Source: Micrococcales bacterium 31B
GTDB taxonomy: Bacteria; Actinomycetota; Actinomycetes; Actinomycetales; Dermabacteraceae
Assembly (NCBI GenBank): GCA_022803075.1
Contig: JAFFTF010000006.1
Span: forward strand, 248,251-312,250
Length of the DNA: 64,000 nt
Direction of reading: 5' to 3'
Shown: positions 1 to 64,000 of the stretch, one piece after another
Layout of the letters: the number at the start of each line of letters is the position of its first letter
Position numbering within the stretch: position 1 is the first letter of the stretch
Position numbers and translations under genes: made by a program
Notes under the pieces: model-generated
The model's database searches: none
The model's input: only the letters and a program-made list of their open reading frames with translations
Told to the model about the DNA's origin: nothing

Positions 1-1364
1 GAGGCGGGAAAGCTTTCATGGGGGAGCGAGGTGGTGAGTAGCGTCATGGCGCTCGCTTGGGATGGGTGCTCGGACCACACGTCGAAGCTGGGCTGCACCG
101 CTTGCTCCACTAACTCGCCGTGGGTTGCCGCCGCGACCTCTGTTAACGAGGTGTTGTTCCAGCCTGATCCCGGCTGCGCGACGCGCTGGACCCATTCGCG
201 GTTGGCTATCACGACGCCGTCGAATCCTTCGCTCGCCGCACTGCCCTCAAGCGGAAGGTACAACGAGGCGAGTACCTGGTGCTGGGCTTCCAGCGACGTC
301 ATCATGGCGCGGAGGTTAGCGGAACACTTTTCGAACTCGGTGCTTGTCATGGCAACGCGTAGCGACACGAGGTCGGAGAGGCGGTTCCATACGCTTTGCT
401 CCTGTGCGATGGTTTGCGCCTGAGTGTTGGCCACCCAGGTGCTGCCGCTGAAGACGACGACGGCGCCGAGGGTTATGACCTGTACGGCTAGGCTAGGCCA
501 GCGAAAGTGTCGCACGGCGGGTTCGCGCAACGCGATGGCTTTGACGCTCGGTTTCGTGGCACCGCTGAGAATCCCCACGATCAGGGCCGCAGCGGCGAGG
601 GTGCACAGTGAAAAGGGCAGGTATGCGCTGCAGAAGGTGCCCACGAAGGCCGGCCCGCGCAGGATAGCAATCGCGAGGGCCGTGACGGCGCCGACACCCG
701 CGGCTGCGCCGAGCAGGCTGACGAAGAAATGCCCGAGGTCGACTCTCCAGATCAGGGAGGGGTCTGCGCCGCCGAGGACCCGCAGCGCTCGAGAGTTCGC
801 TCGCGAGGCCAAAACGAAGATGCTGATTGCAGCCGAGAGCCCGCTGACCGCGGCCAAGGGGGCCGCGAATGCGGGCAGTCTCCAGGCGTTGATGACATAG
901 TCGAGCGCGCTCGTGTCCATGCGGATCGAATCGCCGCCCTGGGATGCCAAGGCCGCCATGGCGGCGTCGAGATTATCGGTGTTGGTGACCAGGTAGATGC
1001 CCTCAGCAACGGAGTTCTGTAAGCGCCCTGAACCCACGATCTGCCCCGGAGCACCACCGACAAACCAGTTCACGTCGCCCTGCGCCGCGGCGTCCCGGAG
1101 CCGCGCAAAGTGCTGCGGCCCGCCGGGCTGGGGGTTGGGCACTACGCGATACAACCCGAGGTCATACTCGGCGTCGAGGCCTTGCAGCAGGGAGATTTTC
1201 TCTGCGGCGGGGTCACCGTTGGACGGAAAATTGATTTGCACACGCGCCTGAGCACCGAGGTCTTGGGGCACATCGCGATCTTGGAATGCGGTCAGCACCA
1301 GGCTCATGGTGGCGATGAGCACGAACATCAGTGCTTGCAGGCTGACGGAGAAAGTGCGATTCAT
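1..1364 (-). CDS. Bacteriocin-associated integral membrane protein (partial)
   Basis: This frame starts at an ATG preceded by GAGG about 10 bases upstream and stays open for 454 codons to the left edge, so the C-terminus is missing. It has an N-terminal membrane helix (about residues 8-26), then an extracytoplasmic domain of about 160 residues, then four hydrophobic segments in roughly residues 190-340, then a second soluble domain. This is the layout of the large membrane protein that accompanies lactococcin-972-type bacteriocins (the family called bacteriocin-associated or putative immunity membrane protein, usually about 650-700 residues with about 7 helices). The gene directly upstream on the same strand is a lactococcin-972-like precursor, which supports the call. 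In known systems an ABC transporter ATPase follows; it would lie beyond the left edge. Its role in export or immunity is an inference from the family. Confidence 0.72.
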   Translation of the reverse strand, partial: MNRTFSVSLQALMFVLIATMSLVLTAFQDRDVPQDLGAQARVQINFPSNGDPAAEKISLLQGLDAEYDLGLYRVVPNPQPGGPQHFARLRDAAAQGDVNWFVGGAPGQIVGSGRLQNSVAEGIYLVTNTDNLDAAMAALASQGGDSIRMDTSALDYVINAWRLPAFAAPLAAVSGLSAAISIFVLASRANSRALRVLGGADPSLIWRVDLGHFFVSLLGAAAGVGAVTALAIAILRGPAFVGTFCSAYLPFSLCTLAAAALIVGILSGATKPSVKAIALREPAVRHFRWPSLAVQVITLGAVVVFSGSTWVANTQAQTIAQEQSVWNRLSDLVSLRVAMTSTEFEKCSANLRAMMTSLEAQHQVLASLYLPLEGSAASEGFDGVVIANREWVQRVAQPGSGWNNTSLTEVAAATHGELVEQAVQPSFDVWSEHPSQASAMTLLTTSLPHESFPA

Positions 1365-1382
1365 TGGTGTCCTCACAAGGGC

Positions 1383-1414
1383 GGGCTGCTCACACGATGT
1401 CGTGCGAGCAGCCC
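1383..1414 (-). terminator. Intercistronic hairpin between bacteriocin gene and membrane protein
   Basis: Two 15-base arms reading GGGCTGCTCACACGA and TCGTGCGAGCAGCCC flank a 2-base loop, with one mismatch. The structure lies between the bacteriocin reading frame and the membrane protein start. No U-run follows on the minus strand, so it may be an attenuator or mRNA-stabilising hairpin that sets unequal expression, rather than a full terminator. Confidence 0.55.
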
Positions 1415-1430
1415 GGGAGTATCGAACGGC

Positions 1431-1763
1431 CTAGCAAACTCGGTAGTAATACTTGCCCTCGAGCGACGCCGTGTTGGTGGCGCGAATGCCGGAGGCTGCC
1501 TTCTGGCCAGACGCCGCATTGGGACTGACGCTCGTACCTGTCAACTTGCCGTCGTTGTACTTGTAGGTCGTTGTGCCGTGGCACCTGTTCACCGTGTAGT
1601 CGGAGAATAGTGACAGCCCTCCGTGCCCAAACTACCAGGTGCCCCCTTCAACGGGGTATGCCGTGCTGGTGCCAATGGCAACCCAGGCTTGGGCGGCGGT
1701 GCCGCCGCTGGCCAGCAGGCAGCCAACGATGGCTGCGCTTGCTACTACGGATCGAATCTTCAT
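1431..1763 (-). pseudogene. Lactococcin-972-family bacteriocin precursor with in-frame TAG
   Basis: The frame begins at an ATG giving MKIRSVVASA and a Sec signal peptide ending near AAQA (residues 23-26). It then reads VEGGTW (residues 38-43), hits TAG at 1632-1634, and continues open for 66 more codons to a TAG at 1431. The continuation reads FGHGG, then DYTVNRCHGT, and ends YYYRVC. GGTWxYG, the NRCHG-like centre and a Tyr-rich end ending in Cys are what I recall of actinobacterial lactococcin-972 precursors; the original protein family binds lipid II. With the TAG replaced by one sense codon the product would be 110 residues, normal for the family. The codon sits where homologues often have an acidic or aromatic residue, so GAG or TAC to TAG is a one-base explanation. 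The gene may be a recent pseudogene, a sequencing error, or rarely read through. The partner membrane protein downstream looks intact as far as it can be seen. Confidence 0.75.
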
Positions 1764-1795
1764 GACGTGGCTCTCTGGTTGGCGATTCTTGGTTG

Positions 1796-1807
1796 CGATC
1801 ATGATCG
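1796..1807. promoter_or_regulatory. 12-bp palindrome upstream of bacteriocin gene
   Basis: CGATCATGATCG is a perfect palindrome 33 bases upstream of the bacteriocin start, in a region that also holds a TACAGT hexamer able to act as a -10 element. It could be an operator. No regulator is identified. The rest of the 142-base gap to the antiterminator gene shows nothing else I recognise. Confidence 0.3.
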
Positions 1808-1905
1808 TGACTCGACTGTAGTGTGTGTGTGGCAAGAGATTTCAGAAATATTCTTTATGTAGAGTGTGGTACGCCGATTGCTTGCGCCCGGCAGTTCGCG
1901 TAGCG

Positions 1906-2766
1906 CTATGTCGCGACCGCCAGGTACAGCCGCCCCACGTGCAGTGAGAGGTAGGAGACCTCGTCGCGCGAGAGCTCGCGGCGCACGGCCGCCCCGACGA
2001 GGGCGGCCACCCGGTCCGCTCCGTCGGCGGCGCGCGGGTGTTCCACGCGCAGCGAGGCGGCCAGGTCGAGCGGCGAAGCGAGCGGGGCCTGATCGGTCGC
2101 GACGCGCACGAACAGGTAGCGCAGGTGCGTCACAAACCGCTCGGCGCCAGGGGTCGACTCATCGATGCGCACACCCCATTCGGCGGCGAGTAGGTCGAAG
2201 GCGCGGCCAATGGTCTCTGTCATCAGCACGGTGCGCGAGATGTCGGCGCTCGCCCACTGCTGATTCACGAAGTGCAGAGCGAACGCCACCCACTCCTCGT
2301 CTTGCAGGGTCACGCCGAGGCGTTCGGCGACGAGCGCAACGGCACGGCGGCCGAGCCTCGCCTCCACCGGGTACAACTGATCGACCTCCCAGCGCAGCGG
2401 GAAGTCCATCACCTGCCCCGCGCGGGCCCGCCGCACGGCGTACGTGAGGTGATCGAGCAGGGGCACGATTAGCGACTGACGCGGCTCGACGCCGAGGGTC
2501 GCGCGACCCAGCTGGGCGATCTCAAAGGCGACCGTGACCTCCTCGAGCGGGGCGTCCGCGAGCACATCCGCGACCCGTTCCGGCCGACCATCGGCCACGA
2601 AACGCTGCCGCACGAGCGACGCCTTCACGGCGTCGCCCGCGCGGCGCTGGAAGCCCAAGCCCTTACCCAGCAGCACGACCTCGCGCCCACCCTCCACGGC
2701 TAGCACGACGTTGTTGTTGTAAACGTGCTTGACCACGGCGGGGTCGGTGCCGGGCGAGGGCGTCAC
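1906..2766 (-). CDS. licT: LicT/BglG-type transcription antiterminator
   Basis: This RNA-binding antiterminator is controlled by PTS phosphorylation. The N-terminus carries the co-antiterminator RNA-binding signature (VYNNNVVLA, then LLGKGLGFQ), followed by two PRD domains. PRD1 shows a conserved His in DHLTYAVRRAR, and PRD2 shows further His residues in FVTHLRYLF and LSLHVGRLY. The GTG at 2766 overlaps the stop of the IIA gene (GTGA), giving 286 residues, near the family norm of about 280; a GTG ten codons later is an alternative. The upstream extension of the frame runs inside the IIA gene and is not used. It is the last gene of the PTS operon. Its likely target is the RNA site in the leader of the same operon, so it would switch on its own operon when the sugar is present. 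Confidence 0.9.
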   Translation of the reverse strand: MTPSPGTDPAVVKHVYNNNVVLAVEGGREVVLLGKGLGFQRRAGDAVKASLVRQRFVADGRPERVADVLADAPLEEVTVAFEIAQLGRATLGVEPRQSLIVPLLDHLTYAVRRARAGQVMDFPLRWEVDQLYPVEARLGRRAVALVAERLGVTLQDEEWVAFALHFVNQQWASADISRTVLMTETIGRAFDLLAAEWGVRIDESTPGAERFVTHLRYLFVRVATDQAPLASPLDLAASLRVEHPRAADGADRVAALVGAAVRRELSRDEVSYLSLHVGRLYLAVAT

Positions 2767-3242
2767 GCGCGGCGCACCGTCGCGATGGGGCCGTCCACGG
2801 CGCCGAGGTCGGGCGCGCTGACGGTGAACTCGGTGCCGTTGGTGATCACGACGATGGTCACGAGAGAGGGCACTTGGGGGCGCACGACGTCGAGGTCGCA
2901 CGTGACGATGAGGTCCCCCGCAGCCACCCGCTCGCCCACCCGCTTATGGGTGGTAAAGCCCGCTCCCTTCAGGGTCACGGTATCGATGCCGATATGTACC
3001 AACACCTCAGCTCCGGCGTCCGACCGCACCGCGAACGCGTGGCCCGTGTCGGCCACCAGCACGAGTTCGCCCCCGACGGGGCTCACGATCTCGCCGGTTT
3101 CGGTCTCGATGGCGAAGCCGTCGCCGAGGGTGCGACTCGCAAAGACCGGGTCGGGCACGCTGTCGAGGGTGAGCACACCGCCCGAGCAGGGGCGCAGCAG
3201 CGACTCGGCGGGAGTGTCTTTTTTGAAAAGTTTCTTAAACAT
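2763..3242 (-). CDS. PTS glucose-type IIA component (EIIA-Glc/Crr-like)
   Basis: A 159-residue soluble phosphocarrier protein that passes phosphate from HPr to the IIB domain of the transporter encoded just upstream. The phosphorylated His is in HIGIDTV (about residue 83), and the second active-site His lies in ADTGHAF (about residue 68); both are diagnostic of the glucose-family IIA fold. The ATG follows AGGAGCACC, and this ribosome-binding site overlaps the stop codon of the IICB gene, so the two are tightly coupled. The stop overlaps the GTG of the antiterminator gene. As a separate IIA it may also serve other glucose-family transporters that lack their own IIA. Confidence 0.92.
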   Translation of the reverse strand: MFKKLFKKDTPAESLLRPCSGGVLTLDSVPDPVFASRTLGDGFAIETETGEIVSPVGGELVLVADTGHAFAVRSDAGAEVLVHIGIDTVTLKGAGFTTHKRVGERVAAGDLIVTCDLDVVRPQVPSLVTIVVITNGTEFTVSAPDLGAVDGPIATVRRA

Positions 3243-3249
3243 GGTGCTC

Positions 3250-4779
3250 CTAGTCGTCGATGCCGAGCATCTCGTTGATGGCGTTCTTGTACAGGATCGC
3301 CTTGCCGCCGTACACGGCCTGCACGCCGCCGCGCACCTCGAACACGTCGGCCGCGCCCAGCTGCTTGAGGGTGGCCTTGTCGACCAGGCTGGGGTCTTTC
3401 ACCGAGACGCGCAGTCGCGTGATGCACGCGTCGACGTCCTCGAGGTTGTCCGGCCCGCCGAGTGCGGCCAGCACCTTGGTGGCGGTGGCCTTGATCGGGT
3501 CGGACGCTCCGGTGCCTCCTTGGGCAGCGTCGTCGACGTTGGCTGCGGCCTCGCTGGAGAGGGTGTCTTCGAGGTGGCCCGGGGTGCCGATCTTGAAGCG
3601 CTTGATGAAGAAGCGGAACGACACGTAGTAGAGGGCGAACCACACCAGGCCGACGGGGATCACGAGCAGCCAATGCGTGCGCGATTCGCCCTGGAGCACT
3701 CCGAACAGCAGGTAGTCGATCACGCCGCCCGAGAACGTGTTGCCGATGTTGATGTTGAGCACGTCGGCGATGTAGAACGAGACGCCGTCGAGGAATGCGT
3801 GGAACACGTACAGCAGGGGAGCGACGAACAGGAACATGAACTCGATGGGTTCGGTGATGCCCGTTACGAATGACGTGAGCGCGACCGAGACGAACAGGCC
3901 CGTGTATTTGGCGCGGCGGCCCTTGGGTATGCAGTGCCACATGGCGAGGCACGCGCCAGGCAGTCCGAACATCATGGTGGCGAAACGGCCCGCGAAGTAG
4001 CGGGTGCCCTCGGTGAACATGCCCGTGTGGTTGGGGTCGGCGAGCTGTGCGAAGAATATATTCTGCGCGCCCTGCACGCTCTGGCCTGCCACGACCTCGG
4101 TGCCGCCGAGCGGCGTGTACCAAAACATGGGGTAGATCATGTGGTGGAGGCCGACCGCCCCGGAGAGCCGCATGAGGAACCCGTAGAAAAACGTGCCGAT
4201 GGCGCCCATGCCGGCGATGGTCTCGCCCGCGCTGACCATGCCGTGCTGGATCGGGGGCCAGGCCACGTAGAAGAACGCGCCGACCACCATGCCCGCGAAG
4301 GCCGTCACGATGGGCACGAAGCGGGAGCCGCCGAAGAAGCCGAGGAACGCGGGCAGTTGGATGTTGTGGTAACGATTGTGCAGCCAGACTGCAAGCGAGC
4401 CGATCACGAGGGCGCCCACCACGCCCGTGTCGATCGCGTCGCCATCGGGGTTGAACAGCGTCACCATGGCCGCCGTGGTGGCGGTCATGACGAGGTAGCC
4501 GACGATGCCCGCGAGGGCCGCGGTGCCCTTATCGCGGCGAGCCAGTCCGATGCACAGACCGATGGAGAGTAGTAGGGCAAGGTTTGCGAAAACGGTGCTG
4601 CCTGCGGCGGACATGACGCTAAAGATGCCCTGCAGTACCGCATTGTTGAGCGCGGGGTAGGCGGCTACGGTGTTCGGGTTCGAGAGGGCGCCGCCGATGC
4701 CGAGCAGCAGGCCCGCTGCCGGCAGGATAGCGATCGGCAGCATGAACGACTTGCCGATTTTTTGGAGTTGCTTGAACAT
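3250..4779 (-). CDS. ptsG: PTS glucose-family IICB transporter
   Basis: A membrane permease with a fused IIB domain (509 residues) that takes up and phosphorylates a hexose, most likely glucose. The IIC part (about residues 1-400) has some ten hydrophobic helices, the GLHH motif and the substrate-site motif TGITEPIEF. The IIB domain (about residues 430-509) carries the phosphorylated Cys in DACITRLRV (Cys452). The IIA is a separate downstream gene, 7 bases away. The central loop with TPLGGTE and FAQLADP resembles Gram-positive glucose permeases more than N-acetylglucosamine permeases, but substrate cannot be fixed from sequence alone. The start is an ATG with a weak ribosome-binding site. The leader RNA carries an antiterminator site and a terminator, so expression is probably inducible through the LicT-type protein encoded two genes downstream. 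Confidence 0.88.
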   Translation of the reverse strand: MFKQLQKIGKSFMLPIAILPAAGLLLGIGGALSNPNTVAAYPALNNAVLQGIFSVMSAAGSTVFANLALLLSIGLCIGLARRDKGTAALAGIVGYLVMTATTAAMVTLFNPDGDAIDTGVVGALVIGSLAVWLHNRYHNIQLPAFLGFFGGSRFVPIVTAFAGMVVGAFFYVAWPPIQHGMVSAGETIAGMGAIGTFFYGFLMRLSGAVGLHHMIYPMFWYTPLGGTEVVAGQSVQGAQNIFFAQLADPNHTGMFTEGTRYFAGRFATMMFGLPGACLAMWHCIPKGRRAKYTGLFVSVALTSFVTGITEPIEFMFLFVAPLLYVFHAFLDGVSFYIADVLNINIGNTFSGGVIDYLLFGVLQGESRTHWLLVIPVGLVWFALYYVSFRFFIKRFKIGTPGHLEDTLSSEAAANVDDAAQGGTGASDPIKATATKVLAALGGPDNLEDVDACITRLRVSVKDPSLVDKATLKQLGAADVFEVRGGVQAVYGGKAILYKNAINEMLGIDD

Positions 4780-4813
4780 GTGCGCGTACTTTCGTGAAAG
4801 GGTGCGACGACTA

Positions 4814-4843
4814 CGCCCGGCACATCCGTGTGCGGGGCGGGCG
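4814..4843 (-). terminator. Leader terminator of the PTS operon
   Basis: On the minus strand the arms CGCCC/GGGCG and GCACA/TGTGC form a GC-rich hairpin about 35 bases upstream of the ptsG start, immediately after the antiterminator site. There is no clear U-run, which is common in high-GC actinobacteria. It is the expected partner of the antiterminator structure. Confidence 0.55.
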
Positions 4844-4845
4844 CC

Positions 4846-4871
4846 TCAGGTTTTGCCGAAAGTAACAATCC
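4846..4871 (-). promoter_or_regulatory. Ribonucleic antiterminator (RAT) site for LicT
   Basis: The minus strand reads GGATTGTTACT, then TTCGGCAAAACCTGA. This matches the classic RAT consensus bound by LicT/SacT/BglG proteins (GGATTGTTACT, a short variable part, then GGCAAAACC). It sits about 70-90 bases upstream of ptsG and abuts the leader terminator. Binding of the LicT-type protein encoded in the same operon should stabilise this hairpin and prevent termination. Confidence 0.88.
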
Positions 4872-4893
4872 AGATGGCATGCGCGACTAAGCG

Positions 4894-5631
4894 CTAACTT
4901 CTTGACGGTACACCGAAGGGCCCGTCACGGTCAAAGGGCGGGGTCCGGAATGGTCCGCCCGTTCGCTCCTGCGTGGTGCGCAGGTCGACCAAGCCGCGCG
5001 CGACCGTCGTGACCAGAATCTGCACACGGTCGCGGACCCCGAGCTGCTCCATCACCTTCACGAAGCGTGCTTTGATGGTGGATTCGGTGACGAAAAGCTC
5101 CTGGGCCATTTCGCGGTTGCTCATGCCGCGCGCGAGCAACCGAATCACCTCGAGTTCCTTGTCGGTCAGCAGGAGCAGCAACTCGGGGTCAGCCGTCACC
5201 TCGGCAGGCACCGACTGCTCGAGCCCCTGCACGACATGCCTCGTGACCTCTGGCGACAGCACGGATTCGTCGCGCAAGACCTCATGAATGGCTGCGATGA
5301 TCTCTCGCGGAGGTGTGTCTTTCACGAGGTAGCCCGAGGCGCCGGCCCGAATCAAATCCACGACGTAGCGGTCGGTGGCGAACGAACTGAGGCCCAGAAT
5401 CTTGACGGAGCGGTCGGTGGCCCGGATGGCCACGGTCGCCGCTACTCCGTCCATGATCGGCATCTGCATGTCCATGAGGATCACGTCGGGGCGGCACTGG
5501 GTCGCCAGCTGGACCGCGCTGGCCCCGCTCGCAACCTCCCAGATCACCTCCAACGACGGGTCGAGCGAGAGGTAATCGCGCAGGGCTGCCCTCGTGAGCG
5601 ATTCGTCATCGACGATCAAGATGCGTGCCAT
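4894..5631 (-). CDS. NarL/FixJ-family response regulator
   Basis: A two-component DNA-binding regulator of 245 residues. The receiver domain (about residues 1-120) shows the acidic pocket VDDE, the phosphorylated Asp in ILMDMQMP (Asp54) and the Lys in GYLVKDT. The LuxR-type HTH follows at about residues 150-215 (LTDKELEVIRLLARG, then STIKARF). The ATG is preceded by GGAGGG. The sensor kinase gene lies upstream and overlaps it by 26 bases. The C-terminus has about 30 Gly/Pro/Arg-rich extra residues with no recognisable domain. The gene ends 115 bases before ptsG on the same strand, but the target is unknown. Confidence 0.92.
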   Translation of the reverse strand: MARILIVDDESLTRAALRDYLSLDPSLEVIWEVASGASAVQLATQCRPDVILMDMQMPIMDGVAATVAIRATDRSVKILGLSSFATDRYVVDLIRAGASGYLVKDTPPREIIAAIHEVLRDESVLSPEVTRHVVQGLEQSVPAEVTADPELLLLLTDKELEVIRLLARGMSNREMAQELFVTESTIKARFVKVMEQLGVRDRVQILVTTVARGLVDLRTTQERTGGPFRTPPFDRDGPFGVPSRS

Positions 5632-6867
5632 GGGTGCCCTCCAACTGTGGGTTTCGGCGTGGTTCCAAACTTGTCAGCGGCAACCGAAGGGAGGTTGCCC
5701 ACGTATCGCCTCGGCGTCCGCTCTCGAGCACGCCGCTAAATACCTCGGCCCGCGTGCGCATGGCCTCCAGCCCCATGCTGGACGAAAAAACCGGCAGCTC
5801 GTCCCCTACGGCGTTGCACATGCGCAGGGTCACCACATGGGGGTGCGCGTGCAGGGATACCTCGACACGGCCGAGGGGATCGCCGTACTTCAGCACGTTT
5901 GTACCCATTTCGCGGAGCGTGCGTCGCAGCGCCTGGCGCATACTGGTGGGCACATCCGCGACGCTACCCTCAACATCGAGATAGACATCAAAGCCGAAGT
6001 CTCGCAGCGCCGCCGTCACCGAAGCCACGTCTTCGGTGAGCCCCGCCGCGGTCGTGGTCGAGCCGGATGCCGCGGGCAGGAGTTCGCGATCGGCCTCGTC
6101 GCCGGGCTCATCCGCGCCGGTGTCTTCGGTTTTCAGCAGCGTAACGAGGCCGCGCAAATCGTGGAGGGCGTGTTGCGCCGAGTCACCTATGGTATCCAGC
6201 AGCTCGAGCAGCCGCTCGCGGTCCTCAAGGAACTCGCCCCGCCGGGCCTGCATCGCGATAACGGTGACGTCGTGAGCGACGATGTCGTGCAGTTCGTGGG
6301 CGAGGCGCAGCCGCTCCTCGTTGCGAATGCGCAATTGCCGCTCTCTCGTATGCGTCAATTCTTGGTAACTGCGTTTCAGCCTACCTCGATAGATATTAAG
6401 GGAGATGCCGCCCGCACCACATAAAAGGGCCATCGTTTCCCAGATGGCCACGGCACCCACGGCACGAGTGTCCGCGAGAAGTACCAACGGAATTACCGCG
6501 ATGGTCAGCCCGCACAGGGTGAATGCCCAGCGGCGCGGGAACCGAACCCGCAAAGGCCCAGAGTGATGCCGGTGGGGAAGATATACGCGCCGAGCAAGAG
6601 GGGGTCGGCACCCAGCGGAAAAACCAGCGCGAACGCGAGAAACCATAGCGCGGCTGCGACGCGGGGGGCAACCAAAAGACCCATCACCGACAGATAGGGC
6701 GCGAGAAGTTGGAGCCAGCCCCGCACCGTTGAGAAGTCGAATTTTTCGGAGTGAAAGTCTATGGCCAGGAAGCCAATCAGGAACACCCAAAGCAGAATTG
6801 TGGTGATTCGCCGTTCACGGTGGACAACCTGCTTCGTGCGCGGCGGCTTTGGCGTGCTTCGAGACAT
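5606..6867 (-). pseudogene. NarL-type sensor histidine kinase, frameshifted
   Basis: Two frames together make one standard membrane histidine kinase. The N-terminal part begins at the ATG at 6867 (MSRSTPK) and encodes about four membrane helices up to GAYIFPTGITLGL. The remainder lies in the other frame, starting near RFPRRWAFTLCGL, with more helices, the dimerisation/phosphoacceptor motif LAHELHDIVAHDV and an ATPase domain (REMGTNVLKYG). The switch point lies at about 6530-6560 and fits one missing base. Each half alone is incomplete, so the sensor is either inactivated or mis-sequenced. The response regulator downstream is intact. The start has TACGTT six bases upstream, which suggests a leaderless transcript. 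Confidence 0.8.
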
Positions 6868-6873
6868 GGAACC

Positions 6874-6879
6874 AACGTA
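6874..6879 (-). promoter_or_regulatory. -10 element of a leaderless promoter (sensor kinase)
   Basis: TACGTT lies exactly six bases before the ATG at 6867 on the minus strand, with no Shine-Dalgarno sequence. The transcript would begin at or next to the start codon. The stretch from here to about 7266 (nearly 390 bases) holds no gene I can support on either strand. Confidence 0.5.
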
Positions 6880-7266
6880 GGAGGGTTTGTTAAAGCATCG
6901 TCTGAACTTTTGTACAGCTGAAAATGCCGACGACTGCAGCACAATGATGGACAGGTGTCTTCGCGGTGCCAATCCACAATGTGTAAGGGATGCGTCAATA
7001 TTATGAACTTTTGCAGCAGTATCGGTCTTTCTGGGAATTCTCGCTGGCCCCACCGCAGGGGGGTCGTTACCCCAGGTAGCTTTCCACGTCGCGGGCGATG
7101 TTACCTCAGCGTCTTATGGAGATGGGAACCCTCCACAGCCGCCCTACCCCGGCGATGGGGATCAGAAATATGACCGCAGTTGGTGGTGCGAAGTGTTTCC
7201 GATCTGCTATTAGGCGAGCGGCGGCCGGGCGCGCAGGGGGAGCGTCCGGCGGCCGCGACAGGGGGA

Positions 7267-7306
7267 GAGACGGGCGGCCGATGACATGTCATTGGCCGCC
7301 CGTCTC
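7267..7306 (-). terminator. 40-bp palindromic terminator after topA
   Basis: GAGACGGGCGGCC and its complement GGCCGCCCGTCTC flank the inner palindrome ATGACATGTCAT, with a single mismatched pair. It lies about 50 bases past the topA stop codon. It probably ends topA transcription and could work in both directions. Confidence 0.7.
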
Positions 7307-7355
7307 GCGTGTCGCGACTCTCCGGGCTTACCGCTGCGACTGGTCGGACGCCGCG

Positions 7356-10205
7356 CTACTCCGTGGGCGCGGCAGCCGCCGTTTTCGCGGGGGCCTTCTT
7401 GGTGGCCGCGGTCTTGGCACCAGTCGTCTTGGCCGCAGCCTTCTTGGCGGGTGCCTTACGCGTCGCGGTCTTCTTCACTGGCGCCTTGGCCCGCTTCTCG
7501 GCGATCAACTCGGCAGCGCGCTCGAGCGTCATCTCTTCGATCGACTCGTCTTTGCGCACCGTCACGTTGGTCTTGCCGTCGGTAATGTAGGGGCCGAAAC
7601 GGCCCTCCTTGATCACGAGTTTTCCGCCCGAGACGGGGTCTTCGCCGAACTCCTTGAGCGGTGGCTTCGCCGTCGCCCCCCGCCCCCGCTTGGGCTGCGC
7701 GTAAATCTCGAGAGCCTGTTCCAGCGTGATGGTGAGCAGCAGCGATTCGCTCGGCAGCGTACGCGAGTCGGTGCCCTTACGCAGGTACGGGCCGAAGCGT
7801 CCGTTCTGCGCGGTAATCTCGACGGCCACCTCGGTTTCGGTGCCGTCCTCGCCCGTGACCTTCTCCGTGACCGAGCCGACCACGCGAGGCAGGCTCATGA
7901 GCTCCAGGGCCTGCTCTAGAGTCACGGTCGACAGGTCCATCTCTTTAAACAGCGACGCCGTGCGCGGCTTCTGCTTGACCGGCTTCTTAGTGCCGCGCGG
8001 CATGCGCTTGCCCTGTTCCTTCAACTCGGCGGCCAACTTCTCGTACGCCGCCACCTCGGGGTCTTCGGGAAGAATCTCGGTCACGTAGGGGCCATAGCGG
8101 CCATTCTTGGCGACGATCTCAGTGCCCGACTCCGGGTCCTTGCCGAGCACGCGACCGTCATCGGCGGCCGCCTCGAACAACTCGTGGGCCTTCGCGACAG
8201 TGAGTTCGTCCGGGGCCACTTCGTCCGGAACGGAGGCCCGCAGGGCCGTCACCTCTCCCGTCTCCTCGTGCACCTTTTCGGCCTCGAGGTAGGGGCCGTA
8301 GCGACCCACGCGCAGCGTGATGCCCTCGCCGATCGGCAATGAATTGACCTCGCGGGCATCGATATCACCGAGGTGATCGACCACGAACTTCAGCCCCGCG
8401 GGCGCGTCCGCGGAGACGTCCCCGCCGCCGAAGTAGAACTTCTGCAACCACGCGCTGCGGTCTTCTTCACCCTCCGCGATGCGGTCCAGGTCCGATTCCA
8501 TAGCGGCCGTGAAGTCATAGTCCACAAACCGCGAGAAGTGTTGCTCAAGCAGGCCAATCACGGCAAACGCGATCCACGATGGCACGAGCGCGGTACCGCG
8601 ACGCTGCACGTAGCCGCGGTCCACGATCACTGAGATCGTCGACGCATACGTCGACGGCCGGCCGATGCCGCGCTCCTCCAGCGCCCGCACCAGCGAGGCC
8701 TCGGTGTACCGCGGCGGGGGGCTCGTCACGTGGTCCTCGGCGCCCAACTCGACCGCGTCCAGCAGCGTGCCCGACGTCATCTGCGGCAGGCGACCCTCGG
8801 CGTCGTCCTCACCGTAGCGGCTCGCATCGCGACCCTCCTCGTAGGCGGCCAGGAACCCCTTGAACGTGATGACGGTGCCCGAGGCGGCAAATTCAACGTC
8901 CCCCGCGGCGTCCAAACCGGCCAGGGCGGTACCGAACCGAACCGAAGCGGTGGTGCCCTTGGCGTCCGCCATCTGCGAGGCGACCGTGCGCTTCCAAATC
9001 AATTCGTAGAGGCGGAACTCGTCGCCCCGCAGCGCACCCGCGACCTCGGCGGGAGTGCGGAAGTGATCGCCCGCGGGACGGATGGCCTCGTGGGCCTCCT
9101 GGGCGTTCTTCGACTTGCCCTGATAGGTGCGGGGCGTGTTGGGCACAAACTCGGGGCCGTAGAGTTCGCTGGCCTGACGGCGCGCCGCGTCGACGGCCTG
9201 CTGCGACAGTGAGACCGAGTCGGTACGCATATAGGTGATGTAGCCGTTTTCGTACAGCGACTGGGCTACTCGCATGGTGTCGCGGGCCGAGAGGCGCAGT
9301 TTACGACCCGACTCCTGCTGGAGCGACGACGTCGTGAACGGTGCCGCCGGGCGTCGCGTGTACGGCTTCTCTTCGACCGAGCGCACCGCCAGGGTGCCCG
9401 CGGGCAATACCTGCAGGGCCGACGCAATCGACTGGGCCCGCGCGGCGTCCAAAATTACGACCTTCGAGCCCGCCTTGAGCGAACCCGTGTCATCGAAGTC
9501 GCGGCCGGTTGCAATGCGCTGGCCGTCCACCTCAACGAGGCGGCCCGCAAAGGTTTCGGTCACGGACGCCGAGGGGGCGAATTGGCCCTTGAGGTCCCAG
9601 TACTCGGCCGAGGTGAACGCTATGCGTTCGCGTTCGCGCTCCACCACGAGGCGCGTCGCAACCGACTGCACGCGGCCCGCGGACAGGCCCGCGCGCACCT
9701 TTCGCCACAGCACGGGCGAGACCTCGTAGCCGTAGAGGCGGTCGAGAATGCGGCGAGTTTCTTGGGCGTCGACGAGGCGCAGGTCGAGCTCGCGCGTGTC
9801 GCTGACGGCGCGCTGAATCGCCTCCTTGGTGATCTCGTGGAACACCATGCGCTTGACGGGGACCTTGGGCTTCAGAGTCTCCAGGAGGTGCCACGCGATG
9901 GCCTCGCCCTCTCGGTCCTCATCTGTTGCGAGAAAGAGTTCGTCGGCCTGCTTGAGAGCCGCCTTGAGTTCGCTGACCTTCTTTTTCTTGTCAGAGTCGA
10001 CCACGTAATACGGCTCGAAACCGTCTTCTACGTTGACGGCGAACTTGCCGAAGGGGCCCTTCTTCATCTCTGCGGGCAACTCGCTGGGCTGCGGAAGGTC
10101 GCGAATGTGGCCGACCGATGCCTCGACCTCGAAGTCTTTGCCCAGGTAGCCGGCGATGGTCTTGGCTTTGGCCGGTGACTCGACAATGACGAGTTTCTTT
10201 GCCAT
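7356..10205 (-). CDS. topA: DNA topoisomerase I
   Basis: A type IA topoisomerase (949 residues) that relaxes negative supercoils. The TOPRIM domain is at the N-terminus (IVESPAKAKTI, ATDEDREGEAI). The catalytic Tyr is Tyr325 in GYITYMRTDS. Actinobacterial features are visible: there are no C-terminal Cys4 zinc fingers, but instead several Topo_C repeats with the NGRYGPY/GRFGPY signature (about residues 660-890) and a Lys/Ala-rich tail (KKTATRKAPAKKAAAK, about residues 905-945) like the basic tails that aid processivity in Mycobacterium and Streptomyces TopA. The ATG has GAGAGG upstream. A strong hairpin precedes it in the leader, and a palindromic terminator follows the gene. Confidence 0.98.
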   Translation of the reverse strand: MAKKLVIVESPAKAKTIAGYLGKDFEVEASVGHIRDLPQPSELPAEMKKGPFGKFAVNVEDGFEPYYVVDSDKKKKVSELKAALKQADELFLATDEDREGEAIAWHLLETLKPKVPVKRMVFHEITKEAIQRAVSDTRELDLRLVDAQETRRILDRLYGYEVSPVLWRKVRAGLSAGRVQSVATRLVVERERERIAFTSAEYWDLKGQFAPSASVTETFAGRLVEVDGQRIATGRDFDDTGSLKAGSKVVILDAARAQSIASALQVLPAGTLAVRSVEEKPYTRRPAAPFTTSSLQQESGRKLRLSARDTMRVAQSLYENGYITYMRTDSVSLSQQAVDAARRQASELYGPEFVPNTPRTYQGKSKNAQEAHEAIRPAGDHFRTPAEVAGALRGDEFRLYELIWKRTVASQMADAKGTTASVRFGTALAGLDAAGDVEFAASGTVITFKGFLAAYEEGRDASRYGEDDAEGRLPQMTSGTLLDAVELGAEDHVTSPPPRYTEASLVRALEERGIGRPSTYASTISVIVDRGYVQRRGTALVPSWIAFAVIGLLEQHFSRFVDYDFTAAMESDLDRIAEGEEDRSAWLQKFYFGGGDVSADAPAGLKFVVDHLGDIDAREVNSLPIGEGITLRVGRYGPYLEAEKVHEETGEVTALRASVPDEVAPDELTVAKAHELFEAAADDGRVLGKDPESGTEIVAKNGRYGPYVTEILPEDPEVAAYEKLAAELKEQGKRMPRGTKKPVKQKPRTASLFKEMDLSTVTLEQALELMSLPRVVGSVTEKVTGEDGTETEVAVEITAQNGRFGPYLRKGTDSRTLPSESLLLTITLEQALEIYAQPKRGRGATAKPPLKEFGEDPVSGGKLVIKEGRFGPYITDGKTNVTVRKDESIEEMTLERAAELIAEKRAKAPVKKTATRKAPAKKAAAKTTGAKTAATKKAPAKTAAAAPTE

Positions 10206-10225
10206 GAACAGCCTCTCGCGTGAAG

Positions 10226-10243
10226 CGGGGGAGCGTTCCCCCG
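10226..10243 (-). promoter_or_regulatory. Hairpin in the topA 5' leader
   Basis: CGGGGGA and TCCCCCG form a perfect 7-bp stem with a 4-base loop, 21 bases upstream of the topA start codon and just before its ribosome-binding region. It could tune topA translation or mRNA stability. The rest of the roughly 220-base gap to the methyltransferase gene holds no recognisable feature. Confidence 0.4.
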
Positions 10244-10427
10244 TAAGTCAGGTGCGGCACGGCCGCTGGCTCCTACGAGCAGTGCGCGCGAATCCTTATG
10301 GTAAGCCAATGTCAGATGGGTGTGCCGCGCGCTCCGTGCCTTCCCACGATAGCCCCTATTGTGCGCGGCATAGCAAATGCAAGGTCGCGGGCGACGTGAT
10401 CTGCTTTACCTCGAGCGTCGAATTGCC

Positions 10428-12263
10428 CTACGGCTGGGCCGGGTCGGCGGGCGCCAGAAACTGGTCTTGCACGAGGTCGCGCAGCGTGGGGAGCAGGGCC
10501 GACGTGAGCTCGGCGGCGTCGAGTTCGAACAGCACCGCGATGCCGCCGATGATCTGACGGGCCGTGAGTTCACCATCGCACGCGCCCACGAAACCCGCCA
10601 ACACGGTATCGGCGTGTACCTTGCGCCCGAATCCCTGGCCCTGGTTCACCACGATTACGTTGGGGTCCGCGCTACCAGGGGTGTAGTGCCGCTCCTCGGT
10701 GACATCGTCGGCCCGCTCGAGGCAGGTGTCGAGCAGGTCGTCGTCGCTCGCGTCGAGCAGCCAGTCGCGACTGCTGAGGCAGGCATCCAGGTGGGGCCCG
10801 AGAGGTTGGCGCAGGGCCTCGGGGCGTTCCTCGACCCGCACCGCAGCCGGTCGCGCCGCGGGGCTATCGATGTCGCGCCGCGTGAGCGTGACCAGACCGA
10901 ACCCGACCCCCCGGACGTCGCGCGAGTCGAGGTCGTCGAGCCACGCAGACATCATCGCGCGATAGTGCGGGTCGCCGGGGGAGGTGCCGCCGTCGCGGAT
11001 CCAGGTCTCGGCGTATTCGGCGGGGTCTTGGGATTCGCGCTGGATTACCCACGCGTCCAGCCCGGAATCCTCGACCCAAACGCGGATACGCGCGTCCCAA
11101 CCCTCGCCGCCGTGCCGTTCCCAGTTGCCCAAAAATTGGGCGATGCCGCCGGGTTTCAGCACCTCGCCGACCTCGCGCACGAGCTCTTCGACGATCGAAT
11201 CGCCCGAGCGTCCCCCGTCGCGGTAGGTGTATTCGGGCACGTCGGCGGAGCGGGGGGTGATGACGAAGGGCGGGTTCGAGACCACAAGGTCGAACGTCTC
11301 GCCCCGCACGGGTTCGAGCATGGAGCCGAATCGCAGCTCGATGTCGATGCCGTTGAGGCGGGCGTTGAAGCCTGCCATGTCGAGCGCGCGCCACGAGATG
11401 TCGGTGGCGACCACATGGTCGGCGTGCTGGGCGGCGTGCAGGGCCTGCAGGCCGCAGCCGGTGCCGAGGTCGAGCGCGCGCGCCACGCGGCGGCGGACCG
11501 TGGCCTGGGCGAGGGTCGCCGTGGCGCCGCCGATGCCGAGCACGTGGTTGGGGCTGATCGGGCCGCCGATGGCGAGTTCGGAGAGGTCCGAGATGATGAG
11601 CCAGTTGACCTCGTGGCTGGTCAGCGGTTCGGTGTCTTCCGACGGCTCAGCTTCGAGGCCGGTTTCGAGGGTGGGGCTCGGGGTTTCGGACGCCCGGGGG
11701 TCCGGTTGCTGCGTCGGGCCCGCACCCGCGGCGCCGGGGAGGTGGGCGGCGTAGGGTCGCAGATCGACGAGGGCGCGGGCGTGCCCGGCCGAACAGGCGA
11801 TGAGGCCGAGCCGCTCCATGCCCTCGACACCGATGCTTGGGAGATGCGGCTCGAGATCGCCGAGCGCAACCGGCTGCCCCAGGGTGAAGAGGCGCACGAG
11901 CAGGCTGGCGAGGTCGGTGCGCCCCTCGGTCACGAGCAGCGCGGGCACGGCCTGTTCGCGCAGGAGGGCCTCGTTGGCTACCTCGCCGAGGCATGCGGTC
12001 ACGGCCGCGACGGTGAACTCCGCGAGGTCGTGGCGCAGGGCGGCGAGGTCGTCGGCGCTCGCGGCGCCGCCGACCCAGGCCACGCCCGGGGTGTAATGCG
12101 TGGCTAGAGCATCGGTGGGGGCTCCCAGCGCCGTGTCGACGACGATGGGCTCTGTAGCGGTGCCGGTCGCGGGCACGGGACGGTACTCCTGGTCGTGAAG
12201 CACCAGGGGGGTGGTTGGCTCGGTGGGCGCTGGCAGGCGGGGGGCTGAGTCGTTTTCGGGCAC
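10428..12263 (-). CDS. Class I SAM-dependent methyltransferase (small-domain type)
   Basis: A 611-residue protein with an N-terminal helical domain (about residues 60-250) and a central Rossmann methyltransferase domain. The SAM-binding motif is ALDLGTGCGLQALHAA, with an acidic residue in ATDISWRALDMA. NPPF (in VVSNPPFVITP) is the substrate motif of methyltransferases acting on amide or amino nitrogens, such as HemK/PrmC and RsmC. The C-terminal 200 residues have no domain I recognise. Proteins of this shape are common in actinobacteria and are annotated only as methyltransferases; rRNA or protein glutamine is the likely substrate class. The start is GTG with TACGGT six bases upstream, suggesting a leaderless mRNA. 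It lies upstream of topA on the same strand, about 220 bases away. Confidence 0.8.
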   Translation of the reverse strand: MPENDSAPRLPAPTEPTTPLVLHDQEYRPVPATGTATEPIVVDTALGAPTDALATHYTPGVAWVGGAASADDLAALRHDLAEFTVAAVTACLGEVANEALLREQAVPALLVTEGRTDLASLLVRLFTLGQPVALGDLEPHLPSIGVEGMERLGLIACSAGHARALVDLRPYAAHLPGAAGAGPTQQPDPRASETPSPTLETGLEAEPSEDTEPLTSHEVNWLIISDLSELAIGGPISPNHVLGIGGATATLAQATVRRRVARALDLGTGCGLQALHAAQHADHVVATDISWRALDMAGFNARLNGIDIELRFGSMLEPVRGETFDLVVSNPPFVITPRSADVPEYTYRDGGRSGDSIVEELVREVGEVLKPGGIAQFLGNWERHGGEGWDARIRVWVEDSGLDAWVIQRESQDPAEYAETWIRDGGTSPGDPHYRAMMSAWLDDLDSRDVRGVGFGLVTLTRRDIDSPAARPAAVRVEERPEALRQPLGPHLDACLSSRDWLLDASDDDLLDTCLERADDVTEERHYTPGSADPNVIVVNQGQGFGRKVHADTVLAGFVGACDGELTARQIIGGIAVLFELDAAELTSALLPTLRDLVQDQFLAPADPAQP

Positions 12264-12269
12264 ATGCTG

Positions 12270-12275
12270 ACCGTA
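12270..12275 (-). promoter_or_regulatory. -10 element of a leaderless promoter (methyltransferase)
   Basis: TACGGT lies six bases before the GTG start at 12263, and no Shine-Dalgarno sequence is present. Confidence 0.45.
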
Positions 12276-12394
12276 CCCGATGGGATTGCCGGTGGAGATT
12301 CTCCGCCGCTCGACTTCTCAGCATCTCGTCGTGAACCTCCCCGATTCGCTGAATCGGGTGCCTGCCCGCGGGTTGCGGCTGGAGAGGCAGCACA

Positions 12395-12445
12395 CGAGGA
12401 TTTATAGTAAAATATTGACAGGTGATTTACCTGTTAAATCACTGG
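12395..12445. promoter_or_regulatory. AT-rich regulatory island with nested inverted repeats
   Basis: In a GC-rich gap of nearly 580 bases this stretch is strongly AT-rich. It contains TTGACA (12415-12420), TATAGT/TACTAT on opposite strands (near 12403), and two overlapping inverted repeats: GTGATTTA/TAAATCAC at 12422-12442 and ACAGGT/ACCTGT within 12418-12434. It looks like divergent promoter elements with an operator. No convincing small protein follows. The AraC-type gene lies about 400 bases to the right and the methyltransferase gene to the left. Confidence 0.45.
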
Positions 12446-12557
12446 CCTGCGGGTACTGGTGGGCGACGCTTGTCGCTGTGACTTGGGGAGCGCGCTGGGG
12501 CGAAAATCTAAAAGCGCTGCTTATGGCTATAAGACTTTCAAAACCTCGCTCTCAATA

Positions 12558-12572
12558 GGGGCCTTCGGCCCC
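12558..12572 (+). terminator. GGGGCC-TTC-GGCCCC hairpin in intergenic region
   Basis: A 6-bp perfect GC stem with a 3-base loop, about 115 bases downstream of the AT-rich promoter-like island. It could end a short untranslated RNA started there, but there is no U-run. Apart from this and the island, the 12264-12841 gap holds only a probable promoter for the AraC-type gene near 12635-12670. Confidence 0.35.
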
Positions 12573-12841
12573 GCCTGCTGCAGTTCTCGTGAGTCGGCGC
12601 AGGTCGCGCAACGGGTGACCACTTTTAAAATTGTGAAATTACTATTGGTTCGATGCTTGTTACGCTGGGTAGTGCGCGTGCTGCAGAGATTGACTTTCCG
12701 GTATCTCGACGCCGCGCGAACCTAGCGAAACGACAACCTTGAGGAGCGCGCCGCGCGCCGCGAGCCCAGGGCCTGCCAAGGCCTTGACGCGCGCGAGGCC
12801 GACAACGACCAGTTGCAAGTGTGGGCAAGGAGGAGGTGTGT

Positions 12842-13777
12842 GTGGCTGAGGTCATTTCGCTGAGCGGGTTGAAGCATTCCGATGCCATCGCGCGGTATCA
12901 GGCCGCGCTGGCCTCCACGCTGATTCAGCAAAATGTCGAGGTCCGCAACCCCTCCGAGTTCACCGCCTCCATCATGCTGGAACAGATCAGTGGCATGCGG
13001 CTCGCGGTCATAGGCTCATACCCCCAGGTGCTGTGGCGAGACTCGGACACCGGCTTCACTGGCGAGGGCCAACTCTACGTACACGTGCAACTGGGCGGCC
13101 GCTGCGTCATGACGCAGGGGCGCAATACGGTCGCACTGCGCCGCGGCGACATGGCCGTGTACGACGCCGACCGCCCGTTCAGCATTCGCTTCGAAACTGA
13201 GTTCACCATTGCCCTCTTCGTGGTGCCGCGGTCCGCGGTCACCATTGATCCCGAGGACCTGGAGCGGGTGGCCGCCACCAATCTCAACAACGGCAGCGAA
13301 CTCAGCCGATCGACGGGTCCGTTCCTCCGTGACCTAGCGGAACAGGCCGTGCGGCTCGAAGGGGTGCACGAAACACGAGTCGCCGACTACGCCTCCGCCA
13401 TGCTGGTTGACCTCATCAACGACGCAGTCGGCAATACGGTGGACACCGAGGTGCCACTCTCGATCGCGGCCCGCTTTATTCGGGCGCACTGCGGTAACCC
13501 CGAACTCACGGTCGCTGAGGTGGCCCAGGCTGCGGGACTCAGCCCGCGAGCGTTGCACAAACTCTTTCAGAACAACGGCACTACCGTCGCGCGGTACATC
13601 CACCTGCAACGGCTCGGCCGGGCCCGAGCCCTCTTGCGCGAGGCGGACCCGAGCCGGGTTGACCTCGAAATCATTGCGCAGCGGGTGGGGTTCCCCGATG
13701 CCGACCATTTGATCCGCGTCTTTACGAACAACACGGGAGTCGATCCGCTCGAGTGGCAGGTGCGCAACCATGCATAG
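12842..13777 (+). CDS. AraC-family transcriptional regulator
   Basis: A DNA-binding regulator of about 311 residues. The N-terminal two-thirds matches the AraC-binding-like (cupin-type) domain found in NphR-like regulators. The C-terminal 100 residues carry the double HTH of AraC/XylS proteins (TVAEVAQAAGLSPRALHKLF, then VAQRVGFPDADH-like IAQRVGFPDADHLIRVF). The chosen start is the GTG at 12842, eight bases after AAGGAGG; upstream GTG codons at 12821 and 12836 would place or overlap the ribosome-binding site inside the gene. The stop overlaps the start of the GGDEF/EAL gene by eight bases, so the two are co-translated and the regulator may control, or be physically linked to, c-di-GMP signalling. 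Confidence 0.87.
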   Translation: MAEVISLSGLKHSDAIARYQAALASTLIQQNVEVRNPSEFTASIMLEQISGMRLAVIGSYPQVLWRDSDTGFTGEGQLYVHVQLGGRCVMTQGRNTVALRRGDMAVYDADRPFSIRFETEFTIALFVVPRSAVTIDPEDLERVAATNLNNGSELSRSTGPFLRDLAEQAVRLEGVHETRVADYASAMLVDLINDAVGNTVDTEVPLSIAARFIRAHCGNPELTVAEVAQAAGLSPRALHKLFQNNGTTVARYIHLQRLGRARALLREADPSRVDLEIIAQRVGFPDADHLIRVFTNNTGVDPLEWQVRNHA

Positions 13778-15998
13778 GCTGCTTAGCGTCACGTCGATGC
13801 CCCGCAACAAATTGCTGATCTCCCTGCTGGGGCTCGGTCTGGTCGCCCTCGCTAACCTGCTCGTACTCCTCGAACACCTGATTGCCGCCGCGGGGTTTTC
13901 CATTCTCGGCGCGGCGGCGCTGTTGCTGTGGAGCATGTCTATCCCCGCTCGCATCGGCGAGATTTACGCCCGCACGCGCCTGGTCTGCGAAGCCATCTCG
14001 ACCGGCGCGCTCGCGGCGATGTCGGTGTGGATTCTCATGTCGTTCGTCTCCGACTTCGACTCGCTCAGCCGCAGCGACTACGCAGCAACGGCCACGGTCG
14101 TGGGTATGCTCGGCATCGCCTGGGCGAGTTTCATCTCGGTAGCAGTGCGCGACCGTGACCACAATATCGGCCTCGCCACCTTCGGCATCATGGTGATGGT
14201 GACGGGTAACAACCTGTGGCTCATGCTGAAGGTGGGCCATCACGGCGGCGAATGGCTGGGCTGGGTGCTCATTGTGGTCGGCCTCGGGATCATGGGTTGG
14301 GGCATGTTCCGCGCGTGTCAGCCCCGCGGCCACGTGACGGCTCGCACCCTCCACAAGGTGCTGCGCGTGCGCAACACCGCAGCCTCGATCGTCTACCTCG
14401 GCTTCGCCATCGTCACCCTATTCACCATGCTGAGCGAGGAGATTCGCGGGCTCGCGCCCCTCGTGCTCGGCGGCGTCGGCATCGTGGGACTCATTGCGCG
14501 CGATTTCGTGCGCACCCTGCAAGACGACAATGCGCTCGGCCGCTACCGTGACGCCGCACTCGTCGATCAGCTCACCGGACTCGGCAATCGACGTGCCATG
14601 ACGGAGCGCTTCGGTGAGTTGAGGCATCAACCCCAGCGGTGCCCCGTGGCCGTCATCGCGTTCGACATCGATCGCTTCAAGGACGTCAACCAGATCATGG
14701 GCCACCTCGGGGGCGACAAGTTGCTCAGCGATGTCGCGACGACCTTGCGCCGGGTGTGCACCGAGAGCGAAGCCAACCTGCGCTCGTCGTTCGAGCCGTT
14801 CCGCGCGGGTGGCGATGAGTTCTTCGTGCTGGCCCTCAACGCCACGGAGCGCGAGTGTCGGCTCATGGCCGAGGAGGTGATGGCCTCGGTGCAGCAGATG
14901 TCGGGCGACCAGAACCGCCAGGGTCGGGTGTCGTTCTCGCTCAGCATCGGCATGGTGCACCGTACGGGTCAGCAATTGCACGAGTGGGCCTCCGACCCCA
15001 TGGTGCTGATCACGCAGGCCGGCGCCGCGCTCGCGCGAGCCAAGGCCCACGCCAAAGACAAGGTAGCCACCTATTCCATCGCGATGGAGCAGGGCATCTC
15101 GCGGCGCGTGCAGGTAGAGACGAGACTGCGCCAGGCCATCGCCAATCGCTCGCTCGAACCGTACTTTCAGCCCATCGTCGATCTCTCCTCGCAGCAGATC
15201 AGCGGTTTCGAGGTGCTCGCCCGCTGGCGCGATGAAGACCTCGGTAATGTCTCCCCCCTCGAATTCGTGGCCATCGCCGAGGCCGCGGGCATCATCGCCG
15301 ACGTCGACCATGTCATCGCCGACAAGGCCATCGAAAACTTTGCGGCGTGCGGCGCTGCCGATCTCGGCATCGACCTGTGGCTCAACGTGTCCATTCTCGA
15401 ACTGCGCTCAAATGCGTTCGAGAATCGCATTCTGGCGGCGCTGAGCCGCTACGGAGTGAGCGCCTCACAGCTCGTCATCGAGGTGACCGAGTCGGTCTTC
15501 GTCAACACCGACGACATCGCCGTGCGCGGCATGACGCGGCTCTCCGACTACGGTATTCGCGTTGCCATCGACGACTTCGGCACCGGATATTCGGGCATCG
15601 GCTATCTCGACCGGCTGCCCGTGCACATCTTGAAGGTCGACAAGTCATTTACCTCGAACCTCATCAAGCCCGAGACCCGCGCCGTCACCAAGGCGATCAT
15701 CGATATGGCAAACGCCCATCATCTGGTCGTGGTGATCGAGGGCATCGAGACGGACGTCGCGCACCGGCACGCCCGGTTCTTGCAGGCCAACTTGGGCCAG
15801 GGCTGGTTCTTTGCGTCACCGCTCGCGCCGGACCGCGTCACGGAGTTCATTCGGGAATGGCAGCGGCAGCACCCCACCTGGGATTCGTTCCGCAAGGTGC
15901 TCGGCCCTGATTCCTACTCGCGCACGAGCGTGAACGAGGAGTTTACGCTGGGGCTTTTCGCCGCCGACCCCGAGACCTCCCGCCCCGGGCAGTCCTAG
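13770..15998 (+). CDS. Membrane GGDEF-EAL protein (c-di-GMP turnover)
   Basis: A 742-residue protein with an N-terminal block of about eight membrane helices (residues 8-245), then a diguanylate cyclase domain and a phosphodiesterase domain. The cyclase site is intact (AGGDEFF near residue 347, preceded by FDIDRFKDVN). The EAL domain keeps EVLAR as its signature variant, the Asn of LNVSILEL, the metal site DDFGTGYSG and a GIET motif, so it may be catalytically active too. Which activity dominates cannot be told. It overlaps the AraC-type gene (ATG at 13770 within the end of that gene), a pairing that suggests one signalling unit. It ends just before a convergent gene. Confidence 0.92.
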   Translation: MHRLLSVTSMPRNKLLISLLGLGLVALANLLVLLEHLIAAAGFSILGAAALLLWSMSIPARIGEIYARTRLVCEAISTGALAAMSVWILMSFVSDFDSLSRSDYAATATVVGMLGIAWASFISVAVRDRDHNIGLATFGIMVMVTGNNLWLMLKVGHHGGEWLGWVLIVVGLGIMGWGMFRACQPRGHVTARTLHKVLRVRNTAASIVYLGFAIVTLFTMLSEEIRGLAPLVLGGVGIVGLIARDFVRTLQDDNALGRYRDAALVDQLTGLGNRRAMTERFGELRHQPQRCPVAVIAFDIDRFKDVNQIMGHLGGDKLLSDVATTLRRVCTESEANLRSSFEPFRAGGDEFFVLALNATERECRLMAEEVMASVQQMSGDQNRQGRVSFSLSIGMVHRTGQQLHEWASDPMVLITQAGAALARAKAHAKDKVATYSIAMEQGISRRVQVETRLRQAIANRSLEPYFQPIVDLSSQQISGFEVLARWRDEDLGNVSPLEFVAIAEAAGIIADVDHVIADKAIENFAACGAADLGIDLWLNVSILELRSNAFENRILAALSRYGVSASQLVIEVTESVFVNTDDIAVRGMTRLSDYGIRVAIDDFGTGYSGIGYLDRLPVHILKVDKSFTSNLIKPETRAVTKAIIDMANAHHLVVVIEGIETDVAHRHARFLQANLGQGWFFASPLAPDRVTEFIREWQRQHPTWDSFRKVLGPDSYSRTSVNEEFTLGLFAADPETSRPGQS

Positions 15999-16017
15999 TG
16001 AGGCCTGCTCCGGGGGT

Positions 16018-16665
16018 CTAGTGAGGACGCTCCGTTGGCCCGCTGCCAGCGCTGCCGGCGCTGGGTGCGAGGGGCAGGGCGTCCGATACTGTGCCCGAGA
16101 TCGTCACGGAGGAGGAGGCCTCGGTCGCCGTCAGGGGGGTCTCGGTTCCTCCCGAGGCCACCGCCGCTGCGGCATCGCGTTCGGCTTCCAGGGTGGACTG
16201 CACCGCCACATAGAGGCGGTGCCAGAGCACGGAGAACAGGGTCAGGCCAACGAAGCCGCTGGCCAGGCCGATCAGGACCCCCGCGAGGGAGTCGACGAAG
16301 GTTTCGACGCGGGCCACGAGCCGTGCCGCCGCGATCAGCAGGGTGACGGCAAGGCCGGCCCAACCCCATACGCGGGAGCGCCAGAGCAGTAACATCGTGA
16401 ACAGCGCTGCGCCAGCGACGGGCCAGGCGGGGAACGCGTTCTCGGGCATCGCGACGAAGTAGGCCTCGCTGGCGGCTGGGCGCGGGTGCAGCCACAGGGC
16501 CGCGCAGATGGCGCCGAGGATTCCCGCGGTGAGCAGGCCGAAGACGGCCGCTCCGATCATGCGCGACTTGGGCGCGCGGCGCGCGGTCAGCACAATGAGC
16601 ACGATGTAGGCGACGGCGGGGGCCACCACGCCGTACTGCGCGACGGCAACAATGAGCGAAGACAT
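16018..16665 (-). CDS. PAP2-like membrane protein lacking catalytic histidines
   Basis: A 215-residue protein with about six hydrophobic segments and a soluble Ala/Ser/Thr-rich C-terminal tail. The order of motifs follows the PAP2 (undecaprenyl-diphosphatase-like) family: HPRP (residues 60-63), then NAFPAWP (76-82) where active enzymes have FPSGH, then R115-x5-E121-x3-D125 where active enzymes have SR-x5-H-x3-D. Both catalytic His positions are replaced (Pro82 and Glu121), so I expect no phosphatase activity. It may bind a lipid phosphate or be a structural relative. The start ATG has TAGGCT six bases upstream, suggesting a leaderless transcript. It is convergent with the GGDEF/EAL gene. Confidence 0.55.
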   Translation of the reverse strand: MSSLIVAVAQYGVVAPAVAYIVLIVLTARRAPKSRMIGAAVFGLLTAGILGAICAALWLHPRPAASEAYFVAMPENAFPAWPVAGAALFTMLLLWRSRVWGWAGLAVTLLIAAARLVARVETFVDSLAGVLIGLASGFVGLTLFSVLWHRLYVAVQSTLEAERDAAAAVASGGTETPLTATEASSSVTISGTVSDALPLAPSAGSAGSGPTERPH

Positions 16666-16671
16666 ATCTCT

Positions 16672-16677
16672 AGCCTA
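16672..16677 (-). promoter_or_regulatory. -10 element of a leaderless promoter (PAP2-like gene)
   Basis: TAGGCT lies six bases before the ATG at 16665 on the minus strand, with no Shine-Dalgarno sequence between them. Confidence 0.5.
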
Positions 16678-16940
16678 ATCACGCCCGAGCCCCGCACCGC
16701 CGCTAAATCGAGCGTCCCGCCGAGCTTTTTCGCCGAGCTTTCGCAGGGGGTCCCCGCGAGGGCCCGCTGTCGTTGGCAGCCCGGGTGCGTGCGGCTGCCC
16801 CGTGTGGTGCGCCGCGTGAGGGCCGGCGTGACGGGCCATGTGACGCAGACCGTGGAGCGGAACGATGGCCCCGCGACCGAAAACTACGGTAGCGTAGGTT
16901 AGTCTGTGGAGGGCATTTACGTACGCTGTGGAGGTTTGCA

Positions 16941-17885
16941 ATGGTCGGTTCCAAAGTTGTGGCCGCGGGGCATTATCAGCCCGAGAAGGTGCTCACGAAT
17001 TTCGACCTGGAGAAGATCGTCGAGACGAACGACGAATGGATCCGCACCCGCGTGGGCATCCAGGAGCGCCGCATCGTCGCCGAGGGCGACGGCAACACCA
17101 TGGAACACATGGCGAGCGAGGCCGCCAAGATGGCGCTCGAGAGCATCGACCTCGCGGCGTCAGAGATCGACATGATCGTCGTGGCCACCTGCACCGCGGT
17201 AGACCGCTCTCCCAATATCGCGGCCCGGGTCGCCAATATTCTGGGCATCAAGGCGCCCGCCGCCATCGACATCAACGTGGCCTGCTCGGGCTTCTCGCAC
17301 GCGGTGGCAATCGCCGATCATGCGATCCAGGTCGGTGCTTCGAAGAACGCCCTCGTGATCGGCGCCGAACGCCTCACCGACTGGGTGGACTGGAAGGACC
17401 GCACCACCTCCATCCTGGTCGCGGACGGCGCGGGCTGCTTCGTGCTGCAGGCCAGCGAGGAGTCCGGCGTCAGCCCCGTCACGTGGGGTTCCGTGCCCGA
17501 GATGGGTGACGCCGTGCTGATCGAGGGCCGTAACGGACCGTTCGCCCAGTCGGGTCAGTCCGTCTTTCGCTGGACCACCTCGGCGCTGCCCAAGATCGCG
17601 GCGCAGACCTGCGAGCGGGCGGGCGTCAAGCCCGAAGACCTCGGTGGCGTCGTGCTGCACCAGGCGAACCTGCGCATCATCGAGCCCCTCGCGGCGAAAC
17701 TCGGCGCCGTCAACGCCGTGGTGGCCAAAGACATCGTCACGAGCGGCAACACCTCGGCCGCGTCGATCCCCATGGCCTTCTCGAAGCTGATCCGCGAGGG
17801 AGCCATCGAGTCCGGCAAACCCGTGCTGCTGTTCGGCTTCGGCGGCGGCCTCGCGTATGCGGGCCAGGTCGTCACGTTCCCTTAG
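16941..17885 (+). CDS. fabH: 3-oxoacyl-ACP synthase III (FabH family)
   Basis: A thiolase-fold condensing enzyme of 314 residues that joins an acyl-CoA to malonyl-ACP, normally to start fatty acid synthesis. The Cys-His-Asn triad is complete: Cys115 in NVACSGF, His240 in VLHQANLR, Asn270 in SGNTSAAS. A C-terminal GGGLAYAG loop is also typical. The ATG has GGAGG six bases upstream. The gene stands alone, away from fabD, acpP or fabF, so it could be either the only housekeeping FabH or a second, specialised copy; the rest of the genome would decide. In branched-chain-lipid actinobacteria FabH usually prefers branched acyl-CoA primers. Confidence 0.92.
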   Translation: MVGSKVVAAGHYQPEKVLTNFDLEKIVETNDEWIRTRVGIQERRIVAEGDGNTMEHMASEAAKMALESIDLAASEIDMIVVATCTAVDRSPNIAARVANILGIKAPAAIDINVACSGFSHAVAIADHAIQVGASKNALVIGAERLTDWVDWKDRTTSILVADGAGCFVLQASEESGVSPVTWGSVPEMGDAVLIEGRNGPFAQSGQSVFRWTTSALPKIAAQTCERAGVKPEDLGGVVLHQANLRIIEPLAAKLGAVNAVVAKDIVTSGNTSAASIPMAFSKLIREGAIESGKPVLLFGFGGGLAYAGQVVTFP

Positions 17886-17991
17886 GTCCGCAACTCGCTT
17901 CGCCCTGCCGAGACCCCGCCCGTACGGCGCGGCGGTTTCGGCGACGGCGAAACCCGGCCCCCGGTTGGCGCGCCTGTGACAGGCTGAAGCC

Positions 17992-20103
17992 ATGTCCGAA
18001 CTCATGCCTGCCAACGACGCCTACCTCTACCTCGAAGACATTCACGGCGACGAACCCCTCGCCTGGGTAGATCGTCACAATCGCCGCACCGAACAACGCT
18101 GGGCGACCCCGGCTTTCGAAGCCCTCAAACAGCGCATGCTGGCGGCACTCGACGCGCCCGACCGCATCCCCTTCGCGTCGCTGCGCGGCGGCTACGCCTA
18201 CAACTATTGGCGTGACGCCGACAACCCGCTGGGAATCTGGCGCCGCACCCCCGAGGCGTCCTATTTTGAGGCCGAGCCCGTGTGGGAGACGCTGCTGGAT
18301 GTCGACCAGCTCTCGCGGGACGAGGGGGTCACCTGGGTCTTTCAGGGCGCACACGCACTGCGCCCCGATTTCAGGCGCGTGCTCCTGACGCTCTCGCCCG
18401 AGGGCGGCGACGCCAACCGCGTGCGCGAATATGACCTCACCACCCGCGCCTTCACGGGCCTCGACCTACCCGTCTCGAAGGGCCGGGCCGCCTGGGCCCG
18501 GGGCGATGACATTCTGGCAGGCCGGGATTTCGGTGAGGGCACCCTGACGAGCAGTGGTTACCCCCGTCAGTCGCGGCTCTTTCGCGCGAGCGACGGCGCG
18601 TACCCCGCGCAGGGGAGCCTCGTCTTTGAGGTGCCCGCGGAACTCCTCCTGGCCGGGGCAGGCTACGACGCCACGGAGGGCCACGAACGGTACGTTTTCA
18701 CTGCGGCCATCGATTTCTACACGTCGCGCACCTGGGTGCTCGAGTGCGACGCTGACCCCACCGCCACCCACGCGGTAACCCTCGACGGGAACACCTACAC
18801 GGTGCCCCGCGACGCGAAGCTGATCGACGTGCCCCTCGACGTCGAGGTGACTTTTCACCGCGAATGGGCACTGCTGCGCCCCCAAATCGAGTGGAGCGTC
18901 GCCGGGAACACCTACGTCGCGGGCGGGCTCTACGCGGCCCGCGTCGACGCCCTCGTGGCGGGGGAGCGCGCGCTTACCACCCTGTTCGCGCCCACCGAGA
19001 CCACCGCTCTCGAAAGTCTCACGGCGACGCGCAACTATCTCGTGCTGACCATCCTCGACAACGTCACGAGCCGCGTCAGCGTGCTCGACCCCGCGAACGA
19101 CTTTGCCGCCCACGACCTGCCGGGCGCCCCCGCCCTCGCCACCACCTCGGTGGGGGCGGTCGACTCGCACGAACGCGACGACCTCTGGCTCACCGTTTCG
19201 GGCTTTCTCTCCCCCACGACCCTGCTGTTCGGGTCTGCGGTTCCCGGCGCCGAGACCGCGCGTGAGGTGCGGTCGGCGCCCGCTCAGTTCGACGCGAGCG
19301 GGCTCGAGGTGACCCAGCACTTCACGGCGTCCCTCGACGGCACGCGGGTTCCCTATTTTCAGATCGGACGCCCCGGGGCCCAGCACCAGCCCACCCTCCT
19401 GTACGGTTACGGCGGGTTCGAGATCTCGCTGACCCCCGCCTACGCGCCCGTGCAGGGGCTCGGGTGGCTCGAGCGCGGGGGAGTGCTCGTGATAGCGAAC
19501 ATTCGCGGCGGCGGGGAGTATGGGCCGGGCTGGCACCGAGCGGCACTGCGCGAAAACCGGCATCGCGCGTACGAGGACTTCGCGGCAGTGGGGCGCGACC
19601 TCATCGCGCGCGGCGTAACCACCCCGGCCCAGCTCGGCTGCCGCGGCGGTTCGAACGGCGGGCTGCTCGTGGGCAACATGCTGACCCAGTACCCCGACCT
19701 CTTCGGCGCGGTCTGCTGCCTCGTGCCGCTGCTCGACATGGAGCGCTACACCGTATTGTCGGCCGGGGCTTCGTGGGTCGCGGAGTACGGTGACCCGGCG
19801 GTCCCCGCGGACTGGGAGTTCATCCAAACCTTCTCTCCCCTGCATCTCCTGCGCGAGGGCATCGAGTACCCGCCCGTGCTGTTTTATACGGCCACGAGCG
19901 ACGACCGGGTCGGCCCGGTGCAGGCACGCAAGATGGCGGCAAAAATGGTGGACCTCGCGTCCGCCCAAAACCAGGCCGCGAATGTGTGGTTCTATGAGAA
20001 TCGCGAGGGCGGGCACGCGGGGGCGAGCAATAACGAGCAGTCTGCGCACGAGCATGCCCTGTGCTACGAGTTTCTGTGGCGCAGCCTCGCGGGCGCCGCA
20101 TAG
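17992..20103 (+). CDS. Prolyl oligopeptidase family peptidase (S9A)
   Basis: A cytoplasmic serine peptidase of 703 residues with an N-terminal seven-blade propeller region (about 70-410) and a C-terminal alpha/beta-hydrolase domain. The triad is visible: Ser554 in RGGSNGG, Asp637/638 in TSDDRVG and His675 in GGHAGAS, at nearly the same numbers as in porcine prolyl oligopeptidase. No signal peptide is seen (MSELMPANDAYL). It should cleave short peptides after proline. The family also includes oligopeptidase B, but the propeller spacing and loop motifs fit S9A generally rather than one subtype. It stands alone between fabH and the convergent LysE-type gene, whose end is 5 bases away. Confidence 0.9.
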   Translation: MSELMPANDAYLYLEDIHGDEPLAWVDRHNRRTEQRWATPAFEALKQRMLAALDAPDRIPFASLRGGYAYNYWRDADNPLGIWRRTPEASYFEAEPVWETLLDVDQLSRDEGVTWVFQGAHALRPDFRRVLLTLSPEGGDANRVREYDLTTRAFTGLDLPVSKGRAAWARGDDILAGRDFGEGTLTSSGYPRQSRLFRASDGAYPAQGSLVFEVPAELLLAGAGYDATEGHERYVFTAAIDFYTSRTWVLECDADPTATHAVTLDGNTYTVPRDAKLIDVPLDVEVTFHREWALLRPQIEWSVAGNTYVAGGLYAARVDALVAGERALTTLFAPTETTALESLTATRNYLVLTILDNVTSRVSVLDPANDFAAHDLPGAPALATTSVGAVDSHERDDLWLTVSGFLSPTTLLFGSAVPGAETAREVRSAPAQFDASGLEVTQHFTASLDGTRVPYFQIGRPGAQHQPTLLYGYGGFEISLTPAYAPVQGLGWLERGGVLVIANIRGGGEYGPGWHRAALRENRHRAYEDFAAVGRDLIARGVTTPAQLGCRGGSNGGLLVGNMLTQYPDLFGAVCCLVPLLDMERYTVLSAGASWVAEYGDPAVPADWEFIQTFSPLHLLREGIEYPPVLFYTATSDDRVGPVQARKMAAKMVDLASAQNQAANVWFYENREGGHAGASNNEQSAHEHALCYEFLWRSLAGAA

Positions 20104-20108
20104 CCGCC

Positions 20109-20732
20109 TCAGTGGGACGAGAAGGCGAGCAGCGCACCCGCCACCACGAATAGCACCCCAAACACGCGATTGAGCACGCGCACGTGGTGCTCGGTGCGCA
20201 GCAGTTTGCGTACCTGCCGCGCAAGCAACGCGAACCCCATCATGACGGCGATGTCGATCACCACCATGGTGCTGGTCAGCACGAGGTATTGCAGCGCGAG
20301 GGGCTGGCTCGGGGTGATGAATAGCGGAACGAACGCGAGCACGAACACGATCGCCTTCGGGTTCAGCATATTCACCATGAACCCGCGCATGACGAGGCGG
20401 GCCGGACGCGCCTGTGCCGCGTCGGTCTGCACCTGCCGAAACACGTGGGGCGGCTCGACATACTTGCTGATGCCCAGGTAGACGAGGTATAGGGCACCGA
20501 GAATACGGATCACGACGAGCAGCCAGTGATGGTTTTGCACGAGCACGCCCACGCCGAACGCGACGATCAGCACCTGCAGCAGCAGGGCGATTTGCTGGCC
20601 CAGCACGGAGGGCAGCGTGCGCAGGGCGCCGTGGCTGAGCGAGAGGCTCATTGTGTTGATGGCACCGGCTCCGGGGGTCAGCGAAATGAGGAGGCACGCG
20701 CCAATGAGGCGAAACCAGATGTCCAGGGGCAC
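20109..20732 (-). CDS. LysE/RhtB-family amino acid exporter
   Basis: A membrane exporter of about 207 residues with six helices and the family motif LTPGAGAI near the N-terminus. It probably exports an amino acid or related metabolite; substrate is not predictable. The chosen start is the GTG at 20732, which puts the first helix at the N-terminus as in homologues; the frame is open further upstream but that segment is not hydrophobic. TACAGT sits six bases before this GTG and no ribosome-binding site is visible, consistent with a leaderless mRNA. It is divergent from the CycA-like permease gene. Confidence 0.87.
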   Translation of the reverse strand: MPLDIWFRLIGACLLISLTPGAGAINTMSLSLSHGALRTLPSVLGQQIALLLQVLIVAFGVGVLVQNHHWLLVVIRILGALYLVYLGISKYVEPPHVFRQVQTDAAQARPARLVMRGFMVNMLNPKAIVFVLAFVPLFITPSQPLALQYLVLTSTMVVIDIAVMMGFALLARQVRKLLRTEHHVRVLNRVFGVLFVVAGALLAFSSH

Positions 20733-20738
20733 CGCAAT

Positions 20739-20744
20739 ACTGTA
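20739..20744 (-). promoter_or_regulatory. -10 element of a leaderless promoter (LysE/RhtB gene)
   Basis: TACAGT lies six bases before the GTG at 20732 on the minus strand. This also supports choosing that GTG as the start. Confidence 0.5.
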
Positions 20745-20860
20745 GCGGCTGGCGACGTTCCCGCCGAATCCCGGTCCGTGCTTGGCCGAGAGTGGCACAT
20801 GAGTGCGGTAGCCTACGACAGTCCCTTCTGGATAACAGCCATAGATTCAAAGGAGTTTTT

Positions 20861-22315
20861 ATGTCGGGTCTCCCCACTGAGCAGGAGGGGCATACTCTCG
20901 CCCGCGGGCTCAGTAACCGCCACCTCCAGCTGATCGCCATCGGCGGCGCCATCGGCACGGGCCTCTTCATGGGCAGCGGCAAGACAATCAGCGTCGCCGG
21001 GCCGAGCGTGATTCTGGTGTACGCCGTCATCGGCTTCTTCTTGTACTTCATGATGCGCGCGATGGGCGAACTGCTGCTCAGCAACCTCAATTACCGGTCG
21101 TTTACCGACCTGGCCACTGACCTGGTCGGCCCCTGGGCCGGCTTCATGGTGGGCTGGTCGTACTGGTTCTGCTGGATCGTCACGGGCGTCGCCGACGTCG
21201 TCGCGGTGGCCGGCTATCTCAAGCAACTGCAGGAGTACGAGGGCTGGTCGACGACCCCCCTGTGGATTCCCGGCCTCGTGATGATCGTGCTGCTGCTCGT
21301 GTTGAACCTCGTGGCGGTGCGGCTCTTCGGCGAGCTGGAGTTCTGGTTCTCGATGATCAAGATCATCGCCATTCTCGCGCTCGTGCTGACGGCCGCGTGG
21401 CTGCTCGTTTCGCAAAAGGAACTGGTGGGCGGCGGCACGGCCTCGCTCGGCCACATGTTTAACGATGGTGGCTTCTTCCCAACGGGCGGCCAGGGGTTCC
21501 TGGCCGGTTTCCAGATCGCGGTGTTCGCGTTTGTCGGCCTCGAACTCGTAGGCACGGCGGCGGCCGAAACGAAGGACCCTCGCAAGAACCTGCCCAAGGC
21601 CATCAACTCGATTCCGCTGCGTATCCTCTTCTTCTACGTGCTCGGCCTGGTCTCGATCATGACGATCATTCCGTGGCGTCAGGCCGTGGCGGGCGAAAGC
21701 CCGTTCATTGCCGCGTTCGGTCTGGTCGGCTTCAGCGGCGCATTCGTGGGCGTCACGCTCGTCGTCATGAGCTCGGCCACGTCAAGCGCCAACTCGGGCA
21801 TGTACTCGACCGCGCGCATGCTCTTCGGCCTCGCCGATCAGGGCGCCGCGCCGCGACTGTTCAGCGTGCTCTCGAGTAACAAGGTGCCCGCGCGGGCGCT
21901 GCTGGTCTCCTGCTCGATCCTGCTGCTCGGCATCCCGCTGCTGTATGCCTCGCCGAGCATCGGCGCGGCCTTCGACGTGGTCACCACCGTGTCGTCGGTG
22001 CTGTTCATGTTCGTCTGGTCGATGATTCTCTTTAGTTACATGGCTTACCGCAAGCGGTTCCCCGAGCGTCACGCGGAGTCGAAGTTCAAGATGCTGGGCG
22101 GCGTGCCCATGTGCTACGCCGTGCTCGCGTTCTTCTTGTTCCTCGTCGTCATCTTCACGTTCAAGGAGGACACCCGGACGGGCCTGCTCGCGACGATCCC
22201 GTGGTTCGTGGTGCTGGTCGTGGGGTATTTCGCCATCGCAAAGAACCCCCGCCACCTGGCTCACGTCGAGGAGCACCGCCAGATGATGGCGCGCCCCATC
22301 GACGAAAACCTCTAG
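20861..22315 (+). CDS. cycA: Amino acid permease, CycA-like
   Basis: A proton-coupled amino acid permease of 484 residues with 12 helices. The N-terminal region (SNRHLQLIAIGGAIGTGLF, then MRAMGELLLSNLNY) and the segment with SYWFCWIVTG are close to E. coli CycA, which carries D-serine, D-alanine and glycine, and less close to the AnsP, GabP or AroP branches. Substrate is an inference from that resemblance. The ATG at 20861 follows AAGGAG by eight bases; the open frame upstream of it is not coding. A strong hairpin follows the gene and is shared with the convergent transporter gene. Confidence 0.87.
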   Translation: MSGLPTEQEGHTLARGLSNRHLQLIAIGGAIGTGLFMGSGKTISVAGPSVILVYAVIGFFLYFMMRAMGELLLSNLNYRSFTDLATDLVGPWAGFMVGWSYWFCWIVTGVADVVAVAGYLKQLQEYEGWSTTPLWIPGLVMIVLLLVLNLVAVRLFGELEFWFSMIKIIAILALVLTAAWLLVSQKELVGGGTASLGHMFNDGGFFPTGGQGFLAGFQIAVFAFVGLELVGTAAAETKDPRKNLPKAINSIPLRILFFYVLGLVSIMTIIPWRQAVAGESPFIAAFGLVGFSGAFVGVTLVVMSSATSSANSGMYSTARMLFGLADQGAAPRLFSVLSSNKVPARALLVSCSILLLGIPLLYASPSIGAAFDVVTTVSSVLFMFVWSMILFSYMAYRKRFPERHAESKFKMLGGVPMCYAVLAFFLFLVVIFTFKEDTRTGLLATIPWFVVLVVGYFAIAKNPRHLAHVEEHRQMMARPIDENL

Positions 22316-22353
22316 GCACGCCTCGCCGAGCGCTCCTTGCGCGCACAAAAAGT

Positions 22354-22382
22354 CGGCCCGGTACCAACGCGGTACCGGGCCG
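22354..22382. terminator. Bidirectional intrinsic terminator
   Basis: CGGCCCGGTACC and GGTACCGGGCCG form a perfect 12-bp stem with a 5-base loop between two convergent transporter genes. On the minus strand it is followed by CTTTTTG, a proper U-run, so it is best suited to end the MHS transporter transcript; on the plus strand it probably also ends the permease transcript. Confidence 0.88.
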
Positions 22383-22413
22383 ATGTGCTGCCAGGGAGGG
22401 CCGGAGCGTCCGG

Positions 22414-23745
22414 CTATTTCACCAACATCAGGTCATCATTGGCGGTCTCGCGCGTCATATAGAGCGCGATCAATGACGCGACGCAGTTGATGATGAGGTA
22501 AATCGCGATGCCCCACAGGCCCCACGTCGCGTTGATGGGGCCGCCGAAGATCGAGGCCACCGACGCGCCGAGCACGGCCGCCAAGTTGTAGGCCACGGAG
22601 GCTCCCGTGTAGCGGGTCTCGGTGGGGAACAACTCGGGCAGCACCGTCGCCATCGGGCCGAAGAACAGGCCCATGACGATCATGCCGAGGATCATGAAGG
22701 TGGCGACACCCGCGGTGTTGTGCATGCCCAAGATGAAGGGGCTGCACAGCGCGAACACGATGCCGATGCAGGTCGAGATCATGAGGGGCTTGCGGCGGCC
22801 ATACTTGTCGGCGAGCCAGCCCGACACCATCACGAAGGCGCCGAAGAACACGGTCGCGATGAGCAGGATGCCGGTCACCGTGGCGTTCGACATGCCGAGG
22901 CCGATCACGTGGCCGTTGGCCGATTCGACGGGCTTGCCCTTCGCGAAGCCCAAGGCAAAGACCGTGATCAGGTAGAACACGACGTAGGTGGCGACCATGA
23001 TGAAGGTGCCCGCGATGAGGCCCTTCCAGGAGCGCTTGAATACCGCGGCGACGGGCACCTTGGTCTTCTTGCCCTGGGCCTCGGCGGCGCGGAACACGGG
23101 CGACTCTTCGAGGCGCAGTCGCACGTACAGGCCAAACAAGACCAGCGCGGCCGACACGAGGAACGGAATGCGCCAGCCCCACGAATTGAAGGCTTCTTCG
23201 CCGAACCAGATGCTCAGCGTGAAGAATACGAGGTTCGCGAGGAACAGGCCGATGGGTGCGCCGAGCTGGGGGAACGCGCCGTAGAAGCCGCGCTTGCCCT
23301 GGGGGGCGTTCTCGGTCGCGAGCAGGGCGGCGCCGCCCCATTCGCCGCCGAGGCCCACGCCCTGGGCGAAGCGCAAGATGACGAGAATGATGGGCGCCCA
23401 GACGCCGATCGTGGCGTGGCCGGGCAGGCAGCCGATCAGGAACGTCGCGATACCCATGGTGAGCAGCGAGCCGATCAGCGTGACCTTGCGGCCGTACCGG
23501 TCGCCAAAGTGGCCGAACAGCACCGAGCCGACGGGGCGGGCGATGAATGCGACGGCGAAGGTCACCATCGAACTGAGCTGCTGGATCACGGGGTCTTCAC
23601 CGGGGAAGAACAGTGCGGGGATCACGAGTACGGCTGCAAGGCCGTACACGTAGTAGTCGTAAAACTCGATCGAGGTGCCGATCAGCGATGCCGACAACAC
23701 GCGACGACGCGTGTTGGCGTTGGCTGGGGCTACGGAACTGGCCAT
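22414..23745 (-). CDS. MFS transporter, metabolite:H+ symporter (MHS) family
   Basis: A 443-residue proton symporter with 12 helices. MHS signatures are GTSIEFYDYYVYG at the N-terminus, FGHFGDRYGRK in loop 2-3, and GGEWGGAALL. The family includes ShiA, KgtP, ProP and PcaT, which carry organic acids, osmolytes or shikimate; it lacks the C-terminal coiled coil of ProP. The next gene, divergent, is a dicarboxylate/amino acid symporter, so an organic acid is plausible but unproven. The ATG has only a weak AGG upstream. Confidence 0.9.
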   Translation of the reverse strand: MASSVAPANANTRRRVLSASLIGTSIEFYDYYVYGLAAVLVIPALFFPGEDPVIQQLSSMVTFAVAFIARPVGSVLFGHFGDRYGRKVTLIGSLLTMGIATFLIGCLPGHATIGVWAPIILVILRFAQGVGLGGEWGGAALLATENAPQGKRGFYGAFPQLGAPIGLFLANLVFFTLSIWFGEEAFNSWGWRIPFLVSAALVLFGLYVRLRLEESPVFRAAEAQGKKTKVPVAAVFKRSWKGLIAGTFIMVATYVVFYLITVFALGFAKGKPVESANGHVIGLGMSNATVTGILLIATVFFGAFVMVSGWLADKYGRRKPLMISTCIGIVFALCSPFILGMHNTAGVATFMILGMIVMGLFFGPMATVLPELFPTETRYTGASVAYNLAAVLGASVASIFGGPINATWGLWGIAIYLIINCVASLIALYMTRETANDDLMLVK

Positions 23746-23774
23746 GATTGCCTAACTAGAAGGGAAGCGATACT

Positions 23775-23795
23775 CCTTGCCGTCACTGGGCAAGG
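23775..23795 (-). promoter_or_regulatory. Leader hairpin upstream of the MHS transporter
   Basis: CCTTGCC and GGCAAGG form a perfect 7-bp stem with a 7-base loop, 30 bases upstream of the start codon in the roughly 230-base divergent region (23746-23976). The divergent region must also hold the promoters for both transporters. I cannot assign a regulator. Confidence 0.3.
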
Positions 23796-23976
23796 CACTG
23801 TCGCATATCTTAGCCCGTGGCCCGGGCGCGCGAAAAAACGACAGGTGGACGCTCGGCGTCTCACAATTGCAAATGTTGCAGTCCAGATTGACTTAGACTG
23901 TAGCGCCGCGCCCATGTAGCGGCGGCAGCGTCGCGGTACGGGCGTTGCCTCACCACCATCGCGCCAGTGAGGACTC

Positions 23977-25317
23977 ATGAGTTCACAGACCCCACCTACC
24001 TTGCCGCTAGCTAAGACTCCGGACGAGGCCAAGAGAAAAGATCGTAGTCACTTTCTCTATATCGCCGTGATCGTCGCCATGGTGGCCGGCATCGCCGTCG
24101 GCCTCATCTGGAAGGCCGACGCGGTCGCCCTCAAGCCCCTCGGTGAAATCTTCATTGCCCTCGTCAAGATGATGATCGGGCCCATCGTTTTCTGCTCGAT
24201 CGTGGTCGGCATCGGGTCGCTGCGCAAGGCAGCCACCGTGGGCAAGGTGGGCGGCCTCGCCCTCCTCTACTTCATGGTCATGTCGACGTTCGCGCTCGCG
24301 ATCGGCCTCATCGTGGGCAACCTGATTCACCCGGGTTCGGGACTGCACTTCTCGGAGGCCGATTCGGCCGCCGCCGAGAAGGCTGTCGAGACGGCGGGCG
24401 AATCCTCCACCGTGGACTTCATCAAGGGCATCATTCCCGAGTCCCTGCTCGCGGGCCTGACGGGCGGCCAGGTGCTGCAGGCCCTGTTCGTGGCGCTGAT
24501 CGTGGGCTTTGCTCTGCAGGCAATGGGCGCCAAGGGCGAGCCCATCCTCGAGGGTATCGGTCACATGCAGCGACTCGTGTTCCGACTGCTGGCCATGCTC
24601 ATGTGGGTGGCCCCGATCGGCGCGTTTGGTGCCATGGCTGCGCTCGTGGGCGCCCAGGGCTTCGCGGCCCTCGGCGGCATCCTGAACCTGATGATCTCGT
24701 TCTACATCACGTGTGCGCTGTTCGTCTTCGTCGTGCTGGGCCTCGTACTGTACTTCGTGGCACGCATCAACGTGTTCTCGCTGTTCAAGTACCTCGCCCG
24801 CGAGTTCTTGCTGATCCTCTCGACGTCGTCGTCCGAGAGCGCGCTGCCGCGCCTGATCGCGAAAATGGAGCACCTCGGCGTCCAGAAGTCGACCGTTGGT
24901 ATCACCGTGCCCACGGGCTACTCGTTCAACCTCGACGGCACGGCCATTTACCTCACGATGGCGTCGATCTTCATCGCCTCGGCCATGGACATGCCGCTCG
25001 ACCTGGGTGCCCAGATTTCGCTGCTGCTGTTCATGATTGTTGCGTCGAAGGGGGCCGCGGGTGTCTCCGGCGCCGGCCTCGCTACCCTCGCGGGCGGCCT
25101 CTCGGCGCACGCGCCGCAGCTCGTGAGCGGCGTTGCCTACATCACGGGCATCGACCGCCTGATGTCGGAGGCGCGTGCCCTCACCAACTTCGCGGGCAAC
25201 GCCATCGCGACCGTCGTGATTGGCCGCTTCACGGGCACGTTCGATCGTTCGCAGGCGACCGAGGTGCTGGCGGGCCGCGACCCGTTCAATGAAAAGGACA
25301 TGCTCGACGAGCACTAG
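23977..25317 (+). CDS. Dicarboxylate/amino acid:cation symporter (DAACS)
   Basis: A secondary transporter of 446 residues from the GltP/DctA/GltPh family. Characteristic motifs are the serine-rich re-entrant loop STSSSESALPRL and GYSFNLDGTAIY in helix 7, followed by a second hairpin rich in Gly/Ala (KGAAGVSGAG). It moves glutamate/aspartate or C4-dicarboxylates with H+ or Na+. The start ATG follows GAGGA. It ends about 20 bases before a GC-rich hairpin shared with the convergent helicase gene. Confidence 0.92.
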   Translation: MSSQTPPTLPLAKTPDEAKRKDRSHFLYIAVIVAMVAGIAVGLIWKADAVALKPLGEIFIALVKMMIGPIVFCSIVVGIGSLRKAATVGKVGGLALLYFMVMSTFALAIGLIVGNLIHPGSGLHFSEADSAAAEKAVETAGESSTVDFIKGIIPESLLAGLTGGQVLQALFVALIVGFALQAMGAKGEPILEGIGHMQRLVFRLLAMLMWVAPIGAFGAMAALVGAQGFAALGGILNLMISFYITCALFVFVVLGLVLYFVARINVFSLFKYLAREFLLILSTSSSESALPRLIAKMEHLGVQKSTVGITVPTGYSFNLDGTAIYLTMASIFIASAMDMPLDLGAQISLLLFMIVASKGAAGVSGAGLATLAGGLSAHAPQLVSGVAYITGIDRLMSEARALTNFAGNAIATVVIGRFTGTFDRSQATEVLAGRDPFNEKDMLDEH

Positions 25318-25334
25318 GTTCGGTCGCGCGCTGT

Positions 25335-25369
25335 GGGCCGGTCGGACGCCTCGGGCGTGCGGCCGGCCC
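25335..25369. terminator. GC-rich hairpin between convergent genes
   Basis: GGGCCGG/CCGGCCC form an outer stem and ACGCC/GGCGT an inner stem. It lies in the 103-base gap between the symporter and the SNF2 gene, which converge. No U-run is present on the plus strand. Confidence 0.55.
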
Positions 25370-25420
25370 TTCGCCATCCCGGGCATGTGGCAAGCGATAG
25401 CGGCGCGAGGCTCGCGTGCT

Positions 25421-28400
25421 TCAGCGGTAGGTCAGCAGGGCGCGCAGGTCGGTGTCGCTCAGCTCGACGAGGGATTCGGCGCCGCCCCCGAGCACGCTGT
25501 CGGCGAGCTGGGCCTTTTCGGCCATGACGGCAGCGATGCGCTCCTCGAGGGTGCCGACGCAGACGAGGCGGTGAACCTGCACCGAGCGGGTCTGGCCGAT
25601 CCGGTAGGCGCGGTCGGTGGCCTGGTCTTCGACTGCGGGGTTCCACCAGCGATCGAAGTGAATGACGTGCTCGGCGTGGGTGAGGTTCAGGCCCGTGCCG
25701 GCGGCCTTGAGGCTCAGCACGAAGACGTCGCACTCGCCCGCCTGGAACGCCCGCACCATGGCCTCGCGGCGGGGGACGGGGGTTGAACCGTGTAAAAACT
25801 GGGTGCGGAGGCCGCTGGCGGCAAGGTGCCGCTCCAGCAGTGCCCCCATACGTGCGTATTGGGTGAAGAGCAGGGCGGCTTGCCCCTCGGCGCGCATCGC
25901 CGACAGCAACTCGTCGAGCAGCAGTACCTTGCCCGAACGCGACGCGAATGAACCACCACCCGCCTCGCGCGTGAACAACTCGGGGTGATCGCAGACCTGC
26001 TTCAGACTCGTCAGCAACTTCAGCACGAGCCCGCGCCGATGGATCCCCTTGACCTCCTCAATGCGAGCCATGGCCTCCCGCAGGGTCGCCTCATACAGGG
26101 CCACTTGCTCCCGCGTCAGATCGACAAACTGATCGGTCAGCACCTTGTCGGGAAGCTCGGGCGCAATGCCTGGGTCCGACTTTCGCCTCCTCAGCACGAA
26201 CGGTGCAATCAACTTCTTAAATCTCAGCAACAACTCGGCGTCATGGTCCTCGTCCGGCGACCGACGCTCAATGGGCCCCGCCCACACCGAGCGAAAATAC
26301 TTCAGCGTGCCGAGCAGACCCGGAACGGCCCAATCCAGCAGCGACCACAGTTCGCTCAAGTTGTTCTCGACCGGCGTGCCCGTGAGTGCCACCCGCCCGC
26401 AGCGCGCCGACCCACCCAGTGCGCGCAACGCCTTCGACACCTTGGCGTGCGGATTCTTCACATGCTGCGCCTCGTCCGCCACCACCAGACCCCACGGCAC
26501 GGCGGCCAACTTATCGGCATCGCGCTGCATGGTCGCGTACGTGGTCAACACGAAACCGCCGCCCTCTACATCGTCGAGATGGCGCCGCGGTCCGTGAAAG
26601 CGCCGCGCGGGCAACCCCGGCGCGAACCGGCGGATCTCGTGCTCCCACGTGCCCAGCAGCGAGGCCGGGCACACGATCAGGGAGGGGCGGCTGGGACGGG
26701 CCCCCGAGGCGTCCGACCCTCGGGCCCCCGGATGTGGCAGGGTCGCGTGCCCCTGCTCCATTCGATGCAGGTGCAACGCAATTACCGTGATGGTCTTGCC
26801 AAGACCCATGTCGTCGGCCAGCACGGCGCCGAGGCCGCGGCCCGTGAGCGCGGCGAGCCAGCGCAGACCGGCCAGCTGATACTCGCGCAGGGTGCCGTGC
26901 AGGCCCCGTGGCGGCTCGACCTCTGCCTCCGCGCCGAAGTCCAGGTGCCCGATCTTTTGGAGGCTCTCCATGTAGTCGAGCATGGTCTGATCGGGCTCGA
27001 CCGGCTGCGGGCGGCCCTCCTCCGCGAGCACTCCCGACAGCGCCGACTCCATCGCCTCGAGCGGCTGCAGGGAACGCAACACCCGGCGGCGGGCCTTCGC
27101 CACCACCGCGGGGTCCAACACCACCCATTCATTGCGCAGTCGCACGAGCGGTCGCTGCGCCTCGGCCAGCTGGTCCATCTCCTCGGGGGTGAGCGGATCG
27201 CCCCCCAGCGCAATGCGCCACTGCAGTTCGAAGGCGCCCAGGCCCGCGAACAGAGAATCCGACTTCACCTCGTCTTTCTCGCGCACCGCGCCCTTCGCGG
27301 AGCCCGGAGCGCGGGCCGCCACCGTCAGCGAGGTGGCGAGGTTGCGGGACAGTTCTTTGGGCCAGTGCACGGGAAAACCCACCGATTGCAGCCGCGTGGC
27401 ACCGCTCACCAGCAGGTCGTCGAGTTCTTCCGCGCGCAGTTCGAGGCTGTCGGGCGTGGGGCCCGAGCCCAGGAGTTGCAGGGGCTGCCAACGCTGCCCG
27501 GCCCTGCGCAACTCGGCTCGCACGCGCGCGTGCGCATCGAAACCGTAGCCGTGATTCGCGTTCAGCAGCACCACCTCGGCGTCCCGCACCTCTCCCGGGC
27601 GGGCGGTCGAGTGAATTTGGGCGGTCAGGGTGAACGGCAGGTTGCGCTCCATCGCCTCCGCGAGGTCTACGTGCTCGCCCGAGAGCCAACCCTTGCGGTC
27701 GGTGTCGGCGGCAGCGTCGGGGCGTGCGAGGCGCGGGAGGTCCACCCGAAAAGAAAGCGTGATGTGCCCGCTCGCGCGCTCCTCGACCTGGCGCATCAGG
27801 TCGGTGCGGATCTTGCCTCGTTGTGCGCGACGAAACGGCGATCCGGGGCGTGGCGCATTCGCCACCGGCGCGTCGTCGAGGGGTAGCTGTTGTTGCTTCG
27901 CGGTATCCAGTTCGCGTTGCAGGTGGCGCGCGCGCTCGCGGGCGGCGCTGGCCGTGGCTAGGGCGGCCTCGCCGCCGCGCGGCAGAGCGTTCGCGCTGCC
28001 GGTGGTATCGGCCATGGCGTCGAGAAAGGCCATCACCAGCCCGGTTGCGGTGAGGGGGTCGAGATCGGACGCCGCGGCGGCCACTTGGCGCGCCACCTCG
28101 CCGATGGCCTTGACGTCCACCGCCGTGTAGGGTCCCATCCTGAGCACGGGGGCGGCGGCGGGCGCGGGGGTTGATCCGCCGGGGTCGGTGCTGGGGGTCG
28201 GTGCGGGCGTCGGTGCGGGCGTCTCGAAGTAGGCGGTGCGGGCCACGAATTGCAGGCCCATCTGGGCCGCGCGGGCCCAGGCGATGACGGAGGCGGAGGC
28301 CGACTCGGGGCGGCGCCGCGCGAGGCTAAAGACACCATGCATCTGGGCGAGGGTCACGACTACGGGGCTCTCGCCCAGGGCGATGAAACGCGCGTCTCGG

Positions 28401-28486
28401 GGCAGGTCAGCCTCGTGAAAGGTCACGGGGCGAGCGGCGACCTGTTCGACATGTTGGGGGGTGAGGCTCGCGTAGGTAGGTCGCAT
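25421..28486 (-). CDS. SNF2-family DEAD/DEAH-box ATPase
   Basis: A DNA translocase of 1021 residues. The N-terminal 500 residues are poorly conserved and contain a Pro/Ala-rich linker (about 95-115). The ATPase core follows, with Walker A in DDMGLGKT (about residue 560), DEAQH as motif II (about 670), TGTPVENN as motif III, then a helicase C domain with LSLKAAGTGLNLT, and QATDRAYRIGQ (read as DQATDRAYRIGQ) as motif VI. It resembles bacterial HepA/RapA-like or stand-alone SNF2 proteins thought to remodel protein-DNA or RNA polymerase complexes. No nuclease, methyltransferase or other defence gene lies next to it, so I see no sign that it belongs to a restriction or DISARM-type system. The start ATG has a poor ribosome-binding site. 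Confidence 0.92.
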   Translation of the reverse strand: MRPTYASLTPQHVEQVAARPVTFHEADLPRDARFIALGESPVVVTLAQMHGVFSLARRRPESASASVIAWARAAQMGLQFVARTAYFETPAPTPAPTPSTDPGGSTPAPAAAPVLRMGPYTAVDVKAIGEVARQVAAAASDLDPLTATGLVMAFLDAMADTTGSANALPRGGEAALATASAARERARHLQRELDTAKQQQLPLDDAPVANAPRPGSPFRRAQRGKIRTDLMRQVEERASGHITLSFRVDLPRLARPDAAADTDRKGWLSGEHVDLAEAMERNLPFTLTAQIHSTARPGEVRDAEVVLLNANHGYGFDAHARVRAELRRAGQRWQPLQLLGSGPTPDSLELRAEELDDLLVSGATRLQSVGFPVHWPKELSRNLATSLTVAARAPGSAKGAVREKDEVKSDSLFAGLGAFELQWRIALGGDPLTPEEMDQLAEAQRPLVRLRNEWVVLDPAVVAKARRRVLRSLQPLEAMESALSGVLAEEGRPQPVEPDQTMLDYMESLQKIGHLDFGAEAEVEPPRGLHGTLREYQLAGLRWLAALTGRGLGAVLADDMGLGKTITVIALHLHRMEQGHATLPHPGARGSDASGARPSRPSLIVCPASLLGTWEHEIRRFAPGLPARRFHGPRRHLDDVEGGGFVLTTYATMQRDADKLAAVPWGLVVADEAQHVKNPHAKVSKALRALGGSARCGRVALTGTPVENNLSELWSLLDWAVPGLLGTLKYFRSVWAGPIERRSPDEDHDAELLLRFKKLIAPFVLRRRKSDPGIAPELPDKVLTDQFVDLTREQVALYEATLREAMARIEEVKGIHRRGLVLKLLTSLKQVCDHPELFTREAGGGSFASRSGKVLLLDELLSAMRAEGQAALLFTQYARMGALLERHLAASGLRTQFLHGSTPVPRREAMVRAFQAGECDVFVLSLKAAGTGLNLTHAEHVIHFDRWWNPAVEDQATDRAYRIGQTRSVQVHRLVCVGTLEERIAAVMAEKAQLADSVLGGGAESLVELSDTDLRALLTYR

Positions 28487-28512
28487 GCAGTCATTCTAGG
28501 GCCCGAATCGTC

Positions 28513-28558
28513 GGGCCTGATCAGGCCCAGATCGGGCCCAGATCGGGCCCAGATCGGG
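28513..28558. repeat. 16-bp palindrome followed by three 11-bp tandem repeats
   Basis: GGGCCTGATCAGGCCC (28513-28528) is a perfect palindrome. It runs into three exact copies of CCCAGATCGGG (28526-28558) and a degenerate fourth. The block lies in the 141-base gap between the SGNH hydrolase gene and the SNF2 gene, 27 bases upstream of the SNF2 start. It may be the terminator of the former, an operator of the latter, or both. Confidence 0.6.
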
Positions 28559-28627
28559 CCAGGGCCCGGCCCGCGCTCGGCTCTGGCGCAGACCGTGAGG
28601 ATCATCCGGACGCGGGCCTGCGGGTGG

Positions 28628-29266
28628 CTAGGATTCGAGATCGAAGACGCTGAGAACGGCGTTGGCGAGCACCTTGTGACCGGCGGGCGTGGGGTGTACC
28701 CCATCGCCGGCGATGGCGGCCATGCCGCGTAAAGAGGCCGCCTGACTCATCGCCGAATCCAACCCGACCAGAGGCAGGTCGTATTTCTGCGCAAGTCGGC
28801 GCACGGCCTGAATCTTCGCGTCGAGATCGCTGCGCCACAGCCACATCTCGTCGCGAACGCACAGCATGAACGGTTCAATCAGCACGATCTGGGTCGAGGA
28901 CTTTTCGGTGAGCTTGTACAGGATGCGATCGTAGCCGCCCTCGAAGGCAATGGCCGAGGTGGGGTCGTTGTTGTCGAAGGCCCGCCACATGTCGTTGATG
29001 CCGATCATGATGGTGACGATGTCGGGGTTGAGGTCGAGGGCGTCTTGCTTCCAGCGTTCCTCGAGGTTGCGCACGCGATTGCCGGAGACGCCGCGATTGA
29101 CGAACGTCAACTCGTGATCGGGTAGGGCGAGCGACAGGCTTTCGACCAGGTTACGCACGTAGCCGTAGCCCAGGCCTTGCGGGTCGTTCAGCCGACTCGC
29201 GTCCGTGATCGAATCGCCTTGAAACAGGATTGTCGAACGGGGGTGTATTCGAACGCGGTGTGCCAT
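28628..29266 (-). CDS. SGNH/GDSL-family hydrolase
   Basis: An esterase or lipase-like hydrolase of 212 residues without a signal peptide. All four blocks are seen: Ser19 in GDSIT (block I), the Gly in NRGVSGNRV (block II), Asn in GINDMW (block III), and Asp188/His191 in DGVHPTPAGH (block V). It resembles cytoplasmic GDSL proteins active on acetylated sugars or short esters; substrate is unknown. The ATG has GGAGG six bases upstream. Upstream is an AT-rich stretch (29280-29345) that could hold its promoter. Confidence 0.9.
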   Translation of the reverse strand: MAHRVRIHPRSTILFQGDSITDASRLNDPQGLGYGYVRNLVESLSLALPDHELTFVNRGVSGNRVRNLEERWKQDALDLNPDIVTIMIGINDMWRAFDNNDPTSAIAFEGGYDRILYKLTEKSSTQIVLIEPFMLCVRDEMWLWRSDLDAKIQAVRRLAQKYDLPLVGLDSAMSQAASLRGMAAIAGDGVHPTPAGHKVLANAVLSVFDLES

Positions 29267-29347
29267 CGTTCCTCCGGGGCAGATTACTCAAATCTCGCAG
29301 TTTCGGTTAATTAAATAGTACAACATACGCGAGAACTTCACATAAAA

Positions 29348-29382
29348 AATCGATCCGGTCGCGAATTGCGACCGGATCGATT
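29348..29382 (-). terminator. Intrinsic terminator of the LLM flavoprotein gene
   Basis: AATCGATCCGGTCGC and its exact complement form a 15-bp stem with a 5-base loop just after the LLM gene. On the minus strand it is followed by a run of T (positions 29347-29344), so it is a classic terminator. Confidence 0.92.
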
Positions 29383-29389
29383 CAAGTGC

Positions 29390-30382
29390 TTAGTTTGTGA
29401 GTAGTGGAATTACCTGTTCGTCGAACTGCCGCATGCCATCCTGGATGGTGGCAGCTTCGGGAAAATAGGTTATGAAATATGACGAGCCCGCCGCCTGGTA
29501 GGGGCGAAGGGCGTCGGCAATCTGCTCGGCTGTGCCACGCAGACAGTCGGACTCCTGCAAAACTTTCCTGCCAAAGTCCGTCGGGAGCGCCTTCGCGGCG
29601 CGCTCGTTGTGTGCGTCAAACTTCTGTTGGGCCTCGGCTTCGGTCTCGCCGATCACGATGTTGAACGAGGTCGAGTTTGTGAGCGTCGCCGGGTCACGAT
29701 CGAAGGTCTCGCAGTGCGCCCGAACGACGTCGAGCTTCGCCGAAAACTCCTCCACGGTGCCCGTGAAATTCGTGGCAGCGCCCCACTGCGCGGCGTACTT
29801 TAGCGTGCGAGTGACGCCGCCTCCCGCGATCCACAGGGGGATCCCGCCCTCCTGCAGGGGCTTCGGCTGGCAAATGGCGCCGTCGGTTGAGAAGATCTTG
29901 CCCGAGTAGGTGCTGATGCCGTCCTGCCACATCTGGCGCATGATCTGCAGCCCCTCGCGCAGCGCGCTGATGCGGTCGCCCGTGCCGGGGAACCCGTAGC
30001 CATAGGCCCGCCACTCGTGCTCATACCAGCCAGCGCCGATGCCGAAGTTCACGCGACCCCCCGAGATGAGGTCCACCGTGGCGGCCACCTTGGCGAGGTA
30101 GGCCGGGTTGCGGTACCCCATGCAGGTGCACATTTGGCCGAGTCGCACTCGCGAGGTTGACGCGGCCAGGGCCGCCATGAGGGTCCAGGCCTCGTGGGTC
30201 GCGTCCTCGGTGGGGGCGGGGACCGTGTGAAAGTGGTCGTAGACCCAGACAGAATCAAATTGGGTGTCGTCGGCGACCCGCGCCACCTGCAGCATCGCCT
30301 CCCACTGCTCGGCGGGGGGTACATCGACCAGGTCGAGGCGCCAGCCCTGCGGGATGAATACGCCAAACTTCGTTGCGCTCAT
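29390..30382 (-). CDS. LLM-class F420-type oxidoreductase
   Basis: A TIM-barrel flavin- or F420-dependent oxidoreductase of 330 residues from the luciferase-like monooxygenase superfamily. Motifs include VWVYDHFHTVP near residue 50, RVRLGQMCTCMGYRNPAYLAK and GGRVNFGIGAGWYEHEWRAYG, which resemble F420-dependent members of actinobacteria. The start ATG at 30382 (MSATKFGVF) follows AAGGAG; an upstream in-frame ATG would put this site inside the gene. Substrate is unknown. A short Arg-rich reading frame with its own ribosome-binding site lies in its leader, and a strong terminator follows the gene. Confidence 0.85.
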   Translation of the reverse strand: MSATKFGVFIPQGWRLDLVDVPPAEQWEAMLQVARVADDTQFDSVWVYDHFHTVPAPTEDATHEAWTLMAALAASTSRVRLGQMCTCMGYRNPAYLAKVAATVDLISGGRVNFGIGAGWYEHEWRAYGYGFPGTGDRISALREGLQIMRQMWQDGISTYSGKIFSTDGAICQPKPLQEGGIPLWIAGGGVTRTLKYAAQWGAATNFTGTVEEFSAKLDVVRAHCETFDRDPATLTNSTSFNIVIGETEAEAQQKFDAHNERAAKALPTDFGRKVLQESDCLRGTAEQIADALRPYQAAGSSYFITYFPEAATIQDGMRQFDEQVIPLLTN

Positions 30383-30421
30383 GGTTCTCCTTTTGGCCTT
30401 GGCGGCCGCAGCGTACATTGC

Positions 30422-30469
30422 CTAGCGCACAAATCGATGCGCTCGCGAAAATGGTACTCGCCGCCTCAT
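30422..30469 (-). CDS. Possible 15-residue Arg-rich leader peptide
   Basis: ATG at 30469 opens a short frame, MRRRVPFSRAHRFVR, ending in TAG, with GAAAGGA four bases upstream. It ends 39 bases before the LLM start on the same strand. Six of 15 residues are Arg. Actinobacterial sulfur-metabolism genes often have leader peptides with an RRHVD-like motif, and some LLM enzymes act in sulfur use, but this sequence matches that motif only loosely. The remaining sequence from 30470 to 30729 shows nothing I can name. Confidence 0.3.
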   Translation of the reverse strand: MRRRVPFSRAHRFVR

Positions 30470-30729
30470 AAAATCCTTTCAACTTCGCACAAGTTGACGT
30501 GGTTTTTGCAGTCGGACGCGAGGTCGGCCCGTTCGCGTGCCCGCCCATCCCGGCGCTGTGCGCCTCCTGGAAGCGAGGCTAATAAAGCCCTAGTGCCGCC
30601 CGAAAATCCTGCGTCGCTGCCGTGAACATGCCGTGCAGGCAGAGTCACGTTGTGAAAATCTTGCGGGTTTTGGCGCGGCGGCGTGCCTCCGGGATGAGCG
30701 CTCGGGCGGCAGCGCATAGGGTGGGAGCC

Positions 30730-30990
30730 ATGTCATTTATCGCTTTCACCATTCTTGGCCTCATCGTCAGCGCCATCGCACGACGCATCGTTCCCGGTGC
30801 CCGTCGCGAGGGCTGTATCACGTCGATCTTGCTCGGCATCGTCGGCGCCAACCTCGGTGGCTGGATCGGCTCTCGAGTTTTCGGCACCGACCTGGGGCAA
30901 TTCTTTGAACTGCGGACGTGGCTGCTGGCCCTCCTGGGCACCGCGATCCTCGTGTTTGTCTGGCGTCTCATCTGGGGCCGCTTGCGCTGA
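30730..30990 (+). CDS. GlsB/YeaQ/YmgE-family membrane protein
   Basis: A small three-helix membrane protein (86 residues) of the transglycosylase-associated/GlsB family, linked to stress response. The glycine-zipper pattern is visible (LLGIVGANLGGWIGSRVFG). The ATG at 30730 has GGGAG upstream. An open frame extends upstream, but that part is not like the family. Confidence 0.83.
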   Translation: MSFIAFTILGLIVSAIARRIVPGARREGCITSILLGIVGANLGGWIGSRVFGTDLGQFFELRTWLLALLGTAILVFVWRLIWGRLR

Positions 30991-31065
30991 TTTCGCAATC
31001 TCCCGGCGTGCCCGTTAGGCTATACGAGCCTGCTTCGGCAGGCGCGGCCGCATGCGAGTGGCCAC

Positions 31066-31138
31066 GGGCCTTTAGCTCAGCTGGTAGAGCTCCGGACTTT
31101 TAATCCGTTGGTCGCGGGTTCGAGCCCCGCAGGGCCCA
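31066..31138 (+). tRNA. tRNA-Lys (anticodon TTT)
   Basis: The sequence folds into a cloverleaf. The acceptor arm GGGCCTT pairs with AGGGCCC, the D-loop contains AGCTCAGCTGGTAGAGC, the anticodon loop is CTTTTAA with TTT at 31099-31101, and the T-arm is GCGGG-TTCGAGC-CCCGC. The discriminator base is A. The 3' CCA is not encoded. A -10-like TAGGCTATA element lies about 45 bases upstream. Confidence 0.96.
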
Positions 31139-31145
31139 CTAAACT

Positions 31146-31187
31146 CAGTGGCCGACCTGGTTTCATCCCAGGTCGGCCACTGTTTTT
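31146..31187 (+). terminator. Intrinsic terminator of tRNA-Lys
   Basis: CAGTGGCCGACCTGG and its exact complement form a 15-bp stem with a 7-base loop, followed by TTTTT. It starts 8 bases after the tRNA. Confidence 0.94.
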
Positions 31188-31269
31188 ATGGGCCCGGCTC
31201 GTGCCATAAAGTCCAGCCCCGGAGCCCGTATCGACCGGCACGCGCATCGCGACGTGGCACGATACGTGC

Positions 31270-32352
31270 ATGCAGACTTCGCCGCAGCCGCACCCCGGGC
31301 AACCGAATATTCCCCTCGTCGCCGCGCCCATGGCCGGCGGGCCCAGCACCCCGGCATTGGTTCGCGCTGCCGTCGCCGCAGGTGCCACGGCCTTCCTCGC
31401 GGGCGGGTACAAGACCGCCGCGGCGCTGGAGGCCGAGATCAAGGCCGTGCGCGACATTTTGCCCCGTGTCGGAGTCAACCTGTTCGTGCCTCCCTTCGAC
31501 GCGGCGGGGCGAGCCACCGGCCAGCACCTCAGCCGCGAAACGGCGGGGGCCTTCGCGGCCTACGCGCGAGCCCTCGCCCCCGAGGCGGCAGCGCTCGGGG
31601 TCGAACTCGACCCCCGCCCCGTCGAGGACGACTCAGACTTCTGGGAAGCCAAACTCGACCTGCTCGAATCCATGCGGGTGCCGCTCGTGTCGCTCACCTT
31701 TGGCCTCCCGCCCGCAGCGGACGTGCGTCGTCTGCAGCGTGTCGGCAGCCGGGTCTATGCGACCGTCACCACCCCCGGTGAAGCCGACACGGCGCTCGCC
31801 CTCGGAGTCGACGGCCTGGTGGTCCAGGGAACCGGCGCCGGGGGCCACAGTGCCACCCATGACCCCGCGCGTCCGGTTACGGCCCACGCGACGGCAGACC
31901 TCGTGCGTGACATCGCCGCCCGCACGCGCGTTCCTCTCATCGGCGCGGGCGGCGTGGCCAGCGCGGCCGATGTCGAGAGCATTCTGGACGCCGGGGCCAC
32001 CAGCGTCGCGGTCGGCACGCTTCTGCTGCTGGCCCGGGAGGCTGGCACCAACCCCACCCATCGGGCCGCCCTCGCCGCGGCGGTGGCGGGGGAGCGCCCC
32101 GCCGAGACCGCGCTGACCTCAGCGTTCACGGGCCGACCCGCCCGCGCCCTCAACAACCGGTTCATGCGCGACCACGATGCGGCGGCGCCGCTCGCCTACC
32201 CCGCGGTGCATCACCTCACGCGGTCGTTGCGGCAGGCGGCCGCAGCCGCGGGGGACGCCGAGAGGCTGCACCTGTGGGCGGGAGAGGGCGTCGCGGCGGT
32301 GCGGGAGGGCACGGCGGGCGAGATCCTGCGCGGGCTGGTACCGGCCCGTTAG
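31270..32352 (+). CDS. Nitronate monooxygenase family protein
   Basis: An FMN-dependent TIM-barrel enzyme of 360 residues (2-nitropropane dioxygenase family). Typical features are the start IPLVAAPMAGGPSTPALV, the glycine-rich strand VQGTGAGGHSATHD with the His that acts as catalytic base in the family, and LIGAGGVASAADVESILDAGA for phosphate binding. These enzymes detoxify nitronates such as propionate 3-nitronate; other members reduce quinones or enoyl groups. No ribosome-binding site is visible before the ATG; CACGAT six bases upstream is a weak candidate -10 for a leaderless start. Confidence 0.88.
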   Translation: MQTSPQPHPGQPNIPLVAAPMAGGPSTPALVRAAVAAGATAFLAGGYKTAAALEAEIKAVRDILPRVGVNLFVPPFDAAGRATGQHLSRETAGAFAAYARALAPEAAALGVELDPRPVEDDSDFWEAKLDLLESMRVPLVSLTFGLPPAADVRRLQRVGSRVYATVTTPGEADTALALGVDGLVVQGTGAGGHSATHDPARPVTAHATADLVRDIAARTRVPLIGAGGVASAADVESILDAGATSVAVGTLLLLAREAGTNPTHRAALAAAVAGERPAETALTSAFTGRPARALNNRFMRDHDAAAPLAYPAVHHLTRSLRQAAAAAGDAERLHLWAGEGVAAVREGTAGEILRGLVPAR

Positions 32353-32414
32353 CGAGGACGGGCCCACGGAGCGTCCGCAATCACCCACCGCACGGCGCCG
32401 CCGCCGGGTGAGCG

Positions 32415-33986
32415 CTAAAACCGCGAACTGCCGCCGGAACCCGAAAAGCTGCCGCCGCCGCTGAAACCGCCGCTACTGCCGGAGCCGGAACTCGATTGCC
32501 GCGCTGCTGCCGACGCGACCGTATAGCCCGTGATCAGGGCGGCCGTGGGCGTGAATTGCGAGCCCGCCGTCATGACGCCGCCACCGTAGTTGTACCCGCC
32601 GAAGTAGCCTCCGCCGTAACTCCAGGTGGTGCGCCCACTCATGGCACTGCGGGCGCGCTCGCGACCAGCGGCATTGCGGGAGACCTGCTCCATCATGACG
32701 CCGACGTGACTATTCTGCGCCTGCTGAAATTTCGTGGCGAGGTCACGCAGCTGGACGAGGGCCGCGTCGGGTGCGAGCTGGCGGCGCTCCACGAGGTTGG
32801 GCAGATTGTGTACACCCTGCGTGAGTTCGACCGCCGCACTGCGCAGGTATTGGGCCGTGGGGGAGGCTGCCGTCGCGCGAGACTTGCCGATCAGTGCCTC
32901 CACCTGATCGGCCGATTCGACCAGGTCACGGCACTGATCGAGCCAGCTATTCTGCCACCCGGGAACCTGATTGAGAATGTCGTTGGTGGCGTCCACGCGC
33001 TTTTCGAGGCCTGCGGCCGCCTCCGTGATGGTGCACAGGTCGCGCACCTCCTGCAGGTATTTTCCGGGCAGCTTGTCGTTCTTTCGCAACCCGGCCAACT
33101 CGGACACCCGCTGCGTGGCCTGGCGATACACCGTGTCGAATCGGCGCACGTCGTCGCGCACCTGCATCGCCACGGCAGAGGATTCCGGCAACGTATTGGC
33201 GTTCACATCCATCTCGCCCAGCCGAAACGACAGGTCGGAATACGTGGCCTCCGCCTCGCGCAGCAGGCGGGTGGCCTCGCTCGTGCGGCGTCGCGACACC
33301 AGCGCGATGATGGTGCCCGCGCCGCCACCAACCACTGCCGCGGCGCCGCCGCCGACAATGACGGCATGGTTTGCCTCGAAAAATGTCTTCTGCCGTGGAG
33401 TGTAGACGCCATCGGCCGAGAGGTTGCCGTCTCCAATGGCGCCGTCAGCGTACACGTCCGCGGCGACGCGGGCGGCGTCGATCATGCCATCAGACCACCG
33501 GTTCTCTCGGAACGCGGGCTTCGCCGAGTCGAGCACCGTGGTCAGCGAGTCGCCCTCGAGGTGCAGATCTTCGCCCATATAGGCGCCGTTAATCCGGGCC
33601 ACGGGGTCAACGGCAAGAATCAACAGTCCCTCACGAAACTTGTCAGGATTGCTCGTCGACCGCCATTCGGGGTGCTCGCCCAGGGCCTGATCCCGCACGT
33701 AATCGTTGAGGGCCCGGTCTTCCCTGCTGCCCGTCGCCGCCGCGAGTACGACGATGCTGATCTCGCGCGGGTACTCAATTTTCGAGACGGACTCCTGCAC
33801 CTCGGCGGAGTTCAAAATGCCCGCCGAGTCGACGACAGTGACTTCGGTCGGACGCGTCGCGGCCCCCGTCGTGAGGGCATGTGCGGCTGGCGGCAGATAC
33901 AGGCTGGCCGCACCGAGAACCCACGCGGCGACCAGCAGGGCGCATAGGCGCAGGATTACGGGACGGGTCGTGAGGAGGAACTTCAT
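32415..33986 (-). CDS. DUF5129 family membrane-anchored protein (first copy)
   Basis: A 523-residue exported protein. A signal peptide or anchor covers residues 10-38, followed by an extracytoplasmic TPM-like domain (about 45-195, with EHPEWRST and REGLLILAVDP). One membrane helix follows (about 210-232), then a long helical cytoplasmic region, and a Gly/Ser-rich tail with YGGGYFGGYNYGGG. DUF5129 proteins are typical of Micrococcales and have no assigned function. A paralogue with the same domain order follows upstream, 84 bases away on the same strand. TAGGCT lies six bases before the ATG, suggesting a leaderless mRNA. Confidence 0.8.
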   Translation of the reverse strand: MKFLLTTRPVILRLCALLVAAWVLGAASLYLPPAAHALTTGAATRPTEVTVVDSAGILNSAEVQESVSKIEYPREISIVVLAAATGSREDRALNDYVRDQALGEHPEWRSTSNPDKFREGLLILAVDPVARINGAYMGEDLHLEGDSLTTVLDSAKPAFRENRWSDGMIDAARVAADVYADGAIGDGNLSADGVYTPRQKTFFEANHAVIVGGGAAAVVGGGAGTIIALVSRRRTSEATRLLREAEATYSDLSFRLGEMDVNANTLPESSAVAMQVRDDVRRFDTVYRQATQRVSELAGLRKNDKLPGKYLQEVRDLCTITEAAAGLEKRVDATNDILNQVPGWQNSWLDQCRDLVESADQVEALIGKSRATAASPTAQYLRSAAVELTQGVHNLPNLVERRQLAPDAALVQLRDLATKFQQAQNSHVGVMMEQVSRNAAGRERARSAMSGRTTWSYGGGYFGGYNYGGGVMTAGSQFTPTAALITGYTVASAAARQSSSGSGSSGGFSGGGSFSGSGGSSRF

Positions 33987-33992
33987 GAGATC

Positions 33993-33998
33993 AGCCTA
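33993..33998 (-). promoter_or_regulatory. -10 element of a leaderless promoter (first DUF5129 gene)
   Basis: TAGGCT, identical to the element before the PAP2-like gene, lies six bases before the ATG at 33986. It gives this gene its own promoter, separate from its paralogue. Confidence 0.5.
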
Positions 33999-34070
33999 CG
34001 GTTCGAGGGGGACGTTGGCGAGAGACACCAGTGGACAGATGTGACCACGCTGAGCGCCACTGCGCTGGGT

Positions 34071-35795
34071 CTAGTCGCCGCCACCGCCCCCATCGCCGCC
34101 GCCCCCGCTATCGCCGCCCCCGAAATCAAACGAGCCACCATGGCCCGAGTCGCCGTGCGAGCCCCCATCCCCGTGGTGCGAGGTGCCGGGAAACTCCCAA
34201 TAGTCCGTGCTTTCCGCGGGCCGCGTGCCATGGGCCGCCACGGTGCCGCCGTCGCTGCTGCCCCCACCCCGTTTCGCTTGCTTTCGAGACTTGACACCGA
34301 TCCTCGAGGTGGGCTTCGCGACCGTCCGCTCCAGCCGATACAACTCCACCAGCCCCGCGACGCTGGCAAAGTGCTGACGAGTGCCCGAGACCGAGTGACC
34401 GGCAGGAATGCCGTCGACTTTGGGCTGCTGGCCCCTGGCCATGGCGAGAACGCGAGCGCGCGACTCATCGGTGTAGCGACGAGAGGTAGATACGAACTCG
34501 AGCATCGTGCCGAAGTGTTTCGCCTCGGCGCGACCAAAGGTGCGACCGAGCAGCTCAACGACTTCGAGCGCTTTGTCGGGAGTTATCTTGCCAGAGCGCA
34601 GATCGTCCAAAGTACTGGGCAGGGCATCAGCGACCTTCTCGCCCTGTATGCGTAGATCGCGACCGCTCGGTGACGACGCCACCTCGGGGCACTCGCGCAA
34701 GATCAAATCGACCTCGGCCGCCGCTTGCGCGAGCTCTGTGGTCTCTTCGAGCCAAGCGGTCTCCCAATCTCCATAACGGTTCAAGATGCTATTCGCGAAC
34801 GCGATGCGTTCTTCAAGGTCGCTCGCCGTTTCGGTGATCGTGACAAGATTGCGAACCTCCGCGAGGTGTTCGGGCTTAAGCGAGCGGGTGCGCGACAGAT
34901 CTTCGAGGGCATCGATGCGCTTCGTCGCCTCGCGATATGCCTTTTCAAACGTGTGTACGTCACGGCGGAGCCGTTTGGCGTACTTCGAGGAGGCGGGCAG
35001 CGTCGCCACGTTGACGTCGAGCGCGTCGAGTTGGAACGAGAGTTCGGCATAGGCACCGCGTGCCCGCGAAAACTCCCGAGCGGCCTGGCGCGTTACCCGG
35101 GCCCGCAAGGCCAGGTATGCAAACGCCGCGACCCCAGCCACGGCAGCGGCAATCGACCCTGCAAGCAGCCAGCGGAATCCCACGAGCGTTTCAAACGGTA
35201 CGGGGTGGTAGACACCGGCCTCATCGACGCTGCCGGTGTTGATCTCGCCGCCCGCGCTAACATCGGCGATCGACCGCACATACAAGGCAATGATCTGGGC
35301 GCGCGTGGCCGAATAATCCAGATCCACCGCGTCGTAGACCTGCTCGTCGAGGTCCTCGGGCAGGCCGAGATCGTCGCTCGCAAATATTGTGGCCCGCTGT
35401 CCCATGGGCATCACGATCACGACGAGCGAATCACGCAGGGCTCGCGAGTCGGTGGGCGACTCCCAGCCGAGTTGCTTGAGGCGCGAATACTCCAGGATCC
35501 CCGTCCCAGGGCTGGAATAGACCAGATCCTGGCTGTGGGTTCCGAGTATTACGAGGTCGAATGCCCGCGGAAAATCAATGTCCGCGATCAGGTCCTCCAG
35601 CTCGCCGTCGTCGATCGAGTCCGAATCATCGATGATCGTGACACTCGACGGCGCCACACTGGCCGCCGCGGTCTGCGCGTAACCGGGAGCGACCGGCGGC
35701 AAAAGGAGGCCCGCGATAACTGCGGCCGCACCCAGGAGCCCGGCCACGCGGCGTCCGAGATGTATACGCAGCCCCGGGCGGAAAAATGCCGTCAT
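34071..35795 (-). CDS. DUF5129 family membrane-anchored protein (second copy)
   Basis: A 574-residue paralogue of the neighbouring DUF5129 protein: signal peptide (residues 1-45, ending near GYAQTAAA), TPM-like exported domain, one helix (about 215-240), a helical region with the shared pattern of parallel heptads (AYAELSFQLDALDVNVATLPASS compares with TYSDLSFRLGEMDVNANTLPESS, given here as shared FQLDALDVN/FRLGEMDVN), and a His/Gly/Asp-rich tail. The tail contains HHGDGGSHGDSGHGG and could bind metal. The start is taken at the ATG at 35795, with TATGGT six bases upstream. A GTG 24 codons earlier is less likely because it would displace the signal peptide. Confidence 0.78.
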   Translation of the reverse strand: MTAFFRPGLRIHLGRRVAGLLGAAAVIAGLLLPPVAPGYAQTAAASVAPSSVTIIDDSDSIDDGELEDLIADIDFPRAFDLVILGTHSQDLVYSSPGTGILEYSRLKQLGWESPTDSRALRDSLVVIVMPMGQRATIFASDDLGLPEDLDEQVYDAVDLDYSATRAQIIALYVRSIADVSAGGEINTGSVDEAGVYHPVPFETLVGFRWLLAGSIAAAVAGVAAFAYLALRARVTRQAAREFSRARGAYAELSFQLDALDVNVATLPASSKYAKRLRRDVHTFEKAYREATKRIDALEDLSRTRSLKPEHLAEVRNLVTITETASDLEERIAFANSILNRYGDWETAWLEETTELAQAAAEVDLILRECPEVASSPSGRDLRIQGEKVADALPSTLDDLRSGKITPDKALEVVELLGRTFGRAEAKHFGTMLEFVSTSRRYTDESRARVLAMARGQQPKVDGIPAGHSVSGTRQHFASVAGLVELYRLERTVAKPTSRIGVKSRKQAKRGGGSSDGGTVAAHGTRPAESTDYWEFPGTSHHGDGGSHGDSGHGGSFDFGGGDSGGGGDGGGGGD

Positions 35796-35801
35796 AAAGA
35801 C

Positions 35802-35807
35802 ACCATA
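35802..35807 (-). promoter_or_regulatory. -10 element of a leaderless promoter (second DUF5129 gene)
   Basis: TATGGT lies six bases before the ATG at 35795. It faces the divergent metallopeptidase promoter 87 bases away. Confidence 0.45.
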
Positions 35808-35893
35808 ATTGAACTCCTGCGTCGCCGCCGTCCGCAGATTCACCAGGCAGCGGGCCAGTTGCGCCACCGGTGGTTGGGAACGGGGTCTGGGGA

Positions 35894-35899
35894 TAGACT
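35894..35899 (+). promoter_or_regulatory. -10 element of a leaderless promoter (metallopeptidase)
   Basis: TAGACT lies six bases before the GTG at 35906, with TGGTTG or TTGGGA upstream as possible -35 sequences. It supports the GTG as start. Confidence 0.5.
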
Positions 35900-35905
35900 G
35901 CGAAA

Positions 35906-36820
35906 GTGAGTTTCGATCCCAATGCCCATCTTGATGGTTCTCAGGTCAGCAATCGCCGTGGGGGCGGGGGCGGTGGCGGCCTCGGTGGAGGCGGTCGCGG
36001 TTTCAAAATTGGAGGCGGCATCGGCGGCGCGGTCTTGCTGCTCGTCGTCGCCATCGTGGGCGGCCCTGACATGGCCGCGCAATTGATGAACGGTGGTGAC
36101 ACCACGACAACCGCCACCGAGACGGGCGCGGACATGGGTGAGTGCCTCACGGGCGCTGACGCCAACGCGAAGGTCGACTGCCGCGTTGTGGGCACCGTCA
36201 ACTCGCTCAACGCCTTTTGGCAGACTTACCTGCCCGAATACGGTACGCGGTATCGGGTTCCGCAGGTGGCACTCGAGAGCGGCACCTGGTCCACGGGATG
36301 CGGCACGGGTTCCTCCGACATGGGCCCGTTCTATTGCCCCGCGGACGAGTCGGTCTACATCGACACCGCGTTCTACGGCCTGCTGCAGTCTCAGTACGGC
36401 TCGAGCGGCGGACCGCTCGCCCAGGAGTACGTGGTGGCGCACGAGTTCGGCCACCACATCCAGAACCTGATCGGCACCATCAATTACGCCCAGCAAGACC
36501 CACAGGGGCCGGAGAGCGGCGGGGTACGGGTCGAACTGCAGGCAGACTGCTTCGCGGGGCTGTGGGTCAAACACGCGACCACCACGCCGGGGCCAGGGTC
36601 CAGCGCCCCGCTGATCCCCACGATCACGCAGCAAGACATCGACGACGCGCTCTCAGCGGCGCAGTCCGTGGGCGACGATCACATCCAGGAGATGTCGGGC
36701 CGCGTCAACCCCGAAACCTGGACGCACGGTTCCTCCGCCCAGCGCCAGGCCTGGTTCATGCGTGGTTACCAGTCCGGCGACATGGCGCAATGTGACACTA
36801 TCAATGCTGCGCAGTTGTAA
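35906..36820 (+). CDS. Neutral zinc metallopeptidase (YpfJ/KPN_02809 family)
   Basis: A 304-residue membrane-anchored peptidase. An N-terminal Gly-rich cytoplasmic stretch (residues 19-32) is followed by one helix (about 38-55) and an extracytoplasmic domain. The zinc site is HEFGHH (His179, Glu180, His183), with a downstream ELQADCFAG motif that supplies the third ligand. Paired Cys residues in the domain could form disulfides outside the cell. The family is widespread, and its substrates are unknown. The start is GTG. It is divergent from the DUF5129 pair and followed 38 bases later by the CDF transporter. Confidence 0.9.
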   Translation: MSFDPNAHLDGSQVSNRRGGGGGGGLGGGGRGFKIGGGIGGAVLLLVVAIVGGPDMAAQLMNGGDTTTTATETGADMGECLTGADANAKVDCRVVGTVNSLNAFWQTYLPEYGTRYRVPQVALESGTWSTGCGTGSSDMGPFYCPADESVYIDTAFYGLLQSQYGSSGGPLAQEYVVAHEFGHHIQNLIGTINYAQQDPQGPESGGVRVELQADCFAGLWVKHATTTPGPGSSAPLIPTITQQDIDDALSAAQSVGDDHIQEMSGRVNPETWTHGSSAQRQAWFMRGYQSGDMAQCDTINAAQL

Positions 36821-36858
36821 CGACGCGCCGCGAATCTCGTCATAACTGTAGGGAGATC

Positions 36859-37818
36859 ATGTCCAGTCACAGCGGGACCAGCGCGATCATCAAGGCCTTC
36901 ATCGCAAACCTTGGCATCGCCATCCTGAAGTTCATTGCTTTTCTTATTTCTGGTGCGACCTCGATGCTCGCGGAGTCTGTGCACTCGCTGGCGGACTCCA
37001 CCAATCAGGTATTGCTGCTGGTGGGCGGCAAGCGTGCTAAACGTGCCGCAACGGACGAACACCCCTTCGGCTACGGTCGCGACCGTTACATCTACGCGTT
37101 TATCGTCGCCATCATCTTGTTCAGCGTGGGCGGCGTGTTCGCGATCTACGAGGGCATCCACAAGGTGCAGCACCCGGAGCCCATCGAGACGTGGTGGCTG
37201 CCCGTAGCGGTGCTGGTGGGCGCGATCGGCCTGGAGACGTGGTCTTTCAAGGGTGCCATCGATGAGTCCAATAAGGTGCGAGGTCGGCAGGCGTGGACGA
37301 CGTTCATTCGCCGCTCGAAGTCGCCCGAACTGCCGGTGGTCTTGCTGGAGGATTTCGCAGCGTTGGTCGGCCTCGTGCTCGCGTTGGTCGGCGTGGGCGT
37401 TTCGATTCTCACCGGTAACGGACTCTGGGATGGCATCGGCACCATCAGCATCGGTGTCTTGCTGGTCGTAGTGGCCATTGTGCTGGGCATCGAAACGAAG
37501 TCGCTGCTGCTCGGCGAGGGCGCCACGGACGAGGACGTCGCAACGCTGCACACTGCGATCTCGGGCACCGCAGGCGTCGAGCGCATCATTCACATGAAGA
37601 CCCTCTACCTCGGCCCCGAGGAACTACTGGTGGCGGCGAAGATTGCGGTACCCGCAGCGGACTCGGCCGCCGCGGTGGCCGCAGCCATCGACGCCGCCGA
37701 AAAGAACATTCGCGCAGCCCTGCCGGTGGCGCGCGTCATCTATCTCGAGCCCGACGTCTTCCAGGCGGGCTACGTGGCAGCAGAGCGCCCCGAAGCGCCC
37801 GCTGCGCCGAGCCACTGA
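36859..37818 (+). CDS. Cation diffusion facilitator (CDF) transporter
   Basis: A divalent metal exporter of 319 residues with about six helices and a C-terminal cytoplasmic domain. The metal-site motif in helix 2 is AESVHSLADSTNQ, where the family has a H/D-x3-D pattern; HPFGYGRDRY in the loop is also typical. The closest subgroup by motif is the Zn/Fe-type CDF with a long fifth helix region. The ATG follows GGGAG. The metal is not predictable. Confidence 0.86.
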   Translation: MSSHSGTSAIIKAFIANLGIAILKFIAFLISGATSMLAESVHSLADSTNQVLLLVGGKRAKRAATDEHPFGYGRDRYIYAFIVAIILFSVGGVFAIYEGIHKVQHPEPIETWWLPVAVLVGAIGLETWSFKGAIDESNKVRGRQAWTTFIRRSKSPELPVVLLEDFAALVGLVLALVGVGVSILTGNGLWDGIGTISIGVLLVVVAIVLGIETKSLLLGEGATDEDVATLHTAISGTAGVERIIHMKTLYLGPEELLVAAKIAVPAADSAAAVAAAIDAAEKNIRAALPVARVIYLEPDVFQAGYVAAERPEAPAAPSH

Positions 37819-37923
37819 GTGATCGGGACGCAGCGCCCGCGTTTACGCAAGGTCATGAAGGTGGAGTGGAGCGGGCGAACTCGCCTACGCTGAGAGCAGC
37901 AGACACAGCATGGAAGGTGGCTC

Positions 37924-38331
37924 GTGGTGAGTTACGCAGGCGATATCAGCGTGCAGGAGGCCTGGGACAAGGTCTCGAACGGGGCCATTTTGGTCGACGT
38001 CCGCACAGCGGCAGAGTGCAACTTCGTAGGGGTACCCGACCTCGCTGAACTGGGACGGGAGGCTGCTTTTCTAGAGTGGAACCAACTCGGAACGGGTAAG
38101 AATCCCAACTTTGAAACTCAACTTCGGGAGGTCGTCGAGGCGAACCCCGGGTCGGAGTTTGTGTTCCTGTGTCGCAGTGGGCAACGTTCGCAGGGCGCGG
38201 CGACTGCCGCAACCGCGCTGGGGGCCACCGCCTTCAACATCGTTGACGGTTTCGAGGGGCAGTTGGACACCAACGCTCACCGTGGCGTGGGGGGCTGGAA
38301 GACCGCCGGCCTACCGTGGAAGCAGAGCTAA
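37924..38331 (+). CDS. Rhodanese-like sulfurtransferase
   Basis: A single-domain rhodanese of 135 residues with the catalytic Cys83 in FLCRSGQRS and the CH2A-type segment ILVDVRTAAE. It lies two bases upstream of the O-succinylhomoserine sulfhydrylase gene. This rhodanese-metZ pair recurs in other bacteria, so it probably supplies or handles sulfane sulfur for direct sulfhydrylation, though the route is not proven. The start is GTG with GGAAGG upstream. TACGCT at 37889-37894 is a plausible -10 element for the pair. Confidence 0.9.
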   Translation: MVSYAGDISVQEAWDKVSNGAILVDVRTAAECNFVGVPDLAELGREAAFLEWNQLGTGKNPNFETQLREVVEANPGSEFVFLCRSGQRSQGAATAATALGATAFNIVDGFEGQLDTNAHRGVGGWKTAGLPWKQS

Positions 38332-38333
38332 CC

Positions 38334-39530
38334 ATGACGAAGAAAGCCGGCACCACGCGCGCCTTGCGACCCGCGACCCTCGCCGTGCGCGGCGGCCTAG
38401 CCCGCAGTGAGTTCAGCGAAACCAGCGAGGCTCTCTACCTCAACTCCGGCTACGTGTATGAGTCGGCCGGGGAGGCGGAGGCCGCGTTCAAAGGCGACAT
38501 TGAGCGCTTTGTGTACTCGCGCTACGGCAACCCAACGGTCAGCGTTTTCGAGCAGCGTCTCGCCCAGATTGAGGGCTACGAGGCGTGCTTCGCGACAGCC
38601 TCCGGCATGAGCGCCGTTTTCAATGCCCTCGCGGCCCTGCTCGGCGCGGGCGACCGCATCGTCGCGGCGAAGTCGCTATTCGGCTCGTGCTTCGTCATTA
38701 TCGACGAGATCCTGCCGCGCTGGGGCGTGCAGGCCGAGTTTGTTGACGGCAGCGACATCGAGCAGTGGGAGCGCGCACTGTCGACTCCCGCGCAGGCAGT
38801 CTTCTTTGAGTCTCCCTCCAACCCGATGATCGAGATCGTTGACATCCAGCGCGTGACCGAGTTGGCGCACGCGGCGGGGGCCAAGGTGGTGCTGGACAAC
38901 GTATTCGCCACCCCGGTGCTGCAACGCGGCCAGGATTACGGCGTCGACATCGTCGTGTACTCCGCCACCAAACACATTGATGGCCAGGGGCGCGTCATGG
39001 GTGGCGCGATCCTGGGCTCCAAGGAGTTCATCGACGGGCCGGTGCAAAACCTCATGCGGCACACGGGGCCGTCGCTGTCGCCGTTTAACGCCTGGGTGCT
39101 CACCAAGGGCCTCGAAACGATGGCGATGCGGGTCGAGAAGTCGTCGGCGTCGGCGCTCGCGATCGCAACCGAGTTGGAGGGCTTGTCTGGGGTGAACTGG
39201 GTCAAGTACCCGCTGCTGCCCTCGCACCCGCAATACGAGTTGGCGCGCTCGCAGATGACCGCAGGCGGCACCGTGATCACGTTCGAAGTAGACGGCGGTC
39301 AGTCGCGTGCGTTTGAGGTGGTCGATGCCCTCGAGGTGATCGACATATCGAACAACTTGGGCGATTCGAAATCGCTGATCACGCACCCTGCCACCACGAC
39401 ACATCGGCGGCTGGGGCCCGAGGGCCGCGCTGCGGTAGGCATCACCGATGGCGTGATCCGTCTGAGCGTGGGTCTCGAAGACCCGGCGGACCTCATGGAG
39501 GACCTGCGCATCGCGCTCGGCGCTAACTGA
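38334..39530 (+). CDS. metZ: O-succinylhomoserine sulfhydrylase
   Basis: A PLP enzyme of 398 residues of the Cys/Met-metabolism family that makes homocysteine from an acylated homoserine and sulfide, in methionine synthesis. The PLP Lys is Lys213 in YSATKHIDGQGR; other motifs are YSRYGNPT and FFESPSNP. The HIDGQGR form and the neighbour gene fit MetZ better than cystathionine gamma-synthase or MetY. The ATG at 38334 lies two bases after the rhodanese stop. The final choice between succinyl and acetyl substrates rests on homology only. Confidence 0.88.
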   Translation: MTKKAGTTRALRPATLAVRGGLARSEFSETSEALYLNSGYVYESAGEAEAAFKGDIERFVYSRYGNPTVSVFEQRLAQIEGYEACFATASGMSAVFNALAALLGAGDRIVAAKSLFGSCFVIIDEILPRWGVQAEFVDGSDIEQWERALSTPAQAVFFESPSNPMIEIVDIQRVTELAHAAGAKVVLDNVFATPVLQRGQDYGVDIVVYSATKHIDGQGRVMGGAILGSKEFIDGPVQNLMRHTGPSLSPFNAWVLTKGLETMAMRVEKSSASALAIATELEGLSGVNWVKYPLLPSHPQYELARSQMTAGGTVITFEVDGGQSRAFEVVDALEVIDISNNLGDSKSLITHPATTTHRRLGPEGRAAVGITDGVIRLSVGLEDPADLMEDLRIALGAN

Positions 39531-39542
39531 GCCCCGCGCGTT

Positions 39543-40781
39543 TTAGCGGGCTGCCGCTGCGATGTCGGCCACCGCGTCGAGCGCGCGGTCGAGGTGTTCG
39601 CGCGTGACGAAGTAGTGGGGCGAGGCGCGCACCACGGCCTCGCGGCGAGCGAGGCTCTCGTCGAGGGGGCTGGCATTCGCGTGGACCACGCCCACGCGCA
39701 CCCTACGCGCCCACAGGGCCTCTGCGGTCTCGCTCGGGCTGCGCCCTGCGACGGTGAACGAGATGATGGCGGAGGCGGGGTGATTAGCGGCCTCGCGGTC
39801 GTGCACCTGGACGCCCGCGATGCGGGCGAGCCCCTCACGCAGGTACTGGCCGCGGCGCTGGGTCGCGGCACACGCGGCGTCCACCCCGAGGGCCAAGAGG
39901 TAGCGGGCGGCCTCGCCGAGGCCGAGTCGCGCCGCGATGCTGGCCTCGGCGTATTCGAATCGGCTGCTGGTGGGGGCCTGCGCGTAAACGCCGGCCGCGA
40001 GGCTGGCGGCATGCTGATCAGGCAATACGTTCGTAATGTGTTCAGCGAGTCCGTCGCGTAGCCACAGCGCACCCGTGCCGCGCGGGCCGCGCAGCCATTT
40101 GCGGCCGTTCATCACTGCGGCGTCCGCCCCGAGCGCGAACACATCGACGGGCAATTGCCCCACCTGCTGCGTCGTATCCACCATGACGAGGGCCCCTGCC
40201 TCGCGGGCCAACCGGGCGGTGCCCGCCACGTCCGTCACGCCCCCGTTGTCGCTCGGCACCGTCACGAGGCACGCGAGCCGCACGCGGCCCTGCGCGAGGG
40301 CGCCCGCCCACACCTCGGGGTTGATCTGGCCGTCCGGGCCCACGGGAATCCGCACCACGCGCACGCCAAAACGTTGCTTGAGGTAGGCGGTAGCCAAAGC
40401 GTTGGCCGCGAACTCCGTCTCCGGGACCAGTACCGTATCGCCCGGCCCGAGGCCCAGCCCGCACACAAACTGGGTCGACGCGAAGCCCGCTGAGGTGCCG
40501 AGCGCGATTCGCGAGGCGGCGCCCGGCCGCGTGTCTCCGAACAGCTCGGCGACACGCGTGCGCGTGAGCGTGAGTTCCTCCGCGACCATCGCCTCGGCCG
40601 TATAGCCTCCCACCTCGGCCTCCAGGCGGAGGTGGCGCACCATGCGGTCGATGACGCTCTCCGGTGGCAACGACGAACCCGCAGAGTTCAGGAAGACCTG
40701 CCCCTCGGCGGCTGGAGTGTCCGCCGCGATGCGCTCGAGGTCGAGCGCGCGAGCGTCCTCGTCAAAGCCGTCGCCGTTCAT
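39543..40781 (-). CDS. Class V aminotransferase-fold PLP enzyme
   Basis: A 412-residue protein of the cysteine desulfurase/isopenicillin N epimerase fold. The PLP Lys is in MNGRKWLRGPRGTGALW, and the cofactor-binding Asp/Gln are in VMVDTTQQVG. The N-terminal LEAEVGGY resembles EgtE-type C-S lyases of ergothioneine synthesis, but no egtB/egtD genes are near, so the substrate is open. It is convergent with metZ, 12 bases apart. Its start overlaps the end of the AI-2E family gene by four bases (ATGA), so both are translated from one mRNA. Confidence 0.83.
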   Translation of the reverse strand: MNGDGFDEDARALDLERIAADTPAAEGQVFLNSAGSSLPPESVIDRMVRHLRLEAEVGGYTAEAMVAEELTLTRTRVAELFGDTRPGAASRIALGTSAGFASTQFVCGLGLGPGDTVLVPETEFAANALATAYLKQRFGVRVVRIPVGPDGQINPEVWAGALAQGRVRLACLVTVPSDNGGVTDVAGTARLAREAGALVMVDTTQQVGQLPVDVFALGADAAVMNGRKWLRGPRGTGALWLRDGLAEHITNVLPDQHAASLAAGVYAQAPTSSRFEYAEASIAARLGLGEAARYLLALGVDAACAATQRRGQYLREGLARIAGVQVHDREAANHPASAIISFTVAGRSPSETAEALWARRVRVGVVHANASPLDESLARREAVVRASPHYFVTREHLDRALDAVADIAAAAR

Positions 40782-42052
40782 CGCGCACCGTCGCGGCCGG
40801 CCTCGCCGGGCGTTGCGGGTTCGGACGCCCCCTCGGCCCGTTCTCCCTTCGACTCGCCCTCCTGCGTGGCGGCGCGGGCCGCGTCAGCCCCGACACCCGG
40901 CCCCCCGGGGTCCGCGACCGCGCCAGCCGACGAGGCGTCCGGAACCCCTGTCGGCACGGGCCGCAACGGGTCGCTGCCGAGCGCGGGGAACTGGTCTCTG
41001 CCCACCCAATACAAGACCACCGAGTTCGCGAGAGCCAGCGCGGGAACGGCGAACATGGCGCCGATGATGCCGCCGAGGCTCGTGCCCGCGATCACGCCGA
41101 GCAGGACGGCGAGGGGGTGCAGCGAGACGGCCTTGCCCATCAGGAACGGCTGCAGCACGTGGCCCTCCAACTGCTGCACGGCGAGGATGATAATGAGCAT
41201 GATGAGGGCAAACGGCGGGCCCTTGACCACGAGGGCAACCAGCACCGCGAGCGCGCCGGTGACGAGCGCGCCGACAATCGGCACGAACGACCCGAAAAAG
41301 ACGATCAGGCCGATGGGTACGACGAACGGTAGCCCCAGGGCGAGGGCGCCCAGGGCAATGCCCACCGAGTCCACCGCGGCGACGATGATCTGCGTCTGCA
41401 CGTAGGCGCCAAGCGAGCGCCAGCCGCGGCGGAAGGCCTCGTGAATGGGCTGCCGCGACGTGCGCGGCAGCAGCAGCATGATCCAACGCCAGATGCGGTC
41501 GCCCTCGGCCACGAAAAAGTAGGTCGTAAACAGCGTGATGGCGAGGCCCGCCATGATCGCGCCCGCCGTGCCCGTGACGCTCACCGCGCCGGTGGCGATG
41601 CGGCCCGCGTTGTCTTGAATGTTCGACATCAGGTTTGCGGTGATTTCGGTGTACTGCGCGTCGGTAATGGCAAACGGGCTGTTCTGTAGCCATGCGAAAA
41701 CTTGGTTGAGGCCCTCGACGGCCTGGTCGCGCACCTCGGGGAATCCGCGAATCAACTGCTGCACCGCGACCGTCAGCAGCCCCACCACGACCAGCAGCAC
41801 GCTCAGCAGGGCGATCATGCCTGTGACGTGCATGTTCCAGGAGGTTCTGCGGTGTAGCCAGAGCGCCACGGGACGGATCAAGACCGTTAACAGAATCGAC
41901 ACCATTATGGGGATCATGATGTCGGCAAGCTTCATGAGGCCGAAGACAATCAACCCCACGGCGGCGATGATGACGAGGAACCGCCAGGCCCAACTTGCCG
42001 CCACCTTGACGCCGCGGGGGACTGGCTCGGACACAGCGTTTTCTCTGCTCAT
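40778..42052 (-). CDS. AI-2E family transporter (PerM/TqsA-like)
   Basis: A 424-residue membrane protein with about seven to eight helices and the family pattern PIGLIVFFGSFVPIVGALVTG, then QQLEGHVLQPFLMGKAVSLHPLAV. The last 70 residues are a Pro/Ala/Gly/Glu-rich soluble tail. Family members have been linked to export of autoinducer-2 or to Na+/H+ antiport; neither can be chosen here. The ATG has GAGGAG upstream. It is divergent from hppA across a 164-base promoter region. Confidence 0.9.
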   Translation of the reverse strand: MSRENAVSEPVPRGVKVAASWAWRFLVIIAAVGLIVFGLMKLADIMIPIMVSILLTVLIRPVALWLHRRTSWNMHVTGMIALLSVLLVVVGLLTVAVQQLIRGFPEVRDQAVEGLNQVFAWLQNSPFAITDAQYTEITANLMSNIQDNAGRIATGAVSVTGTAGAIMAGLAITLFTTYFFVAEGDRIWRWIMLLLPRTSRQPIHEAFRRGWRSLGAYVQTQIIVAAVDSVGIALGALALGLPFVVPIGLIVFFGSFVPIVGALVTGALAVLVALVVKGPPFALIMLIIILAVQQLEGHVLQPFLMGKAVSLHPLAVLLGVIAGTSLGGIIGAMFAVPALALANSVVLYWVGRDQFPALGSDPLRPVPTGVPDASSAGAVADPGGPGVGADAARAATQEGESKGERAEGASEPATPGEAGRDGAR

Positions 42053-42216
42053 TGCCGGTTTCTCCTCAAAGTCCAGAGATAGAGTTTTGCGTTTGTGTAG
42101 TATCCATCACAGGCCATCCGGACTGTGTAATTAGGTGTCGCGTACTGTTATAGCGACCGGCGTGTAAGTCTTTCATGCCCCATCAAGTCTGAACACCTCT
42201 CTCTTAAGGAGTCAGA

Positions 42217-45200
42217 ATGCCAACTTCGGTCAACGCGGTCCAAGCAGGGCTTGGATCGTCGAACCTCATCATTGTGGGGGTGATCGCAGTCCTCACCCTC
42301 GCGGCTCTCGGCCTCGGCCTCATGTTCAGAGCGCAGGTGATGAAGGCCGACGCGGGCTCCCCCAAGATGCAAGAGATCGCGAGCGCAGTTGAGGAGGGAG
42401 CCAAGGCCTACCTCACGCGTCAGTTTCGGACGCTCGCGCTCTTCGTTTTGTTGGTATTTGCACTCCTCTTTCTCCTCCCCGGCGACACGGGGGTACGACT
42501 CGGCCGCTCGATCGCATTTCTGATCGGGGCCGGCTTCTCGGCCGTGATTGGCTCGGTGGGCATGCGTCTCGCCGTGAAGGCAAACGTGCGCGTGGCGGCC
42601 GCCGCGGGCGGCAAGGACGGCTACGCCGCGGGTGCCAAGGTCGCGTTCCGCACGGGCGGCACGGTGGGTCTCTTCACCGTCGGCTTGGGACTGTTGGGGG
42701 CCACGGGCGCCGTCCTGATCTTCCGCGAGGAGGCTCCGGGCGTGCTCGAGGGCTTCGGCTTCGGTGCGGCGCTGCTGGCGATGTTCATGCGTGTCGGCGG
42801 CGGCATTTTCACGAAGGCCGCTGACGTGGGTGCCGACCTGGTCGGCAAGGTCGAGCAGGGCATTCCCGAGGACGACCCCCGCAACCCCGCCACCATTGCC
42901 GATAACGTCGGCGACAACGTGGGTGACTGCGCGGGCATGGCCGCCGACCTGTTCGAGTCGTACGCCGTGACGCTCGTGGCGTCGCTGATCCTGGGTAAGG
43001 CCGCCTTCGGCGAGCAAGGCCTCGTGTTCCCGCTGCTGATCGCGTCCATCGGCATGATTACGGCAGCCGTGGGTGTCTATTTGACCAGGATGCGCCGTGG
43101 AGAGAATGGCCTCGTAGCTATCAACCGCGGATTCTATATTTCTGCAGTGATCGGCGCCGTGCTCAGCGTGGTGGCGGCCTACGTGTACCTGCCGTCCAAA
43201 TTTGAGTCCGTTTCGTTCGCCTCGGTGGGCCTCGCTAGCCCCTACACGTACACCGACGCGAACGGCGCCCAGGTGGCCCTGATTACGGGTGATCCTCGCA
43301 TGCTGGCCTCCATCGCGGTGATCGTCGGCATCGTGCTGGCGGGCGTCATCTTGTGGCTCACGGGTTTCTTCACCGGAACGGACAAGCCGCCCACCATGAA
43401 AGTGGCCCGCACGTCACGCACCGGTGCGGCCACGGTGGTGCTTTCGGGCATAGGCGTCGGCTTCGAATCGGCCGTCTACACCGCGGTAGCCATCGGCGCC
43501 GCAGTCGCGTTCCTGTTCACCCTCTCGGGAGGGCTGCTGCCTCTGGGTCTGTTCTTCCTCGCCATCGCGGGCTGCGGCTTGCTCACCACCGTCGGCGTCA
43601 TCGTCGCTATGGACACCTTCGGCCCGGTTTCTGATAACGCACAGGGCATCGCCGAAATGTCGGGCGAGGCCTCCGAAGAGGCCGCCGAGATCCTGACGGG
43701 TCTGGACGCGGTCGGCAACACGACCAAGGCCATCACCAAGGGCATCGCCATCGCGACGGCTGTGCTCGCGGCTGCAGCGCTGTTCGGCTCCTACCGCGAT
43801 GCCGTCTCCACGGCCCTCAACGAGGTCTCGCAGGACGCTCTGGCGAACGCCCCGGTGCTCATGCAGACGGCGCTCAGCAACTTTCAGATCTTCACGCCCA
43901 CGAATATCTTCGGCTTGATCTTGGGTGGTGCGGTGGTTTTCCTCTTCGCGGGTCTGGCCACCGACGCGGTGACGCGCGCGGCCGGTTCCATCGTGTACGA
44001 GGTGCGCCGTCAGTTCCGGGATAACCCGGGCATCATGACGTTCGAAACCAAGCCGAACTACGCGGCCTGCGTTGACATCTGCACGAAGGATTCACTCCGG
44101 GAACTGGTGACGCCGGGCCTCCTCGCAGCCATGGCGCCTATCGCGGTTGGCTTCGGTCTCGGCCCGGGGCCACTCGCGGCGTTCCTGGCTGGCTCGATCA
44201 TCACCGGTGTTCTCATGGCCGTGTTCCTCTCGAACGCGGGTGGTGCGTGGGACAACGCGAAGAAGATTGTCGAAGACGGCTCGTACGGCGGCAAGGGCAG
44301 TGATGCGCACGCGGCAACCGTCATCGGCGACACCGTGGGCGACCCGTTTAAAGACACCGCGGGCCCCGCCATCAACCCCTTGATCAAGGTAATGAACCTG
44401 GTTGCCCTACTCATCGTTCCTACGGTTGTAACCTTAAGCGTGGGCGAAAACGAAAATACGGGCGGGCGCATCATCATTGCGTTGCTGGCCCTAGTAGTCA
44501 TTATTGGAGCCGTATTGGCCTCGAAGTTGCGTCGTTCCAGCATGGACGAAGACTTTGAGGACGACGTCGACTTCGTCGATGAATCTGACGAAGACATCGA
44601 AGGCGGCGGAGATCCGAGCGTTGCTCTGATCTCGGTCGAAGACGACCCTGCCACGCAGGTTGCGGGTTCGGACCCGCGAGACCTCTTCTCGGGGTCCACG
44701 TCGCCGCGGGCGAGAGTTGATGAGGGCACACCCGAGTTCGAAACAAGCGAGGCGCCGGTCAGTTCATTCGTGGGTTCGCAGCCCCGAGCCGGGGCCTCGG
44801 TGCCGGGTGGCAGCGCCTCTGCTCGTGTCGTCCCAGTGCCCGTGAGCCGTGCAGAGACTCCAGTCGCATCTTACGAGGCGAGTTCGGCTGATGCTTCGGA
44901 GTTCACTGAAGCGCGGTCGGACGAGGGTGACTCTGGTCATCCGCTGGCTGACGCTGAGACGACCGATGCTGAGGCGGCTGATGCTGAGCTGGCTGACGCT
45001 GAGACGGCTGATGCTGAGCTGGCTGACGCTGAGACGGCCGAGCCGGAGTCGGCTGATGCTGAGTCGGCTGGCGCTGACTGGGCTGCACCGGAGTCGGTAT
45101 CGGCTGAGCCTGAGGCGGCCGACGCTGACTGGGCTGAACCCGAGTCGGCCGCGGCTGGAGATGACGCTCCGTACGGCGCGGCGGATGAATCGAGCGCGGG

Positions 45201-46287
45201 AGGCGCAAGTCCCGAGATCACAGATGAGCCCGCTGACGAGACTGCCAGCCACGCTTACAGTGACACCGTTGACGAGGCCGCCGACGCATATCCCGCCAAT
45301 TCCGAGACCGCATCTGGGTCGGACGGCGCTGTTGACGGGGCGGCGGCCACCTATGGCGCACTCGATGTTGGAGATCCCGTGGCGAGCGACGATGAGTCGG
45401 TCACCAACGGGCACGCGGCTGACACACAAAGCGCAAGTGCGCCCACCGCGGCGGAGGCTATAACTGCCGATGATTCCGGTGACTGGGCAGATTCGGCTCC
45501 CGAAGCCGTGTCTGACGAGACCGTGAATTCTTCGACCTGGATGGATTCGACTGAGGACGCCTCCGGCTCCGTCGACAGGTCAGATGCCCGTGCATCCGGC
45601 ACTCCGAAGTCCGCGACCGCAGGTGACCCGATAGCTTCAGACTCGACCTTCAACGAAGGCGCCGAAGTTGCCTCGGCCGACGAGCCAGCAACAGTAGCAA
45701 GCGCTGGCGATACCGCAGACCCGGCTGCGGGTGCCGTGGCGGAGACTGCCCCCGCGGCGTCCGACACGAGCGACGATACCGCTGACTCGGCTGTGGTCGG
45801 CGTCGCCACTGTACGTGCTGCCCAGGTCGGTGCCACTCGTGCCGACAGCGGCAAGCGGTCGGCGCAGGTCACAGGCGATGCCCCGTTTGGTCCTGACTCG
45901 GCGTTGCCCCTGGACAATGGCAAGGGCCCAGAGGGGTTCACCATCAAGGGCAACTCGAACTCCATGAAGTACCACACGACCGAGTCGCCGTACTACAAGC
46001 GCACGAAGGCGGAGGTGTGGTTCCGAACCGAGGCCGCCGCCATCGCTGCCGGGTATCAGAATGCCGGGGGCAACCGCGGATTCTCGTTCGAGCCAGGCCC
46101 CTACCCGAACTCGGCGAAGCCCGCCGCAGACGGCTCTGGCCCCGAGGGCTACCCGATCAAGGGCAACGAGGACTCGAAGAAGTTCCACGGCCCGGATTCG
46201 CCGTGGTACGTCCGCACCAAGGCGGAATACTGGTTCAAGACCGAAGAGGACGCCCGCGCGGCCGGTTTTAAGAAGCCAGGCGAGTAG
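42217..46287 (+). CDS. hppA: K+-independent H+-pyrophosphatase with long acidic tail and two small C-terminal repeats
   Basis: Residues 1-775 are a complete membrane pyrophosphatase of about 16 helices that couples PPi hydrolysis to proton export. Key motifs are DVGADLVGKVEQG (about 203) and DNVGDNVGDCAG. Lys504 in GNTTKAITKG marks the K+-independent type. Residues 776-1225 are a low-complexity acidic linker rich in Ala, Asp, Glu and Ser, part of it built from a 15-bp tandem repeat. The end holds two repeats of about 50 residues starting GPEGFTIKGN (about 1237) and GPEGYPIKGN (about 1307), each with KY/FH, SPYY or SPWY, and RTKAEVWF/RTKAEYWF. From memory these match a small actinobacterial C-terminal module named sunset domain in databases. 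Usual length is about 700-800 residues, so the tail nearly doubles the protein. Family topology places the C-terminus outside the membrane. The ATG has AAGGAG upstream. Confidence 0.93.
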   Translation: MPTSVNAVQAGLGSSNLIIVGVIAVLTLAALGLGLMFRAQVMKADAGSPKMQEIASAVEEGAKAYLTRQFRTLALFVLLVFALLFLLPGDTGVRLGRSIAFLIGAGFSAVIGSVGMRLAVKANVRVAAAAGGKDGYAAGAKVAFRTGGTVGLFTVGLGLLGATGAVLIFREEAPGVLEGFGFGAALLAMFMRVGGGIFTKAADVGADLVGKVEQGIPEDDPRNPATIADNVGDNVGDCAGMAADLFESYAVTLVASLILGKAAFGEQGLVFPLLIASIGMITAAVGVYLTRMRRGENGLVAINRGFYISAVIGAVLSVVAAYVYLPSKFESVSFASVGLASPYTYTDANGAQVALITGDPRMLASIAVIVGIVLAGVILWLTGFFTGTDKPPTMKVARTSRTGAATVVLSGIGVGFESAVYTAVAIGAAVAFLFTLSGGLLPLGLFFLAIAGCGLLTTVGVIVAMDTFGPVSDNAQGIAEMSGEASEEAAEILTGLDAVGNTTKAITKGIAIATAVLAAAALFGSYRDAVSTALNEVSQDALANAPVLMQTALSNFQIFTPTNIFGLILGGAVVFLFAGLATDAVTRAAGSIVYEVRRQFRDNPGIMTFETKPNYAACVDICTKDSLRELVTPGLLAAMAPIAVGFGLGPGPLAAFLAGSIITGVLMAVFLSNAGGAWDNAKKIVEDGSYGGKGSDAHAATVIGDTVGDPFKDTAGPAINPLIKVMNLVALLIVPTVVTLSVGENENTGGRIIIALLALVVIIGAVLASKLRRSSMDEDFEDDVDFVDESDEDIEGGGDPSVALISVEDDPATQVAGSDPRDLFSGSTSPRARVDEGTPEFETSEAPVSSFVGSQPRAGASVPGGSASARVVPVPVSRAETPVASYEASSADASEFTEARSDEGDSGHPLADAETTDAEAADAELADAETADAELADAETAEPESADAESAGADWAAPESVSAEPEAADADWAEPESAAAGDDAPYGAADESSAGGASPEITDEPADETASHAYSDTVDEAADAYPANSETASGSDGAVDGAAATYGALDVGDPVASDDESVTNGHAADTQSASAPTAAEAITADDSGDWADSAPEAVSDETVNSSTWMDSTEDASGSVDRSDARASGTPKSATAGDPIASDSTFNEGAEVASADEPATVASAGDTADPAAGAVAETAPAASDTSDDTADSAVVGVATVRAAQVGATRADSGKRSAQVTGDAPFGPDSALPLDNGKGPEGFTIKGNSNSMKYHTTESPYYKRTKAEVWFRTEAAAIAAGYQNAGGNRGFSFEPGPYPNSAKPAADGSGPEGYPIKGNEDSKKFHGPDSPWYVRTKAEYWFKTEEDARAAGFKKPGE
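44947..45147 (+). repeat. 15-bp minisatellite inside hppA
   Basis: About 13 units based on GCTGACGCTGAGACG, encoding the pentapeptide Ala-Asp-Ala-Glu-(Thr/Leu/Ser/Trp). The first units are nearly exact and later units are degenerate. One unit boundary is altered by an extra six bases. Such repeats can change copy number by slippage without breaking the frame. Confidence 0.85.
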
Positions 46288-46293
46288 GCATCA

Positions 46294-46333
46294 CGACAAG
46301 GGCTCCCACGAGTACTCGTGGGAGCCCTTGTCG
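46294..46333. terminator. Perfect 40-bp palindrome, bidirectional terminator
   Basis: CGACAAGGGCTCCCACGAGT is followed directly by its exact reverse complement. It lies between hppA (plus) and the Rieske gene (minus), which converge. The downstream bases have no long U-run. It is most simply a shared terminator. Confidence 0.85.
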
Positions 46334-46354
46334 CATCTGGTGCAGGTGTCGTGA

Positions 46355-46906
46355 CTAGGCAGCCACGACGTTGTCTCCGTCGACCGTGACCGAGATAGTG
46401 GCCAAGGGCGCGGTGGCGGGGCCCGCCTCGACAGCGCCGGTGAAGGCGTTAAACTCCGACTGGTGCGCGGGGCACGTGGCGGTCTGGCCATCCACGGTGA
46501 CATCGGCGAGGAACTCATGGGTGCAGATGGCATTGAATGCCAGCACTTCCTGACCAGCGTTGCGCGCTACGAGCACGCCCACGTCGCCGACCTTAACGAC
46601 CGTGGCGGTGTTCTCCGGCAGGTCGGCCAGCGCGATGATGGTGGTGCCAGCAGGGACCGTTGCTCCTGCGCCGGCCGGAGCCTCTTCGTCACCATCCGCG
46701 TCCGTGGCTGCATCCGAGGCAGCGCTGGAGGCAGACGAAGCGGCACTGGTCGCGGCGGCTGCGCCGGAGGAGGCCGTGTCGGTTGCGGTGTCGGACGAAC
46801 AGCCAGCGAGGGCCATGGCGGTCGCGAAACCCATGACGGCGCCTGAGGACAGCATGACGCGTCGCGAGACGCACAGAGGAAGTTGCCTGGGCAGAGGATC
46901 GGTCAT
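46355..46906 (-). CDS. Rieske [2Fe-2S] lipoprotein
   Basis: A 183-residue exported iron-sulfur protein. The N-terminus has SRRVMLS (a twin-arginine-like motif), a hydrophobic stretch and the lipobox LAGC (Cys36), so it is probably folded with its cluster and exported by Tat, then lipid-anchored. An Ala/Ser/Asp linker (about 37-80) leads to a Rieske domain with the ligand pairs CTH and CPAH. The Cys residues that form a disulfide in bc1-type Rieske proteins are absent. Its redox partner is not in the window. The ATG at 46906 follows AGGAG; an upstream in-frame ATG is unlikely. Confidence 0.88.
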   Translation of the reverse strand: MTDPLPRQLPLCVSRRVMLSSGAVMGFATAMALAGCSSDTATDTASSGAAAATSAASSASSAASDAATDADGDEEAPAGAGATVPAGTTIIALADLPENTATVVKVGDVGVLVARNAGQEVLAFNAICTHEFLADVTVDGQTATCPAHQSEFNAFTGAVEAGPATAPLATISVTVDGDNVVAA

Positions 46907-47159
46907 CGGGGGCTCCTGTGGTGAAGGAATTCGACGGATAGATTTGGTATTACTCCCAGTGATTAGCGTATTCGCCTGGGTCAACATGCGCGACCGATAC
47001 CGAAGCATTATTGGTGCAGGTTTCATGAAATTGCACGTCAAGAGCAGCCCACAGAGTACCGAGACGGTACTGCCGAAATTATTGGTGGACCGCAGGGCCC
47101 CAATATTGAAAGTGCGAGACCCGGCGCGACAGAGTCAGCGTGGTGGGGGCTCGACCAGG

Positions 47160-47200
47160 CAGGTTTCGTGTTATAAGGGTGCCTCGCTTACCCTAGAACC
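47160..47200 (+). promoter_or_regulatory. Possible promoter/operator before the surface protein gene
   Basis: The 353-base gap 46907-47259 contains no gene I can support. Near its right end is an imperfect inverted repeat, AGGGT-gcctcgctt-ACCCT (47177-47195), flanked by TTATAA and TTACCCTAG. It vaguely recalls DtxR/IdeR boxes, but the fit is poor. It is the best candidate for a control region of the downstream operon. Confidence 0.25.
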
Positions 47201-47259
47201 TGAGATTGTTGCAGGGGACGCAACGTCGTCGTGCCTAAAGATTTTCACGGGGGGAAGAC

Positions 47260-50200
47260 TTGCGCAGCAGGGGATGGTTTGCGACTCATCGAAAATCGGG
47301 CATTACTAGTCTCGTCGTGGTCGCGCTCGTCGGTAGTTTGACGGCGGCCGCCACCCAATATGAGGGCTTCCAGCAGCCCAACATCAGTCTGAATGATGGG
47401 GGAGTGTGGGTAACCAATGAGTCGAAGCAACTCGTCGGTCGCCTGAATTACCCGTCAGGCGCCATTGACGGGGTCCTCAACGTCGCCTCCACCGACTTTG
47501 ACGTGTACCAAAGCAGCGACAACGTCATGGTAGACAGCGATGGGAGCACGGGCGCGCGCCTCGACACCATCAGCCCCGCAACGGTGCAGAAGGCCGGCGG
47601 TATAGCGGCGCCCGGCCCCGCGTCGCCTGCCCTCGGCGGCGACACCATAGCATTCGCCGATTCTAAGGGCAACTTCTGGGCCATTCCCGCCGAGACCCTG
47701 GGCTCGTTTACCCCCGCGTCGGTCAAACCCACGCTCGCGCTCAAAGAAGAGCCCCTCGTCGCGGTCAGCGTCGACGGCAAATACGCCTTCGCATTCGCGA
47801 GAGAAGCCAGCACGATGTACACGGTTTCGCTGCAAGCAGGCAAGTACGTCAAGACCGCGGAGGTCGCGGTCGAAGGGTTCTCTGCGGGTGATGGCACGCA
47901 GATTACCGTCGTCGGCGAGCACGCCGTTCTCTTCGACTCCGCCACGGGCACCGTATGGAGCAACGGGAGCGCCTCCAAGATTTCGGCCACGGGGTACACC
48001 CCCGCCGCCGGTGACATCGTGCAGGTACCTGGGGCGGACGCCTCGGTGGCCCTGATCGCCACGACCGACGGTCTGGTGCAGACCCCCATATTTGGCGGTG
48101 CTGGCACGGTCCTTGCGGCTGGCGCGTCCGGGACGCCCGCGGCCCCCGCATTCTTTCAGGGCTGTGCCTACGGTGCCTGGGTCGGCTCGAACGTGGCGAT
48201 GCGGTCCTGCGGTGCTGCGGGCCCGGTCGTCAGCCCGATTCCTAGCCTCTCCGACGGTGCGAAGCTCGCGTATCGCATGAACTACGACTTCATCGTGCTG
48301 AACAACCTGGCGGACGGTAACACGTGGCTGGTCGCGAAGAACCTCGAACTGGTCAACAACTGGACCCAAAACACCGTGAGCCAGGACGCCACGAGTGATT
48401 CGACCGAGCAGTCGGATGACGTCCGCTACGACACCAACGGTGACGCTCGCCCCGACCGCACCAACAACCAGCCTCCGGTCGCCAAGGCCGACGAGTACGG
48501 CGTGCGTCCGGGCGCGACCCTGCTGATGCCCGTCACGCTGAACGACACCGACCCGAACGGCGACGTGCTGACAGTGCGGGCGGGGGCGGCGCAGACGACC
48601 CCTGAACTGGGACCCGTCGAGACCGTGCTGTCGGGCACGGCGTTCCAAATTGAGGTGCCCTCGTCGGCTGCCCCGGGAGACTATCGCGTCTCGTATGTGG
48701 CCAACGACGGCCGCCTCGACTCAGCCCCCGCTCAAGTTCTGATTCACGTGGTGGACCCCTCGGTGAGCGACGAGCCGAAGGCACTGCCCGGCAAGTCATC
48801 GGCCGCGACGGTGGCGGCCGGCGGCACGGTGACCTACAACGTGTTGAACGATTGGATGTCCCCTCAGGGCGACCCGCTCTACCTGAAAGAGGCCATGCTC
48901 GACGAGGCCTATGTGGGCCAGGGCAGCGTGCAGTTCACGCCCGACGGCGAGATTACCTACCGCGATGCCGGGTCGACCCTCGACAAGAAGGTCATCAAAT
49001 TTACTGTCGCCGATGATCACGGCAAGGAGTCGACGCTCGGCAAACTCGAGATCACCGTGCTCCCCACCGACCAGGCCAAACCCATCTTGAGCCCCGACCA
49101 CGTGCAGATTCAGGCTGGCCAAGCCACCACTCTCGAACCGCTGCTGAACGACTACGACCCCACGGGCGGCAACCTGACCCTGAACAGCGTTGAACTTGAT
49201 ATCCCCGAAACCGGGATGACCGTCGCCTCGCAGGCGGCTTCGGGGCGGGTTGAAGTCACCTCCGAGACACCTGGCACCTACATACTGAACTACGAGGCGA
49301 GTGGCTCGGGGCCCGGTGCAACAAGTTTCATTCGTGTCGATGTTCTCGAGCGCACCGCTCAGCAGGACCCCATCGCTGTCAACGACATTGCGGTCTTGCC
49401 CTACGGCGGCAGTCGTCTGGTAGGGGCCCTCGACAACGATAGTGACCCACTCGGCGGGGTGCTCTCCATCAGTTCGGTGAATGTGCCCGAGACCGCCTTC
49501 TTCAAGGTGGAGGTGCTTCAGCATTCGGTACTGCGAATCTCGTCGATTCGCTCCAGCACGCAGCCAGCGTCATTCACCTATACCGTCGTCAACGCGGTGG
49601 GCAGCGCGACCGCAACCGTGCTGGTGACGCCGCTCTCCGCGCCCGAGCAGCTGTTGCCGCCCCAACCCAAGGACGACTACGCGAAGGTCCGCGCGGGCGA
49701 CGTGCAAACCGTGCCCGTGCTCGCCAACGACACAGACCCTCAGGGTGCGAAGCTGACGCTCGACCCCGAACTGAAGGTCGAGACTCCCGGCATAGGCTCG
49801 GCGTTCGTCGCCGACAACAAGATCCGGTTCCAGGCCAGCGGTGAGCCCGGGGTGGCTGTGGTGCGCTACAACGTGAGCAATGGTGGCGGAGAGGCCACTG
49901 CGACGCTCCGCATCGAAGTCACGGCGCGTGAAGCCAAAAACGAGGCGCCCCAGCCGGGTGTCGTGCGCGGCCGTACGGTGACCGGCCAGCGCGTCACGAT
50001 TCCCGTCAACCTTTCAAATGCCGACGCCAACGGCGACTCGGTGTCGATTACCTCGGTGGGTGATGACAACCCACCGCAGCTGGGCAAGATCGTGTCATTC
50101 AGCAATGATTCGATCACCTACGAGGCGTTCGATCAGGCCGGCACCGACACGTTCCACTTCACCGTGACCGACTCGTTCGGGGCGATCGGACAGGGAATCG

Positions 50201-53200
50201 CGTACGTCGGCATTGCGAAGCCTTCGGGGGACCAGCCAGGCCCGACCGCGGTGCCAGACCAGGTCGACGCGCGTCCGGGCACCCGGCTCGCGATCCCCGT
50301 GACCGTGAATGACTACTCGCCCACGGCAGCCGCCCTCGCAGTGGTGCCCGAGGACCTCAACGGCGGCGAGCAGCTCAGCCCCGAAGTGCTCAACAACCAG
50401 GTTGTCGTGCAGACCCCCGCACAGGACGGCGACTACACGTTTAACTACACCATCACGGACGGCGCCCTCACCGACTCGGCCGCCGTCGTGGTGAAGGTGC
50501 GCGCCACGGCCGAGCTGAAGCCCCCACTGCCGAAGGACGACTTCGTGCCGCCCAGCGAGGCCGAAAAGTTGCAGACCTTCACCGTGCCGGTGCTCACGAA
50601 CGACGCCGACCCCATGGGAATCAATACCGACCTCAGGGTCAGCCTCGTCGGGGCGGACGCCACGTCCACCAGCGCGTCGACCGCCACCGCAGCCGTGCTC
50701 GCCGACCAGAGCCTGAAGGTCACGTTCACCGAGCAGCCGCAACTGCTGCGATACCGCGTCACGAACCCGAACTTTGACACCACGGCAGACGCGTTTGTGC
50801 ACGTTCCCGCGAAGCCACCGGCACCGCCTGAAGAAGAGAAGGAGGAGGTCAAGCCCGTACGGGTCGCCCCCGCCTACAACGGTGCGGTGCTGACCGTAAA
50901 CGCTGGCGAATCGGTCGAGGTGCCGATCGTGAGGTACGTGAGCGACCTACCGGACTCTCGCACCCCGACCCTGGTGGACAGCGCGTCGGCACGGGCCACC
51001 AAATCGACCATTGCCAACGGCGACCCCATGGTCAAGGACGCCGCGACCCTCCTTTACGCGACCGCACCGGAGGCGAGCGGCAGCGCCGTGATCACGGTGC
51101 GGGTCTCCGACGGACCGGCGGACGACGCAGAGGCCAAGATCGCGACCATTGCGATTCAGGTCAGCATCGTGCCGAAGGATCGACTCGCGCCGCTCTTTAC
51201 GCCGCGAAACCTCGAACTCGAGCAGGCGGGAGCCGCGGGCAGCCTCGACCTGGCCGCGCTTACGACCTCCTTTAACACGCCCGAGCAGTTGCAGTGGTCG
51301 CTCGGCACGCCGCTGCCCGCCGGGTTCACCACCACGCTCAGTGGCTCGACGCTCAGCGTGAAGGCCGATGGAGCAGCCGGAACGGCGGGCAATGTTCCGA
51401 TCATCGTGACGGACGGAGGCGACACGACTCGGGTCACCGGCTCCATCGCCCTGTCAACCATCTCGTCGAAGAGGCCGCTCGCGACGCTGACCGCGCAGAC
51501 CCTCGACGCGGTGCCCGGAACTGCCGTGACGGTGAACGCCCTGCAGGGCTCGACCAACCCGTTCCCTGAAACCCCACTCACGGTTGTGGCCGATTCACTC
51601 TCGTACGATCAGACGCAGGTCACCGCATCGATCAGCGGCAGCAACATCGTGGTCAATCCCGTCGCGGGCAAGGTAGGCCAGGCCACCGTGGAGTTCAAGG
51701 TGGCCGACGCTACTGGCGATGTCGCCCGCCAGGTGCAGGGCCGCATGACAATCAACGTGAAGGGCAAGCCCGACCCCATTGCCGCCGTTCAGGTGAAGGG
51801 CATCGGCGACGGCTACGTCGACCTGCAGTGGGCGGCACCCGCCAATTACGGATCGCCCATCACGAACTACACCGTCACCGCCGCGAGCGGCGCCCTGCCC
51901 GCGCCGTTCCAGTGCGGGGTGCAGACCGTGTGTCGCATTACCGGCCTGACCAACAACCAGACGTACACGTTTAAGGTCACGGCGACGAGCGCCGCGGGCA
52001 CGAGCGATCCATCCACCGCGTCCGGCCCCGCGCGGCCAGACCGACTGCCACCGGCGCCGCCAGCCCCCACCATCAAGAATCAGAACGGCACCCTCGTCGT
52101 CACGTGGGTTGCGCCCGACGCCACCAACCGTTCGCCCGACGTGTCGTACGACCTGCTCATCACCCCCGGCCTCACCAACGGCACGCAGACGCTCAACCTG
52201 CCGGCGAGCAGTCGATCCGCGACGCTCAGCTCGGTCGCACTCGGCACCACGTATTCCGTCGCGGTGCGGGCCAACAACTCGGCGGGAGCGAACGGAGCGG
52301 TGGGCAACGGCGCATGGTCGCCCGCGGTGAGCGAGAAGCCCTCCAAGCCGCCGACCCTGCCGGGAGCACCCTCGGCGTCGCGCGAGGCAACCAAACTCGG
52401 CGGCATCATCAATGTCAGTTGGCCCGCGGCGCAGGCAAACGGCGATGCCGTGTCGGGCTACACCGTGACGGCCACGGGTGATCCGAGCGGACCCATGACT
52501 CGCCAGGTCGCAGGCAACCTCACGGCCTATCGCTTCACGGGCCTGAACCCCAATGCCACGTACAGCTTTAGCGTCGTAGCAGCCAACCGCGACGGTAACG
52601 GGCCCGCTTCGGGCAACTCCAATAGCGTGTTGCCCTATTCGGTGCCCGAAGCCCCGGGCAGCGTGTCACTCGCGCAGCTGGAGGCGGGCATGTCGACGGC
52701 CACGGCCGCCAAGATGCGCGTCACGTGGACCGCAGCGACCACCAACGGCACGGCCCTCACCGGCTACGTGGTAAACCTGCCCTCGGGCCCCGTGAGCGTC
52801 GGCGCCAACCAAACCACCTACGATTTCAACGGCACCAACGGCACGCCCGTCTCGGTGACCGTGACGGCCCGCAACGCCCACACCAGTGGCCCCGGACGAA
52901 GCTCCAATAGCGTCACCCCGTACGGCAAGCCGAGCCTGGGCGGGGCGCTCACCGGTACCGGCAGTGGCCCCTCCATTGAATGGAAGTGGGGCGCCCCCAT
53001 CCTCAACGGCAACAAGTTCGTTCGGTGGGAACTCTCGGGCGCGGCGACCACCAACATCACCAACGCCGCTACTCGCACATACACCACCTCACCGGGCTAC
53101 GGGGTCACCGAAAACCTCACCCTCACGCTCGTCACGAGCAATGGGTCGGTGAGCCAGTCCGCGAGCGCGTACTCGGGCCAAGAACCGCGCACCTACGCCC

Positions 53201-53502
53201 AAAAGGGCGCGTCATGCACCGTGAACGGCGCCCCGGGCAACTACGTCATGATCGGGTACGAGAGCATGCCCTCGGGGTCAACCGCCGTCGTACACATTGA
53301 GCAGCCGAATTCCGTGCGAAACGTGAATCATGGAGACCTGCCCGCAGGGAGCGGTCTCACTCAGGCGAAGGACCCCGCTAGCGGCGGCGCGGCTGTCTGT
53401 CTCGAATCCACCGGGTCATACTACTTATGGCTGACTGCCAAGACCCCCGACGGCAAGACGTACGACAACCGGGGCTGGGATTGGGCGCAGATGGTTCCCT
53501 AA
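47260..53502 (+). CDS. Giant cell-surface protein with Ig/cadherin-like and FN3 repeats
   Basis: A 2080-residue protein with a signal peptide or anchor helix at residues 14-33 and the rest outside the cell. Residues 40-400 look like beta-propeller-type repeats. About 400-1300 hold eight or nine Ig/cadherin-like repeats of roughly 95-100 residues; their calcium-type signatures are NDTDPNGD (about 427), NDYDPTGG, NDSDPLGG, ANDTDPQG and NDADPMG. Several FN3 domains follow from about 1503 (PIAAVQVKGIGDGYVDLQW, then ITNYTV; later VSWPAAQANGDAVSGYTV). There is no LPxTG motif. The start is TTG with a GGGGGGAAG ribosome-binding site. It heads the moxR-DUF58-transglutaminase-FHA-kinase cluster, an arrangement seen in other actinobacteria. 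Its role (adhesion, wall sensing or scaffold) is unknown. Confidence 0.87.
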   Translation: MRSRGWFATHRKSGITSLVVVALVGSLTAAATQYEGFQQPNISLNDGGVWVTNESKQLVGRLNYPSGAIDGVLNVASTDFDVYQSSDNVMVDSDGSTGARLDTISPATVQKAGGIAAPGPASPALGGDTIAFADSKGNFWAIPAETLGSFTPASVKPTLALKEEPLVAVSVDGKYAFAFAREASTMYTVSLQAGKYVKTAEVAVEGFSAGDGTQITVVGEHAVLFDSATGTVWSNGSASKISATGYTPAAGDIVQVPGADASVALIATTDGLVQTPIFGGAGTVLAAGASGTPAAPAFFQGCAYGAWVGSNVAMRSCGAAGPVVSPIPSLSDGAKLAYRMNYDFIVLNNLADGNTWLVAKNLELVNNWTQNTVSQDATSDSTEQSDDVRYDTNGDARPDRTNNQPPVAKADEYGVRPGATLLMPVTLNDTDPNGDVLTVRAGAAQTTPELGPVETVLSGTAFQIEVPSSAAPGDYRVSYVANDGRLDSAPAQVLIHVVDPSVSDEPKALPGKSSAATVAAGGTVTYNVLNDWMSPQGDPLYLKEAMLDEAYVGQGSVQFTPDGEITYRDAGSTLDKKVIKFTVADDHGKESTLGKLEITVLPTDQAKPILSPDHVQIQAGQATTLEPLLNDYDPTGGNLTLNSVELDIPETGMTVASQAASGRVEVTSETPGTYILNYEASGSGPGATSFIRVDVLERTAQQDPIAVNDIAVLPYGGSRLVGALDNDSDPLGGVLSISSVNVPETAFFKVEVLQHSVLRISSIRSSTQPASFTYTVVNAVGSATATVLVTPLSAPEQLLPPQPKDDYAKVRAGDVQTVPVLANDTDPQGAKLTLDPELKVETPGIGSAFVADNKIRFQASGEPGVAVVRYNVSNGGGEATATLRIEVTAREAKNEAPQPGVVRGRTVTGQRVTIPVNLSNADANGDSVSITSVGDDNPPQLGKIVSFSNDSITYEAFDQAGTDTFHFTVTDSFGAIGQGIAYVGIAKPSGDQPGPTAVPDQVDARPGTRLAIPVTVNDYSPTAAALAVVPEDLNGGEQLSPEVLNNQVVVQTPAQDGDYTFNYTITDGALTDSAAVVVKVRATAELKPPLPKDDFVPPSEAEKLQTFTVPVLTNDADPMGINTDLRVSLVGADATSTSASTATAAVLADQSLKVTFTEQPQLLRYRVTNPNFDTTADAFVHVPAKPPAPPEEEKEEVKPVRVAPAYNGAVLTVNAGESVEVPIVRYVSDLPDSRTPTLVDSASARATKSTIANGDPMVKDAATLLYATAPEASGSAVITVRVSDGPADDAEAKIATIAIQVSIVPKDRLAPLFTPRNLELEQAGAAGSLDLAALTTSFNTPEQLQWSLGTPLPAGFTTTLSGSTLSVKADGAAGTAGNVPIIVTDGGDTTRVTGSIALSTISSKRPLATLTAQTLDAVPGTAVTVNALQGSTNPFPETPLTVVADSLSYDQTQVTASISGSNIVVNPVAGKVGQATVEFKVADATGDVARQVQGRMTINVKGKPDPIAAVQVKGIGDGYVDLQWAAPANYGSPITNYTVTAASGALPAPFQCGVQTVCRITGLTNNQTYTFKVTATSAAGTSDPSTASGPARPDRLPPAPPAPTIKNQNGTLVVTWVAPDATNRSPDVSYDLLITPGLTNGTQTLNLPASSRSATLSSVALGTTYSVAVRANNSAGANGAVGNGAWSPAVSEKPSKPPTLPGAPSASREATKLGGIINVSWPAAQANGDAVSGYTVTATGDPSGPMTRQVAGNLTAYRFTGLNPNATYSFSVVAANRDGNGPASGNSNSVLPYSVPEAPGSVSLAQLEAGMSTATAAKMRVTWTAATTNGTALTGYVVNLPSGPVSVGANQTTYDFNGTNGTPVSVTVTARNAHTSGPGRSSNSVTPYGKPSLGGALTGTGSGPSIEWKWGAPILNGNKFVRWELSGAATTNITNAATRTYTTSPGYGVTENLTLTLVTSNGSVSQSASAYSGQEPRTYAQKGASCTVNGAPGNYVMIGYESMPSGSTAVVHIEQPNSVRNVNHGDLPAGSGLTQAKDPASGGAAVCLESTGSYYLWLTAKTPDGKTYDNRGWDWAQMVP

Positions 53503-53535
53503 CCTCATCGACAGGCTAGCCGTGCCGCGCATCTC

Positions 53536-53553
53536 ATGGGCACGTGTGCCCAT
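53536..53553. repeat. 18-bp inverted repeat after the surface protein gene
   Basis: ATGGGCAC-GT-GTGCCCAT is a perfect inverted repeat in the 153-base gap between the surface protein and moxR. It could be an operator or part of an attenuator. Confidence 0.4.
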
Positions 53554-53597
53554 TGCTAACCTCGAATCGCACCACGAACCTTAACCGTGCACTCCTC

Positions 53598-53617
53598 GCG
53601 GCCTCGCACGAGGCCGC
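53598..53617 (+). terminator. GC hairpin upstream of moxR
   Basis: GCGGCCTCG-CA-CGAGGCCGC is a perfect 9-bp stem with a 2-base spacer, 38 bases before the moxR start. Without a U-run it may reduce, rather than stop, read-through from the surface protein gene. Confidence 0.4.
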
Positions 53618-53655
53618 AGCGCTGCGGAGCACGACACAGAACTAGAGGAATCCAC

Positions 53656-54633
53656 ATGTCATTGACGCCGGAGCAAGCCACCCGCTTCGCCCAAATCTTC
53701 GACCGGCTCGTGTCGACCGTAGGTGCGTCGCTGCTGGGTAAGACCCACGTGGTGCGGCTCTCGCTAACCGTGATGTTCGCGGAGGGACACCTGCTGCTCG
53801 AAGACCTCCCGGGCACGGGCAAGACCAGCCTCGCGCGCTCCATCGCAGCCGCGGTGCAGGGCGAGAACTCCCGCATCCAGTTCACGCCCGACCTCTTGCC
53901 CTCCGACGTTACCGGCGTCTCCATGTACGACCAAGACACCAAGCAGTTCGAGTTCCACAAGGGCCCCGTGTTCGCCACCGTGTTGCTCGCCGACGAAATC
54001 AACCGCGCGAGCCCGAAGACGCAGTCGGCTCTGCTTGAGGTCATGGAAGAGTCCACGGTCACGGTGGACGGCGTGACACACCCGGTCGGCCGCCCGTTTC
54101 TCGTGATCGCCACCCAAAACCCTATCGAACAGGCGGGCACCTATCGCCTGCCCGAAGCCCAACTCGATCGCTTCATGGTTAAAACCTCCATCGGTCACCC
54201 CGACTTCGACACCACGGTTCAGGTGCTCAGTGAATCGGCTGTGCGCGACCGCAGCGCACAGATCACTCACGTCGTGACCCCCAAGATGGTCGCCGAAATG
54301 GCCGAGGCCGCGCAGACCGTCCATGTGGACCCCGCGATCAGCCGCTACGTCGCGCGACTCATGGAAGAAACCCGCAACGCCCCCGAGGTGCGAGCGGGAG
54401 TCTCCATGCGCGGTGGCATCGCACTGCTGCGTGCCGCCAAGGTATGGGCCGCGGCGAACGGTCGCCACTTCGTCCTGCCCGACGACATCAAGGCCCTCGC
54501 GGGGCCCGTATGGACCCATCGCCTTGTGCTGGACGCTGAGGCCGAATTCGCCGGAGCCACCGATGCGGGAATCATGCAGCGCGTGCTGGCCGAGGTGGCA
54601 CCGCCGCAGGCGCGGGACCTGACCCAGAGTTAG
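53656..54633 (+). CDS. moxR: MoxR-family AAA+ ATPase
   Basis: A 325-residue chaperone-like ATPase. Walker A is LPGTGKTSLARS, Walker B is VLLADEINRASPKTQSALLEVMEE (key part LADEINRA), and sensor 1 lies in FLVIATQNPIEQAGTY. MoxR proteins usually work with a VWA or DUF58 protein encoded next to them to mature or regulate a partner, here probably a membrane complex of this cluster. The ATG at 53656 follows GAGGAA; an upstream start in the same frame is not supported. The stop is two bases before the DUF58 start. Confidence 0.93.
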   Translation: MSLTPEQATRFAQIFDRLVSTVGASLLGKTHVVRLSLTVMFAEGHLLLEDLPGTGKTSLARSIAAAVQGENSRIQFTPDLLPSDVTGVSMYDQDTKQFEFHKGPVFATVLLADEINRASPKTQSALLEVMEESTVTVDGVTHPVGRPFLVIATQNPIEQAGTYRLPEAQLDRFMVKTSIGHPDFDTTVQVLSESAVRDRSAQITHVVTPKMVAEMAEAAQTVHVDPAISRYVARLMEETRNAPEVRAGVSMRGGIALLRAAKVWAAANGRHFVLPDDIKALAGPVWTHRLVLDAEAEFAGATDAGIMQRVLAEVAPPQARDLTQS

Positions 54634-54635
54634 CC

Positions 54636-55865
54636 GTGTCGACAACTCAGCCACACGTAACGCGCCCGGGAGAAGCCCGCGGCGGCGCCCGCGCATGGGC
54701 TCGGTTTCGGCGCCTGATCTCCTTCGTGGCACCCCTGGGCTGGGTCTGTCTCGTCGGTGTGGCCGTCTCTCTCACCCTCGGTCTGTGGCTGCACTGGTTT
54801 GAGTTCATGCTGGTAGCGTGCTCGCTCGGGATCGCCCTCCTCGCCGCCAGTGCCTACTTGATCGGGCGCCAGCGTTTCGATGTGTCCCTCGACGTCGCGA
54901 AGAATGCGGTTGAGGCGGGGGAACCTGCCGAGGGGGGAATCCGCGTGACCAACCGGGCCACCCGCGCGTCCGCCGCCGTACGAATCGAATTTCGGGTGGG
55001 AGCCGAACGCGGCTCGTTTACGCTGCCGCGCCTGCAACCCGACGAAACCCACGAAATGGGTTTTCGGATACCCACTCACCGCCGAGCCGTCATCAACCTC
55101 GGCCCCGTCACGAGCGTGCGCGACGACCCCTTTGCGCTGCTGAGCCGCACCGTGTACTGGACCAAAGTACAAGAATTGCTGGTGTACCCGAAGGTGGTGC
55201 GGCTGCCCGAATCGGAGACGGGCTTTCTGCGCGACCTCGAGGGGTTCCCGTCGCTCGACATCAGCGATTCCGACATGTCCTTTCATGCGCTGCGCGATTA
55301 CGTACGCGGTGACGACACTCGGCAAGTGCACTGGAAGTCCTCCGCACGCACCGGGCGTCTCATGGTGCGACAGTTCGAGGAGTCGCGCCGCTCCCGCGTC
55401 GTCATCGCACTGGACGACCACGAAGCGGCGTATGCGAAGCCCGACGAGTTCGAGTTGGCCATCTCGTGCGCGGCGAGCGTCGCCCTCGAGACTATGCGCA
55501 GCGGCAAGCGGTTCAGCATTTTCAACGGCCCCCAGGCGATAGCCGCGCCACACCGCACGGCGGCCCTCGACGCCTATACCCGGCTCGACTTCGCGACCGC
55601 GCACCACAGCATTCACGAGATGCCGCGCCTGATCACCATGCAGGCCTCCGATGCGTCGGCCATCGTGTGGGTCACCGGCTCGTCGACCAGCCCCGCCGAC
55701 CTGCGCCGGAGTGTCGCCCTGCTGCCGCTCGGCGCGATGGTCATCATCCTGCGGGCCGATCTGGGCGCCAAACTGACGCGCAACAGCCTGGGCATCGCGA
55801 CCGTCACGACGGTCGGCGATCTCGAGCACCTCGCGAGTGGAATGAGATTGGCAGGTATGGGATGA
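54636..55865 (+). CDS. DUF58 domain-containing membrane protein
   Basis: A 409-residue protein with two membrane helices near the N-terminus (about residues 28-70) and a DUF58 domain. The DUF58 signature is DYVRGDDTRQVHWKSSAR (about 225-242), followed by a VWA-like fold (RRSRVVIALDD). It is the standard MoxR partner. The start is GTG two bases after the moxR stop, and the stop overlaps the transglutaminase-like gene (ATGA). Confidence 0.9.
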   Translation: MSTTQPHVTRPGEARGGARAWARFRRLISFVAPLGWVCLVGVAVSLTLGLWLHWFEFMLVACSLGIALLAASAYLIGRQRFDVSLDVAKNAVEAGEPAEGGIRVTNRATRASAAVRIEFRVGAERGSFTLPRLQPDETHEMGFRIPTHRRAVINLGPVTSVRDDPFALLSRTVYWTKVQELLVYPKVVRLPESETGFLRDLEGFPSLDISDSDMSFHALRDYVRGDDTRQVHWKSSARTGRLMVRQFEESRRSRVVIALDDHEAAYAKPDEFELAISCAASVALETMRSGKRFSIFNGPQAIAAPHRTAALDAYTRLDFATAHHSIHEMPRLITMQASDASAIVWVTGSSTSPADLRRSVALLPLGAMVIILRADLGAKLTRNSLGIATVTTVGDLEHLASGMRLAGMG

Positions 55866-58369
55866 GCACCGCAACCGACTCGGCCCCCCACGCCGAACCC
55901 CAGCCCACTCAACCGGCCACGACCGAGCAGACGGCCCCCGTGGCGTCCGAGACTGAGCGGGCCGCCCTGCCGCCGCTGGGCCGTAGCCTCGTGGACGCGC
56001 TCGCGTTCGCGCTCATGTTTGGAGCGGGCGCACTTGGCTTTCAAGGCTCGTTTGGCGGCAATTTCTACCTCATCACCTGCGCGGGAGCCGTGCTGCTGGG
56101 GTTCTTGGTGACGGCGCTCTGCACGGGCTTCCGCCTGGGGGTGATTCCCGGGGTGCTGCTGTGCATCGTGTTCTACCTTGCGTTTGGCGGGCTGCTCGTC
56201 GTGCCGCAAGAGGGCCTATTTGGCGCGCCCACGCTCGAAGTGCTGCGCATGATGGCCGAGGGTGCCATCGTCGCATGGAAGCAACTTCTCACGATCGTCA
56301 CGCCCGTCGGCGACCTGCCCGCACTGCTCGTGGTGCCCTATTCACTCGGCATCGCGTGCGCGTCCAGCGCCCTCGCGATCGCTATGCATTCACGCCGCTA
56401 CCTGCTGGCCCTGCTGTTCCCCGCGGGTTACCTCGCGGGCGCTATCCTCACCGGCACCAAGGCCACCGCGTACCCCGTGCTGCAGGCGCTCGCGCTCGTG
56501 GTGGTTGCGCTCTTGTGGGGTACCTGGCGGTCGATTCAATCGCGCAACGGGGCCTCGTCGCTGGGGCTGCCGAGCATGCGCAATTGGCGCATCGGTCGGG
56601 TCGTTGCGGGTGGCGCGACTCTCGTGGCTATTGTGGGCCTCGTGGCCGTCGGCGCGGCCTACCTGCAACCCACGGGCGACCGCTTCGTGCTGCGCGACGA
56701 GGTGGTGCCGCCGCAGGTGTTTGAGAACCTGCAAAGCCCCCTGGCGGGTCAGCACGCGTACTACAAGTACCAGGCAAAAGACACGGTGCTCTCGGTGACG
56801 GGCAGTTTGCCGGAGAACGCGCGCATTCGAATCGCGGCGTTTGACGATTACAACGGCACGGTCATGGATGTTGCCGGCACCGACGCCCTCGGTACCGATT
56901 CGGGCGAGTTCCGTCGCGTGGCCTCCCAGATTGGGTCGGACGCCGCGGGTGTCCCGTACACAGCGAACATTACGTTGGGTGGGTACAACCAGGTGTGGGT
57001 GCCCGAGGTCGGCGCCGTGACTGGACTGACGTATTCGGGTGCCCGCGCAGAGCAGTTGCAGGGGGCGCTGAGTTACAACGAAACGGCTCGCACCATGTTT
57101 AGCCTCGTGCCGCTGCGGACGGGAGACGCCTACACCCTCACCGGCATCGTGGAGCCGGTGCCCACCGAGGCGCAACTGCTGAAGGCGACGGTGGAACCCC
57201 TCAATCTGCCCGCGCTTCAGCAAGTTCCGCCGAGCCTCGTGACTGCGGCGCCGGGGCTCGTGGGGGAGGCGCAAACCCCGTATGAAAAGGCGAAGAATGT
57301 CGCCGAGAACCTGCGTGCGGCCGGGAGTTTCAGCCACGGGCTCGAGGGGCAGCTGCCGTCACTGCCCGGTCACGGTGCAGGTCGACTCGACACGATGTTC
57401 CGGCCGCCGGACGTCGATCAGGCCGGCAACATTATCGGCGATTCCGAGCAGTATGCCGTGGCCATGGCCATTGTCATGCGTCAGCAGAACATTCCGGCGC
57501 GAGTGGTGATGGGTTTCAAGTCGAAGCCCAACGGTGGGGCCGGAGCCTACACGGGCAACGATGTGTATAGCTGGGTGGAGATCAACTTCGCCGGCTACGG
57601 TTGGGTGGCCTTCGACCCGACGCCCGATGAAGACAAGCAAGAACAGCAACCGATCAAGCAGCCACGCACGGAGACGCAGGCCGAGGTGCACCCGCCGCCG
57701 CCGCCCAAGGCGGAGATCCCGGAGGCGCCTCCGGTGGCGTCCGCGGACGCCCCCAAGAAGAAGCCCGAGGACAAGCCGACCCCCGAGGAAGGCCGTTCGA
57801 TGTTGTTTTACGCGGGCCTCGGTGTTGGCGGACTGCTCATTGTGCTGGCGCTGTTCCTCATGACTATCGTGCTGGTCAAGGCGTCGCGGCGGCGCAAGCG
57901 CCGCAACCGTGGCCATACCAGCGACCAGTACCACGGCGGCTGGGCTGAGGTGCGTGACTTCGCCGCCGACCTGGGCCGACACGTGACGCCCAGGCGCACT
58001 CGGCAGGAGCACGGCCGCGAACTCGCGCAGGCGTATCCTGCGGTCGACATCATGGCCCTCGCGCGGCGCACCGATGCAGGGGTTTTTGGCCCGGGAGACC
58101 CAGCGCCAGATTCGGTCTCCGATCACTGGAGCCGGGCGCACGCCACCATGAAGGAGATGGCCGCGAGCGTACCGTGGGGTCAACGCATTCGTGCGCCGTT
58201 CTCGTTGCGTTCCCTGCGCTCCCAGCACAAGCGGGCGGCGAAGCAGGCACGGCGGGCCGCGAAGTTGTCGCGGCGAGCCGACAAGCAGGCCGAGCGCGCC
58301 GCCAAAAGGTCCAATGCTAAAGGTGGGGACGGCACTGCGCCGCCCGCCGCGGGTTCCCCCGCGGTGTAG
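55862..58369 (+). CDS. Membrane transglutaminase-like protein (DUF3488 type), triad altered
   Basis: An 835-residue protein with about seven helices in residues 45-275, an extracytoplasmic region with the transglutaminase-like domain (about 475-595), a Pro/Lys linker, a last helix (about 645-670) and a basic cytoplasmic tail rich in KQARRAAKLSRRADKQ-type sequence. At the place of the catalytic Cys stands Ser528 (GDSEQYAVA). The His position (HAW in active enzymes) is Tyr569 (VYSW). Asp585 in FDPTP is kept. So classic transglutaminase or protease activity is doubtful. The start overlaps the DUF58 stop in ATGA. It is expected to act in the MoxR/DUF58 complex. Confidence 0.88.
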   Translation: MSTATDSAPHAEPQPTQPATTEQTAPVASETERAALPPLGRSLVDALAFALMFGAGALGFQGSFGGNFYLITCAGAVLLGFLVTALCTGFRLGVIPGVLLCIVFYLAFGGLLVVPQEGLFGAPTLEVLRMMAEGAIVAWKQLLTIVTPVGDLPALLVVPYSLGIACASSALAIAMHSRRYLLALLFPAGYLAGAILTGTKATAYPVLQALALVVVALLWGTWRSIQSRNGASSLGLPSMRNWRIGRVVAGGATLVAIVGLVAVGAAYLQPTGDRFVLRDEVVPPQVFENLQSPLAGQHAYYKYQAKDTVLSVTGSLPENARIRIAAFDDYNGTVMDVAGTDALGTDSGEFRRVASQIGSDAAGVPYTANITLGGYNQVWVPEVGAVTGLTYSGARAEQLQGALSYNETARTMFSLVPLRTGDAYTLTGIVEPVPTEAQLLKATVEPLNLPALQQVPPSLVTAAPGLVGEAQTPYEKAKNVAENLRAAGSFSHGLEGQLPSLPGHGAGRLDTMFRPPDVDQAGNIIGDSEQYAVAMAIVMRQQNIPARVVMGFKSKPNGGAGAYTGNDVYSWVEINFAGYGWVAFDPTPDEDKQEQQPIKQPRTETQAEVHPPPPPKAEIPEAPPVASADAPKKKPEDKPTPEEGRSMLFYAGLGVGGLLIVLALFLMTIVLVKASRRRKRRNRGHTSDQYHGGWAEVRDFAADLGRHVTPRRTRQEHGRELAQAYPAVDIMALARRTDAGVFGPGDPAPDSVSDHWSRAHATMKEMAASVPWGQRIRAPFSLRSLRSQHKRAAKQARRAAKLSRRADKQAERAAKRSNAKGGDGTAPPAAGSPAV

Positions 58370-58384
58370 AGAGGAGCCCGAGAC

Positions 58385-60436
58385 GTGAATCAGACACCAG
58401 CGCGGTGTACCCGATGTGGATCACCCGTCAGTTCGGCTGCCTGCCCGTCGTGTGGGACCCCCACGGGTTTGGTCGCTCCCTATCGCCCCGACGCGCCGTC
58501 CCCCGAGGCGCCTCCGCGCTACCCGAATGTCAATGCTCCGAGCCAACCTGCGGGCGGCGGAGTTCCGGCGAACGGTGGGTCGGCGAACGGCGAGTCGGCG
58601 AACGGTGGGTGGGCCACGGCAGAGCAGCCGGTCACGTATCGTTTCGGCTACGTCGTGGCGCCACGGGGCAGCGTGCTGGGCACATGCACCCTCGACTTGG
58701 TCACCTATCTTGGTCCCGGCTTGGTGTTGCTGCTGGCCGGAATCGCGTACGTAGTGTTCAAGAATCCGCTTTACATGGTGCTGCTGCCGGGTCTCGTCGC
58801 CTATGTGTTTGGCGCGGTGCTTTATGTGCTGCACCTGGGTGCGGGCCAGCCGCTGCACGCGCGGCGACGCGGTCTCGTGGTGATGGGCTTTGACACGGCC
58901 GCCAGGCCGGGCTTTGGGCGAGCCTATGTAAACCTCCTATTCGTATCGCTGCTGGGCATCTTTAATTTCGTGTCGAGAGATCAATACGGCCGAGTCGTGT
59001 GTGAGCGCATTGCGGGCGTGGTGTGGATAGATACTCAAGGCGGTGCGAATCCGCTGGCTCTCGGCAGCCTGCCGCGCTCTGCTCACGCGGTGCCGGGTGG
59101 ACGCCCGCAGGTCCCCGGTGGCGGGACGCCGCGTGGACCCGAAACCACGCTCGAGCCCGGCCAGCAGACAGCCTGGGCGGGCTCCGGGGCAACGTCATCG
59201 TGGGCACCGGCGAGCTCCGTGGGTGGTGGTGCCGCTCCTCATGCGGGCGAGGCCAGTGAGCCGCATTGGGATTCGTGGAGCGAATGGGTGCTCGATGATA
59301 GGGAGGATCCCGCCGCGGCGTCCGGCAACACTGCCAGCCCGGTGCTGTCGGGTGGCTCGGCTTTGCCAGGTAGCCAATCGGACGGGGGTGGGCTAGCTAA
59401 TGCGGCCAATGGCGTGGACGCTTCGGTACTTGAGGACCCGGCCGTCGCTGCGGACGCGGCCGTCGCTGCGGACGCGGCCGTCGCTGCGGCCCCGCTCGCG
59501 CACCCCGAACCCCCTGGCCTCGGCGCAATCTCGCATTACGGCGAGGCTCCGGCAGCGCTCGGTGACGGGGCAGGGCACACTCTCGCGGCGGCACAGCCTG
59601 CACCCCCAACGCCGGCATTTGCGGCGCACATGACGCCTAATGCGAATGACTTCGCTCCTCGCGTCGACAGCGACGCGTGGGACGCAGTTTTAGGCAACGA
59701 CCCCGATCACGATGCCACTGCACGCTCGTTCCCTGGCGCGATCGAGTCCCTTGCGGAGCCGCCTGCCCTGCCTGCCCTGCCTGCCCCGCCTGCCGCGTCC
59801 GCTGCGACGGCACCGGCTGTACCTGTCCTCCCCGTGACCCCGGTGGCGGCGCAGGTACGGGCCTCCGTGGCGTCCGAACCGGCCCGTGCCGCTGAACCGG
59901 TGGCCGCGCAGGTACGGGCCTCCGTGGCGTCCGAACCGGCCCGTGCCGCTGAACCGGCGCCAGAACCGAGAACGTTGCAGGCCATAAACTCGGGGGGCGA
60001 CTCCATGCTGCTGTCGACCACGGTGCCCCAATCTGGTAGTCCCGTACTCGACGACGCCGACGAAGCGTTTGCAGCCACAGAAGTGTCTGTCGCCCGTCGC
60101 CGCAAGCGGGGCGCCGAACTGGTCACCAGCAACGATCAACGCGAGTTCATCTACGGGCACGTGGTGGTCGGGCGCAACCCAAGTGCGCCTCTCGAGGTAC
60201 CCGGGGCGAGCCCACTGCGTTTGCGCGACCAGTCCCGCACCCTCTCTAAGACCCACGCGCATCTTGAGGTCAACGAGCATGGAGTTTTCGTGACCGACCT
60301 CGGCTCGAGCAACGGCACCACCGTCGTTGACGCGGCCGGCACCGAGACCGAACTCGACCCGCTGCAGCCCGTCGCTCTGCAGCCGGGGGCGCACCTGCTG
60401 TTCGGTGACTTGCGCTGCGAGGTGCTGCGCCCATGA
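58385..60436 (+). CDS. Zinc-ribbon, RDD and FHA domain membrane protein
   Basis: A 683-residue protein. An N-terminal zinc ribbon has CTRC and CPSC pairs (Cys8, 11, 20, 23). A low-complexity stretch of NGGSANGES-type repeats follows, then an RDD membrane domain (about 89-217). Next comes a long Ala/Pro/Glu linker with two DNA-level repeats, and a C-terminal FHA domain (about 588-683) with the phosphothreonine-binding residues GR, S..H (SKTHAHLE) and LGSSNGT. FHA domains bind phospho-Thr, so it should be a target or reader of the kinase encoded three genes on. The start is GTG after GAGGAG. The stop overlaps the phosphatase gene start. Confidence 0.87.
   Translation: MNQTPARCTRCGSPVSSAACPSCGTPTGLVAPYRPDAPSPEAPPRYPNVNAPSQPAGGGVPANGGSANGESANGGWATAEQPVTYRFGYVVAPRGSVLGTCTLDLVTYLGPGLVLLLAGIAYVVFKNPLYMVLLPGLVAYVFGAVLYVLHLGAGQPLHARRRGLVVMGFDTAARPGFGRAYVNLLFVSLLGIFNFVSRDQYGRVVCERIAGVVWIDTQGGANPLALGSLPRSAHAVPGGRPQVPGGGTPRGPETTLEPGQQTAWAGSGATSSWAPASSVGGGAAPHAGEASEPHWDSWSEWVLDDREDPAAASGNTASPVLSGGSALPGSQSDGGGLANAANGVDASVLEDPAVAADAAVAADAAVAAAPLAHPEPPGLGAISHYGEAPAALGDGAGHTLAAAQPAPPTPAFAAHMTPNANDFAPRVDSDAWDAVLGNDPDHDATARSFPGAIESLAEPPALPALPAPPAASAATAPAVPVLPVTPVAAQVRASVASEPARAAEPVAAQVRASVASEPARAAEPAPEPRTLQAINSGGDSMLLSTTVPQSGSPVLDDADEAFAATEVSVARRRKRGAELVTSNDQREFIYGHVVVGRNPSAPLEVPGASPLRLRDQSRTLSKTHAHLEVNEHGVFVTDLGSSNGTTVVDAAGTETELDPLQPVALQPGAHLLFGDLRCEVLRP
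59441..59488 (+). repeat. 18-bp tandem repeat in the RDD-FHA gene
   Basis: GCCGTCGCTGCGGACGCG occurs twice exactly and a third time partly, encoding Ala-Val-Ala-Ala-Asp-Ala units in the linker. Confidence 0.8.
59840..59953 (+). repeat. 57-bp direct repeat in the RDD-FHA gene
   Basis: Two adjacent 57-bp copies differ at one base (GGCGGCG and GGCCGCG). Each encodes 19 residues beginning PVAAQVRASV and ending ARAAE. The near identity shows a recent duplication that keeps the frame. Confidence 0.9.
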
Positions 60437-61279
60437 AGCGTGTCACGGACGCGAATAGCGTCGAAGTGCGGGTCGGCCATGCCACCCACGTGGGTCGAGT
60501 GCGCAAGACCAACGAAGACTCAATTCTTGTGCGGCATCCCGTCTATCTGGTCGCCGATGGCATGGGGGGGGCACGAGCGTGGCGAGGTGGCCAGCTCGCT
60601 CGCGGTGGGGGAGTTCGCGCGGCTCGCGGGCACTCCACAAGCGACGGTCGCAGACCTCACCGAATGCGTGCACGCAGCCTCGACCCGCATTGATGCTCTC
60701 GGTAATGCGGGCACCACCATTGTGGCCGCCGTGGTGACGATCGTCGACGCCCGGCCGTATTGGATGATCCTCAACCTAGGCGATTCGCGCGCCTATCAGT
60801 GGATCCGCGGCATTGGCGAACCAACGCTGCGGCAGGTGAGCGTTGACCACTCGGTCGTGCAGGAGATGGTGGAATCCGGAGAGATTGCGCAGCGCGATCG
60901 GCGCCTACACCCCTCTCGCCACCTGGTGACGCGCGCGCTGGGAGCGGGTTCGGAATCCATCGAGCCGGATTATTGGTTGATTCCCCTCGAAGGGGGCGAA
61001 CGACTGGTGCTGTGTTCCGATGGATTGACCGACGAATTGTCGGATGCGGAACTCTTGGCCATACTGAATTTGGGCCTTGATGTACAACGCTGTGCTGAAC
61101 TCTTGACTCAAGCCGCCTGCGACCGGGGCGGGCACGATAACGTAAGTGTGATTGTTGTAGAAGTTGAGGGGCAGCCTGACACAGACAGCGTGCAGACTGA
61201 TCGGCGGGGGGAGCGCGGGGTGCTCACCTCCAAAGACCTCGATGACTCCGATACGCTACCCAGATCGGCCCGCAGATGA
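60433..61279 (+). pseudogene. PP2C-family Ser/Thr phosphatase, frameshifted at a G8 run
   Basis: The gene begins at an ATG overlapping the preceding stop (ATGA). It reads GRVRKTNEDS and VADGMGG, the metal-binding start of a PP2C phosphatase, then hits eight G at 60564-60571. The correct continuation, GHERGEVASS, is in the next frame and runs on with LGDSRAYQW, SDGLTDELSD and GGHDNVSVIVV to the stop at 61279. With one G fewer the product is a normal PP2C of about 281 residues with all aspartate metal ligands. The lesion is exactly in the DGMGGH active-site motif. It may be a sequencing error, slippage-based on/off switching, or a true null. It would oppose the downstream kinase. Confidence 0.85.
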
Positions 61280-62883
61280 GCTTAGACATGATATTTCAAA
61301 CGCGCTACGTGCGCGGCGACGGGCTGGTCGTTTCTCGAGGGGGCTGCTGCGTGGTGGTGCCCGTGGCCGACGCCTGCGGTCAGGCGTTCGTGGATGCCCT
61401 GTGGGTGCTCGCGGGCGATTACGGGGCACTGCCCGGTGCGGGTGAAGCGTGGGACATCGCCGAAATCGACGCTTTGGAATACCGCGAAACTGTGAAGGGG
61501 CATCTAGCCGATCACGGGGCGAGCGGCTTCATCGCGACGCGTCGCGGTGACAAGCTTGAGGTGACGCGGGTGGGTGAATGCGCTGCCTTGACCGTCAGTG
61601 CGGACGCCTTGGAATGGAACACCAAGGGCGCCCGCGGCACCACATTGCCGTGCGACGAGGCGGCAGTTTGGGCGGACGCCCTGTGGCTCGGGGCCACGAA
61701 AGCCTCCGTTGACGCGCGCTACCAATCCACACAGATGCCTGTCGGAGAGGACGACTGGGACATCGAGGGGACCCCTGAGGGGGACCTCATAGCAGGCGCG
61801 GACGGGGACTTCGCTGGAGACTACGCCGATACCCTGGCCGCGGACTCGGCGCTGGGGGACACCGTGCCGCCGTTCGCGCACCGCGCCGATCTCTCCGAGG
61901 ACGACCTGATGGCATCGACGCGCATGATGGTGCGCCGCCAGTCCGCCCCCCGGGGCCACGCTGCGACGCCGACACCCGAGAGTGCTGCGCCCGCGAAGCA
62001 GCTTCCCCCGGGCGCCGTGGACAGTCCCGCACCGGCTGCCGTCGCCACGCCTCCTCAGCACGTTCCGGTTGGGTCTCCTGGACCCGCGTCGGCAGGTCCG
62101 GCTCCGGCAAGTCCCGCGTCGGTTCGTCCGGGAGGGGTGCTGGATTCTTTTTTCGCGTCCCTTCCGGCGCAGCCTGCGGGCCAGGCGCAATCCGCGTTTG
62201 GCCAACCCGTGTATGGCCAGCCAGTTCCGGGCCAGCCAGTTCCGGGCCAGCCAGTCCCGGGCCAGCCAGTTCCGGGCCAGCCGCAACCCTCGTTCAGCCA
62301 CCCCTCGTTCAGCCAACCCGCGTATGGCCAACCCGCCCCGGGCCAGCCGCACGGCCAGGGATACCCGGCCAGCGCGGCGTCCGCCTCGATCTATGCCCCG
62401 GGCCCGGAGCAGTTCGGCATCCAGTCGCCCCACGTCTCAGGGTCGGCGTGCGCCCGCGGTCACCTCAACCCGCCCCATCGCGCGGACTGCCGAGTTTGTC
62501 GGCTGCCCGTCGTGCCGGTCGCCGAGGCTTTCCCCCGGCCCGCGCTGGGGACGCTGTTCACGGAGGGAATCGACCCCATCGTCGTGCGGGGCAACGTGAT
62601 TTTTGGCCGTAAACCGTTCGGCGACCGCTTCGGGCGGCATGAGCAGCCCCTGCTGGTCGCGGTGAACGGGCCGTCAAACGACATCTCGCGCAACCACGTT
62701 CTGATCAGCGTCGAGCAGTGGCACGTGTTCGTCAGCGACCTCGACAGCACCAATGGCACCCTCCTGCACCGCGCGGGCTATGCTCCGCGTCGCCTCATCG
62801 CCCACGAGCAGGTCATGCTGCGCTCGGGTGACATCATCGACCTCGGCGACGGCGTGACCATTCGGTGTCAGGACATTCCATGA
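61276..62883 (+). CDS. FHA domain protein with zinc-ribbon-like motif
   Basis: A 535-residue soluble protein. The first 170 residues have no domain I recognise. A Pro/Ala/Gln-rich linker follows, with GQPVP repeats. A Cys motif (CARGHLNPPHRADCRVC, about 391-407) and a C-terminal FHA domain (about 430-535) end the protein; the FHA residues are FGRKPFG, ISRNHVLIS and LDSTNGT. It resembles the FHA proteins that sit beside Ser/Thr kinases in actinobacteria. The start overlaps the phosphatase stop and the stop overlaps the kinase start, both as ATGA. Confidence 0.85.
   Translation: MSLDMIFQTRYVRGDGLVVSRGGCCVVVPVADACGQAFVDALWVLAGDYGALPGAGEAWDIAEIDALEYRETVKGHLADHGASGFIATRRGDKLEVTRVGECAALTVSADALEWNTKGARGTTLPCDEAAVWADALWLGATKASVDARYQSTQMPVGEDDWDIEGTPEGDLIAGADGDFAGDYADTLAADSALGDTVPPFAHRADLSEDDLMASTRMMVRRQSAPRGHAATPTPESAAPAKQLPPGAVDSPAPAAVATPPQHVPVGSPGPASAGPAPASPASVRPGGVLDSFFASLPAQPAGQAQSAFGQPVYGQPVPGQPVPGQPVPGQPVPGQPQPSFSHPSFSQPAYGQPAPGQPHGQGYPASAASASIYAPGPEQFGIQSPHVSGSACARGHLNPPHRADCRVCRLPVVPVAEAFPRPALGTLFTEGIDPIVVRGNVIFGRKPFGDRFGRHEQPLLVAVNGPSNDISRNHVLISVEQWHVFVSDLDSTNGTLLHRAGYAPRRLIAHEQVMLRSGDIIDLGDGVTIRCQDIP
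62215..62280 (+). repeat. 15-bp tandem repeat in the FHA gene
   Basis: GGCCAGCCAGTTCCG is repeated four times with one T/C change, encoding Gly-Gln-Pro-Val-Pro units in the linker before the FHA domain. Confidence 0.85.
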
Positions 62884-64000
62884 GCAAGAGCCCCCGGCTT
62901 TCCCCTCCGCTGCTGGATAACTACGAGTTTGTCTCGTTCCTGGGCGGTGGCGGGTTCGCCGACGTATTTCTCTACACAGACCACACGTTGCACCGCCAGA
63001 CCGCCATTAAGGTGCTGCATCGCGACGTGACCGCGCCACGCGCCCTCGCCCAGTTCGGCGAAGAAGCGACCGTCATGGCTAAGGTGTCCCAGCACCCTCA
63101 CATCGTGAGTATCTACTCGACGGGCATTGCCGCCGACGGTCGGCCGTTCATTGTCATGGAGTACTGCAAGGCCCCGAATTATCAGGTGAGGTTGCGGCGC
63201 TCGCGGCTGAGCGTGCAGGAATGCCTCTCGGTGGGCGTCAAAATTGCGGGCGCGGTGGAGTACGCGCACCGTGCGGGCATCGTGCACCGCGACATCAAGC
63301 CCGAGAACATCCTGGTCAACGACTTTGGCCCGGCACTCACCGACTTCGGCATCTCAGCCCTCAAGGTGGGCACCACCTTCAAGGGGCTTGGCATCGAGGC
63401 CGGTGATGAGGAGTCGGAACACGCACTCTCGCTGCCGTGGTCGCCACCCGAGGCGCTTTGGGAGCGTCCGGCCCTCGATGAGCGCAGCGATGTCTACTCC
63501 CTCGCCGCCACGATCTACACCCTGTTGGCGGGCGCGAGCCCCTTCGTGCTTCCCGGCACCGGCATGACGCGCACCCTCCTGGAGGAACGCATTCGCACGG
63601 AGCCGCTGCCGCAGGTCAAACGCAGCGACGTGCCGCAGGAACTTTACCTGGCGTTACGCACGGCCATGGACAAGGACGCGCGGCGCCGCTATTCGAGCGC
63701 GCTTTCTTTCGCGCGAGCGCTCAACACGGTCGAATTGGGGATGCATCTGCCAGAGACTCCGCTGCCGCTGCCGCAGGAGTCTCTGCTGCGCGACGAGGGC
63801 CCGAATCGCGAGGTCGATGACGCGGACGGCACGCAATTGCGTCAGGTCATCACCCTCGGCGGCCAGCCGCCTTCGGTGGAAGGGTATTCAGGGCCGACGC
63901 CGAGTGGCACGCAGGCCCCCTCCGCGCCCTCGCAGCTGGGATCGGGAATGCCCGGCCCCATGTCGCCCGGTACGGACCCTCACGGTGGATACAACAGTGG
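62880..64000 (+). CDS. Ser/Thr protein kinase (partial, runs off right edge)
   Basis: A Hanks-type kinase. The visible 373 codons hold a full kinase domain (about 15-285): Gly loop LGGGGFADVF, Lys44 in TAIKVLH, catalytic HRDIKPEN (Asp138), DFG at 155-157, and a SPPEAL segment in place of APE. A Pro/Gly/Ser-rich juxtamembrane-like region follows to the edge, so a transmembrane helix and sensor domain, if any, lie outside the window. It is co-translated with the second FHA gene (ATGA) and, with the PP2C phosphatase, forms a reversible phosphorylation pair. Likely targets are the two FHA proteins and the MoxR/DUF58/transglutaminase complex. Confidence 0.9.
   Translation, partial: MSKSPRLSPPLLDNYEFVSFLGGGGFADVFLYTDHTLHRQTAIKVLHRDVTAPRALAQFGEEATVMAKVSQHPHIVSIYSTGIAADGRPFIVMEYCKAPNYQVRLRRSRLSVQECLSVGVKIAGAVEYAHRAGIVHRDIKPENILVNDFGPALTDFGISALKVGTTFKGLGIEAGDEESEHALSLPWSPPEALWERPALDERSDVYSLAATIYTLLAGASPFVLPGTGMTRTLLEERIRTEPLPQVKRSDVPQELYLALRTAMDKDARRRYSSALSFARALNTVELGMHLPETPLPLPQESLLRDEGPNREVDDADGTQLRQVITLGGQPPSVEGYSGPTPSGTQAPSAPSQLGSGMPGPMSPGTDPHGGYNS

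Follow-up and report, generated by a model that had tools for sequence, protein, structure and literature searches.

The window, by which we mean the whole stretch of 64,000 nucleotides analysed here, ends in a cluster of genes in the order MoxR-DUF58-transglutaminase-FHA-PP2C-FHA-kinase (Table 1), the last four of which are linked by ATGA overlaps at 60433, 61276 and 62880. The MoxR-type ATPase is 70-71% identical to that of two family relatives. The kinase had been described as adjacent to the phosphatase gene, which does not hold, as the second FHA gene (61276-62883) stands between the two.

The phosphatase gene belongs to the PP2C (PPM) family, but is broken as assembled. Its ATG overlaps the TGA stop of the preceding FHA gene, and the frame which begins there retains VGRVRKTNEDS...VADGMGG, then departs from the family sequence and reaches a stop at 60691-60693 after 86 codons. 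The neighbouring frame, one base over, holds HERGEV and what follows, up to 61279. Against PF00481 this downstream piece scores 26.5 bits over residues 47-193, passing the curated family threshold (cut-off 20.3), and its matches in the PDB are 2j82, 1txo and 2cm1. Aligned with the solved bacterial PP2Cs, with the motifs read against 2j82, it contains the later PP2C motifs GDSR, SDGLT and GG-DN, which presumably have the conserved roles assigned to them in PP2Cs; the Asp of VADGMGG we take to be metal-binding. In sequence family and conserved motifs the window copy resembles PstP (1txo, 2cm1) and 2j82; unlike these, it has its frame interrupted at the first metal-binding motif.

Positions 60564-60571 are exactly eight G, the G of an ATG codon included in the count, and form the only homopolymer of at least seven, of any base, across the 64 kb. 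A Viterbi scan based on codon usage, covering 498 kb of the organism's own sequence with the window included, locates the frame switch at the G8 itself. As assembled, no single open frame joins VADGMGG to the remainder of the gene; the frame changes within the motif, and an alternative reading from a GTG at 60440 in the second frame would be without the motif Asp. The run count, the reading in two frames and the Viterbi placement bear out the original prediction that G8 breaks the reading frame of PP2C within the metal-binding motif. The run is a slippage-prone tract within a coding frame, and in the assembled state it breaks that frame. Since both parts still hold PP2C sequence, the break is either recent or artificial.

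Table 1. Genes at the end of the window and G/C tracts of the genome. Plain numbers are window positions; C, G and L numbers are our own handles.
Feature	Position	Strand	Basis or remark
MoxR-type AAA ATPase (ORF extent, start provisional)	53587..54633	+	PF07726 1.8e-62
DUF58 protein	54636..55865	+	PF01882
Transglutaminase-core protein (ORF extent; true start internal)	55466..58369	+	PF01841
FHA-domain protein 1	58385..60436	+	PF00498 4.9e-09; ATGA overlap with PP2C
PP2C start: first 44-46 codons in frame, then out-of-frame tail (86-codon reading)	60433..60693	+	ATG overlaps FHA TGA
G8 homopolymer, frame-change point	60564..60571	+	Run count and Viterbi frame switch; one of five out-of-frame intragenic runs
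Remaining PP2C gene, neighbouring frame	60566..61279	+	PF00481 26.5 bits; 2j82, 1txo, 2cm1
FHA-domain protein 2	61276..62883	+	PF00498 1.2e-09; ATGA overlaps with PP2C and kinase
Ser/Thr protein kinase, continues past window end	62880..64000	+	PF00069 1.3e-35
In-frame tracts	C3:52969, C30:45576		Both in or beside signal peptide
G11 in alpha/beta-hydrolase, out of frame	C13:99827-99837		L178, G000:C13:97500-102500
G/C8, small secreted protein, out of frame	C5:39229-39236		L155; in or before signal peptide
G/C8, small secreted protein, out of frame	C2:241100-241107		L134; in or before signal peptide
C11 after fourth codon, small secreted protein, out of frame	C5:24393-24403		L177; less sure, other start possible
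Poly-G/C tracts, 8 to 13 long, ahead of genes for secreted proteins or lipoproteins	C23:273857-273869, C26:167171, C4:40800, C1:183794, C29:36141		
G/C7 frame break in surface-type protein	C2:190583-190589		L133, G000

Run length in the assembly and other G/C tracts

One explanation of the break is that the gene is intact in the cell and that its homopolymer was miscounted in the draft; such a sequencing or assembly error falls short of an even chance, and is nearly as likely as a slip in the cell. The assembly is a draft in 31 contigs with isolated single Ns, three of them in a 400 kb sample and one of these inside a G-run, which speaks for an error. So do two published accounts, as far as their accessible text goes: database G-tract lengths are unreliable, in that they can differ from measured ones (Penno et al., PMC9187656), and lone frame breaks are treated as likely sequencing errors or indels (Antonov et al., PMC3711429). 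Single-N sites were seen at L186:7572, L193:2506 (the same as L139:1556), L194:18036, L140:614 and L169:1529; one single N lies within GGGGGNGG, and one shortly past a G8 run.

Runs of up to G13 are resolved in the assembly, which speaks against miscounting, and two counts point the same way as weak tests. Among 168 same-strand frame changes in the Viterbi scan, 17 had open overlaps longer than 45 nt. The PP2C site accounts for two of these flagged rows, being seen in two overlapping stretches; no other flagged frame change at a run of at least 7 was found in the 498 kb scanned, seven of the 15 other rows having been read. The seven comprise gene junctions or stretches of unusual composition, together with two genes that look broken, one of them a transposase gene (at L196 ~15567 and L192 ~16152, with no homopolymer of at least 5 there). 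In a similar sample of the genome 134 G/C6 and 4 G/C7 runs lie within one frame, as if short runs were mostly well counted. The run-count tests are weak because 11 G/C6 and one other G/C7 run in the same sample lie at same-strand frame changes, and because the automatic test missed broken tracts. Nine of the 11 G/C6 and the one G/C7 were re-examined and gave no clear break.

Automatic frame tests were insensitive at long runs. They rated the L155, L134, L178 and L133 tracts as "one side coding" or low, and a test with 180-nt flanks failed to give the PP2C gene's own left frame, since the flank crosses the gene start. Frames around long runs were therefore judged by eye. The genome has 17 G/C runs of at least 8 (twelve of 8, two of 11, and one each of 9, 10 and 13), and at all of them frames were read, start codons chosen and signal peptides judged in this way. 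Seven of the 17 are intragenic, two in frame and five out of frame. The in-frame share, 2/7 against one third expected at random lengths, shows no more than that the register of long tracts is not maintained, and this fits slippage and miscounting alike: the five out-of-frame runs can be entered in favour of a slip, and the four besides PP2C are what miscounting too would produce.

Pfam gave no match for the small secreted proteins L155, L134 and L177; homologues of the C5 secreted protein were found in one of 57 other genomes, and of the C2 protein in none of the 57. In the alpha/beta-hydrolase gene the N-terminus is read in one frame and Abhydrolase_6 in another, the Pfam match (profile positions 27-216 of 217) lying behind the G11 tract. 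A gene which we read as a HigA-like antitoxin stands ahead of it. The length of the five tracts found upstream of secreted-protein or lipoprotein genes could alter expression, and the last five of the 17 lie in gaps separating other genes, at what looks like an IS junction or in a stem resembling a terminator.

Runs of exactly 7 number about 70. When 22 G/C7 runs were read by eye, four were clearly within one frame, the RecA-like L122 included, and one broke a gene, a count which also goes with slippage. The broken gene, L133, resumes in another frame into a sortase-anchor-like tail (LARTG, a hydrophobic stretch and a basic end); it fits slippage and miscounting both and leaves the odds unaltered. 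Farther upstream this gene may change frame once more. Long tracts as such do not set the genome apart, as relatives hold anything from 0 to 905 G10 windows (57 genomes) against 9 here. Two same-family genomes, G011 and G033, have very many, 905 and 283 respectively.

Tract conservation, repair and phase variation

The original prediction went on to suggest that variation in the run length would switch phosphorylation of the cluster on and off. The motif DNA was scored in 109 related PP2C loci, 108 (80 + 28) from other genomes and one the organism's own paralogue, leaving out locus L112, which did not fit the motif pattern. The longest G-run in the motif is 3 in 103 loci, 6 in five, 7 in one (Clavibacter) and 8 in none, the 98 genomes searched being without any of the same genus. 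The relatives give no sign of a conserved switch. In sampled genes of the organism's own genome GGG makes up 16.4% of Gly codons, and GGGGGG occurs in 11 of 1047 Gly-Gly codon pairs. A run of seven or more in 1/109 is about the rate which this codon usage would give, as if the run were neither kept nor avoided, and given the 11 pairs in 1047 a G7 in this gene would be an unremarkable accident. The downstream PP2C part was matched (E ≤ 0.001) in 97 of the 98 genomes, own included, many of the matches being other PP2Cs, such as those of the PstP type.

From the motif the reading stays open for at least 180 codons in 108 of the 109 loci. The lone exception is Curtobacterium flaccumfaciens CP121450 (L054), in which the PP2C gene breaks about 60 codons past the motif at a site without a homopolymer of at least 5; the break lies at another place, and the frame change is not conserved in orthologues. 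A second lone PP2C break, away from homopolymers, adds to the case for an error. The same comparison bears on recoding, in which programmed frameshifting or transcriptional slippage on G8 would yield a portion of full-length enzyme without a change in the DNA. A ribosome or polymerase could in principle re-pair after a slip on G8, but the run is not conserved and none of the 109 loci has a frame change at the matching place, and we hold this to be highly improbable.

Repair of slips was considered from the gene content. The MutS_V profile has no match in the genome, although it was found in 11 of 14 control genomes, and NucS is present. In M. smegmatis NucS leaves 1-2 bp indels unrepaired, according to the accessible text of PMC11551767. 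Without a MutS match, and with a NucS that may likewise spare small indels, a one-base slip would probably persist, and in this respect the suggestion of slippage is a plausible one.

That the G tract evolved as a contingency switch which acts on the phosphatase and, through it, on the FHA/kinase cluster nevertheless appears improbable. It gains from the missing MutS match, from the further out-of-frame G/C tracts in genes for secreted or surface proteins, and from the G-tract ON/OFF switching established for Bifidobacterium breve pili (PMC9187656, accessible text). It loses by the conservation data, with G8 in 0/109 and G7 in 1/109 related loci, by a tract just 8 long, and by its target: a cytoplasmic signalling phosphatase is an unusual one, surface proteins dominating in the accessible part of PMC3711429. 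Among the papers accessible, a literature search which paired phase variation with PP2C or threonine phosphatases and homopolymers, Stp1 included, gave nothing. The frame break is confirmed; the phase-variation reading of the PP2C tract is weak, and an accidental slip or an error is the stronger reading. The signal-peptide, hydrolase and surface-anchor tracts are better candidates for phase variation than the PP2C G8.

In B. breve the G-tract switch of a sortase-pilus gene was measured by maximum depth sequencing, and transcription drops behind the out-of-frame stop (Penno et al. 2022, PMC9187656). As far as the accessible text of that paper goes, the likeness is that of an actinobacterium with an intragenic G-tract which splits one gene over two frames. 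The B. breve tracts differ in having equivalents in various members of the genus, whereas the PP2C tract is not conserved and is known from one assembly, and in lying in a pilus gene rather than in that of a cytoplasmic phosphatase (PMC9187656). A wider variant would take the secreted-protein, surface-anchor, G11 hydrolase and PP2C tracts as one poly-G contingency set in a genome without detectable MutS, in which a slip in PP2C would switch the FHA/kinase cluster through loss of both the phosphatase and translational coupling. This joint reading is, if anything, a shade less probable than a switch at PP2C by itself. Were it true, what switched stochastically would be protein phosphorylation rather than a surface protein. 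The out-of-frame G tracts at signal peptides and the surface anchor make up a concrete wider set of candidates.

Mycobacterium tuberculosis has NucS in place of MutSL, and homopolymer phase variation has reportedly been found there in glpK and in ESX-1-associated tracts. Homopolymer indels recur in large isolate collections of this species, which suggests selection (PMC11898584, accessible text). The two cases are alike in that homopolymer indels occur in an actinobacterium and that a frameshift can inactivate an enzyme; they differ in that the M. tuberculosis data come from many isolates and the PP2C G8 from one assembly (PMC11898584).

A possible accidental slip and its expected consequences

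To the view that a chance G7 in the PP2C gene slipped by one base to eight within the cell, leaving an accidental loss-of-function allele and no evolved switch, we give an even chance. The codons of the conserved Met-Gly-Gly would by chance have been spelled with seven G, and a replication slip would then have added the eighth in the sequenced clone; we infer this eighth G in the DNA of the cell, rather than read it from cells. Where MutS is wanting the slip would stay uncorrected. It would be reversible, yet the tract is short and not conserved, which is why an accidental allele is preferred to an evolved switch.

The 86-codon product would be expected to lack activity, as it ends shortly beyond the first metal-binding motif. 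Owing to the ATGA overlaps, ribosomes bound for the second FHA gene and the kinase would stop about 580 nt short, and this polar effect would probably lower translation of the second FHA protein and of the kinase as well. Since both probably fall too, a kinase left unopposed is not the likeliest outcome.

If the slip is real, a signalling phosphatase is to be added to the genes which NucS-reliant bacteria lose through homopolymer slippage, and G-rich spellings of conserved Gly-Gly motifs may be weak points of GC-rich genomes without MutS. If instead the eighth G arose in assembly, the case warns against taking lone G8 frame breaks in draft genomes as biology.

The genome holds two further PP2C genes by PF00481, one on C6, which appears to be PstP-like, and one on C30. 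The latter is intact (272 codons), adjoins a gene 43% like the window's second FHA domain, and is 47% identical to the window PP2C over 205 residues. To the PP2C of the corresponding cluster in two family relatives its identity is about 61%, against 48% for the window copy; the gene order of these clusters is that of the window's. In a quick tree C30 groups with the family's copies and the window copy falls outside them, the placement of the latter being unsure. Because this intact paralogue exists, loss of the window PP2C may be partly covered. The intact paralogue and the ATGA overlaps argue for an effect other, or weaker, than switching of the cluster's phosphorylation. The C30 pair of PP2C and FHA-like genes occupies L143:4771-6733 (G000:C30), not far from a polyprenyl synthase gene.
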